From a virus, in the IMG/VR virus record IMGVR_UViG_3300011114_000614, positions 1 to 34,328 of that record: a DNA stretch of 34,328 bases. The stretch is one strand, 5' to 3'. A program made the translations under genes and the position numbers. The number at the start of each line of letters is the position of its first letter. Position 1 is the stretch's first letter. Under the pieces are notes generated by a model that was given only the letters and a program-made list of their open reading frames with translations, searched no databases and was not told where the DNA came from. This document shows positions 1-34,328 of this stretch, in pieces.

Positions 1-127
1 AAATAAAGCAGCAGAACTGTATACGGGTGTTAGCCCCATACAGGACAACCCCACAAGGTTGAAGGTAGGGACACCGACTAATCATCATCCCTACCGTAGC
101 CCTTGTATTGTCTAAAGGAAACACACA
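1..127. repeat. Terminal direct repeat, left copy (circular-contig overlap)
   Basis: These 127 bases are identical to 34202-34328 at the other end. An exact end-to-end overlap of this length is what de Bruijn assemblers leave on a circular or circularly permuted molecule, so the likely reading is an assembly joint, not a biological terminal repeat. The unique genome is then 34,201 bp. The repeat lies inside the structured non-coding region and reaches almost to the first gene at 129. Confidence 0.95.
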
Positions 128-128
128 C

Positions 129-341
129 ATGAACAGACAAGAAGCAAATCAACTCTTAAACCAAGTGAAGGGTGGCATATTGCACCCCCCCTCTGCCATC
201 ATTAAAGCCCTCACCATCACTGGAGATATACATGACAAATGTTCTAGCCCTTATAACTCTACTGACAGTAGGGGGACTGATAGTCATAGCCCCTCTGTAT
301 CTGATTTTGTTTTACAAATGTTGGAAGGAGAACAAGGATGA
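129..341 (+). CDS. Small phage protein of unknown function
   Basis: A 70-residue protein whose start at 129 has a good ribosome site (AAAGGAA at 114-120). The open frame extends upstream to a TTG at 108, but that would put the ribosome site inside the gene. The N-terminal half (MNRQEANQLLNQVKGG, then a segment ending in ALTITGD) resembles small conserved phage proteins I have seen; no function is known. The C-terminal half is polar, Ser-rich and overlaps a membrane micro-protein in another frame (232-351), so its composition may be constrained by that gene. It is the first gene after the structured non-coding region and overlaps the next gene by 4 bases. Confidence 0.6.
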   Translation: MNRQEANQLLNQVKGGILHPPSAIIKALTITGDIHDKCSSPYNSTDSRGTDSHSPSVSDFVLQMLEGEQG

Positions 342-351
342 ACATGACTGA
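232..351 (+). CDS. Single-span membrane micro-protein nested out of frame
   Basis: A 39-residue frame starts at ATG 232 with GGAG at 222-225, six bases upstream. It reads MTNVLALITLLTVGGL, more hydrophobic residues to about position 28, then a charged tail ending in KENKDEHD. This is one clear transmembrane helix with a charged cytoplasmic-type tail. It lies almost wholly inside the gene at 129-341 in a different frame and overlaps the gene at 338 by 14 bases. Strong hydrophobicity together with a good ribosome site argue that it is translated. Function is unknown; small early membrane proteins of phages often act on the host envelope or superinfection, but nothing here shows that. Confidence 0.55.
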   Translation: MTNVLALITLLTVGGLIVIAPLYLILFYKCWKENKDEHD

Positions 352-610
352 ACTGACGTTTAAAGAATTCGATGAACTTCTATACCGATACACATTAGGA
401 ATAACTTTTGACCATGGGGCGCAACGTATGTACCGCAATGAAAAGCATGGTCTTCAGCATGAAGTACACACTAAGCGAAACAAGCGTAGTGGGAAATGGC
501 ATAGCGAGAAAAGATGCTGGTTTCTTGATGGCGACAGCAGAGAGTTTCAAACTGTTGACCAGCTTTATTTGGCTTACATGGAAAAAGTTTGCGGGGTGAA
601 AGCAAAATGA
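338..610 (+). CDS. Hypothetical protein, 90 residues
   Basis: Starts at ATG 338 (an in-frame ATG at 344 is possible) with GGAAGGAG just upstream and a 4-base overlap with the preceding gene, which suggests translational coupling. The protein is soluble and basic in the middle (HTKRNKRSGKWHSEKRCWF) and carries no motif I recognise. It sits in the group of small genes before the promoter at 696-726. The opposite-strand frame over the same bases has no ribosome site and is disregarded. Confidence 0.6.
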   Translation: MNMTELTFKEFDELLYRYTLGITFDHGAQRMYRNEKHGLQHEVHTKRNKRSGKWHSEKRCWFLDGDSREFQTVDQLYLAYMEKVCGVKAK

Positions 611-695
611 AAGAACTCAACACATGACTATCCGACAACTCAGACGTAGACACAACCTGTTGTTTTTACACAGAGAAAGGAGATAAAAATATTTG

Positions 696-726
696 TTGAC
701 ATCAACTAATCTTCTGTGCTTATAAT
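696..726 (+). promoter_or_regulatory. Sigma70-type promoter for the recombination operon
   Basis: TTGACA at 696-701 and TATAAT at 721-726, both perfect hexamers, separated by 19 bases, which is longer than the preferred 17 but usable. Transcription would begin near 733, about 30 bases before the gene at 764. A short inverted repeat, GTTGA-CA-TCAAC, covers the -35 box and could be an operator. It lies in the only gap of size (611-763) in the left arm, directly ahead of the exonuclease/RecT cluster. Confidence 0.6.
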
Positions 727-763
727 CTAATCCCAATCAACATTACCTGAAAGGTTCGTGACC

Positions 764-1021
764 ATGAAACTGTGTATCAACTGTAAACACGCTATCTTCC
801 CGACAGACCACAACAACAGGGAAGTCTCCAAATGCGGTGCAAACCGCCCTACAAGCCTTGTAACAGGGCTTCTAGCACCCGTAGACAACCTGCCCTGGTG
901 CAACATAAACAGACTCCCTAATCAGCCTTGCAAGCCCTCTGCTGAACTCTGGGAAGCTGCACCTCACGTGATGACTCCAGAAGAGGAAGAGCAGATGCTG
1001 AAGGAGGCTAACTATGTCTGA
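764..1021 (+). CDS. Small cysteine-rich, probably zinc-binding protein
   Basis: An 85-residue protein. The ATG at 764 fits the GAAAGG ribosome site better than the GTG at 758. Cysteines at 4, 7, 24, 46 and 56 begin with a CxxC pair (MKLCINCKH) and suggest a zinc ribbon. The pattern resembles small phage proteins seen next to recombination genes, whose function is unknown. It is the first gene after the 696-726 promoter, and its last codons overlap the start of the exonuclease gene by 8 bases, so the two are probably translated together. Confidence 0.7.
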   Translation: MKLCINCKHAIFPTDHNNREVSKCGANRPTSLVTGLLAPVDNLPWCNINRLPNQPCKPSAELWEAAPHVMTPEEEEQMLKEANYV

Positions 1022-1907
1022 CTTCTCACCCGAAACCCGCAACTCCGCAATCTGGTCTGGTGACTCTCGCAAGGTAGCCAACGGCAGAGCAAACGAAGTT
1101 ATCCTGACAAAGCAAGGAATCATAGAGATAGAAGACTTGTCAGAGATAGAAGCTGTACAGATGGGTCATGTACTTGAACCTGTTATCGGCAGACTTGCAC
1201 AGGCCAAGCTAGGTGTAGAGTTAATAAAGATAGAGGACAGTCTCACACATGCCAAACACCCTTGGTTTAAGTCTCACTTTGACTTTGCTGGCAAACAGAA
1301 TGGCAAAACTATTCTGGTTGAAGCTAAGAACTACAACGCTGCAACTCGTTCTAAGTTTGACGTTAGCGGCATCTGTCCTCCAGCAGACATGGCTCAACTT
1401 GTTCACGAAGCTGCTGTATTCGGTGTCGATATGGTTTATCTCGCCGTACTATTCGGAGGTCAAGAATTCGTCCTCATTCCCTTCAACATCACAGAAGAAC
1501 AGAAAGAAGACCTCATCAAGCAGATGGCAGTTGTCTGGGGACACGTACAAGCAGGGACTACTCTGCCGCCAGAGACTGTGGAGCAAGTCAAACTTCTCTA
1601 TCCTGTCAGCACTGAAGAGGTCAAAACAGCCTCCGCAAGTGTTGAACAAGCCTGTCTAGCACTTGCTCAAATCAAAGAAACTATCAAGCAATGGGAGGCA
1701 CAGGAAGAGCAGTACGACACCCTTGTGCGGGGTTACATGCAAGACAAGTCAACCCTTGCCACCATAGAGGGCAAAGTCCTAGCGACTTGGAAGTCAGCCA
1801 AGCCTAGCGTCAAGTTTGATGCAAAGCTGTTTCAAGAAGCCATGCCAGACATCTACAAGCAGTTCATGCGTGAGATGCCTGGTTCTCGTAGATTCCTTTT
1901 AAAGTGA
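1014..1907 (+). CDS. YqaJ/lambda-exonuclease-type recombination nuclease
   Basis: A 297-residue protein with the PD-(D/E)XK nuclease layout of YqaJ-like viral recombinases. It has an upstream acidic motif, QMGHVLEPVI (Glu55), then HFDFAG (Asp90) and LVEAKNYN (Glu103-Ala-Lys105), in the usual order. Enzymes of this family chew one strand of double-stranded DNA ends 5' to 3', leaving a 3' tail for an annealing partner, here the RecT-like protein encoded at 2306. The C-terminal third (about 200-297) is helical and probably oligomerises or contacts the partner. The start at 1014 has a strong AAGGAGG site and overlaps the preceding gene by 8 bases. Confidence 0.88.
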   Translation: MSDFSPETRNSAIWSGDSRKVANGRANEVILTKQGIIEIEDLSEIEAVQMGHVLEPVIGRLAQAKLGVELIKIEDSLTHAKHPWFKSHFDFAGKQNGKTILVEAKNYNAATRSKFDVSGICPPADMAQLVHEAAVFGVDMVYLAVLFGGQEFVLIPFNITEEQKEDLIKQMAVVWGHVQAGTTLPPETVEQVKLLYPVSTEEVKTASASVEQACLALAQIKETIKQWEAQEEQYDTLVRGYMQDKSTLATIEGKVLATWKSAKPSVKFDAKLFQEAMPDIYKQFMREMPGSRRFLLK

Positions 1908-1915
1908 GGTTCACC

Positions 1916-2104
1916 ATGTTTTTTACAGACAAAAAGTTAGAGAGACGAGTTGCTGATTTAGAAGCAAATCTTTTCCAAATGAAGATGGATTTAGATGTTA
2001 CCGAAATTCGTTTGAGTGGGCTTATGAAAGCCTTCCCGCATGGCACTACCCGCACAGGTGAGCCACGTAAGAAGCCTGGTAGAAAGCCAAAGGTGCAAGC
2101 ATGA
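1916..2104 (+). CDS. Small coiled-coil protein with basic AT-hook-like tail
   Basis: A 62-residue protein starting at ATG 1916 behind GTGAGG, 8 bases after the exonuclease stop. Residues about 6-40 (KKLERRVADLEANLFQMKMD and on) form a heptad-like helix, so a coiled coil is likely. The C-terminus ends in EPRKKPGRKPKVQA, whose PGRKPK core resembles an AT-hook or other minor-groove-binding tail. A role as a small DNA-associated dimer in the recombination cluster is inferred from this and from its position between the exonuclease and RecT. Its stop overlaps the next start (ATGA). Confidence 0.65.
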   Translation: MFFTDKKLERRVADLEANLFQMKMDLDVTEIRLSGLMKAFPHGTTRTGEPRKKPGRKPKVQA

Positions 2105-2313
2105 AAGCCTATCCCTTTATTCACAAAGACCCTACCTCTGGCCTAACACGCATGGAAGAAGGAATGGATTTGCGGGACTATTTCGCAGGTTTGGCAATGC
2201 AAGGTATGTTTCATCAAGGCAGCAACGTACCTGAATTGATGGCAAAGAATGCCTACAAAATGGCAGATTGGATGATGGCAGAACGAACAAAAAAGGATGT
2301 TCCAAATGAGTAA
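2101..2313 (+). CDS. Conserved small phage protein, 70 residues
   Basis: Starts at ATG 2101 with a 4-base overlap with the upstream gene. The sequence has the pattern GMDLRDYFAGLAMQGM followed by an amphipathic helix (AYKMADWMMAER). This pattern recurs in many small proteins of phages and prophages of Proteobacteria; its function has not been established as far as I know. It ends 8 bases into the RecT-like gene, whose ribosome site lies within its last codons. Confidence 0.7.
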   Translation: MKAYPFIHKDPTSGLTRMEEGMDLRDYFAGLAMQGMFHQGSNVPELMAKNAYKMADWMMAERTKKDVPNE

Positions 2314-3166
2314 TATCGTAGCGTTTAATGACATGCAGCAGATGGCAGAGGTTGCCGCTGGTAGCAAGATGTTCGGGTTCAAGAACACGCAGGAAGCAAT
2401 GGCAATCATGCTGTTGTGTCAAGCAGAGAACCTACACCCCGCAGTGGCTATGCGTGACTTTCATGTCATCCAAGGCCGTCCTGCTCTCAAAGCAGATGCA
2501 ATGCTTGCCAGATTTCAACAGGCAGGTGGAACAGTTAACTGGAAGGAATATACAGATGAGAAAGTCACAGGCTTGTTTAGCCATCCAGCGGGCGGCACAC
2601 TTGAACTTAGCTGGACACTTGCTCAGGCTAAAGCCATTGGCATCGCCAGTAAGGATAACTGGAAGAACTATCCAAGAGCGATGCTACGTGCGAGAGTTAT
2701 CTCTGAAGGCATTCGTTCCGTCTTCCCAGGGTGCGTTGTCGGGGTTTACACGCCTGAAGAGGTACAAGATTTTGAACCACCCAAGGAGAAATTCATGGGG
2801 AGTGTGGAGCGGGTGGAGGACGTATATACGTTTGAACCTCCTGAACGTGTTGAGGACGGCGCATTCCCGCTACAAGTACCAGGCACTGACCAGCCGTATT
2901 CGAGGTTCTCTTCAACCGAGGATTGGATAAGCGGCTATGCAGAAATGGTTTCACGCATTGCAAACAGTAAAAAGCTCACTCTGGAGGAAAAGGCAGACAA
3001 GCTCTCCTCACTTGCCGAGTGCAACAAGCCTGTTACAGAAAACTTCAACACTCTGGACAAAGTCAAACTCAAAGGAGCAATCGTCCAAGCTGGAGGAACA
3101 GTCTCCCCAAAGCCCGACAAGTCCCAACCACTTCCCGATTCGGGACTCAGCGAGCCAATATTTTGA
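2306..3166 (+). CDS. recT: RecT-like single-strand annealing protein
   Basis: A 286-residue protein with the core of RecT-family annealing proteins. It has an N-terminal helical segment (AMAIMLLCQAENLHPAVAMR, about 31-50), then DFHVIQGRPALKADAMLARF (51-70), and a tryptophan/arginine-rich segment with NWKNYPRAMLRARVISEGIR (about 118-137). The proline-rich linker after residue 155 and the helical C-terminus are more variable. RecT proteins coat the 3' single strands left by the exonuclease and anneal them to complementary DNA. ATG 2306 is preferred to 2297 because AAAAGG lies 9 bases before it and would be too close to 2297. Pairing with the nuclease at 1014 makes a Red/RecET-type module. Confidence 0.85.
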   Translation: MSNIVAFNDMQQMAEVAAGSKMFGFKNTQEAMAIMLLCQAENLHPAVAMRDFHVIQGRPALKADAMLARFQQAGGTVNWKEYTDEKVTGLFSHPAGGTLELSWTLAQAKAIGIASKDNWKNYPRAMLRARVISEGIRSVFPGCVVGVYTPEEVQDFEPPKEKFMGSVERVEDVYTFEPPERVEDGAFPLQVPGTDQPYSRFSSTEDWISGYAEMVSRIANSKKLTLEEKADKLSSLAECNKPVTENFNTLDKVKLKGAIVQAGGTVSPKPDKSQPLPDSGLSEPIF

Positions 3167-3333
3167 CCCGCCTACAAGAAGGGAAAAGTCTGACACCACT
3201 GGAGGCATTAAATGACTTCAACTGTTTCAGGCTTGCAGCACATATCGAAAGTTTGCGGAAAGACGGACACAGAATCTTTACGCACATGGTTAATGAAAAC
3301 GGCAAGAAGTACGCCAAGTACACACTCAACTGA
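3163..3333 (+). CDS. Winged-helix (HTH_39-like) micro-protein with TTG start
   Basis: A 56-residue protein that appears to start at TTG 3163, sharing bases with the RecT stop (TTGA). The frame is open upstream to 3019, but that part overlaps the recT gene and looks like shadow sequence. The product (TRLQEGKSLTPLEALNDF, NCFRLAAHIESLRKDGHRIF, then a beta-hairpin-like end GKKYAKYTLN) matches the helix-turn-helix and wing of small phage winged-helix proteins of the PF14090 type. It probably binds DNA, perhaps as a regulator. The ribosome site is weak, consistent with coupling to recT. Confidence 0.65.
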   Translation: MTRLQEGKSLTPLEALNDFNCFRLAAHIESLRKDGHRIFTHMVNENGKKYAKYTLN

Positions 3334-3343
3334 AAGGATTTAT

Positions 3344-3661
3344 ATGGCGACAAACAATGCACACAAAGAGATGCCAGGCTCAGGTGTCATGTACTGGGAG
3401 GAGGAGGAGATGCGTAAGTCTCCCAAAGGCCCAGACTTTAAAGGATTCCTTGTCCTTGAATGTGATTACAAGGCAGGTGAGAAGCTGAAGATTGCTGCAT
3501 GGCAAAAGCCTACCAGCAGAGGGTTCAACCTGCTTGCGCTGAAAGAAGACAACTGGAGCAAGAAGAAACGTGAGGAAGAGATGAAGGACAAGGAAGTGCC
3601 TTCTAACTACGCACGTAAGCCATCTCGTTCACAGGATGATGATTCTGAAATTCCTTTTTGA
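3344..3661 (+). CDS. SSB-like protein with acidic C-terminal tip
   Basis: A 105-residue protein with AAAGGA at 3333-3338 before ATG 3344; the longer frame from 3212 runs back over the winged-helix gene and is not used. The centre (FKGFLVLECDYKAGEKLKIA, then AWQKPTSRGFNLLALKEDNW) is beta-rich with spaced aromatic residues, as in OB-fold DNA-binding proteins. The tail is basic, then ends DDDSEIPF, very like the acidic tip of bacterial SSB that docks host repair and replication proteins. It is shorter than host SSB (about 170 residues). A single-stranded DNA-binding role with exonuclease and RecT is inferred from the tip and context. Confidence 0.65.
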   Translation: MATNNAHKEMPGSGVMYWEEEEMRKSPKGPDFKGFLVLECDYKAGEKLKIAAWQKPTSRGFNLLALKEDNWSKKKREEEMKDKEVPSNYARKPSRSQDDDSEIPF

Positions 3662-3987
3662 TGGCAACCAAAAAAGTCTCTCCCACACAACGTAGTCTGG
3701 CTCACCTGCGTGAGTTGGGCTACCACGTTGAAATCGTTGAGAAGTGGAACAGCTTCACCAAACAACGAAAAGACTTGTGGGGATGGGCTGACCTACTTGC
3801 GATACGCAAGGGTGAGGTTCTGGCAGTGCAGGTGACCGCCTCTGCTGTCAGTGACCGCATAAAGAAGATTATGGCTTCCGACACTCTGGCACTTGTGCGA
3901 GATGCTGGAATCAGAATCGAAGTACACGGGTGGAGAAAATCCGCTAAGACCAACAAATACGTTTTGAGAATTGAGGACATATCATGA
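3661..3987 (+). CDS. PD-(D/E)XK-like nuclease-fold protein
   Basis: A 108-residue protein beginning at ATG 3661 with a one-base overlap with the SSB-like gene. It carries KDLWGWADLLAI (Asp38, Asp44) followed by a strand GEVLAVQVTASA (Gln57-Val-Thr59), then a helix and a strand RIEVHGW. This is the order of a resolvase or VRR-type PD-(D/E)XK fold, but the usual ExK is replaced by QxT, so the catalytic lysine is not in its canonical place. It may be a divergent Holliday-junction or DNA-end nuclease, or a non-catalytic DNA-binding relative. Its place in the recombination operon supports a DNA-processing role. Confidence 0.55.
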   Translation: MATKKVSPTQRSLAHLRELGYHVEIVEKWNSFTKQRKDLWGWADLLAIRKGEVLAVQVTASAVSDRIKKIMASDTLALVRDAGIRIEVHGWRKSAKTNKYVLRIEDIS

Positions 3988-4172
3988 CAGACCAAGCACC
4001 GCAACAACAAATTCAGATGAGCCAGAAGTCTTTGCAAGCAGCAAACAACTCAATTGGCTATTCCACCCAACTCATCAACATGAGCCTCCAGCAACTCTGG
4101 AATGTGGCCTACACCGCAGGTTACGAAGACGCTATGGAAATCATCAAGACTGACCAAGGAACACAGCAATGA
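3984..4172 (+). CDS. Small hypothetical protein, 62 residues
   Basis: Starts at ATG 3984 with a 4-base overlap (ATGA) with the nuclease-like gene and ends with a 4-base overlap with the glycosyltransferase gene. The N-terminal third is Gln-rich (APQQQIQMSQKSLQAANNS); the rest is an amphipathic helix containing LQQLWNVAYTAGYEDAMEI. No family is recognised. The unbroken chain of stop/start overlaps from 3661 to 4915 indicates one coupled translation unit. Confidence 0.65.
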   Translation: MTDQAPQQQIQMSQKSLQAANNSIGYSTQLINMSLQQLWNVAYTAGYEDAMEIIKTDQGTQQ

Positions 4173-4915
4173 GCAAGGCACACATCTTTGTAGCCACTCC
4201 CATGTACGGCGGTATGACCACTGGCTACTACTGTCAGTCACTGGTCAACATGACCGCTGTCATGAGAGCCAACGACATCGACATGAGCTTCTCCTGCATG
4301 TTTAACGAGTCACTCATCCAGCGGGGCAGGAACGCTCTTGCACACGGATTTCTGAACAAGAAGGATGCTACCCACCTGATGTTCATTGACGCAGACATTC
4401 GCTGGAATCCTGCCGACATCATTCCCATGATTGAAGCAGACAAGGACATCATCTGCGGTATCTACCCCAAAAAAGAAATCAACTGGCATGAGGTTGAAAA
4501 GGCTGTCAAAGACGGTGTTGAGGTTGACAAGCTCAAGACTCGTACAGGTAGCCTTGTGGTTAACCTTGTGGACTACCAGGGGACAGTCACAGTACCAGCA
4601 CATGAGCCTGTGGAAATCTGGAATGGCGGTACAGGCTTTATGCTTATCAAACGTGAATGCTTGGAAGACTTGTCAACAAAGATGGCAAGCTACATCAATG
4701 ATGTCACGTTCCTGTCTGGAGAAATCAAGCAGGACAAGATTGTGGAGTTCTTTGCCTGTGCGATTGAAGAGGGTGTAGGCAGACTGCTGTCAGAGGACTA
4801 CTACTTCTGTCAGGAAGCACGTAGACACGGGTACAAGATTTACGCTGCTCCGTGGGTGGTTCTGGGGCATTTTGGTAGCTACCTGTTTGAAGGTGGCTTG
4901 CTACCCGCTCCATGA
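4169..4915 (+). CDS. GT-A fold glycosyltransferase
   Basis: A 248-residue protein with a GT-A sugar-transferase layout. It has an N-terminal strand (AHIFVATPMYGG), the acidic metal/sugar-nucleotide motif in LMFIDADIRW (DAD at 74-76), an acceptor-side GTGFMLIKR (about 154-162), SEDYYFC (208-214) as the probable catalytic acidic loop, and His233 in LGHFG as a likely metal ligand. Such phage enzymes transfer sugars to modified DNA bases, to virion proteins or to host surface glycans; which applies here is not visible. It overlaps both neighbours by 4 bases and is coupled to the methyltransferase that follows, so the two may act on one product. Confidence 0.8.
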   Translation: MSKAHIFVATPMYGGMTTGYYCQSLVNMTAVMRANDIDMSFSCMFNESLIQRGRNALAHGFLNKKDATHLMFIDADIRWNPADIIPMIEADKDIICGIYPKKEINWHEVEKAVKDGVEVDKLKTRTGSLVVNLVDYQGTVTVPAHEPVEIWNGGTGFMLIKRECLEDLSTKMASYINDVTFLSGEIKQDKIVEFFACAIEEGVGRLLSEDYYFCQEARRHGYKIYAAPWVVLGHFGSYLFEGGLLPAP

Positions 4916-5376
4916 CCATCTCTCTTGACCTTGGGTGCGGTGAAACAATCCGCAACCCTTACCTGGCTATGCAGTGTGTAGGGCTTGATATAGAGGACGC
5001 TGACCTCGCTATTGAGCCTATCCCCTACCCTGATGACCATTTTGACTTTGTGACGGCATACGACTTTCTGGAACACATTCCCAGATTGTTGTATGTCCCA
5101 CACCGCAGATACCCGTTTGTGGAACTGATGTCAGAGATATGGCGGGTAATGAAGGTGGGCGGGAAGTTCTTGTCCTCAACACCAGCGTTTCCACATGCGC
5201 CAGCATTTCAAGACCCAACCCATGTCAACATCATCACGCCTCTGACCTTCGCAGAGTATTTTGATGACGAGAAGACCTGGGCAAAGATGTACGGGTTTAA
5301 GGGCAAGTTTCACATTAACGAGATGCGCTACCACGGCCCTCACCTGATAGCAGAGCTACAGAAAGTCAGCGTCTAG
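4912..5376 (+). CDS. Class I SAM-dependent methyltransferase
   Basis: A 154-residue Rossmann-type methyltransferase. Motif I is SLDLGCGE (residues 4-11), the acidic residue binding the SAM ribose is in VGLDIED (Asp26), FDFVTAYDFLEHI (44-56) is the motif IV region, and WRVMKVGGKF (77-86) is the conserved strand-turn of methyltransferase-type-11 proteins. It is shorter than free-standing enzymes (about 200-250), so it is a minimal domain. The substrate is unknown; coupling to the glycosyltransferase suggests sugar or nucleotide-sugar methylation. It is the last gene of the rightward arm, and its 3' end overlaps the convergent micro-gene at 5366-5461 by 11 bases. Confidence 0.8.
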   Translation: MTISLDLGCGETIRNPYLAMQCVGLDIEDADLAIEPIPYPDDHFDFVTAYDFLEHIPRLLYVPHRRYPFVELMSEIWRVMKVGGKFLSSTPAFPHAPAFQDPTHVNIITPLTFAEYFDDEKTWAKMYGFKGKFHINEMRYHGPHLIAELQKVSV

Positions 5377-5461
5377 CTTTACGCTTGGCAGGGGGTAAAC
5401 CTGCTGCCCTGCGTTGGTTGGCACTATAAAAGATATGTCTTTTTGCTTTCGGTGTTTTCAT
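5366..5461 (-). CDS. Tiny basic protein, 31 residues, end of late arm
   Basis: The frame starts at ATG 5461 and shares ATGA with the stop of the upstream gene at 5458, the usual coupling in this operon. It begins MKTPKAKRHIFYSANQRRAA and ends LPPAKRKARR; about a third of its residues are Lys or Arg. It is the last gene of the leftward arm and its final 11 bases overlap the end of the convergent methyltransferase gene. No family is known to me. Coupling and strong charge bias favour a real product, perhaps nucleic-acid binding, but it could be a chance frame. Confidence 0.45.
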   Translation of the reverse strand: MKTPKAKRHIFYSANQRRAAGLPPAKRKARR

Positions 5462-5685
5462 CTGCATCCCCATCTCTTTCTTGCTGCTTTGCCTCTTTCA
5501 CCTGTCCAACTCTTGCTTCTGGCGCAAAATGACTTGTGACGAGGGCCAGATTTTGTAGGTGCTTTCAGGTTGCTACCTGTAGCCCTGTTTGTCTTTGCTC
5601 TACCCTTAGCAGTCAGCCCTCCACCCTTCTTCACAGAGAGCTTCTCTCCTCTGCCTACAGATAGGTTGGGTGACTTCTTTCTCAT
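5458..5685 (-). CDS. DUF6321-like small basic phage protein
   Basis: A 75-residue, very basic protein. Its N-terminus, KKSPNLSVGRGEKLSVKKG, followed by GGLTAKGRAKTNRATGSNLK and then KSFCAR, matches a small conserved phage family I know as DUF6321. Proteins of this type usually end in an RKWxC segment; here the end is RKRWGCR, so it looks complete. Function is unknown. It overlaps the endolysin stop by 4 bases and lies among the last genes of the late operon. The high positive charge suggests contact with DNA or RNA. Confidence 0.75.
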   Translation of the reverse strand: MRKKSPNLSVGRGEKLSVKKGGGLTAKGRAKTNRATGSNLKAPTKSGPRHKSFCARSKSWTGERGKAARKRWGCR

Positions 5686-6023
5686 CCTACATTTCTTTCA
5701 AAGTGTGGGCAATCAACCAGGTTAGAAAAGTTGCCTCCCCATCTGTTCTTAGGGTGCAAGGACTCCCAATATGCACCCAGAGGAGCAATGGTTGCCTTGT
5801 CCCAGATTATCTTCCCATCCTTGAAGAAGTTCAAATCTATGGCACACCGCTTCAAGTGGATGCTGTTCATGGTCTTGGAACGGCCTGTCTTGAAGTAAAT
5901 GGCCTGTTGTTCAGGTGTACGGGACAGTTCCCCGCCAGTGACCACAAACCCTTGTTCTGTGGCGTAAGTGATGAGTTTGCAAGCATCTAGTAGGAATGCT
6001 GCCTGTTCTTGGTTGAGGCTCAT
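5682..6023 (-). CDS. M15-family peptidase endolysin
   Basis: A 113-residue cell-wall peptidase. It shows the M15 zinc site: SIHLKRCAIDL supplies His56 and Asp63 of the SxHxxxxAxD motif, and CPHFE supplies His107. GGELSRTPEQQ (Arg35) matches the conserved arginine of VanY/L-alanyl-D-glutamate endopeptidases. There is no separate wall-binding domain and no signal peptide, typical of globular endolysins of phages of Gram-negative bacteria. It would cut peptidoglycan peptides after the holin encoded just upstream (stop/start overlap of 4 bases) permeabilises the membrane. Confidence 0.88.
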   Translation of the reverse strand: MSLNQEQAAFLLDACKLITYATEQGFVVTGGELSRTPEQQAIYFKTGRSKTMNSIHLKRCAIDLNFFKDGKIIWDKATIAPLGAYWESLHPKNRWGGNFSNLVDCPHFERNVG

Positions 6024-6529
6024 TTCTTCCTCATTTCTGCAAGTTTCTCTACTGTCCTGCCGCCAAAGTATGCACCCATGATAAGCATTCCCCAGTTTCC
6101 AAGCAAGGTAACGTAGGACTCATTTGCGTTTAGACCATACGCAGACATCATGGCAAACAGGAAATATCCCAAAAAAATGGCAATAAGTGACATAGGGCGT
6201 ATGTTTTTGGACAGCCAAGAGTCAGATGCCATGTCTGCTTGCCACCTATCTGTGATGTTGTCAGCATCGTTCTGGGCGGCTTTTGCCAGCAAATCCAGTT
6301 CAGCCAGTTCCATCTTGGCTTTCTCTATGCCAAGAGCAAGTAGCTTCTCTTCATGGTCAAACTGAAGCTGTCGCAACTTGGCAACATCTTCTGGCGTGGG
6401 GTTGTCTGGAATCTTTACGCCAAGGGTGTTCTCCACCACTTCCTTGCCTTTTGCTTGGATGGCAGAGGACAACAGTCCCAGACCATTCTCAGCCAGGCTT
6501 CCTAACAGGGATGCAATCAGAGGAATCAT
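6020..6529 (-). CDS. Holin, 3TM GTA-holin type
   Basis: A 169-residue membrane protein. It has an N-terminal hydrophobic segment (PLIASLLGSLAENGLGLLSS, 3-22), a long charged helix (about 47-100), WLSKNIRPMSLIAIF leading into a transmembrane helix (about 112-131) and a second helix (about 139-157), ending in a basic tail. This is the layout of the PF11351 holin family. It would form membrane lesions that release the M15 endolysin encoded immediately downstream. It overlaps both neighbours by 4 bases, forming a tight lysis cassette. Confidence 0.82.
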   Translation of the reverse strand: MIPLIASLLGSLAENGLGLLSSAIQAKGKEVVENTLGVKIPDNPTPEDVAKLRQLQFDHEEKLLALGIEKAKMELAELDLLAKAAQNDADNITDRWQADMASDSWLSKNIRPMSLIAIFLGYFLFAMMSAYGLNANESYVTLLGNWGMLIMGAYFGGRTVEKLAEMRKK

Positions 6530-6804
6530 TTCTCATCCTTAATCAATAACCGCCGAACAATTGCTTGCTGCTGCTTAATCTCTTGTTTGAGCAACAGCAT
6601 ATCAAAATACATGGATGCCATCAAATACAGGAACAGGGGAAGAATCATCATCAGGCAGACCAACACAATCAATAGCTTGGTGTACCCTTCCTCATCAGGC
6701 TTATCGACCACATCAAAAGGAGGAGGTACATAGAAACCAGAGCCACTGCTCCGATTACCAGAGCTTTGTCCTGAAGACTGTTTAGCATTTGTCTTCGTTG
6801 CCAT
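6526..6804 (-). CDS. Small single-span membrane protein of the lysis cluster
   Basis: A 92-residue protein with a Ser/Gly-rich N-terminus, a proline-containing linker (YVPPPFDVVDKPDEEG), one long hydrophobic span (KLLIVLVCLMMILPLFLYLM, about 43-62) and a C-terminal amphipathic helix (LLLKQEIKQQQAIVRRLLI). It is just upstream of the holin, so a spanin-like or antiholin role is possible; no lipobox is present. Its first 136 bases are shared, in a different frame, with the end of the upstream gene at 6669-7208, an unusually long overlap. Confidence 0.65.
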   Translation of the reverse strand: MATKTNAKQSSGQSSGNRSSGSGFYVPPPFDVVDKPDEEGYTKLLIVLVCLMMILPLFLYLMASMYFDMLLLKQEIKQQQAIVRRLLIKDEK

Positions 6805-7208
6805 GCCGCTCTCCTAGACTTCTCTTGCTGTAGCACCCTCTCCTGTTCTTCCTCTTCCCTCAGTCTTGCGTATTCTTCTTCAAACTTTGACCACACCGCA
6901 CCAAGGGTAGGGTCTACATGATAGATGAGGAACTCACGCAATTCAACAGCTTGACGCTCTAACTCTATCTGGTTAAAGACATTTTCAAGTGCTTGCGCTT
7001 TTAGAGATTTTGACTTTGGAGGATTGCGCTTTTCCTCTTCTGCTTGCTTTTTAACCTCTTCATGGGCTTCAAAGAATTGCCCGATGTAACCAGAGATTTC
7101 TTTGGTTATCTTGTGAACTTCACCGCCTGTTTGTTTGATGTCTTTATAAAGGGCAACCCCTTGCTTTATTGCCGCTATAGCACCTAGAGCAAGGGTGAAC
7201 GGGTCAAT
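6669..7208 (-). CDS. Membrane-anchored coiled-coil phage protein, apparent ATT start
   Basis: The frame is open from just after the stop of the upstream gene and encodes 179 residues, but there is no ATG or GTG in it upstream of a TTG at 6941. The reading that gives the full protein uses ATT at 7206-7208, directly after TAA, giving (M)DPFTLALGAIAAIKQGVALY at the N-terminus, like phage proteins I recall that begin with MDPFT. A charged helix follows (HEEVKKQAEEEKRN, later EEEYARLREEEEQERVLQQE), then one transmembrane span near the C-terminus (VIGAVALVSMYLLLLMW). Function is unknown. The only alternative, TTG at 6941, leaves 267 bases of apparently coding sequence unexplained. Confidence 0.62.
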   Translation of the reverse strand: MDPFTLALGAIAAIKQGVALYKDIKQTGGEVHKITKEISGYIGQFFEAHEEVKKQAEEEKRNPPKSKSLKAQALENVFNQIELERQAVELREFLIYHVDPTLGAVWSKFEEEYARLREEEEQERVLQQEKSRRAAWQRRQMLNSLQDKALVIGAVALVSMYLLLLMWSISLMRKGTPSY

Positions 7209-7559
7209 TTACAACCCCTCTCCAGGGACGATGTAGCACTCAGGCGTACCTGACTCAGAGACAAAGGTAACGTACACAGGAGCAGTGTTTGTCACTTGTG
7301 GGCCAGACACAACCATACGGGTGTCTTGCGGAACAATAACAGCGTAGTTGGGTGATGCGTTTGTAGGCAATCCTACGTTGGCAGTGGCACTTGTAGAGAT
7401 ACGCACGTACACAGGCAAGCCAGTGTTGGCATTTTCATGGTTCACAAGCATGTACTGATTGGATGGGCTGTCAGAGTACAAGGTAACTTGCTGAATGGTG
7501 GTTGCAGCATTGAGCTTGTACGTCTTACCCATAGGGGTGAAAGCGATGTTATTTGCCAT
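7209..7559 (-). CDS. Beta-rich virion-associated protein, unknown
   Basis: A 116-residue protein made mostly of predicted beta strands with Thr/Val/Asn-rich composition (TTIQQVTLYSDSPSNQYMLV, then PVYVRISTSATANVGLP). It has no cysteine pairs or membrane span. This composition is typical of small phage structural or decoration proteins, and it lies in the late operon between the ejection proteins and the lysis genes. I do not recognise a characterised family. The start at 7559 is followed by MANNIAFTPMG; its stop at 7209 directly abuts the ATT start of the next gene. Confidence 0.65.
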   Translation of the reverse strand: MANNIAFTPMGKTYKLNAATTIQQVTLYSDSPSNQYMLVNHENANTGLPVYVRISTSATANVGLPTNASPNYAVIVPQDTRMVVSGPQVTNTAPVYVTFVSESGTPECYIVPGEGL

Positions 7560-7561
7560 GA

Positions 7562-7804
7562 TTAGTAAACCTTCTTGCCGCCGCCTTCAGTGGGCGAATG
7601 TTTGGTATCCAGAGGGCCAGTGCTAGAGAAGTCAATGACAGAGCGGAATCCACCCTTGGGCAGTTCGCCTGGTTGCCATCTTGTCAGATGAGAAGTGGCA
7701 TCCCGTGGAATGGGAGGACGCACAGCAGTTGAAGTCTGCTGATTCAAATCGTGGTCACGCTGATGAGGGCGCAGACTAGGAATCTTGGGATTGTGATTGA
7801 GCAT
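7562..7804 (-). CDS. Hypothetical Pro/His-rich small protein
   Basis: An 80-residue polar protein, rich in Pro, His and Arg (IPSLRPHQRDHDLNQQ) with WQPGELPKGGFRSVIDFSS near the centre. It is probably mostly disordered and carries no motif I recognise. It overlaps the upstream two-helix membrane gene by 29 bases and is followed after 2 bases by the beta-rich gene, in keeping with operon packing. A small virion-linked role is possible from position only. Confidence 0.55.
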   Translation of the reverse strand: MLNHNPKIPSLRPHQRDHDLNQQTSTAVRPPIPRDATSHLTRWQPGELPKGGFRSVIDFSSTGPLDTKHSPTEGGGKKVY

Positions 7805-7994
7805 TACTTTTCTCCTTGGTTCTGACGGTCAGATAGCTGAATATGACATAAATTGCAAGAGTTGTCACCCTCTCCCAACCCATTCCCCACATTGTCCAGC
7901 AACCCAGACCAAAGGAGGTGAGCAGGGCAAGAATGGTGATTAAGCGGTCTGAGATGACCACCAGTGCCAGACGAATGATTGCGGTTGCATCCAT
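7776..7994 (-). CDS. Small two-helix membrane protein, possible second holin
   Basis: A 72-residue protein with a start at 7994 preceded by AAGGAA. Two hydrophobic segments are visible: one around residues 20-37 (ITILALLTSFGLGCWTMW) and one around 43-57 (VTTLAIYVIFSYLTV), followed by a charged/polar tail (RTKEKSNAQSQSQDS). The layout resembles small class II holins or accessory lysis proteins, but the better holin candidate is at 6020-6529. The competing frame at 7804-8046 is a shadow with no ribosome site. Confidence 0.62.
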   Translation of the reverse strand: MDATAIIRLALVVISDRLITILALLTSFGLGCWTMWGMGWERVTTLAIYVIFSYLTVRTKEKSNAQSQSQDS

Positions 7995-8029
7995 GATTAT
8001 TCCTTTTTAATGTCGGGATAACCATATTA

Positions 8030-8245
8030 TCACTTATCCTCATCATCTTCTACATCCATAAACCCTGAACCCCAAGCATCATCGGAGTCCTTCATTTTTA
8101 AGGCTTCCAGCTTGAGTGCACGGTCTAACACCTTCACTTTGTCGGTGACGGATGCTTCTGGGTCGTTCATCACCTGTGTCATCAGGTCAGCGATGAATTT
8201 ATCCAACTCAGGGTTAATACCCTTATCTTTGGACTTGCGGCTCAT
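8030..8245 (-). CDS. Small acidic-tailed helical protein
   Basis: A 71-residue protein: basic start (MSRKSKDKG), amphipathic helices (ELDKFIADLMTQVMNDPEAS and a second ending KVLDRALKLEALKMK), then an acidic tail (DVEDDEDK). It shares ATGA with the stop of the 50-residue gene upstream, so the two are coupled. Similar small proteins occur near the ends of podovirus-type late operons; their function is not known to me. Confidence 0.65.
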   Translation of the reverse strand: MSRKSKDKGINPELDKFIADLMTQVMNDPEASVTDKVKVLDRALKLEALKMKDSDDAWGSGFMDVEDDEDK

Positions 8246-8394
8246 TTTTTGAGCTTGCGGCCTATGGCTCGTTTGGCAGGTTTGACATCACCCTTTGCTT
8301 GCTTGCGCTGCATACGGTTGTAGTCTTCAGAGGCTCTCACCTCGTTCTCGCCACCCTCACGGGCCATTCTCTGTGTTGTTGATTCTGTTGCCAT
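8242..8394 (-). CDS. 50-residue basic protein
   Basis: ATG at 8394 has an excellent ribosome site (AAGGAG, six bases upstream) directly after the stop of the large ejection-type gene at 8405. The product starts MATESTTQRMAREGGENE and ends VKPAKRAIGRKLKK, with a central charged helix. Strong initiation context and a 4-base overlap with the following gene indicate a real gene. No function is recognised; the basic C-terminus could bind DNA. Confidence 0.65.
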   Translation of the reverse strand: MATESTTQRMAREGGENEVRASEDYNRMQRKQAKGDVKPAKRAIGRKLKK

Positions 8395-8404
8395 GATTTA
8401 CTCC

Positions 8405-11014
8405 TTAAAAAACTACATCAACTAATGGTTTGGTTATTCTTGGTGCAATGTATCCAATGAGTGCGTTTCTCAACAGCCTCTGGGACATTGTGATTTTCTG
8501 ACTTAAATCTACGGGGGACACATAGATTTCTTGCAATTTTGCTTCAATCTGAGCCACTTGCTTGGGAGTCATCAACTGATAAGTCACCAAGTTATCGCCA
8601 ATAAGCCCCCAGTTGTTCATCGCTCCTTTGAGGCTTGACTTTGCTTCATTAGCAATAACTTGACCAACAGCTTCTGCAAACTTTTCTTTGCCGCCAGGAC
8701 TAGACAAAATAATCATTGATGTTTCTTTCCAAACATCCTTGTCTGAACCAAGAATAATTTCTTTTACACGCTTGGGGTCTGTTGATTTACCAAGTATTAC
8801 GTCTGCACGTTTTTGTGCTTCATTACGTATGGCTTGAGCTTTTTCTGTCAAAGGCTTGGCAAGTCCTTTTGCAGTTTCTTTTGCTTCTGTCACTACGCCT
8901 TTTGCTGTTTTCTTTTGCAACTCCAAAGCTCTTGCTGCATCTTGAATACGCTTTTGCTCTGCCGCAGAACCTGCTTTTTCAGCGTCAGTCAAAACTTTTT
9001 CTGTTTGTTTTGGAAGTGCTTCAGAAAGGTTTGTGGCCTGAGTACGCAATGATTCAGCCAATGTAGAGCGTGCACCGCCAAACCCCTCTGCTCTTTCCAA
9101 AGTAGAAGCATATTTTTCAACCTTGTTTTTAAGGTCAGCCAAAGAAGGGTGACTCAGAAAATCACTGTTCTTAACGTCTTGCAACCAAGAACGAACAGCT
9201 TTGGCATTCTTGTCTTTTAATGAACTGGCAACATAATCACTGGCTGTTTTCTTGACCAGGGCTTCTTCACCAGTTAAATCTATCAGACGCTGTACGCCAG
9301 TTCTGTTTCCAAAGAATGTGCTTCCTAATTCAGCAGGAGCTTTCAAAGTGTGAGAAGTTCCATTTTCAATCTCTGTCAGCGTCCTACCTGCTTTTGTTTC
9401 AAACTGCTCAAGATTACGGGCAGCCTGTGACCAGTTGTCTTGCAAGGCTTTACGTTCAGCAGCACCAACATATTCTTCCTGCAACTTCTTTAACATGGCA
9501 TACATGCCCTGTTGCACGTTGCCTTTAACAGCACCGTAGCCTTCAGGAGGATTTCTAAATACATCCCCTACAAACCTACGTGCATCATCAGCCGCTTCAA
9601 AAGAAGACTTAAATGTGCGGAAGAATCTGTCACCAGACTGCTCAACGCTATACCCAAGGTTTCTTGCTATTTCTGCTTGCTCAGGCGATAACTCATACCG
9701 TCTATTGATAACAGAATCACGGATACGCTTATAAAAACTGAGGACGCCAGGGTCAGTTGTTCTGACAACACCAGGTGATGTAACGGGGTCAAATCCTCTT
9801 GTGGCAGCTTCTATTTGTTTATAAGCTGGCATTTGGTCAAGAGTTACACCCTTTGACTCATTTTCCTGAACAACTTTGTTTTGTGCACTTCTGAGAGTCT
9901 TGTCTAATTCATCTCTGTCTTTGACAAACTGCTCTTGTTTTGCAATTGTTTTTTTCTGGACAGGGTCAAAAATGTCTGTCAGTTGTTTTTGCTCACCAAC
10001 CTGCTTTATGCTTTCTTTGGCTTTTTGAGTTTCTTTTTCAGTCTTAGTTCCTACTTTGCCAGAGGTAGAACGCAACTGTGCAATTTGTTTGCGTGTTTCT
10101 GCTTCCAGATTCTTAGCCGCTTGCTGCCCTTCTTGTATGGCAGCGTTTGCTTCTATTTCAGCAATCTGTCTTACAGCAGGGCTTTGTGAACGAGCATTGG
10201 CACGAATCTGTTGAGCTTTTGACTGAGCCGCATCTATAATTTGTTGAGTTTGAAATGCCGCTCTAGATTCAAGAGTTAATGCTTGTCCTTCGGCTGATTG
10301 AACAATCAAACCAGCACCCGTCTTAAGCATGTCCATGATTTCTTTTTGGGCATCAAAACTTGGTTTGCCACCACGAATGTCTTCTATCTTTTTAGCAATG
10401 AACGCTTCTTGTTCTTTTGTCAAACTTTGAGGTTTAATGTTTGCTTCTTGCAAAAGTTGACCAACAGTTTTTGCTGTAGAAAAGCCAGGTAGTCCAACCT
10501 TTGTTGCAAGACTAGCCATTAACCCGCCAGTTTTTGTGCCCAGATATTGCAGAGGAACAGGGCCAAGAGTTGCGCCAAGCAGCCGTGCTGTTTCTGCACG
10601 CAAGCCAGGGCCGTACTGAGCTTCAGTAGCCTGACCCGCTGATTCTCCTATTGCTCCACCAACGACACCAGTAAGAGCAGAAGCAGGACGAGCCGTCTTC
10701 ATTGCCTCGCCGCCAAGCGTAAGAGCAGAACTAAGACCACTTGCTGCTTTGCCAAACCCACCAGGAAGACTTCCTAACGGCTTTATTGCTCCACCAGTAG
10801 CCATCATCATTTCAGGCGCAACCGTGCCATAAATACCGCCAAGCAAACTCTCTTTCCCTATGTCTGTAAATGACACATCTTTACGCTTGTCATCTTCAGG
10901 TTGTTTGACAGGTGGAGGCAAGGCAGCAGAATCCGCTTTCTTTCCAGGAGAAGGCAAATCACTAATGTCTACTCCTTTTGTAGGAGCAGGTAAGTCGCTA
11001 ATGTCTGGAGCCAT
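8405..11014 (-). CDS. Large internal virion / DNA-ejection-type protein
   Basis: At 869 residues this is the largest protein here. The N-terminus repeats an ISDLP(A/S)P motif and is otherwise Pro/Lys-rich (1-45). A Gly/Ala-rich, weakly hydrophobic stretch follows (about 57-180), then long Gln/Ala/Lys-rich helices (about 200-390 and again beyond 650), with charged helical segments to the end. Large helical proteins with such membrane-active stretches, placed downstream of the tail genes, are typical of internal virion proteins that form the ejection conduit in podoviruses (compare T7 gp15/gp16). No transglycosylase motif is seen. The assignment rests on size, composition and gene order. Confidence 0.6.
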   Translation of the reverse strand: MAPDISDLPAPTKGVDISDLPSPGKKADSAALPPPVKQPEDDKRKDVSFTDIGKESLLGGIYGTVAPEMMMATGGAIKPLGSLPGGFGKAASGLSSALTLGGEAMKTARPASALTGVVGGAIGESAGQATEAQYGPGLRAETARLLGATLGPVPLQYLGTKTGGLMASLATKVGLPGFSTAKTVGQLLQEANIKPQSLTKEQEAFIAKKIEDIRGGKPSFDAQKEIMDMLKTGAGLIVQSAEGQALTLESRAAFQTQQIIDAAQSKAQQIRANARSQSPAVRQIAEIEANAAIQEGQQAAKNLEAETRKQIAQLRSTSGKVGTKTEKETQKAKESIKQVGEQKQLTDIFDPVQKKTIAKQEQFVKDRDELDKTLRSAQNKVVQENESKGVTLDQMPAYKQIEAATRGFDPVTSPGVVRTTDPGVLSFYKRIRDSVINRRYELSPEQAEIARNLGYSVEQSGDRFFRTFKSSFEAADDARRFVGDVFRNPPEGYGAVKGNVQQGMYAMLKKLQEEYVGAAERKALQDNWSQAARNLEQFETKAGRTLTEIENGTSHTLKAPAELGSTFFGNRTGVQRLIDLTGEEALVKKTASDYVASSLKDKNAKAVRSWLQDVKNSDFLSHPSLADLKNKVEKYASTLERAEGFGGARSTLAESLRTQATNLSEALPKQTEKVLTDAEKAGSAAEQKRIQDAARALELQKKTAKGVVTEAKETAKGLAKPLTEKAQAIRNEAQKRADVILGKSTDPKRVKEIILGSDKDVWKETSMIILSSPGGKEKFAEAVGQVIANEAKSSLKGAMNNWGLIGDNLVTYQLMTPKQVAQIEAKLQEIYVSPVDLSQKITMSQRLLRNALIGYIAPRITKPLVDVVF

Positions 11015-12705
11015 TATTCATACCCCTGTGAACGCAAATATGATTTTGCCTTTTCTTCATCGCCGCTAAACTCTGGATGAGCTTGTGTGTATGCTTTGAG
11101 TTTTTCACCCGTTGGCATTGCCTTCTTTTCAGATGAAGTAGCACCACCGTATGTTGTATAAATCTCTCTAGACACAGGGCTTACCATGTATTCAGAGCCA
11201 TCTTTTCTCTTTTCTTTTGGCAACAGTTTGTTTGGTTCTTCCAACTGGTTTAACAGCATCCGCATTTTTCCTTGCTTTGTGGATTCGCTGTCTCCTTCAA
11301 CAGGAAGCTGTCTTACAACCTGAGCAATTTTTGAATCAGTTACACCTGCGGCTCTACCAAATGAACGTGCTGCCACAACGTCAAAAGCAATGCCCAAAAG
11401 TGCCGCATCATTTCCTTGCAAGTCAGGAGGTAAAGACCTGTTGACCATCCAGTTTTTGTAAGCATCAATAACACCCAGTTGAGTGCCTTTGTCTCGTAAA
11501 AACTTAGAGCCTTCTGGTATTTTTCCATCTTTGCTTTTTGACAAATATTCATTCACACGAAAATAGGCATTTCCAATATCAGCAGAAGTAATGTTTTCAA
11601 ATTGTGCTTGAGAGCTAGAAGTACCTTTTGCTTGCGCCCCTACTTTTATCGCACCCGCAAAATCAACATCTATTGGTTTGATGTCTTTAGGATTGTTTTT
11701 GTTAACCGCATACGTTTTTCCATCAGCACCAACAACATAGTCATAGGTATTTTTCTGCATCTTCTCTGCATGAGTCATACTGTCTTTATGTCTGCGTTCA
11801 GCAGATGCTTCTGCCTCACCTCTTAATTTTTCAGCATGTCTATGTGTCTCTGCTTGTCTTGCTAAAGCTGCGGCGTCTGCCTCAGCTTTTAATTGTTCAG
11901 CATGTTTAAATGCTTCTACTTTTCTGCGTTCAGCGGCTTCTTGTGCTTCTTTATGTCTTTGTGCTAACGCTTCATTATGAAGTTCTTTTTGCTCTAAACC
12001 AACCGCATGTTCATAACCCGCTTTAGATTCTTGAAGAATTTTCAAAGCACCAAGCAAGTCACCCTTACGCAACTGAGCTTGAACAATAGGGCTACCAGCC
12101 TCTACCGCAGCCATTTCAGCGGCTCTAAATCCTTCTTCTTTATTGGTAGTAGCCAACTTGACAGCGTCTTCCATCTTTTGACGGAACTCTGCATGTTTTT
12201 GCAACATGGCTTTAAAGTTCTTATCAAACTCCACACGCTCTTTTTCGTACAAGTCTTTTCTACCCTTCTTGTAACCTTCCATCATGCCGTTCATGTTGCC
12301 AAGCGCAAGCTGACCAGACATGCGTCCACCGCCGCCAACCAACATGCTGATAACGCTAATAACGCTAAACAAACCAGCAATGTCTTGTGCGTTGTCTTGA
12401 GAAGGAATAAACGCAGGAAGAGGTTCTTTCTTAATATCTTCTTGATAGCCTTTTTCAGCAGCTGCTTGCTGTTGACCAAACCTCATCTGAGCAGACAACT
12501 CTCCTGTAGATTTAATTTCTTTTTGCTCTTGCTGACCTTTTGCTATGTCAGTGTCAGCTTTGCCTATTTCACTTTGCAATTCAGATTGACGAGTCAAAAA
12601 AGGGTCACTGATACCCAATGATTCTTTAAATCCTATACGTTTGCTATCTGCTGGTAAAGCAGGTTTAGGTAAGGGTTTTGCAAGTACGTCTTGTTCAGCC
12701 ATCAT
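11014..12705 (-). CDS. Internal virion-type protein with long coiled coil
   Basis: A 563-residue protein. A hydrophobic Gly-rich patch lies near 110-138 (AGLFSVISVISMLVGGGG). From about 145 to 320 there is an unbroken charged helix rich in Ala, Glu, Lys, His and Arg. Within it the word HAE recurs at 268, 290 and 312, exactly 22 residues apart, pointing to a hendecad (11-residue) coiled coil. A folded C-terminal part follows. It overlaps the neighbouring genes by one and four bases and belongs to the ejection-protein block. Two adjacent ATGs exist; the first overlaps the upstream stop. Confidence 0.6.
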   Translation of the reverse strand: MMAEQDVLAKPLPKPALPADSKRIGFKESLGISDPFLTRQSELQSEIGKADTDIAKGQQEQKEIKSTGELSAQMRFGQQQAAAEKGYQEDIKKEPLPAFIPSQDNAQDIAGLFSVISVISMLVGGGGRMSGQLALGNMNGMMEGYKKGRKDLYEKERVEFDKNFKAMLQKHAEFRQKMEDAVKLATTNKEEGFRAAEMAAVEAGSPIVQAQLRKGDLLGALKILQESKAGYEHAVGLEQKELHNEALAQRHKEAQEAAERRKVEAFKHAEQLKAEADAAALARQAETHRHAEKLRGEAEASAERRHKDSMTHAEKMQKNTYDYVVGADGKTYAVNKNNPKDIKPIDVDFAGAIKVGAQAKGTSSSQAQFENITSADIGNAYFRVNEYLSKSKDGKIPEGSKFLRDKGTQLGVIDAYKNWMVNRSLPPDLQGNDAALLGIAFDVVAARSFGRAAGVTDSKIAQVVRQLPVEGDSESTKQGKMRMLLNQLEEPNKLLPKEKRKDGSEYMVSPVSREIYTTYGGATSSEKKAMPTGEKLKAYTQAHPEFSGDEEKAKSYLRSQGYE

Positions 12706-13820
12706 GCAGTCCTTTGTTGATACTGTTGAGGTGATTGTGCTGGCATACCACCTGCAATATTTGCTACGTTATAAATAAACGAGTTGCTCAACTGCTGAAC
12801 ATACCTGTCAGCCTCAAGTCCTGTCTTAATAGCACCCAGAGCAATGTTGTCACCAATGCCAGACATCTTTAATCCGTAGTCATATTGCTGTTGGAGCAGT
12901 TGACCTCTGAAGGCTTCTATCTGGGCTTGAGACTGTGCTGCACTGACTGCACCACCTCTGCCAGCGGATTGTTGTGCCACTTGTGCTTGAACGGCTTGCA
13001 ATTGTTGTTGACCAACAGGAGTGAGTTCACCTGCTTGAGCCGCACGTTGCAACTCTGCACCCTTTTGTTGGTAAGGTGCGGCAAGGTCTTGTTGCTCTTT
13101 TTTTGCTTTTTCAGCATCTCTTGTTGCTTTATTACTTTGATAAGCACCTAATGCCGCTAACCCTCCAGCAAGACCCAGACGTTGTAATGTCTCTGGCTTC
13201 ATGTCCTTGTAATAGCTTTGCAGCTTGTCACCGATAGTTTGTTCTTTGGCAGTGTCTATTTGATAAGGCTCGTAACCTTTACCTGCGCCACCTTCAGGAG
13301 GAGCATAAGCACCAGCGGGAAATGCGCCAGAAGGCATATACGGTGCTTCAGCTTCTCCTTCACTTATGCGGGATTGACCTGCAAAAGCTGCTTGTGCTGT
13401 AGCAGCACTTGGAAAACGGTCTGCTACCACGGGTGCATTAACTGCAGGAGAATATGCGGGTTGTCCAAATGCTACAGCAGTATCTGCTGAATATGCTGGT
13501 CTTAATTGTTCTGATTGTATTTTAGATTCATAATTACCGAATCCGCTATTTTCTGGTTGATTAACAACAACTTCAGGATTAAAAGATTCTCCAGACCCTG
13601 CGGTGTCATAACTACCAAAACCACCATCGTATTCATTCTCAAAAGATGGCACACCCGTGTTTTCATGCTCTTTACCGCTACCACCTTGAGACTTCAACAG
13701 CTTTGCCTCGTCAGGAGTTATGTAGGCAAGCATGTGTCCTTCTGGTGCTTTTGCTTGCAGCAGACGAGCAATCTGGCGCACATCTGCGCCCATACGGGTA
13801 AGTTTTTTCAGCGTTGCCAT
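12702..13820 (-). CDS. Virion-associated protein with Gln/Ala-rich helical region
   Basis: A 372-residue protein. The N-terminus (KKLTRMGADVRQIARLLQAK, then HMLAYITPDEAKLLKSQGGS) is a compact segment that I recall from other uncultured phage proteins in the same position. Residues about 50-180 are low-complexity Gly/Pro/Ser/Ala/Tyr-rich, then Gln/Ala-rich helices (about 230-330) with a repeated QQQ/QAQ pattern. There is no enzymatic motif. It is likely an internal core or ejection component because of its place between two other such genes. Confidence 0.55.
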   Translation of the reverse strand: MATLKKLTRMGADVRQIARLLQAKAPEGHMLAYITPDEAKLLKSQGGSGKEHENTGVPSFENEYDGGFGSYDTAGSGESFNPEVVVNQPENSGFGNYESKIQSEQLRPAYSADTAVAFGQPAYSPAVNAPVVADRFPSAATAQAAFAGQSRISEGEAEAPYMPSGAFPAGAYAPPEGGAGKGYEPYQIDTAKEQTIGDKLQSYYKDMKPETLQRLGLAGGLAALGAYQSNKATRDAEKAKKEQQDLAAPYQQKGAELQRAAQAGELTPVGQQQLQAVQAQVAQQSAGRGGAVSAAQSQAQIEAFRGQLLQQQYDYGLKMSGIGDNIALGAIKTGLEADRYVQQLSNSFIYNVANIAGGMPAQSPQQYQQRTA

Positions 13821-13821
13821 C

Positions 13822-14901
13822 TCACACTCCTAAAGCATCTTTGAGGCGCAGGGAGGCCTCGTTCCACACGTTTTTACGGGCTTGCCCTGTTTCTTTACTC
13901 TCAATTTCACCCGCTCCACGCTCACCTGTCAAGCCTGTTGTCATTCCCGTGGTAGCCCCTTGTGAGGTAGAAACAGCCCCACCAGCGGTAGATGCAGTTG
14001 GTACTTTCGGGCCAAGACCAAACAATTCTGACAATGCGCTTGAAACAATGGGCCTTGCAATAGTTTCTTCTGTTTTGGAAATTACAGGCTCAGGAGTCTG
14101 CGTGACTGTCTTTGGCTCTTGGTAAGGCGTAGACGGTGCAAGTGATGGGTCAAAAGACGGAGGAGTCAAATAATCAGAAGCAGATGTATATGCAGGTTGC
14201 AATCCCCCTGTGTCTGTTCCCCTGACTTTTTCACTTGGAGGAGCATATTGTGAGCTTGCTAATGAGGCAGGAAGGATTGCGTTGGAATCAACCACCAATC
14301 CCTGTCCACCGCCCGTAGGAACTTTGTCTGTCAATCCAAGGCCGCTGACAGAGCTTTGGTCACCCAAAAGCTGAGTTCCTTGACCTGGTACAACCTTAAT
14401 GCCTTGACCCGTTTCAGGTGGTGCTAACGCCGCTTTTGTCTCTTCTATCACGCCTGTAGTTGCACCAGCAAGCGCACCAGAAGTCAGGCCAGCTTGCAAG
14501 GCTTTGTCTAAAGACTGACCAGAAGCAAGAGCAGCGGTTACTGTTGATGAAGATGCGCCAGCGGCAGAAGCGGCAATCTTGGCAGTTTCAACAGACGAGG
14601 TTGCTCCTACACTTGACCCTACTGATTCTGCCGTTGAACCACCAACATATCCCGCCGCAGCCGCAGTTGCAATTTTGTTTACGTCCCCGCCGTTTGCCGC
14701 AGTTACAGCGGCAGCAGAAACAGAAGCAGAAGCAGCAGTACTTAATCCTGCCCCTGCTGGCCCTAAAGCATAGGTCAGCGCAATTGTTTCAATAACAGGC
14801 AAAGGATTTTTAACAACAGTCTCAACAGCTTTGCCTACGGCTTTTGCCGTTTGACCAAGAGGGTCTGACCAGAAAGGACTTGGTGATGAAGAGCCACCCA
14901 T
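13822..14901 (-). CDS. Ala/Gly/Ser-rich virion protein, probable membrane-penetrating ejection factor
   Basis: A 359-residue protein starting MGGSSSPSPFWSDPLGQTAK. Residues about 35-180 are extremely rich in Ala, Gly, Ser, Thr and Val with weak amphipathic character; the rest is Pro/Ser/Thr-rich and probably disordered, ending in a short charged helix (EASLRLKDALGV). The composition is like that of phage head proteins thought to insert in the host membrane during DNA entry, though nothing here proves it. Its ATG overlaps the previous stop (TAATG). Confidence 0.5.
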   Translation of the reverse strand: MGGSSSPSPFWSDPLGQTAKAVGKAVETVVKNPLPVIETIALTYALGPAGAGLSTAASASVSAAAVTAANGGDVNKIATAAAAGYVGGSTAESVGSSVGATSSVETAKIAASAAGASSSTVTAALASGQSLDKALQAGLTSGALAGATTGVIEETKAALAPPETGQGIKVVPGQGTQLLGDQSSVSGLGLTDKVPTGGGQGLVVDSNAILPASLASSQYAPPSEKVRGTDTGGLQPAYTSASDYLTPPSFDPSLAPSTPYQEPKTVTQTPEPVISKTEETIARPIVSSALSELFGLGPKVPTASTAGGAVSTSQGATTGMTTGLTGERGAGEIESKETGQARKNVWNEASLRLKDALGV

Positions 14902-15332
14902 TATTTCACCTCTATCGTTAATTTGTATTGAGCTTGACCTTGTGTGCCTGGCACTTGCTGAACCTTCACAGGTATCTTTGCCGCACTCAACACACGGGCA
15001 ATCTGAGAGTTATCAGTTACTGCAATGCCTGTTTTGAACCCTGCAACCTTCATGGCTTGATACAAGTCCTGAACCGCCGTAACAAGTTTGTCTGGCGTAT
15101 CCATAGTAGATATGTGCAACTCAGCAACGCCAGGTTGCGTGATGTTGTATATCAACAGCGTGTTGCCAGAACGCATGATTCTTGTCTTGCCTGAATCTAT
15201 GCCTTGCTTGAGGTTTTGATAGACGGCATTAAAGTCACTACCAATTTTTTCAACATCGTTCTTAATGATGTCAAGCATGGGTATGTCTTCAGCAACTTTC
15301 TGATTCTTCATTGCTTGCATCACATCTGCCAT
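14901..15332 (-). CDS. Small alpha/beta virion-cluster protein
   Basis: A 143-residue protein with an N-terminal helical part and a compact alpha/beta C-terminal half (TRIMRSGNTLLIYNITQPG, LHISTMDTPDKLVTAVQDLY, AGFKTGIAVTDNSQIARVL). The order of strand, strand, helix, strand, helix vaguely recalls an acetyltransferase-like fold found in some podovirus internal proteins, but the acetyl-CoA-binding motif is not evident. It sits between the tail-fibre side genes and the ejection block. Confidence 0.55.
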   Translation of the reverse strand: MADVMQAMKNQKVAEDIPMLDIIKNDVEKIGSDFNAVYQNLKQGIDSGKTRIMRSGNTLLIYNITQPGVAELHISTMDTPDKLVTAVQDLYQAMKVAGFKTGIAVTDNSQIARVLSAAKIPVKVQQVPGTQGQAQYKLTIEVK

Positions 15333-15333
15333 A

Positions 15334-15666
15334 TCAAACTCCCAAAGCCGAAGCTATTTGTTGATGAATTGTCTGGTGGACACCAATCCAATCGTAAAAG
15401 TCATTCTCCACATTCCAATCACTGTCAAGCAACTGAAACGGATTATCCAACCCTAAGATGCTTGCAAACCTCTGATGCTCTTGGTTATGCACAAACAACC
15501 AATCATCAAGGTTTGCTGTATCAGCATCTGTCAGCGGGTACTTCTGCACTGCAATACCCTGGTCACCCAAGATTTCATAGAACAACTGGTGCTGCACACC
15601 GTTCTCAAACAGGAACTCTCCGAGGCCATCCTTGTCCCCAAAGCGAACGTAGCTCAAAGCCTCCAT
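15334..15666 (-). CDS. Conserved phage protein with repeated His/Phe helical motif
   Basis: A 110-residue acidic protein. Two related pieces can be seen: EFLFENGVQHQLFYEILG near residue 17 and DWLFVHNQEHQRFASILGLD near residue 55, and a weaker third, DWIGVHQTIHQQIASALGV, at the end. The pattern (D/E)(F/W)(L/I)..(H)...H..(F/I)...LG is thus repeated three times. Similar proteins occur in other podovirus-like genomes; function is unknown. The internal repeat suggests a helical bundle. Confidence 0.62.
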   Translation of the reverse strand: MEALSYVRFGDKDGLGEFLFENGVQHQLFYEILGDQGIAVQKYPLTDADTANLDDWLFVHNQEHQRFASILGLDNPFQLLDSDWNVENDFYDWIGVHQTIHQQIASALGV

Positions 15667-15690
15667 ATTGATAGAGTTACCCTGCCTTTC

Positions 15691-15912
15691 TCATTTGTCT
15701 GCCTTGTTGTCTAGCTTGTCGAAGATTTGTTTGAGGATAGCTTTGACTTCAAAGATGTCAGAGCGGTAGTCATCTTTTGCCACATACTCTTTAGGAAGTT
15801 CATTTATCTTGTCCTCTATACGTTGAATCTGCTTTGTGATGTTGTTGAACACAAAGACAGCAAGAAAGCCAGCAATGCTGACTACTGCGTTGAATATCTG
15901 CTGGTTATCCAT
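15691..15912 (-). CDS. Small membrane-anchored coiled-coil protein
   Basis: A 73-residue protein whose ATG at 15912 overlaps the preceding stop (TAATG), which is better than the GTG six bases upstream. It has one N-terminal membrane helix (IFNAVVSIAGFLAVFVFNNI, about 6-25) and a charged coiled coil (KQIQRIEDKINELPKEYVAK, then DDYRSDIFEVKAILKQIFDK). Proteins of this size and design are common in phages between fibre and lysis genes; the role is not proven. Confidence 0.68.
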   Translation of the reverse strand: MDNQQIFNAVVSIAGFLAVFVFNNITKQIQRIEDKINELPKEYVAKDDYRSDIFEVKAILKQIFDKLDNKADK

Positions 15913-16199
15913 TACCACGGTACACCAGTTGCAGTGACGGGATTCTTTAGCAATTCAATCTGCACTTGCAGACCAGCTTCAATAGCCTCAACATCCAGCT
16001 TGTCTTTAACCCAAACAATGACTTGAGCTTCAGTCAATGAGGCATAAGCCGTAAAAGATGTACCACGCTCAAAGCCTACTGTGCCATAAGTGCCAGCAGA
16101 ATATTCACCATCAACAGCGTCTACTCTGTAATGTGCAGTGGTTACCAAGCCATCAGAGGTTTGGCGGTCGAGTTGTGCAATAGTCCAAGTGGTTGTCAT
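15912..16199 (-). CDS. DUF7936-like small beta-rich protein
   Basis: A 95-residue protein. The pattern WTIAQLDRQTSDGLV, then AHYRVDAVDGEYSAGTYG, then YASLTEAQVIVWVKDKLDVE and NPVTATGVPW matches a small phage family I recall as DUF7936. Function is unknown. It is directly downstream of, and overlaps by 4 bases, the tail-fibre gene, so a fibre-associated or assembly role is plausible. Confidence 0.7.
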   Translation of the reverse strand: MTTTWTIAQLDRQTSDGLVTTAHYRVDAVDGEYSAGTYGTVGFERGTSFTAYASLTEAQVIVWVKDKLDVEAIEAGLQVQIELLKNPVTATGVPW

Positions 16200-17890
16200 T
16201 TGTTCTCCAGTGCTGTGATTCGTGCTGTCAGGGCTGTGATGAGGGTTTGTTGTTCTTGGATTGCTTTGACCAACGCAGGAATCAATGTTTCATGGTTAAT
16301 ATTTTTGTATGCAATCCCGTCCTCACCAACTTCTGATGTGCCAACACATTCGGGGAATACATCTTCAAATTCTTGAGCAATAAAGCCAGCCGCATTTTTC
16401 TTATCTTGTCCTTTACCAGTTTTCCAATCAAAACGTCTTGGTTTTAATGCCAAGATTGCATCAAGACCAGCATCAATGTCACGAATATTTTCTTTAAGGC
16501 GCTGGTCAGAAATTGCAGTAATTACAATAGTGGTGGCGTTTATAACACCAGCAGTTGTTACAAAAAATCTATAAGCACCAGCGTTAGTTGAATATAAGTT
16601 CCATGTGCTATATGCGCCTGAACCATCTGCGACTACGTTTTTAACTACTGGATTTGACGGGTCTGCAAAAGAAAATTTCATACCTGCGCCAGCAGTTGCA
16701 CTTGTATTTGTAGTCCCCACCAGCACGTTACCGCTGGCATCAATACGCATACGCTCTGTACTACCGCCCGTACCACTTGTACCAAACAAAATGCCATTTG
16801 TGCCGCCAACACGAAGTTCTGCCGAAAGAACCTCAAAGGCTTTATAACTTGCCCCAGTTGAATCCATTGACTTTAATGCCGCCCCATCACTTGCGTTCAC
16901 ATGACCTGCAACAATTAAATTGTCATTTGCAGAAGCAAACACTTGTAATTTACCTTGAGGCGAACTAGTACCTATACCCACATTCTGACTTGAGTCTATG
17001 TAGACAGCATTTGTGCCGTTTGTAGACAATCCAAGCGCATTTGCCGCAGGAAGATACAGACCGTTACCAGTGACAGATGTGCCTGTAGGAATAAGTTTGG
17101 CTGCGGTTACATTGCCTGTAGCAGTTATATTTCCAAGCGATGTTTGATTTGCAGTAATTACAAGCGTAGATACATTGGCAGTGCCACTCACATTTGCTGT
17201 AGTAATAGTAGCCACATTCATACTGACGTTGCCAGTAACAGTGGCATTACCGCCAATAGTGACGTTACTGATTACAGCAAGAGTAGACACGTTTGCTGCA
17301 CCACTTACGTTTGCACTTGTAAACGTACCGTTAGCTGCACTGACATTACCTGTGATGGTGACATTACCTGCAACAGTTGCATTTTGCGTAACAGCAATGA
17401 CTTGAACATTGGCAGTGCCAGTTACGTTTGCGCTGGTAAATGTGCCTTTTGCTGCTGTAATATTTCCAGTAACAGTTGTGTTTCCACCTACTGTTGCATC
17501 TCCTATAACAACAAGCGTACCCACATTTGCTGTAGTTACGTTGGCAGTTGTAGCAGTGACGTTGGTTGTAGTGACGTTAGAGATGGTCACATTACCGCTA
17601 CTAATAGTGACGTTAGACAGGCTCAACCCGTTGATAGACGTAACCGTGCTACCCAGAGTCAGTGTGGTTGTACCAACAATCACATTGCTGTTTGCCAAGT
17701 ACCCGTTAGGAAACGCAGAAGAAACGCTTGTAATGGCTACGTTACCAAGGGTCAGGTTGTTGATGGTGGTGATGGTGTCACCAAGAACAACAGCCGTGTT
17801 ACCGATAGTAATGGCGGTAGAAAAATTACTGTCAAGCTGAGACAGCGGCAAAGAGCCTGTGGCTGTTGAAAAGGTATACGGGACTGCCAT
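16196..17890 (-). CDS. Tail fibre with C-terminal S74 intramolecular chaperone
   Basis: A 564-residue protein. The N-terminal part (MAVPYTFSTATGSLPLSQLD) is followed by Asn/Thr/Val-rich tandem modules of about 38-40 residues (around 130-246: GGNTTVTGNI / AGNVTITGNV / GGNATVTGNV), which should form a trimeric beta-fibre. A shaft element VGIGTSSPQGKLQV follows (304-317). The C-terminus is an S74 peptidase/chaperone: SDQRLKEN (Ser461, Lys466 dyad) and AAGFIAQEF (500-508), then a coiled coil. S74 domains help trimers fold and then cut themselves off. The protein probably binds the host receptor. Confidence 0.9.
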   Translation of the reverse strand: MAVPYTFSTATGSLPLSQLDSNFSTAITIGNTAVVLGDTITTINNLTLGNVAITSVSSAFPNGYLANSNVIVGTTTLTLGSTVTSINGLSLSNVTISSGNVTISNVTTTNVTATTANVTTANVGTLVVIGDATVGGNTTVTGNITAAKGTFTSANVTGTANVQVIAVTQNATVAGNVTITGNVSAANGTFTSANVSGAANVSTLAVISNVTIGGNATVTGNVSMNVATITTANVSGTANVSTLVITANQTSLGNITATGNVTAAKLIPTGTSVTGNGLYLPAANALGLSTNGTNAVYIDSSQNVGIGTSSPQGKLQVFASANDNLIVAGHVNASDGAALKSMDSTGASYKAFEVLSAELRVGGTNGILFGTSGTGGSTERMRIDASGNVLVGTTNTSATAGAGMKFSFADPSNPVVKNVVADGSGAYSTWNLYSTNAGAYRFFVTTAGVINATTIVITAISDQRLKENIRDIDAGLDAILALKPRRFDWKTGKGQDKKNAAGFIAQEFEDVFPECVGTSEVGEDGIAYKNINHETLIPALVKAIQEQQTLITALTARITALENK

Positions 17891-19882
17891 TTAGAACCTC
17901 ACTCTTAATTCGTGTTCAAACTCAATTGTGTTCACAATAAATGCAGCATTGTTGGAAGTGATGGTCAATCCCAAATACTTGCCGTACTGCTGTGCATCTG
18001 ACTTGTACAAGTTATATCCCTTGGAAGTAACCCACGGGATAACCGTACCAAAATTATTTTTCCAAGGTACAACATCCCCGTAGACATTCGTCCAATCAAT
18101 ACCCGTGTTGGTCAACGAGTAAACAGGGCTGCTTCCATACTCGCTGTCTACCGTCACGTTGAAAGTTGCAGGGGTGGTAAGCGTTGCTTCTACGCCAAAT
18201 TTTAAGGCTTGCTTGGTACGGATAGGGTCTTTCATGGGAGAAAGAGCCGTCTGTATCTCGCTGGATATGTTGGCTGTGGCAGAGGCATACAGCTTGTACA
18301 AAGCCGCTCCTGTCACCCCGTACATGCTTATTAACCCGCCAACAGGGACAGATGTGATGTAGGTTTGTATGCCCTGGCTGGTGATAAACCACTTCTTTTC
18401 AAAAAAGATAGCCTGAACATAGCGTGAGCCGTCTGTGATTGGGAAGCTGCTGTTGAGGTAGAAGTTAAATGCCGCACACAAAATGTTGTTGAGCAACACC
18501 TGACCGCCAGTAATAGGCAGGGTAAAGTCAATGTAAGGAAAGATGCCGTCCATCGGGTCAGACAGTTTGCTGGTGGTTGAGCCAACAAGGGCATACACCC
18601 CGTAGTTGTTCATAAACAACACAGAACGGAAGTAGGGGAACACAGCGTATTTCAGCTTGCTACCAACAGAGGCAGACACGTTGGTGTTGGTGAACAGGGT
18701 TGAGCCTGTAGTAGTTACCCTAACATCTGAAAATACGTTGATACTGTCATCGCCAAAGATGTACAGGAAGTTGTTGGCAGACATCAAATACTGAATGTTG
18801 CCGTGCAAAGTTGAATCAGACAAGGTAATCGTACCCGCAGACACGGACACAAAGTCATACGGGCTGACAGAAGATGAGTAGGTAACCGTGCGCCCTGTAG
18901 CCACCCAGACACGTCCAGAGAAGGTTGCAACGCTGACAATAGAGTCAAGGTTGGGTACACCTATAGCTGTTGCCGTAGTGTTGCCTGTGGGCGTAGGGGG
19001 AGCGGCAATACTGACGGCAGGAACAGATGTGTAATTGTCGCCCACATTGGTCATGATGACCGCTGTGATGGCGTTACCAGACACAATTGCAGTACCCGCA
19101 GCATTTGCACCGCCACCGCCAGTGATGGTGACCGCTGGAGGTGTGTTGTAACCAGACCCGCCGTTGGTAACAGAAATGACAAGTGCACCCTTGGTAAAGG
19201 TCAGGACTTGGGCAATGGCAGTTGCACCGCTACCACCGCCGCCTGTGATGGTTACAGTAGGTGCAGCGGTATACCCGCTACCACCGTTGGTAATGGAAAT
19301 GTAGGAAACCACGTTGGCAGCAATAGTTGCCGTGGCTGTAGCCTGAACACCGTTTGTCTGGTTAGGAGCAGAGATGGTTACTGCTGGCGCAGAGGTATAG
19401 CCAGAACCTTTATTGGTAATGCCTACAGAACCTACGCCACCTACTGCAAGCAAATCAGTGCCGTTCCAAGTAAACAAGCCTTTGTCGGGGTCACCTATAA
19501 AGACAAACTCATTTTTCCATTGGGCGGTAGAGACGCTGGAGTTGGAAAACGTGCCTGTGACAGCTACATTGCCTTTTGTGGCAGAGTCAATTTTGAAATA
19601 TTCAGCCCTGCCGTTGAACTCAAACCCCAAAATATAGTCAGACAAGCCCAGATTGCAACTGGTCAGCGTTGTAACTACATTGCCAAACGACACGGCGGCA
19701 TTGCCAGAATCCTTGACTGTAGACTGAGCCTGAACAATCTTGATGTTGCCAAAGCCAATAGGCATGGCGTTCTCAATCCATGAGAACTCTTCCTCATCAA
19801 TAGCTGTCCTGTTGGCCTTGGTGTTTAGACCCTTGAAGTTCTTAATGACAGCATAAGACTTTTTTTGTTCTGCTGCTGCCAT
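17891..19882 (-). CDS. Tail nozzle (tubular protein B-like) with beta-repeat insertion
   Basis: A 663-residue protein. The start ([20 protein letters not shown]) and the C-terminal half (propeller-like strands, [20 protein letters not shown], later DFTLPITGG and KWFITSQGI) match podovirus tail-nozzle proteins. Inserted at about 150-305 are four copies of a roughly 40-residue unit: [36 protein letters not shown] and the diverged [12 protein letters not shown], at residues 159, 201, 242 and 281. Such repeats are common in aquatic phage structural proteins and may be surface decorations. Its ATG is followed by the fibre gene at a one-base junction. Confidence 0.72.
18968..19435 (-). repeat. Four tandem GSGY beta-repeat modules within the nozzle gene
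   Basis: This stretch encodes residues 150-305 of the nozzle protein. Each unit holds G(S)GY..(A/P)P(A/T)VTI followed by a Gly/Ala-rich strand. Spacings between unit starts are 42, 41 and 39 residues. The copies differ at many codons, so this is an old duplication rather than a recent tandem array. Confidence 0.8.
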
Positions 19883-19884
19883 GA

Positions 19885-20724
19885 TTAGAACGTGGTGTAG
19901 GGGTCAGGGATGCGCCTCGTATAGACAGAGTTCAACACTGCCTGTACGTGCTTGGTGTATTCTTGTTTGTAAAGTTCAGCCTCACCATAGCTCTGCTCTT
20001 TGTACTTGGCTTTGTAAGCCGCATAGAAAGCCACTGGAGTGGTGTAAGGGTCTTGAATAGGGTCAACAGCGTTAGATGTCGCCAAAGACAAAGGTGTCGG
20101 CAGGATGGTGCTGTCAATCTCGACAACATAAGCCTGGTCAGGAACTGGGCCTATGTAAATCTGTTGCTGTCCGTAGACAGAGAAGCAAATGGGTCTGCCT
20201 ACGTAGTTTTGCCAGTAACGCAGTTGAGCGTTGAAGTTTGACCAAGGCAGATAGCGCAAAGGTATGCGGCTGTTGCCCCAGTAAATGTTGACGTTCAAGA
20301 TGTCCAAGGTTGTGCCGTTGGACAAGGTGGCAAAGGGAATAATTTCCGCAGGGCCAGAGTAAGTTAGCTTGGCAGTACCGTCGGTAAAAGCAGTAGACGG
20401 CGGAAAGGTTGCGCCAGAAGCAGGGTAGGGAGGCGCAGTTGTGCCTGTCGTACCGCTTTGGGTAACCTGATAAATAAAGATGTTAGAAAACAGGAATTGA
20501 CCAGCGGTAACAGCGGTGCTGGCTGCCCACGCTGTTGCGGCAACGCCTGTATTAGAAATTGGGGTGGCAGTTACTTGCAAGGTACGCAAGCACCCTGTAT
20601 CTCTCGCTACTCGCTCACGGGCATCGTTAATGTAGTCCGTTAGCTCCGCAGTAGACCAGAAGACAGAGTTTGCATCATGCAAAAGTCGCTGTACTTCCGT
20701 GATGTAGGAAGAGAGAGTTGCCAT
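19885..20724 (-). CDS. Head-to-tail adaptor (tubular protein A-like)
   Basis: A 279-residue protein. The N-terminus has the adaptor pattern [20 protein letters not shown], then [20 protein letters not shown], followed by a beta-rich middle with Thr/Pro-rich loops and, near the end, [20 protein letters not shown], the typical closing helix of gp6/gp11-type connectors. It would dock on the portal and seat the nozzle. It lies just before the nozzle gene, as expected. An inserted loop at about 60-120 may be lineage specific. Confidence 0.75.
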
Positions 20725-20736
20725 GTTACTTTCATG

Positions 20737-21078
20737 TTAAGCAACCCTCTGGTTGGACTTTCCCCCCAAGGATTTTTCAATCCTCAAGGGTACTACGCCA
20801 ATAGCCGAGGGTAACGAGCTATTCTTTTTTGGATTGGTTTCAGATATTTCTATCCGCTTGAACCGCTCCGTTGCTTCTTCAAGTTCGCTGTGGAGTCGTA
20901 TCAAGCCCAACTGGACGAGATACTTCTCCTTGTCATCATCTCCGTAACCAAGCACATGTTTGGCTGTTTGAAGCGGTATTTCTACCGTCTTGCCAACAGG
21001 GAATTCAATGCCGACAAAGTGATACTCAAAATTGAGGTCTTTGTCGGAGTTGTTGGTTACGTAGACAACTTCCGTCAT
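20737..21078 (-). CDS. Small virion-cluster protein, unknown
   Basis: A 113-residue protein beginning MTEVVYVTNNSDKDLNFEY, with a beta-rich first half (GIEFPVGKTVEIPLQTAKHV) and a helical, charged second half ending in a basic tail. The pattern 'V.P.GKT.EIP...A.H..G' occurs in small phage structural proteins near capsid and adaptor genes; function is unknown. It overlaps the next upstream gene by 4 bases. Confidence 0.62.
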   Translation of the reverse strand: MTEVVYVTNNSDKDLNFEYHFVGIEFPVGKTVEIPLQTAKHVLGYGDDDKEKYLVQLGLIRLHSELEEATERFKRIEISETNPKKNSSLPSAIGVVPLRIEKSLGGKSNQRVA

Positions 21079-21485
21079 AGTGATACAACGTCACCGTACA
21101 CCGAGATGTCAACTGTGTTGTTTGCCGCAGCACCAGTATTTACGCACAAAAACAGAGAACCAGAAAAGATTGTTGTGGCGGTGTTTGCCGTCAGGTTCAA
21201 ATCTTGATACTTGGTTGTGCCTGTAATGTTGCCCAAAACTACTGCGTTGGAAACTGCGTTTGCCAAATTGCCATCACTACTTGCAATGATGGTTACGTTG
21301 GCAAGCGCAACACTTCCGTTGGCATTGTTAACGGTAATACGGCGAACAATGTAGTTTGTACCGATAGTTGGAATTGTCGCAACGGCATTGCCTGTGTTTC
21401 CCAAACCTGCGGGAACAACAAGAGTGCCAATAACAATATTTCCAAACTGGTCTGGATACAGTGCACCTACATGATTCGAGTTCAT
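21075..21485 (-). CDS. Beta-rich virion protein (decoration-like)
   Basis: A 136-residue protein, Asn/Ala/Val/Thr-rich, with clear alternating strands (YIVRRITVNNANGSVALANV, ANTATTIFSGSLFLCVN) and GGAGAC upstream of its start. It directly follows another such gene after the capsid gene. Two adjacent small beta-rich proteins downstream of a major capsid gene are typical of head decoration proteins or receptor-side accessories. No family name can be given. Confidence 0.6.
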   Translation of the reverse strand: MNSNHVGALYPDQFGNIVIGTLVVPAGLGNTGNAVATIPTIGTNYIVRRITVNNANGSVALANVTIIASSDGNLANAVSNAVVLGNITGTTKYQDLNLTANTATTIFSGSLFLCVNTGAAANNTVDISVYGDVVSL

Positions 21486-21494
21486 ACCGTCTCC

Positions 21495-21818
21495 TTAGCT
21501 TGTGTAGGTGCTATTTGCTGAGATACCACCGTTGATGGTCAGAGCAACAACAGCACCAGCACCAGCAATGGCAGACTGTGCAAACACGTTCACGCCATCA
21601 GACAACAACATCCCGCCAGTGTTATTGGCAAGCAGAGTCGTGATAGAAGAACCGTTGTTGGCAGTGATGACTACGTTAGCGGTAGGAAACACCAGGTAAG
21701 TACCTGCGGGAATCACAGTACCTGCGTTAGCGGCAGTCAGTGAGACGTTTGAGAAGTACGCACCAGCGGTGTTGGTAGTTGCATTCGCAAGAATGATTTT
21801 ATTGAGGGCTAAAGACAT
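21495..21818 (-). CDS. Beta-rich virion protein, second decoration candidate
   Basis: A 107-residue protein with AAGGAG before ATG 21818, encoded immediately after the major capsid gene. The composition is Ala/Asn/Thr/Val/Gly-rich, with strands such as TVIPAGTYLVFPTANVVITA and a Gly-rich turn (AIAGAGAVVALTINGG). Position and fold suggest a capsid decoration or head-completion protein. It resembles the following gene in composition, so the two may be distant duplicates. Confidence 0.6.
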   Translation of the reverse strand: MSLALNKIILANATTNTAGAYFSNVSLTAANAGTVIPAGTYLVFPTANVVITANNGSSITTLLANNTGGMLLSDGVNVFAQSAIAGAGAVVALTINGGISANSTYTS

Positions 21819-21830
21819 GTCTTTTTCTCC

Positions 21831-22832
21831 TTACAGTGAGAGGTAGTTGTAACCAGTCACCTTGGTCATTGACTTAGGCTTGACGTTCACCAATTCGGCA
21901 ATCATCAAAACTGCGCCAACGTAACCAATTTGCCAGTTCGGGAGTGTGGACTCAAAGCCTGTAAACACAAACGAACCTTGCTCATGGATGTACAGAGACA
22001 TGTAGTTAGTGTTCAGGAAGTACACAGTACCTTCAGGGCAGTACGGGTCTGGATAGATAGGAACGCCAGCAACCATCAAAGCACGGAACGCTGCTTGAGG
22101 GCCATTTGCGTCACCGTCAAAACCGCCACCTGGGGTGATGACATATTGCTCTTGACCTACGAAGTCTTGAGCCAACAGTGTCCAAGTACCAAAGCCGCAA
22201 ACACCAAACGAAGGCATTTCAGCACCGTTTTTCACAGTACCAGAAATGTATTGCAGGATGTTTTGACGAGTTGGGTTCACAGAGCCAGCGGCATACTGTG
22301 TGGACTTCCACCAAGTATAGGTAGAGCGGTCAATGTTGCCGTATGTGCCTGAGTTGGCAACAGCGGCAGGAAGACCGATAAACTGCTGTGTGTTGGTAGT
22401 GTTGGTGTACAAAGCGGTAGCCATTGCATCCATCATGACGTTAGTCGCATCGTTCATGCGAGCTTCAATCAAAGGGATGATGGCAGCGTCTTGCTGAACT
22501 GCGCCTTCCATACCAAGGAACGGCACGGGAGAAATCATCAGTTTCAGGTCAAACTCAGCGTTGTAAGCACCTTGCTGGACTGACGGTTGAGCGAACGAGC
22601 CGCTGTAGTCAGACCATTGAGCGTTCACAAACTGTGCGCCTTGGACAGGAACGGTTACGGAAGACACACCGCCAGAGGCTTGCTGACTGTTGGCAATCAG
22701 AGCCGCCATGAGGGGTGTCGAGTTATAAAGCTGGACAACCAGCTTGGGGATGAAGGCTCTACGAGTAACGTAGGTCAGTTCGTTAAACTGTGCTGACCCT
22801 GTTGCTGGTAGGATGCCGCCGCCAATAGCCAT
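21831..22832 (-). CDS. Major capsid protein
   Basis: A 333-residue protein with the strongest ribosome site in the window (AAGGAGG just before ATG 22832), as expected for the most abundant virion protein. It begins MAIGGGILPATGSAQFNELT, then FIPKLVVQLYNSTPLMAALI, and contains a Gly/Ser-rich segment SSVTVPVQGAQFVNAQW and a C-terminal sheet (GVPIYPDPYCPEGTVYFLN, then MSLYIHEQGSFVF). This agrees with HK97-fold capsids of podovirus-like aquatic phages. It is preceded by scaffold and followed by small virion proteins. There is no fused protease. Confidence 0.85.
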   Translation of the reverse strand: MAIGGGILPATGSAQFNELTYVTRRAFIPKLVVQLYNSTPLMAALIANSQQASGGVSSVTVPVQGAQFVNAQWSDYSGSFAQPSVQQGAYNAEFDLKLMISPVPFLGMEGAVQQDAAIIPLIEARMNDATNVMMDAMATALYTNTTNTQQFIGLPAAVANSGTYGNIDRSTYTWWKSTQYAAGSVNPTRQNILQYISGTVKNGAEMPSFGVCGFGTWTLLAQDFVGQEQYVITPGGGFDGDANGPQAAFRALMVAGVPIYPDPYCPEGTVYFLNTNYMSLYIHEQGSFVFTGFESTLPNWQIGYVGAVLMIAELVNVKPKSMTKVTGYNYLSL

Positions 22833-22861
22833 AAGGCCTCCTTGAAAAAAACAATACCCTC

Positions 22862-23392
22862 TTACAACCCAATAGGACGCTGCGGTTTCCGCAGGTCATT
22901 GAGCGCATTCATTGCCTCGTTACGAGCAGCGGCTGCTGGATTCTTCCAATACTTGTTCAAGTCAAATTGCTTGACAGCACTTGGGTTGTATCCAGTTGAA
23001 GTAGGCACTGCTGCTTGCTTCATCCACTGATGGTACTCAGCGGCTGTCTCATGGTTTGTGATACCACGTTCCAGCATAATTTTTTCTACGTCATTAACTT
23101 CTGACTCGTTGGCAATCAAACCTTTACGCATCAAAGACTGACGGCGTTTCTGCAATTCTTCAACTGCATCACGCTCACGCAATTTGGCTTCCAAGGCTTG
23201 CACACGGTCTTCAGAACGGGTAACCGCCCGATTGGTGTAGTCCTCAATATCCAACTCAGGGATTGGCAAGTCAGGTTTAACCCGCTTGGTCATCCGCAAG
23301 AAGTCTTTGCGAGTATCAGGATTTTCCGCAAGAGTTTGAGCAAGCTGCGCCAACTCATCACGGGCTTCTAAGGACAGATTTTCTAATGACAT
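22862..23392 (-). CDS. Scaffolding protein
   Basis: A 176-residue, charged, helical protein (LSLEARDELAQLAQTLAENP, then DRVQALEAKLRERDAVEELQ) with a Lys/Asn/Pro-containing C-terminus (YWKNPAAAARNEAMNALNDL). It lies 30 bases ahead of the capsid gene. Size, high charge, coiled-coil character and position match assembly scaffolds, which fill the prohead and leave before DNA packaging. The basic C-terminal helix is the part that in other scaffolds contacts the capsid. Confidence 0.78.
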   Translation of the reverse strand: MSLENLSLEARDELAQLAQTLAENPDTRKDFLRMTKRVKPDLPIPELDIEDYTNRAVTRSEDRVQALEAKLRERDAVEELQKRRQSLMRKGLIANESEVNDVEKIMLERGITNHETAAEYHQWMKQAAVPTSTGYNPSAVKQFDLNKYWKNPAAAARNEAMNALNDLRKPQRPIGL

Positions 23393-23413
23393 ACTTTTAC
23401 CCTCTTTATACGA

Positions 23414-23596
23414 TTAGATTACTTTTTTGCCATCACCAGGCTTGTGAACAGCCATTCCCATTTTGCCAATCTTGCCAGGGGCACTGAGGCCACCCAGTTG
23501 AGAAAAGCGGGGAGTGTTGGTGATAACGCCGTTTTGCTGATTGTTGTCAGTAGGGCGGCGGGGTGCGGCTGCGCCACGGGGCTTGAATAATTCCAT
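23414..23596 (-). CDS. 60-residue head-cluster protein
   Basis: Starts at 23596 after AAGGAAACATC. The protein (MELFKPRGAAAPRRPTDNNQ, then PRFSQLGGLSAPGKIGKMG) is basic, Pro/Gly-rich and probably unfolded. It lies between the Pro-rich head gene and the scaffold. No function is known; the tight spacing (9 bases after the upstream stop) and good ribosome site support a real gene. Confidence 0.6.
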   Translation of the reverse strand: MELFKPRGAAAPRRPTDNNQQNGVITNTPRFSQLGGLSAPGKIGKMGMAVHKPGDGKKVI

Positions 23597-23605
23597 GATG
23601 TTTCC

Positions 23606-24088
23606 TTACATTGGGGGAGGAGGAGGCATACCGCCAGGTGGGGGAGGCATACCTCCACCAGCGGGAGGCATACCAGGGATAGGTGCTTGAGCCATTGCTT
23701 TACCTTCAGGGGTAGCACCACCCGCCTGTGGCAAGGTTTGGAGCATCTGAAGAATTTCAGACTGCTGGAGTTCGTTGGTCTTGCCTTTACGTGGGCCAAT
23801 CAAACCAGACAGTTGGCGAATGGCGTTCAAGGCTTTTTGTCCTTCGGCTGATTCTGAGCCAAGGGCGGGAAGAGATTGCTCCAGCAAGTCCATTGCCATA
23901 CTGATGTTGATGAGAGCGGCTTCTTTGCTTCCCATCTTTGGCTCAGGCGTAGACATGGGGGATGCCATTGGAGGCGTTTCCGCATCAGACATTGCACCAG
24001 TTGGCAATTCTTCTGGCATAGGAGCAGCAGCACCCGCTGAACGGTTGCCCTTCATTAACTCCATCAACTTATCTGTTGGAACACTCAT
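23606..24088 (-). CDS. Head-cluster protein with proline/glycine/methionine-rich tail
   Basis: A 160-residue protein; ATG 24088 has AAGGAG five bases upstream, better than the GTG at 24094. The middle is helical (EAALINISMAMDLLEQSLPA, later KGKTNELQQSEILQMLQTLP), while the C-terminus is a run of GGMPPPP-type units. It lies between the portal and scaffold genes, where podoviruses often encode small head or portal-linked proteins. A role as minor capsid or portal chaperone is possible only by position. Confidence 0.6.
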   Translation of the reverse strand: MSVPTDKLMELMKGNRSAGAAAPMPEELPTGAMSDAETPPMASPMSTPEPKMGSKEAALINISMAMDLLEQSLPALGSESAEGQKALNAIRQLSGLIGPRKGKTNELQQSEILQMLQTLPQAGGATPEGKAMAQAPIPGMPPAGGGMPPPPGGMPPPPPM

Positions 24089-24138
24089 AATCACTCCTTG
24101 CCGTGTTTGTAACCACTTACTTACACTTTGTCAATAGG

Positions 24139-24164
24139 TGGGGGGCTTTTATGTCTGCCCCCCA
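24139..24164 (-). other. Strong G/C hairpin upstream of the Pro-rich head gene
   Basis: TGGGGGGC (24139-24146) and GCCCCCCA (24157-24164) form a perfect 8-base-pair stem with a 10-base loop; TTGTC/GACAA at 24128-24132 and 24166-24170 can extend it. There is no T-run on either side, so it is not a simple terminator. It lies about 50 bases before the start of the head gene at 24088, in the leader after the second micropeptide, and may act in mRNA processing, stability or translation. Confidence 0.6.
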
Positions 24165-24181
24165 AGACAAATCCCTAAGGA

Positions 24182-24223
24182 TTACTTGCGGCTTTTACGG
24201 CCTTTGCGAGCTTTGCGTGCCAT
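24182..24223 (-). CDS. Basic micropeptide 2, 13 residues (MARKARKGRKSRK)
   Basis: A complete 13-codon frame, MARKARKGRKSRK, with a textbook ribosome site (AAAGGAG, spacing 7). Nine of 13 residues are Lys or Arg. It is the twin of a second 13-residue peptide 78 bases upstream in the operon (24302-24343). The DNA between them and after it carries hairpins rather than other genes. Two such frames in tandem, same length and charge, are unlikely by chance. By analogy with basic packaging peptides such as protein J of phiX174, they could neutralise DNA in the head; that is inference. Confidence 0.6.
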   Translation of the reverse strand: MARKARKGRKSRK

Positions 24224-24280
24224 GGTGTTTCTCCTTTAGCAGCGGTCACCTACTTCACAGGGGAGGCAGCCACACCCTTT

Positions 24281-24296
24281 TTTCCTTTTCAGGAAA
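24281..24296 (-). other. Small hairpin between the two micropeptide genes
   Basis: TTTCCT (24281-24286) and AGGAAA (24291-24296) form a perfect 6-base-pair stem with a 4-base loop, in the 78-base spacer between the two 13-codon genes. It is AT-rich and lacks a T-run on the transcribed strand, so it is not a convincing terminator; it may separate translation of the two peptides. Confidence 0.4.
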
Positions 24297-24301
24297 CCGA
24301 A

Positions 24302-24343
24302 TTAACGGCGGTGTTTACGACCACGTTTTGCCATTTTGTACAT
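24302..24343 (-). CDS. Basic micropeptide 1, 13 residues (MYKMAKRGRKHRR)
   Basis: A 13-codon frame, MYKMAKRGRKHRR, with CAGGAG six bases before its ATG and only two bases after the stop of the 55-residue gene upstream. An internal ATG (24334) would give MAKRGRKHRR, closer to the start of the twin peptide. Seven of 13 residues are Lys or Arg, with one His. Shared length and the A(K/R)(K/R)-GRK-x-R core with 24182-24223 suggest duplication. It lies just downstream of the portal gene, where a DNA-packaging or capsid-interior role would be timely. Confidence 0.58.
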   Translation of the reverse strand: MYKMAKRGRKHRR

Positions 24344-24345
24344 GT

Positions 24346-24513
24346 TCAACTCCTGGTTGGTGAGCGGTTGGAATCCCTTTGACTCCTCCCATACGATGTT
24401 TTATACCCAGTTTGACGCATTGTCAAGTTAGGACTCGCTTCGCTTCTTTTCAGCGAATCTGTTGACGCTCTGGGTTGGTCAGCTTTTGGGGCTGTCATTG
24501 CTTGTGTTGCCAT
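24346..24513 (-). CDS. 55-residue Ser/Arg-rich protein after the portal gene
   Basis: Two adjacent ATGs (24516 and 24513) overlap the portal stop codon, with AAAGG upstream. The frame encodes MATQAMTAPKADQPRASTD, then SLKRSEASPNLTMRQTG and a Ser/Arg/Tyr-rich tail ending SNRSPTRS. It is basic and probably unfolded. It ends two bases before the first micropeptide start, so the frame fills the space exactly, which favours a real gene; the embedded promoter-like sequence at 24400-24426 could instead explain the spacing. No family is known. Confidence 0.45.
   Translation of the reverse strand: MATQAMTAPKADQPRASTDSLKRSEASPNLTMRQTGYKTSYGRSQRDSNRSPTRS
24400..24426 (-). promoter_or_regulatory. Promoter-like element ahead of the micropeptides and capsid genes
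   Basis: On the minus strand TTGACA (24421-24426) is followed after 15 bases by TATAAA (24400-24405). Both hexamers are near-perfect but the spacing is short. An inverted repeat, TTGAC-N5-GTCAA, spans the -35 box (24412-24426). It would give separate, strong transcription of the micropeptides, scaffold and capsid genes. It lies within the 55-codon frame at 24346-24513. Confidence 0.35.
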
Positions 24514-26159
24514 CATCCCACCTTTTTCAAATCAGGTTTACCCTCTGATTTAGGAGGCTGCTGTTGCTTTTGGGCTTGCTGTTGCTCTTGAGCTTTGGCT
24601 TGTTTTTCTTCCATCTTCTTCAGCCGTTCCTTGAGCAATTGTTTCATTGGGGGCTCAATCAAGTCAAGCAAGGATTCTTTGTCAATGACACCCGCTTGGA
24701 AAAGCTCAAATGCTAGCTTTCGGCTGTCTTCCATGAAAATCGGGCTGTTGGAGTGGGCATCCACCTTGACTACATAGTCTTTGGTGAACTGTTCAGGGAT
24801 AAATTTTCTGCCTTCGGTGTCTGTCAGGTGTGTCTTGTCGTAGGCTTGCATACACTTGAGGTACAGGGTAGCCAGCTTCTCTAGACTGTCCTCAATGACA
24901 AGGGCACGTTTCTTTGCACGGCTTGAGCCTAGACGGGCAAGCTGTGAGGCGTGACCTGACGAGCGTACACCTGCTTCGCCACGGCCTTGCAAGACGCTGA
25001 CAATGCCAGATGCTTCTTCAAACATCAGGTCAATCTCGCCAATCTCTTTGAACAAATCTGGCGGCATAGTGGGTGCTAACTTCTCTACCTTGGCATTGGG
25101 CATATCAGTTGCCAGCAAGCCACCTGCACGGTTGAGAGCAAAGTTCTTCTCGTCCAGAATGCCAGTAAAGCCAATCAGGGCGGTAGGTGGGCTGACTTGT
25201 TTGGCGAGCATGTCCAAAATCTCAGACATCCGCTTGTTGCGGAGTTGCTGAAGGTAGACCAGACGCTGAACTTCAGATGAACCCCAGTAGTAGTCATACA
25301 AAGGGTTAGGACAGATTTGGACAAAAGGCAATTCGCCTTTCAAGAACATGGACTCGCCTGAGCGGTCATAGATGATGACATCAGGGTCAGCCTTGGTGAC
25401 AACCTGGTAATCCTTGGTTTCATCATTCCACACCCAGAGTTCAATCATCTCTATGGTGTCTTCGGAAACGGTGGCCTTGTACTTGGGGTTACCGTTCAGG
25501 TCAAGGTTGACGTTGCCGTACATGGTAGGGTTGGACTGCGACATGATGATGCGCTGAACCCCGTTGGCAACTTCTGTTCTTTCGTGCTGAGTAGAAGTGA
25601 CACGCTTGACAATTTGCTCACGCTGCGGGTGGCTGTACAGGCGGTCAAAGAGTTCAGACTTGGTGATGTAGTAAGTCTGGACGATGGCCTCTTGTCTGTC
25701 AGAGTACGGGATGTCTTCACGCAACACGCCCATGCTTGCTGGCTCAACCATGTACGGGTGGATACCGTTGTTGATAACCAGTTTGACAAAGGTGGTGTTG
25801 TAGTCCAGTGCCCACGTGACAGCGGTGGAGAACACCTGGTCAGCATTGGAGTTGAGCCACTCGTCATGCAGGGCTTTTGTGAGGGCTGGAATCTTGATGT
25901 GTTCTTGGTCAGGGACGGCAGCACCAGTGTTGATGCTGAATCGTGTGGTTTCCGCTGAGTAGAGGAACGAGGTCAGTTGGTCAATGTGCGGATAGATTTT
26001 GTTGTACAGAGCGGGAACGTCATCAGGGCCATTGCCGAACAGATAAAAAGAACGCAGGGATGCGTAATCTACTTTTCTTTCCTCACGACTGACCAGACAT
26101 TTCTGAATCAGGTCAAGGTAAAAAAGTTCACGGTCAACTGGGTTCTTGGGGATTCTCAT
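24513..26159 (-). CDS. Portal protein
   Basis: A 548-residue protein with portal-type order: an N-terminal helical part (ELFYLDLIQKCLVSREERKV), a wing region (YNKIYPHIDQLTSFLYSAET), strands around MVEPASMGVLREDIPYSDRQ, a crown-side helical segment (YLQQLRNKRMSEILDMLAKQ; GIVSVLQGRGEAGVRSSGHA) and a Gln/Lys-rich coiled-coil tail (MEEKQAKAQEQQQAQKQQQP). Twelve copies form the DNA channel at the packaging vertex. It shares ATGA with the upstream zinc-binding gene and is followed by the small basic genes. Length is normal for a podovirus portal. Confidence 0.8.
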   Translation of the reverse strand: MRIPKNPVDRELFYLDLIQKCLVSREERKVDYASLRSFYLFGNGPDDVPALYNKIYPHIDQLTSFLYSAETTRFSINTGAAVPDQEHIKIPALTKALHDEWLNSNADQVFSTAVTWALDYNTTFVKLVINNGIHPYMVEPASMGVLREDIPYSDRQEAIVQTYYITKSELFDRLYSHPQREQIVKRVTSTQHERTEVANGVQRIIMSQSNPTMYGNVNLDLNGNPKYKATVSEDTIEMIELWVWNDETKDYQVVTKADPDVIIYDRSGESMFLKGELPFVQICPNPLYDYYWGSSEVQRLVYLQQLRNKRMSEILDMLAKQVSPPTALIGFTGILDEKNFALNRAGGLLATDMPNAKVEKLAPTMPPDLFKEIGEIDLMFEEASGIVSVLQGRGEAGVRSSGHASQLARLGSSRAKKRALVIEDSLEKLATLYLKCMQAYDKTHLTDTEGRKFIPEQFTKDYVVKVDAHSNSPIFMEDSRKLAFELFQAGVIDKESLLDLIEPPMKQLLKERLKKMEEKQAKAQEQQQAQKQQQPPKSEGKPDLKKVG

Positions 26160-26662
26160 CGTTTCACCTGTAAATTATCTGGGTCTGCCATGTAGCTGGC
26201 GGCTCTCGGCCCTTGCAGGTCACCCGCTGCCTTGGGGTTGATTCCCACGGATTCTCCATTAACAGACTTGAATTGTCCACCCATCACGGATTTCATGCTG
26301 ATGTTGCCCCCGCCGCCCCAGATAACGGAACTGCCAGGGCGGGTTTGTGGCGCATTATTTTGGTTTTGGGCTTGCATAGCGTCTGTAGCTTCTGCAAATT
26401 GCTTGTCAGTGAGCTTGTTCTTGCGCTTCATGTAGCCAGATTGGTGTTCACCCTCTTTGGTGGACTTGATGTCCGTCATATCGTAGTCAATAGCCAGTTG
26501 CTTTAAGTTTTTGTCGGTTGAAGAGGTCTTTGCTGACCTTGTACCTACTGGTTTGAGGTGTACAACGGATAACTCCCCTTTGCAGTTCTTCATAGGGCAT
26601 GTCGGCTCCCATGCTTCAAAGATTCCGTGGTTTGTGCAGTAATAGTCTCTCAGTATTCCCAT
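26156..26662 (-). CDS. Zinc-ribbon phage protein near portal
   Basis: A 168-residue protein. The N-terminus YYCTNHGIFEAWEPTCPMKN holds Cys9, His12, Cys22 and, shortly after, Cys27, a CxxH...CxxxxC zinc site. It continues with VVHLKPVGTRSAKTSSTDKN and AIDYDMTDIKSTKEGEHQSG, a pattern I recall from phage proteins encoded near portal genes. The C-terminal half is Gly/Asn/Gln-rich. Function is unknown; a virion or packaging accessory role is inferred from position. Confidence 0.65.
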   Translation of the reverse strand: MGILRDYYCTNHGIFEAWEPTCPMKNCKGELSVVHLKPVGTRSAKTSSTDKNLKQLAIDYDMTDIKSTKEGEHQSGYMKRKNKLTDKQFAEATDAMQAQNQNNAPQTRPGSSVIWGGGGNISMKSVMGGQFKSVNGESVGINPKAAGDLQGPRAASYMADPDNLQVKR

Positions 26663-26664
26663 TT

Positions 26665-27054
26665 TTACCCCCTTAGTGCTTCGTCAAGTGAAATTTCGCT
26701 GTAATCGTGCCTGTTTACCATCCCAACCTTAACTTTTATGCCTTTTGAGGTTACTTGTAGCCCCATTTTGGGCATAAACACGGGCTGAGATTCTTTTCTG
26801 TAGTCCACATAGCGGGTGTTGTCACGGCGTTTCATGACCTTTACGTTACCTGCTTTCCACTGTTGATAGGCTTTACTGACCCTACGCTGGACGTTTTCGG
26901 TCAGTGGTTCACGGTTGTAGATGAATACATCATGGAAATGCCCATGACTTATGCCAGCAAGTTCGGCAAAAAGGGCAATAGAGATGCCTCTTTCCTTGTC
27001 AGCGTAGAACCGCTGCATGTGTTTTGTCAGTTCACGCTTGGATAACGGTGTCAT
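26665..27054 (-). CDS. HTH DNA-binding protein, candidate small terminase
   Basis: A 129-residue basic protein. A helix-turn-helix lies around residues 22-47 (RGISIALFAELAGISHGHFH, then DVFIYNREPLTENVQRRV). A basic stretch follows (VKVMKRRDNTRYVDYRK) and a short C-terminal sheet (KGIKVKVGMVNRHDYSEISL). It is encoded in the packaging cluster, two genes downstream of the large terminase, and is the best candidate here for a DNA-recognising small terminase. A late transcription regulator is an equally possible reading. Its start overlaps the upstream gene by 23 bases. Confidence 0.55.
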   Translation of the reverse strand: MTPLSKRELTKHMQRFYADKERGISIALFAELAGISHGHFHDVFIYNREPLTENVQRRVSKAYQQWKAGNVKVMKRRDNTRYVDYRKESQPVFMPKMGLQVTSKGIKVKVGMVNRHDYSEISLDEALRG

Positions 27055-27838
27055 ATTGGTACTCCACGGTGTAACCTATGCTCTGCAACCACAACATAAA
27101 CCCTACTTCCCCGTGTGATTTTTTGGGGTCAACGGGTACAACGATGTGGTTAGTGCTTACTAACTTCCTTGATTGGGCGTGATGACCAAGCAACCCGCCA
27201 AAGTTAAAGCCCTCTTCGTGAAAGCCATGCCCTACATACTCAATGCTGAAGTTTTTAGCAATGTCATCAGGACAGTACTTATAACCAAAAGATTGAAGAG
27301 TTGGTTTCAATATAGCTGAAAGTTGGGCATCTTCATTCCAGCCGTGTATCTCATTGCTGTTCAGGTGCACGATGCCATGTTTGTTACAGGCTTCAAGGAA
27401 TCTTTTGCTTCTTAAAGAGAAACCGCCGTTCTGGACAACTTTCACTGGTTCTTTTGCCTGTGTCCAAGCAAACTGTAGGTACAGGTTGCCTTCCCCAAAC
27501 GCACAGTGAGATGGTGCACCTATGTAATCGTAGTCATAGTATTCAGGCTTGAAGTTCTCTCCGTTCAACACCCACCCATCATCTTGGACAACAAGGCAGT
27601 AGTCTGTCTCTATAAAGGCGTACAGGCAGTGCATCATGAACAGGGAATACCCTAAGTAGTCTATAGGGTTGCACCGCTTCCAGACTACATTGCTTGGCAG
27701 GTTGGGTGGCTCTTCTATAGAGATAAGTAAGCCCTTACTACCAGGCAACTCCTTCATGCTCTTGACGATGGAGGGTATGGCAGATGCGCCGTTGTTGTGT
27801 CCGTAGACAGAAACAATAGTGAGTTGATTATGAACCAT
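27032..27838 (-). CDS. DUF5672-like glycosyltransferase
   Basis: A 268-residue protein; ATG 27838 with AAAAGG upstream is preferred over a TTG at 27847. It has the DUF5672/GT-A pattern: LTIVSVYGHNNGASAIPSIV at the start, TDYCLVVQDDGWVLNG (acidic QDD) as the probable metal/sugar-nucleotide motif, YDYIGAPSH, then VQNGGFSLRSKRFLEACNK and WNEDAQLS (acidic catalytic side). This is the second glycosyltransferase in the genome, but it lies within the structural operon between large terminase and the HTH gene and overlaps the terminase by 11 bases. It may glycosylate a virion component or a surface glycan. Confidence 0.75.
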   Translation of the reverse strand: MVHNQLTIVSVYGHNNGASAIPSIVKSMKELPGSKGLLISIEEPPNLPSNVVWKRCNPIDYLGYSLFMMHCLYAFIETDYCLVVQDDGWVLNGENFKPEYYDYDYIGAPSHCAFGEGNLYLQFAWTQAKEPVKVVQNGGFSLRSKRFLEACNKHGIVHLNSNEIHGWNEDAQLSAILKPTLQSFGYKYCPDDIAKNFSIEYVGHGFHEEGFNFGGLLGHHAQSRKLVSTNHIVVPVDPKKSHGEVGFMLWLQSIGYTVEYQYDTVIQA

Positions 27839-29582
27839 ACATGCCAATCCTTTTCAAATAATCAGAAACATTTCTACCGACAGCAATCTGTTCAGGGGTG
27901 TAGGACTCTTGAGAGGCACTGACGGCACGGGTAATCTTTTGGGCAATGAGGCGAGGCTGAATCTGTTCGGCATAGGCTACGGCAGCCAACGCAGATGCGA
28001 TGACCCTGTCATCCTTGCCACGACCAGGTGCGCCTATAAAGCCGTTCTCCCGCACGATGCCTTTCATTTCCTCTAAGGTATCCATGCTGAGAATGCCCAT
28101 CATGCCCCGCTCAAAATAGTCTTTCATATACTGCAACATGCGTTCCTTGCTGTTGCTGGTGGTCAGGTAGCCTATGCTGTTGGAGAGGCCACCAAGGGTG
28201 TCATTCCTGCGCCAGATGTAGTTCTGCATACTGCCAAGTACGTCCATCAAGTCCCGCCCTTGTGCGCCGCCCATACTGGTTGCCAAGCGTTTAAGGTTAC
28301 GCAACTCATTGATGACGGCTTGCCCTGGGCCATTGACTTCCAAGTTCAGGGTTGAGTTCTTGTATGCGCCAGCAAGGTGGGCGATGACCCACGCAAACTG
28401 GTAGGTGTTGAGTTCAGAGGTTGCAAACTCTGCTACTTGGTCAAGACCATCCGCATAGCAGCGGAAGACTTGGATACAAAACCTGTCAGCCCAATCACTA
28501 CTACCGTAGGCAGGGTCAGCACCAATGACGTAGTAGGCAGTGTCTACAGGCTCTTCCCATACCTTAAGAGTACCCAGACGCTCAGTAGAGCGCAACACAT
28601 CTGTGTCTTGGAAGAGTTGACCAAACGCATACCTGTAGTAATCACAGTCTGTCTTCTTGCTTGTCTTGGCAGCTTCTGTACAGCGGGTGTGTGAGAAGAA
28701 AGAAGTGCCTGTCATGACAAAGGCATAGTCTTCAGTGGGTGGAAACTCTTGGTACATCAGGGCATCGTCTTTGATACCCTCGTACATCTTCCACCGCCAC
28801 CACGCCATCTGACGGGAATTGATTTCAAAGCCGTAGAGCTTCTTAATATCTTTGTGCCATTCTTTCTCTTCACCTGTCAACTTGCCATCCCAGTACACCT
28901 TGTAGATGTTGGAGTCGGCAGGGACTTGGTAATACTCGTTACGCCACCAACCGCAGAAGATTGCACGTTGTGTCTTTGCTCGCTTGGCAACCTTGTACAT
29001 GTCGTGGAACATGTTAAAGCCTTGAGCCGTACTTTCAAACATGTACAGCCTCTCTGCATTCTTTTCAGCAAGAGAAGCTATCAGTGAGGCCAATCCTTCC
29101 TCGTTACCCCATGAGGCAGTTTCAGTGCCGTGCAAATAGGTGATGGCCTTACCCTGACCCAGACGAGATTTGTTGCCAGCAATTTGGTAGAACAGACGGC
29201 TTCTGTTTTTCAACACCATCTGGTTTCTGTTGTGGGCTACGAGAGGTATCTTATATTCTTTAGGTAGACCCTCAATGTACATGGCAAGCGTTGAGCGAAA
29301 CATGTCCCGATTCTCTTCTGTATCAGCCACAAGAGTTCCTTGCCAGCCAGGGTGGGTAAACTGCCAATACAAATCAAGAGCAAGGCTAATGGTAGTAATG
29401 CCCAACTGACGGCCCTTAAGAATGACAAAGAAGTGAACATCTTCATCCAAACCTTTCTGTATCTCATCCATCACATACGTCTGAGTACCAAGTAGCGTAC
29501 CCATCTTTTTCAAGCCTTCCTCTTTTGTCTCAATCTTGAGTTCAGAGCAAAACTTATAAAACTTCTTCAGGTCAAAGTTCAT
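27828..29582 (-). CDS. terL: Terminase large subunit
   Basis: A 584-residue packaging motor. The ATPase has a variant Walker A (LKGRQLGITTIS, residues about 55-66), Walker B near YLHGTETASW (149-158) and a coupling motif FESTAQG (182-188). The nuclease domain has YYVIGADPAYGSSDWADRF (Asp356), LNLEVNGPGQAV (Glu416) and GRGKDDRVIASALA (Asp524/525), the usual acidic triad. It cuts concatemers and pumps DNA through the portal. The protein starts at 29582 with MNFDLKKFYKFCSELKIETK. Its type (cos, pac or terminal repeat) cannot be decided by eye. Confidence 0.9.
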   Translation of the reverse strand: MNFDLKKFYKFCSELKIETKEEGLKKMGTLLGTQTYVMDEIQKGLDEDVHFFVILKGRQLGITTISLALDLYWQFTHPGWQGTLVADTEENRDMFRSTLAMYIEGLPKEYKIPLVAHNRNQMVLKNRSRLFYQIAGNKSRLGQGKAITYLHGTETASWGNEEGLASLIASLAEKNAERLYMFESTAQGFNMFHDMYKVAKRAKTQRAIFCGWWRNEYYQVPADSNIYKVYWDGKLTGEEKEWHKDIKKLYGFEINSRQMAWWRWKMYEGIKDDALMYQEFPPTEDYAFVMTGTSFFSHTRCTEAAKTSKKTDCDYYRYAFGQLFQDTDVLRSTERLGTLKVWEEPVDTAYYVIGADPAYGSSDWADRFCIQVFRCYADGLDQVAEFATSELNTYQFAWVIAHLAGAYKNSTLNLEVNGPGQAVINELRNLKRLATSMGGAQGRDLMDVLGSMQNYIWRRNDTLGGLSNSIGYLTTSNSKERMLQYMKDYFERGMMGILSMDTLEEMKGIVRENGFIGAPGRGKDDRVIASALAAVAYAEQIQPRLIAQKITRAVSASQESYTPEQIAVGRNVSDYLKRIGMYGS

Positions 29583-30091
29583 TTAATCCCCAAGTAGCTA
29601 CGGACTTGGTTAAGGACATTCAGTTGTTCAGGGGTATACATCTGTGCGGCATCAGGCCATTGATTAAAGGTGTAGCCACGGAATATCTCTGGTACACCTG
29701 TCATGCGACTCCATTCATCATACGGACGCTGCTCACCAAAGTTCTGTTGGTGGTACTGATACCTCTGTTGCATAGTAGCGGGGTCTAAGAGTCCTGAGAA
29801 CTGTTCGTAGTAGGCTTTGAGCTTGGGGTCAGCCTCCACACCGTAGTGAGACACATAGTCACCAAGGATGTCTTCAGGGGTAACTTGAGGGTTGAAGACT
29901 TCAATACCCACCTTACCAGCAGGAATAGAAGCAGGACGTTCTGTTTCTTCTGGGTGATAAAACTCAAGCTGCCTGTCCCCCTCTTGCGGGTTGTAGGCAA
30001 ATGAAATGTCTTTGCCAGACAGATACGGATATTTCTCTTGAGCCTTTTGAAACATCATCTGGCCCATAACGTCTTTGTCTAAGTCTTCCAT
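29579..30091 (-). CDS. Conserved protein paired with large terminase
   Basis: A 170-residue protein beginning MEDLDKDVMGQMMFQKAQEK with GAGGAG seven bases before the start. Segments such as YLSGKDISFAYNPQEGDRQ, KVGIEVFNPQVTPEDILGDY, YEQFSGLLDPATMQQRYQYH and YDEWSRMTGVPEIFRGYTF match a family I recall next to large terminase genes in many uncultured phages; its function is unknown. It overlaps terL by 4 bases. A role in packaging or as a virion protein is possible. Confidence 0.65.
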   Translation of the reverse strand: MEDLDKDVMGQMMFQKAQEKYPYLSGKDISFAYNPQEGDRQLEFYHPEETERPASIPAGKVGIEVFNPQVTPEDILGDYVSHYGVEADPKLKAYYEQFSGLLDPATMQQRYQYHQQNFGEQRPYDEWSRMTGVPEIFRGYTFNQWPDAAQMYTPEQLNVLNQVRSYLGIK

Positions 30092-30313
30092 TTATAACTC
30101 CTCTGTTTTCCAATTGGCAATAGCGTAGCGACAATCCGTCTTTGCACACGCTATAAGTTCCCGAACATGTCTTTCTGAATACCTGCTCTTCCAATCATTC
30201 ACAAGAGCAATCTTCTCTTCCTTCTTAATGCAAGACGAGGCCTTCCTCATCTCTGCTCGTAAGCGCAAACGGCTCTCCTGTAGCTGCATCCTCAAACCCA
30301 ACTCTATAGCCAT
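30092..30313 (-). CDS. Small basic helical protein, 73 residues
   Basis: The frame encodes MAIELGLRMQLQESRLRLR, then a Lys/Arg/Glu-rich helix and ERHVRELIACAKTDCRYAIA near the end (two cysteines). It overlaps the upstream gene by 89 bases in another frame and has only a weak ribosome site, so the start is unsure. It precedes the terminase-paired gene without a gap. Function is not known. Confidence 0.5.
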   Translation of the reverse strand: MAIELGLRMQLQESRLRLRAEMRKASSCIKKEEKIALVNDWKSRYSERHVRELIACAKTDCRYAIANWKTEEL

Positions 30314-30455
30314 ACGCCACCGCCTTCTCCATCTCCACCGCCATCATCAACATCCTGTTCTCTGTTTGACAAAGACGAGTAGCCAGAATGCGACACACAT
30401 TCCGTAACTCCTCCTCATCTAACCACAACAGTTCAGTCACTTCTAGGCTCTCCAT
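30225..30455 (-). CDS. Small acidic helical protein, 76 residues
   Basis: Encodes MESLEVTELLWLDEEELRN, a long helix (VCRILATRLCQTENRMLMMA) and a C-terminal FEDAATGEPFALTSRDEEG segment. It overlaps both the gene upstream (23 bases) and the gene downstream (89 bases). Acidic, soluble, and with no recognised family. It is one of the short leader genes of the late arm, which may be regulatory. Confidence 0.5.
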   Translation of the reverse strand: MESLEVTELLWLDEEELRNVCRILATRLCQTENRMLMMAVEMEKAVAYGYRVGFEDAATGEPFALTSRDEEGLVLH

Positions 30456-30708
30456 TTATACCCCGCCAGCACACCAACCCAAACCCATATCCATATCCAT
30501 ATCCCTTTTGCCCATTCCCGCTTAACCAATACTCCCCATTCCAGTACATCATTGCTGACAACTCATCTGACCCAACAATGTACAAGCCCTTACGTACAGG
30601 TTTGACATCAGGTGGATACCACGGAGTCAGCGGATAACCCAAATATCTAGGCTCACCCCAGATGTTGTGCCTGACATATCCACCAGCAGCCATCACGCTG
30701 TCCTCCAA
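30433..30708 (-). CDS. Small Trp/Tyr/Gly-rich protein, 91 residues
   Basis: Encodes a protein with the pattern PWYPPDVKPVRKGLYIVG, then MMYWNGEYW and a Tyr-Gly run (GYGYGYGFG) before VCWRGI. I recall similar small phage proteins containing 'KPVRKGVY' followed by 'YWDG..W...WRG'. Beta-rich and probably compact. Function is unknown. The (YG)n stretch reflects a short tandem dinucleotide-codon repeat at about 30485-30504. It overlaps the upstream gene by 16 bases. Confidence 0.6.
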   Translation of the reverse strand: MEDSVMAAGGYVRHNIWGEPRYLGYPLTPWYPPDVKPVRKGLYIVGSDELSAMMYWNGEYWLSGNGQKGYGYGYGFGLVCWRGINGEPRSD

Positions 30709-30914
30709 ACCCTTACCTGGTCACCATCAGTCTTGGCTGTGAATACCCTAGCCAACCGCTTACCCGCCCTGTAATTGGCATTCAGCACCTTTGCCCTCGC
30801 CTCCAGCGGTACACAAAAGCTATCCCCCACATCCATCTCCTCATACGGGTAGGCATACACCACCCTCATCTTGGGTGCAGGTACACCTACTTCAATACCA
30901 ATCTCAGTAATCAT
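30693..30914 (-). CDS. DUF7303-like small protein, first gene of the late arm
   Basis: A 73-residue protein. ATG 30914 (MITEIGIEVGVPAPKMR) has GAGGGG upstream and is preferred to the ATG at 30941, which would place that site inside the gene. The pattern YPYEEMDVGDSFCVPLEARA, then NYRAGKRLARVFTAKTDGD and VRVWR is that of small phage proteins I know as DUF7303. Function is unknown. It is the first gene after the terminator-like hairpin at 30953-30992, so its mRNA would carry that hairpin in the leader if transcription starts further upstream. Confidence 0.65.
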   Translation of the reverse strand: MITEIGIEVGVPAPKMRVVYAYPYEEMDVGDSFCVPLEARAKVLNANYRAGKRLARVFTAKTDGDQVRVWRTA

Positions 30915-30952
30915 CCTATCTACCCCTCTACAGATAACCACATACTACAGAT

Positions 30953-30992
30953 AAAAAAAGGGTTAGTCAAGAAGTAACCCCTGACTAACCCT
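30953..30992 (-). terminator. Intrinsic terminator in the late-arm leader
   Basis: Read on the minus strand, AGGGTTAGTCA (30992-30982) pairs perfectly with TGACTAACCCT (30969-30959), an 11-base-pair stem with a 12-base loop, followed at once by seven T's. It faces toward the late genes and lies less than 40 bases before the first of them (30914), with no complete gene upstream of it on that strand. It thus looks like an attenuator or an antitermination-controlled stop, not the end of an operon. Confidence 0.75.
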
Positions 30993-31418
30993 GAAGGCAA
31001 CTGCTAGAGCATTCGGGAACTAACAGTAACTGCACTCTACCAGAAAACACTAAATTTTTTATGGGGGGCGAGAAGTGGGGTGCACACCTTTTCAGATATA
31101 CAAACCCAACGCTGAGGCCGAAGGCTAGCGGTAAGGCTGGGAGAATGCAACCTAACCCATAACCCCTTACCAGTAGCAGTAGGGCGGGGGAAGCAGGTAG
31201 CAGGTAGCAGGTAGGGGGAATGTTATTACATACAAGCACGGAATGAGTAAACCCCCATTTGTCCCCTATTATTGACCAGGCTAAGGGATAGATAACCTAT
31301 TAGATAAACACAATATAGTTTATATAGTCTACTACATATACTAACCCTAGGCTATACACCCGTGGCATAGAATAAAGTAGTAAGGGAAAGTACCTATGAA
31401 ATAACTGTCAACGGGCTA
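30993..31418. other. Non-coding divergent control region
   Basis: No convincing gene is found here. The region separates the leftward late arm from the rightward arm. It contains a G-rich patch (31062-31079), three tandem 7-base repeats (31193-31213), a C/G-skewed stretch, an AT-rich stretch of repeated GATA and ACTATA words (about 31284-31345) and the start of the promoter at 31419. These are the usual parts of a phage regulatory region or replication origin, but no DnaA box or known phage origin motif could be recognised. Confidence 0.6.
31193..31213. repeat. Three tandem 7-base repeats (GCAGGTA)
   Basis: GCAGGTA occurs at 31193-31199, 31200-31206 and 31207-31213 with no spacers, and AGTAGCAGTAG just upstream looks like a diverged relative. 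Short, head-to-tail iterated sites in a divergent non-coding region suggest a multimeric protein-binding site, such as an origin iteron or an operator. The 7-base period is shorter than a helical turn, so slippage is a simpler alternative. Confidence 0.6.
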
Positions 31419-31446
31419 TTGACAATACTCGTTATAGTCTTATAAT
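31406..31446 (+). promoter_or_regulatory. Consensus promoter of the rightward arm with inverted repeat
   Basis: TTGACA at 31419-31424 and TATAAT at 31441-31446, both perfect, with a 16-base spacer: the best sigma70 promoter in the window. An inverted repeat, TGTCAA-N7-TTGACA (31406-31424), ends exactly at the -35 box and could bind a repressor or activator. Transcription should start near 31453 and read the small genes from 31494. A host-polymerase promoter fits the absence of a phage RNA polymerase gene. Confidence 0.72.
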
Positions 31447-31475
31447 TAACTCACTCACTAAACAGGTGAGCAATC

Positions 31476-31492
31476 AAACAGGGGTTAGTAAC
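31476..31492 (+). repeat. Leader repeat, copy 1 (AAACAGGGGTTAGTAAC)
   Basis: A 17-base sequence directly before the start at 31494, repeated exactly at 31758-31774 before the start at 31776. It includes the AGGGG ribosome site. The 9-base core CAGGGGTTA also occurs on the minus strand at 30983-30975 inside the terminator loop. It may be a duplicated translation-control site. Confidence 0.75.
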
Positions 31493-31493
31493 T

Positions 31494-31709
31494 ATGATTC
31501 AAGTAACTGCAATATATGATGGTAGCGAAATAGGGTTTGGTGAGGGTGACAGCGTAGATTATGCTATCGAGGAATGCATAGACAGCATAGACTCTATGTA
31601 CATAGAGAATGCACTGAATGACATTGTGCTGTCTTTTAACGGGAAATCTGGTTATCCGAATAAATTAATGCTAGGTGCTGTTTACTATAAGGCTAGACAA
31701 TACTTTTAA
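31494..31709 (+). CDS. Small acidic protein, first gene of the rightward arm
   Basis: A 71-residue acidic protein (MIQVTAIYDGSEIGFGEGD, then YAIEECIDSIDSMYIENALN) with AGGGG ten bases before ATG 31494. The 17 bases just upstream are repeated exactly before the next gene. It is the first gene after the strong promoter at 31419-31446, so it is probably expressed at once after infection. No motif is recognised. Small acidic early proteins often bind and inhibit host enzymes, but that is only a general expectation. Confidence 0.65.
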   Translation: MIQVTAIYDGSEIGFGEGDSVDYAIEECIDSIDSMYIENALNDIVLSFNGKSGYPNKLMLGAVYYKARQYF

Positions 31710-31712
31710 GAT

Positions 31713-31751
31713 AGCAGCGAATAGCCTTACGGGGCTATTCAGTGCTATTTT
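31713..31751 (+). terminator. Two-tier hairpin, weak terminator or attenuator
   Basis: GAATAGCC (31719-31726) pairs with GGCTATTC (31733-31740) around a 6-base loop, and AGCA/TGCT (31713-31716 / 31743-31746) extends the stem across a 2x2 internal loop. ATTTT follows, a short T-run. It lies between the first and second genes of the rightward arm and may reduce transcription of later genes, or shape the mRNA. Confidence 0.45.
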
Positions 31752-31757
31752 GCACGT

Positions 31758-31774
31758 AAACAGGGGTTAGTAAC
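31758..31774 (+). repeat. Leader repeat, copy 2
   Basis: Exact copy of 31476-31492, ending two bases before ATG 31776. The repeat covers only the untranslated leader: the two downstream proteins are not similar, so the leader has been duplicated or conserved independently of the coding sequence. Confidence 0.75.
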
Positions 31775-31775
31775 C

Positions 31776-31946
31776 ATGAAAACAATTCTATACGGTAACG
31801 TCATTCTATCTATGGGTTTAATGCTGCTAGGCTTATGGTCTTTCGGACATCGAGAGATAACAGAGATTCAGTTTATGCTGGTAACTCTGTTTAGTGTGTT
31901 TACAGGTGTAGTTAGCCTGTGCGAAGCAGAGAGCTTAGGGGAATAA
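31776..31946 (+). CDS. Two-helix membrane micro-protein, 56 residues
   Basis: Starts at ATG 31776 after the repeated leader and reads MKTILYGNVILSMGLMLLGL, then WSFGHREIT, then IQFMLVTLFSVFTGVVSLC and a charged end EAESLGE. Two hydrophobic helices with a short charged turn indicate an inner-membrane hairpin. It ends one base before the Gp88-like gene. It may act in superinfection exclusion or early host takeover, but there is no family evidence. Confidence 0.62.
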   Translation: MKTILYGNVILSMGLMLLGLWSFGHREITEIQFMLVTLFSVFTGVVSLCEAESLGE

Positions 31947-31947
31947 C

Positions 31948-32607
31948 ATGCGAGTTATACCTATACATCCTATGAATAAGACACAGGCTAGCGTTATAGC
32001 TGGCAGTGTGACTACTACGTCAAAAATGCCATGTAAGAGCTACAGTTTGCCTACAGTGGCATGTATCACAGGCTATAAGATGTCAAAAATAGCAGGTAGC
32101 ATATGCGCTAGCTGTTATGCTAATGCTGGTAATTATGTTAAATATGCTAATAATATCGAACCAGCACAGCATGTTAGGTTAGATTCTCTGAATGATGACC
32201 TGTGGATATCTGCTATGGTAGCTCATATCGCTAATGATGACTATTTTCGCTGGCATGATGCAGGTGATTTACAAGGTTTATGGCATTTAGAGAAAATAGC
32301 ACAGGTAGCTATTGAGACACCTAACTGCATGCACTGGCTGCCTACACGTGAATACTCTATTGTGAAGCAGTACATAGCTAAACATGGCCAGCTACCAGCT
32401 AACCTTATTGTGCGACTCTCTGCTATGTACGTAGATAAACAGGTAACGATACCTGCTAGCCTACAAGGCCAGGCTAACGTGACAGTCTCTAACGTGCATA
32501 CAGTGACACCGATAGGCCATGAATGTAATTCACCTAAACAGGGGAATAAATGCCTAGATTGTCGTGAATGCTGGTCAACTAAACCAGTGAGCTATAAGAT
32601 TCATTAA
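31948..32607 (+). CDS. Gp88-family phage protein
   Basis: A 219-residue protein matching the Gp88 family (PF17338, named from a mycobacteriophage). It has KMPCKSYSLPTVACITGYKM near the start, IAGSICASCYANAGNYVK (Cys53, Cys56), FRWHDAGDLQ (100-109), HWLPTREYS (129-137), NLIVRLSAMYVD, and a cysteine cluster KCLDCRECW (Cys202, 205, 208). The many conserved Cys/His/Asp residues suggest a metal centre, and an enzyme is plausible, but the function is unknown. Similar genes are widespread in unrelated phages and seem to move between them. The codon and word use (GCT, AGC) here is unlike that of the late genes. Confidence 0.85.
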   Translation: MRVIPIHPMNKTQASVIAGSVTTTSKMPCKSYSLPTVACITGYKMSKIAGSICASCYANAGNYVKYANNIEPAQHVRLDSLNDDLWISAMVAHIANDDYFRWHDAGDLQGLWHLEKIAQVAIETPNCMHWLPTREYSIVKQYIAKHGQLPANLIVRLSAMYVDKQVTIPASLQGQANVTVSNVHTVTPIGHECNSPKQGNKCLDCRECWSTKPVSYKIH

Positions 32608-32619
32608 CCAGGGGATATC

Positions 32620-32850
32620 ATGAAAACAATTGACAAAGTATTAATTCGGGTTACTTTAAATTCAGGTAATCAGGCTATTTATGATGTGCTGCCACAGCAT
32701 GTACCCAGGGAAAATATTCCACAGTCTAAAGAATGGCCTGTTATGTATGGGACACAGGTAGCGCATGAATCACAGGGATTATGGTTTTACCCTGGTGGCT
32801 GGGAGGAAATAACAGATAAAAAGCTATGCCATGCATTTTCTAACATGTAA
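32620..32850 (+). CDS. Hypothetical protein, 76 residues
   Basis: ATG 32620 follows AGGGGAT with a spacing of about 5. The protein (MKTIDKVLIRVTLNSGNQA, then IPQSKEWPVMYGTQVAHESQ and LWFYPGGWEEITDKK) looks like a small folded beta-rich protein. No family is known to me. It is in the same arm as the Gp88-like gene and shares its low-GC, GCT/AGC-rich word use. A hairpin follows it at 32853-32890. Confidence 0.6.
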   Translation: MKTIDKVLIRVTLNSGNQAIYDVLPQHVPRENIPQSKEWPVMYGTQVAHESQGLWFYPGGWEEITDKKLCHAFSNM

Positions 32851-32852
32851 TT

Positions 32853-32890
32853 GATAGCTCATAGGCTAGCGTGTTGGCCTATGGGATATC
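32853..32890 (+). other. Two-tier intergenic hairpin
   Basis: CATAGGC (32860-32866) pairs with GCCTATG (32877-32883) around a 10-base loop, and GATA/TATC (32853-32856 / 32887-32890) extends the stem across a 3x3 internal loop. The layout matches the hairpin at 31713-31746 although the sequence differs. No T-run follows, so it is not a clear terminator. Confidence 0.5.
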
Positions 32891-32933
32891 TGTTTCAGGT
32901 ATCAATCCATTAACTTAACTCAGTGAGTAAATC

Positions 32934-33209
32934 ATGCAAAAAACAATGCAAGCAAAATACCCTGGCATATGTGCGCTAACAGGTGCACCGATAAGGCCAG
33001 GGGATGAAATAGTTTATGACACAGTCGCTAAACGTGCATTCTTTAGCGAACCAGGGGATTGTCAGGTAGACACCGATTACCTGGCTAGCCGTACCCGTAC
33101 CCCTAAAAAGTACATTTCAGACGTTTATAACATCGGTGGTAAAGAATATTATCGAAATAAGCAGGGATTGTGTTTAGATGCCCCATGCTGTGGCTGCTGT
33201 ACGTTTTAA
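32934..33209 (+). CDS. Cysteine-rich small protein, 91 residues
   Basis: Begins MQKTMQAKYPGICALTGAP, then IRPGDEIVYDTVAKRAFFSE, and ends LCLDAPCCGCCTF. The opening (YPG.C..TG..I.PGD.I.Y) is like small phage proteins with a zinc-ribbon or ARK-type fold in which the CxxCG pair is often CAxTG. The terminal CCGCC cluster is striking and also recalls other phage proteins ending in 'DAPCCGCC'. Metal binding is likely; function is unknown. The ribosome site (GTGAG) is weak. Confidence 0.62.
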   Translation: MQKTMQAKYPGICALTGAPIRPGDEIVYDTVAKRAFFSEPGDCQVDTDYLASRTRTPKKYISDVYNIGGKEYYRNKQGLCLDAPCCGCCTF

Positions 33210-33221
33210 GGATATAGCCCC

Positions 33222-33380
33222 ATGACTACATTAAAAGCCCTAGAAACTAGCCTGTATTGGCAACAGGTGGTATATCGTGACAGTAAAGACCCTGCCCAGC
33301 GTGAACGGGTGAAAGCCCGTATTGCCAAGCTTGAAGCAGAAATAGCTAACCACCCCGATAACCTGGAGAAAGCCCCATGA
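33222..33380 (+). CDS. 52-residue charged helical protein
   Basis: ATG 33222 has AAGGAT upstream. The product (MTTLKALETSLYWQQVVYRD, then KARIAKLEAEIANHPDNLEK) is a short coiled coil. It shares ATGA with the next gene. From here on codon use shifts to GCC and CCC, unlike the genes to 33209. It is probably a small phage regulatory or structural helper, with no family known. Confidence 0.6.
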   Translation: MTTLKALETSLYWQQVVYRDSKDPAQRERVKARIAKLEAEIANHPDNLEKAP

Positions 33381-33712
33381 TAGTAATCGACACCCCCATG
33401 ACCACCAACAAGCTGACAGCCCCGACACCTGGCCCGTGGCACACACAGGGCCGTTACATTGTCCCTGCGGATGATGGCCCGTCTATAGGGTCTGCTGTGG
33501 CCCTTAAAGCCCCTAGCCTTAAGAAACAACCCGACTATGATGCCCAGGCTATGGTTAATGCCCGATTGATGGCTGCCGCCCCCGAGTTATTGGCTGCACT
33601 GAATGAGTTGGTAGCAGAAGCAGACAGCCCCCAAGGATGGGATGGTCACCCCCACCCCCACACTTACGGGTTTCAAATGGCCCGAGATATTCTTAGCAAG
33701 CTGAAGATTTAA
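33377..33712 (+). CDS. Small phage protein with NARLMAAAPELLAAL motif
   Basis: A 111-residue protein; ATG 33377 has GGAG nine bases upstream and overlaps the previous stop. It shows the pattern LTAPTPGPWHTQGRYIV, then YDAQAMVNARLMAAAPELLA ALNELV, which is common to many small proteins of phages and prophages. Their role is unknown. A later ATG at 33398 would fit shorter relatives but lacks a ribosome site. Confidence 0.72.
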   Translation: MIVIDTPMTTNKLTAPTPGPWHTQGRYIVPADDGPSIGSAVALKAPSLKKQPDYDAQAMVNARLMAAAPELLAALNELVAEADSPQGWDGHPHPHTYGFQMARDILSKLKI

Positions 33713-33727
33713 CCTTAGAGAATGCCC

Positions 33728-33907
33728 ATGATTAAATTCAAACCCGAATACCTTAACGACACGCCCCGCAAGTACCCCCGTACCCTAGCGGAAGCATTCC
33801 CCGCTGCCCCCGCATGGCAGGATGAAGCCCCATTACATGACAAAGTACTGTATGCAGTAGGGTTATTCACATTAGGGTTCTTGACAGCCCTTTTGGTTTC
33901 CAGTTAA
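33728..33907 (+). CDS. Small C-terminally membrane-anchored phage protein
   Basis: A 59-residue protein. ATG 33728 is better placed than 33722 behind AGAG. It has MIKFKPEYLNDTPRKYPRTL, then AEAFPAAPAW and a C-terminal membrane helix VLYAVGLFTLGFLTALLVSS. The 'RTL.EAF' segment before a single membrane span is found in many small phage proteins of unknown role. It is the last gene before the structured terminator region. Confidence 0.65.
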   Translation: MIKFKPEYLNDTPRKYPRTLAEAFPAAPAWQDEAPLHDKVLYAVGLFTLGFLTALLVSS

Positions 33908-34019
33908 TATCAGCCCCGTTGTAGTCGCACACAACCAAATGAAGCCGCTTACACATGCGTTCAGGCCTCTGGGGATTCCTAGAGGGTGCGACCCGAATGC
34001 AGTTGTAAGTGGCTTTTTT
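33908..34019 (+). terminator. Elaborate terminator with possible pseudoknot
   Basis: GCCGCTTACA (33944-33953) pairs with TGTAAGTGGC (34004-34013), with one G-U pair, and TGCGTTC with GAATGCA (33956-33962 / 33995-34001) extends the stem; TTTTTT (34014-34019) follows. Inside is a second hairpin, CCTCT/AGAGG (33966-33970 / 33981-33985). GTCGCAC (33924-33930) can pair with GTGCGAC (33986-33992), which lies in the terminator loop, so it would form an H-type pseudoknot with, or compete against, the terminator. Such a switch could control read-through from the right arm into the left arm. Confidence 0.6.
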
Positions 34020-34328
34020 ATTGCCCCTGTGACTACATCCGTACCCCATACGTTAATAAGTGCCCCTGACTGTGGCAGCGTGGGAGAAAAGCGGTTCACC
34101 TTGACCCAAGGGGGACGGGTGCACGAGGGTTCTGCCCCAAGTGATAAACGACCATGTAGGCTGATAGTCAACCGTGGCAACTACGGAATAGTTGGGTCGA
34201 TAAATAAAGCAGCAGAACTGTATACGGGTGTTAGCCCCATACAGGACAACCCCACAAGGTTGAAGGTAGGGACACCGACTAATCATCATCCCTACCGTAG
34301 CCCTTGTATTGTCTAAAGGAAACACACA
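34020..34328 (+). ncRNA. Multi-hairpin structured RNA region (continues through base 128)
   Basis: No gene is supported between the terminator and the start at 129; the 125-codon frame at 33939-34316 has no ribosome site and is judged accidental. At least five stems follow one another: CGACC/GGTCG (34149-34153 / 34195-34199) enclosing CAAC/GTTG and CGT/ACG (or, instead, CAACTA/TAGTTG at 34178-34194); CTGTAT/ATACAG (34218-34244) with GGG/CCC inside; CAACC/GGTTG (34247-34262); GGTAGGG/CCCTACC (34265-34296). An untranslated leader, an RNA antiterminator or a stand-alone RNA are all possible. No known RNA family is recognised. Confidence 0.4.
34202..34328. repeat. Terminal direct repeat, right copy
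   Basis: Exact second copy of bases 1-127. It shows that the sequence downstream of 33907 runs straight into the gene starting at 129, so the right-end and left-end plus-strand genes form one continuous arm on the circle. A true short terminal repeat (as in T7-like phages) would look the same in a contig; read-depth doubling would distinguish the two. Confidence 0.95.

What the first reader, a model, noticed from the sequence alone, without database searches (positions are those of the whole stretch)
24182..24343. Twin 13-residue Arg/Lys micropeptides beside the portal gene
MYKMAKRGRKHRR and MARKARKGRKSRK are each exactly 13 codons, each with a strong ribosome site, in tandem and on the late strand between portal and scaffold. 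Such frames are below the cut-off of gene finders. Basic peptides encoded next to capsid genes recall DNA-neutralising packaging peptides of small phages; for a tailed phage a pair of this size would be new to my knowledge.
Basis: partly seen in the sequence, partly recalled or inferred. Interest (0 to 1): 0.72.

Follow-up and report, generated by a model that had tools for sequence, protein, structure and literature searches.

The report
Paired tiny basic phage genes, pseudoknot-linked
A short-tailed freshwater phage carries, next to its DNA-packaging genes, two real genes of only 13 codons that make strongly basic peptides, the second sitting a fixed distance behind a conserved folded RNA (a pseudoknot) not listed in Rfam; a whole phage family keeps them and gene finders miss them.

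Summary
It is not chance: about 0.0025 such frames are expected per strand of the window. The frames are conserved in a large family of freshwater podoviruses, in 1, 2 or 3 copies, and absent from one clade. Selection acts on the amino acids (pN/pS 0.25 and 0.22, with Arg codons moving between CGN and AGA). Two pattern scans of IMG/VR returned 208 loci; 206 carry this family's portal, capsid or terminase genes, and the other two are 1-kb fragments. The pseudoknot ends 17-24 nt (mostly 20-22) before that start codon. It follows peptide 2 when peptide 1 is lost, is absent where peptide 2 is absent, and is not in Rfam. Best model: nucleic-acid-binding peptides from the end of the terminase-portal unit, peptide 2 under translational control, perhaps autogenous, by the pseudoknot. 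Genes and pseudoknot are shown; a packaging role is inferred and weakened by the clade lacking both.

The parts
24302..24343 (-). Peptide 1 gene, MYKMAKRGRKHRR plus TAA
   Evidence: 72 unique 8-codon cores, pN/pS 0.25
24350..24354 (-). Ribosome site AGGAG of peptide 1
   Evidence: GGAG/AGGA-type site upstream in nearly all relatives
24182..24223 (-). Peptide 2 gene, MARKARKGRKSRK plus TAA
   Evidence: 35 unique 10-codon cores, pN/pS 0.22; stop TAA in 143 of 143
24231..24235 (-). Ribosome site AGGAG of peptide 2
24281..24296 (-). P0: short hairpin (TTTCCTGAAAAGGAAA; GNRA-type tetraloop in many relatives) just after the peptide 1 stop
24259..24278 (-). P1 of the H-type pseudoknot: AGGG 24275-24278 with CCCT 24259-24262
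   Evidence: covariation AU/GC/UA/CG and GC/AU/CG/UA, 99% of cells paired
24244..24271 (-). P2 of the pseudoknot: GGCTGCCT 24264-24271 with AGGTGACC 24244-24251 (one C-A mismatch here); its end lies 20 nt before the peptide 2 ATG
   Evidence: rewritten helices in L130 and L150
24139..24165 (-). G+C hairpin after peptide 2, without a T run
   Evidence: -17.2 kcal/mol, z -2.8; hairpin kept with changed stem letters in relatives
24106..24134 (-). Promoter-like TTGACA-17-TACAAA in front of the 160-aa ORF, scaffold and capsid genes
   Evidence: a TTGACA counterpart is present also in clades with 0 or 1 peptide; not listed by the consensus scan
24346..24516 (-). Conserved 56-aa ORF (KADQPR motif) overlapping the portal stop codon
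   Evidence: annotated as hypothetical in L003
24513..26159 (-). Portal protein
   Evidence: phrog_1216, E 2.6e-9; 75% to MW202825 and MW202753
21831..22832 (-). Major capsid protein
   Evidence: phrog_9953, E 3.2e-34; 86-99% identical across the family

Best explanation
Two micro-genes at the 3' end of the terminase-portal transcription unit make 12-15-residue, nucleic-acid-binding basic peptides late in infection. The second is translated under control of an H-type pseudoknot fixed about 21 nt before its start codon, a position that abuts the initiating 30S subunit. Most likely the peptides bind phage nucleic acid during head assembly or packaging, and free peptide binds the pseudoknot mRNA and limits its own synthesis, as T4 gp32 does. 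Shown: the genes, selection on their amino acids, the pseudoknot, its linkage to peptide 2 and its spacing. Inferred: nucleic-acid binding (from charge), autogenous control (from position and analogy), role in packaging (from gene neighbourhood).
For: Conservation with ribosome sites in relatives; pN/pS 0.25 and 0.22 with CGN/AGA exchanges; K/R identity held per position about as tightly as at conserved basic portal columns; both pattern scans return only this family, two 1-kb fragments aside; pseudoknot covariation; cmsearch finds the element in the two-peptide loci and in peptide-2-only loci (L101, L104, L132, L134, L143 group, L146) but not in peptide-1-only (L185-L200) or peptide-free loci; pseudoknot-to-AUG spacing 17-24 nt, 57 of 72 at 20-22; peptide 1-to-peptide 2 frame offset is random (38/29/28), so no read-through fusion. 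A phage pseudoknot operator bound by a nucleic-acid-binding protein is established for T4 gene 32 (PMC3014915).
Against: No expression, binding or virion data. The clade L158-L184 and L201-L205 lacks both genes and the element, with an about 92% identical capsid protein and contigs of 37-40 kb. Peptide 1 has no pseudoknot of its own. L102 and L156 have a peptide-2-like frame without a detectable element. A pseudoknot can act without a bound peptide. K/R constancy no stronger than in the portal does not prove specific recognition.
Confidence: 0.42

Rival explanations
1. Virion peptides: both are packaged as counter-ions of the genome, as protein J in microviruses or core peptide mu in adenovirus; the pseudoknot only sets the dose of peptide 2.
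For: Seven to nine Lys/Arg on 12-13 residues, late strand, next to terminase, portal and capsid genes; 1-3 copies.
Against: Encoded with the portal unit, upstream of a promoter-like sequence for the capsid genes, which suggests low dose; lost without trace in one clade with larger contigs; positions keep K or R identity, which pure charge would not need.
Confidence: 0.25
2. Cis-acting leader frames: translation of the micro-ORFs, or stalling of their basic nascent chains, tunes expression or decay of the mRNA; the released peptides do nothing.
For: Short frames before a structured RNA and a promoter; the C-terminal codons are the most conserved part; P0 follows a stop codon directly, also where peptide 1 is gone.
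Against: Two frames of related composition, copy-number change and extension to 22-24 residues fit a product better; nothing directly downstream in the same unit needs control, since the capsid genes appear to have their own promoter.
Confidence: 0.2
3. Host-directed peptides: arginine-rich peptides that bind host RNA, ribosomes or RNA polymerase to favour the phage.
For: Resemblance in composition to arginine-rich RNA-binding motifs (recalled, not tested); clade-wise gain and loss fits an accessory function.
Confidence: 0.1
4. Chance frames or a mis-read antisense gene (the MW202825 record annotates an 86-aa ORF on the opposite strand here).
For: An antisense ORF exists (24103-24363 plus; L002); the antisense frame that shares third positions also shows a lowered ratio (0.47 and 0.34).
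Against: 0.0025 expected per strand; sense ratio lowest; ribosome sites, starts and stops conserved on the minus strand.
Confidence: 0.01

Closest known systems
DNA-binding protein J of phiX174-like microviruses
   Same: Tiny, very basic, encoded among capsid genes; appears to guide the genome in the capsid (PMC13386984)
   Different: J has a hydrophobic coat-binding C-terminus (own knowledge) and serves an ssDNA T=1 virus; these are all-basic 12-15-mers of a dsDNA tailed phage with a packaging motor, and can be lost
T4 gene 32 pseudoknot operator
   Same: H-type pseudoknot upstream of the ribosome site of a nucleic-acid-binding protein gene; described in 2010 as possibly the only viral pseudoknot used in autoregulation of translation (PMC3014915)
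   Different: No UUAA-repeat tract; pseudoknot about 21 nt rather than up to 67 nt from the start; the gene has 13 codons; binding not shown
E. coli rpsO (S15) pseudoknot operator
   Same: Basic RNA-binding protein whose translational operator holds a pseudoknot (PMC3014915)
   Different: Ribosomal protein; in rpsO the pseudoknot includes the ribosome site, here the site is downstream (own knowledge)
Adenovirus core peptide mu and T4 internal head peptides (own knowledge)
   Same: Very short basic peptides inside dsDNA capsids
   Different: Made by proteolysis of larger precursors, not as free-standing micro-genes

Membership tests
Microvirus J packaging proteins | Basic part rich in Lys/Arg | tested here: met
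   7-9 Lys/Arg of 13
Microvirus J packaging proteins | Hydrophobic or aromatic C-terminal tail that binds the coat protein | tested here: not met
   C-termini are RKxRR and RKxRK almost throughout
Microvirus J packaging proteins | Present in virions | not testable with these tools
   needs virion proteomics
Gene 32-type autogenous pseudoknot operator | H-type pseudoknot upstream of the ribosome site | tested here: met
Gene 32-type autogenous pseudoknot operator | A+U-rich UUAA-repeat tract between pseudoknot and start | tested here: not met
   17-24 nt spacer without repeats
Gene 32-type autogenous pseudoknot operator | Bound by its own product | not testable with these tools
   needs binding assay
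Frameshift or read-through pseudoknots | Conserved frame relation between the ORFs on either side | tested here: not met
   offsets 38/29/28, 81 of 95 blocked
Known Rfam families, riboswitches included | Match to a covariance model | tested here: not met
   no match up to E 5 in the region, none at gathering score in five sources
AT-hook peptides | RGRP core | tested here: not met
   core is RGRK, no proline
Proteins of known structure | Sequence match in PDB | tested here: not met
   22-aa variant of L125, best E 2.6; 13-mers too short to search

The most novel reading that the evidence does not exclude
A tailed phage family uses a self-limiting module of gene-encoded 12-15-residue arginine/lysine peptides that bind both the phage genome and their own pseudoknot mRNA: among the smallest autoregulated nucleic-acid-binding genes known, and a phage RNA-peptide operator outside the T4 gene 32 group.
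Probability: 0.25. Interest if true: 0.85.

Novelty: new variant of a known kind. Interest (0 to 1): 0.7.

Why it matters
It shows that free-standing genes of 12-13 codons, invisible to annotation, can be under strong amino-acid selection across a large phage family, and that one of them carries its own covarying pseudoknot. That gives a compact, testable peptide-RNA pair and asks what such peptides do in a phage that packs DNA with a motor.

Tried and rejected
Chance frames and antisense gene rejected. Read-through or frameshift fusion of the two peptides rejected. Known Rfam element not found. A free search for pseudoknots by pairing score alone did not separate real from shuffled sequence; only register-fixed covariation did. 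Nested folding of the region is no better than shuffles (z -0.08), as expected if the signal is a pseudoknot. An in-frame start inside the element (MAASP...) is not conserved. Distant capsid or terminase relatives (Mx9, BUCT555, Bradyrhizobium, Microcystis and Hydrogenobaculum phages, two Manatee Spring phages) have no conserved counterpart: two weak Lys/Arg-rich frames only. Charge compensation by the neighbouring 160-aa ORF (mean net charge -4.5 with two peptides, about -10 to -11 in the basal clades) and larger genomes without peptides are confounded with the tree. A MAFFT alignment of the element with its variable linker misplaced the 3' arm of P2, so the linker was removed for counting. 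Papers: no earlier report of such peptides or element found in the held library.

Full report
What is there. The window is an IMG/VR virus record with a 127-bp terminal direct repeat, so it is probably a complete genome of about 34.2 kb. Portal, capsid and terminase genes lie on the minus strand; among more distant capsid relatives one is a named podovirus and others carry short-tail genes.

Conservation. Only two INPHARED records carry a related portal, and neither annotates the peptides, but IMG/VR holds hundreds. I read about 190 loci around the portal stop. The window's clade and most others have both frames, about 170 nt after the portal stop and about 110-120 nt apart. L102 and L150 have three. 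Some have only the second (L101, L104, L132, L134, L143 group, L146), some only the first (L185-L200), and one clade has none (L085, L158-L184, L201-L205) although its gene order and capsid protein are kept. On a portal tree the peptide-free clade is a single group with full support, sister to the peptide-1-only clade; peptide 1 was lost several times elsewhere. The tree labels of L118 and L191 are counting artefacts: the L118 pair lies further downstream after an insertion, and the second 'peptide' of L191 is inside the next gene.

Selection. The 72 unique cores of peptide 1 give pN/pS 0.25 and the 35 of peptide 2 give 0.22. Other frames give above 1, except the antisense frame that shares third positions (0.47, 0.34). 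Arg positions use CGT, CGC, CGA, CGG and AGA while the residue stays, so it is the peptide that is kept, not only the nucleotides. Two exact-pattern scans of IMG/VR for the cores returned 208 loci: 206 carry this family's portal, capsid or terminase, and two are 1-kb fragments.

The RNA element. Between the two genes lies a small hairpin (P0), often with a GNRA loop, followed by a motif of the form AGGG-TNT-GGCUGNNU-N-CCCU-linker-AGNUGGCC. P1 and P2 form an H-type pseudoknot with a three-nt loop 1, a one-nt loop 2 and a 3-9-nt A-rich loop 3. On 28 distinct motif rows with the variable linker removed, 94.3% of cells pair (shuffles 83.5%), 5 pairs and 34 cells change on both sides (shuffles 2.9 and 9.8), and slid registers fall to 32-61%. 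L130 and L150 have rewritten P2 helices that still pair. Caveat: rows were picked by motif and by pairing of P1 and the P2 3' arm by best score, which favours the structure; P1 columns 1-2 and P2 columns 13-14, with several pair types each and sharply lower scores in slid registers, are the main evidence.

Linkage. A covariance model of the region finds one copy in the window and in each of 93 mostly two-peptide loci, finds it in peptide-2-only loci, and finds none in peptide-1-only or peptide-free loci; the L143 group scores weakly (E 0.02-0.04) but at the right place. The end of P2 lies 17-24 nt before the peptide 2 start, 20-22 in 57 of 72, although the sequence between varies. Such phasing with the start codon is what control of initiation would need. 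Frame offsets between the two genes are random, which excludes a recoding signal. Exceptions are L102 and L156, with a peptide-2-like frame and no detectable element.

Context. In the clades inspected a TTGACA box follows the micro-genes, or follows the 56-aa ORF when they are absent, in front of the 160-aa ORF, scaffold and capsid genes. The peptides are therefore probably the last cistrons of the terminase-portal unit. The generic promoter scan did not list this site because its -10 box is poor, so the promoter is an inference from conservation.

Mechanism. Shown: two genes, amino-acid selection, pseudoknot, linkage and spacing. Inferred: nucleic-acid binding from charge; control of peptide 2 translation from position; feedback by the peptide itself from analogy with T4 gene 32 and rpsO (PMC3014915). 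A role in packaging follows only from the neighbourhood; the peptide-free clade shows it cannot be universally required.

Limits. No expression data; the host is hinted at only by one betaproteobacterial and one alphaproteobacterial metagenome bin; the copy-number calls rest on a composition and ribosome-site rule; database lists were capped at 80 loci per scan.

Noticed in passing
24346-24516 (-): A conserved 51-60-aa ORF with a KADQPR motif overlaps the portal stop codon in nearly all clades inspected and is not annotated in MW202825; function unknown.
   Followed up: partly
24103-24363 (+); L002 7779-8039 (-): MW202825 annotates an antisense hypothetical protein across the micro-genes; likely a gene-finder artefact.
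   Followed up: yes
1-127 and 34202-34328: 127-bp terminal direct repeat; the same feature (102-127 bp) in L024, L042, L095, L108 and L185, so these are probably complete genomes of 34-37 kb.
   Followed up: yes
L166, L177, L183 contigs: The peptide-free clade has contigs of 37.3-39.7 kb, larger than most two-peptide phages, with an about 92% identical capsid protein; confounded with phylogeny.
   Followed up: partly
23606-24088 (-): The 160-aa ORF before the scaffold is more acidic (mean net charge about -10 to -11) in the peptide-1-only and peptide-free clades than in the two-peptide phages (-4.5).
   Followed up: partly
21831-22832 (-): The capsid protein is unusually conserved (86-99%) while the portal falls to about 70% identity across the same phages.
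   Followed up: no
27032-27847 (-): A DUF5672 protein (Pfam E 2.4e-17) sits between terminase and portal; a relative has a putative methyltransferase there.
   Followed up: no
1014-1907 and 2297-3166 (+): RecE-like exonuclease and RecT-like annealing protein on the opposite strand.
   Followed up: no
L166, 682-1150 after the portal stop: A 155-aa ORF that looks like an HNH-type homing nuclease (judged by eye) is inserted between the 145-aa and 60-aa ORFs in L166 but not in its near relatives inspected.
   Followed up: no
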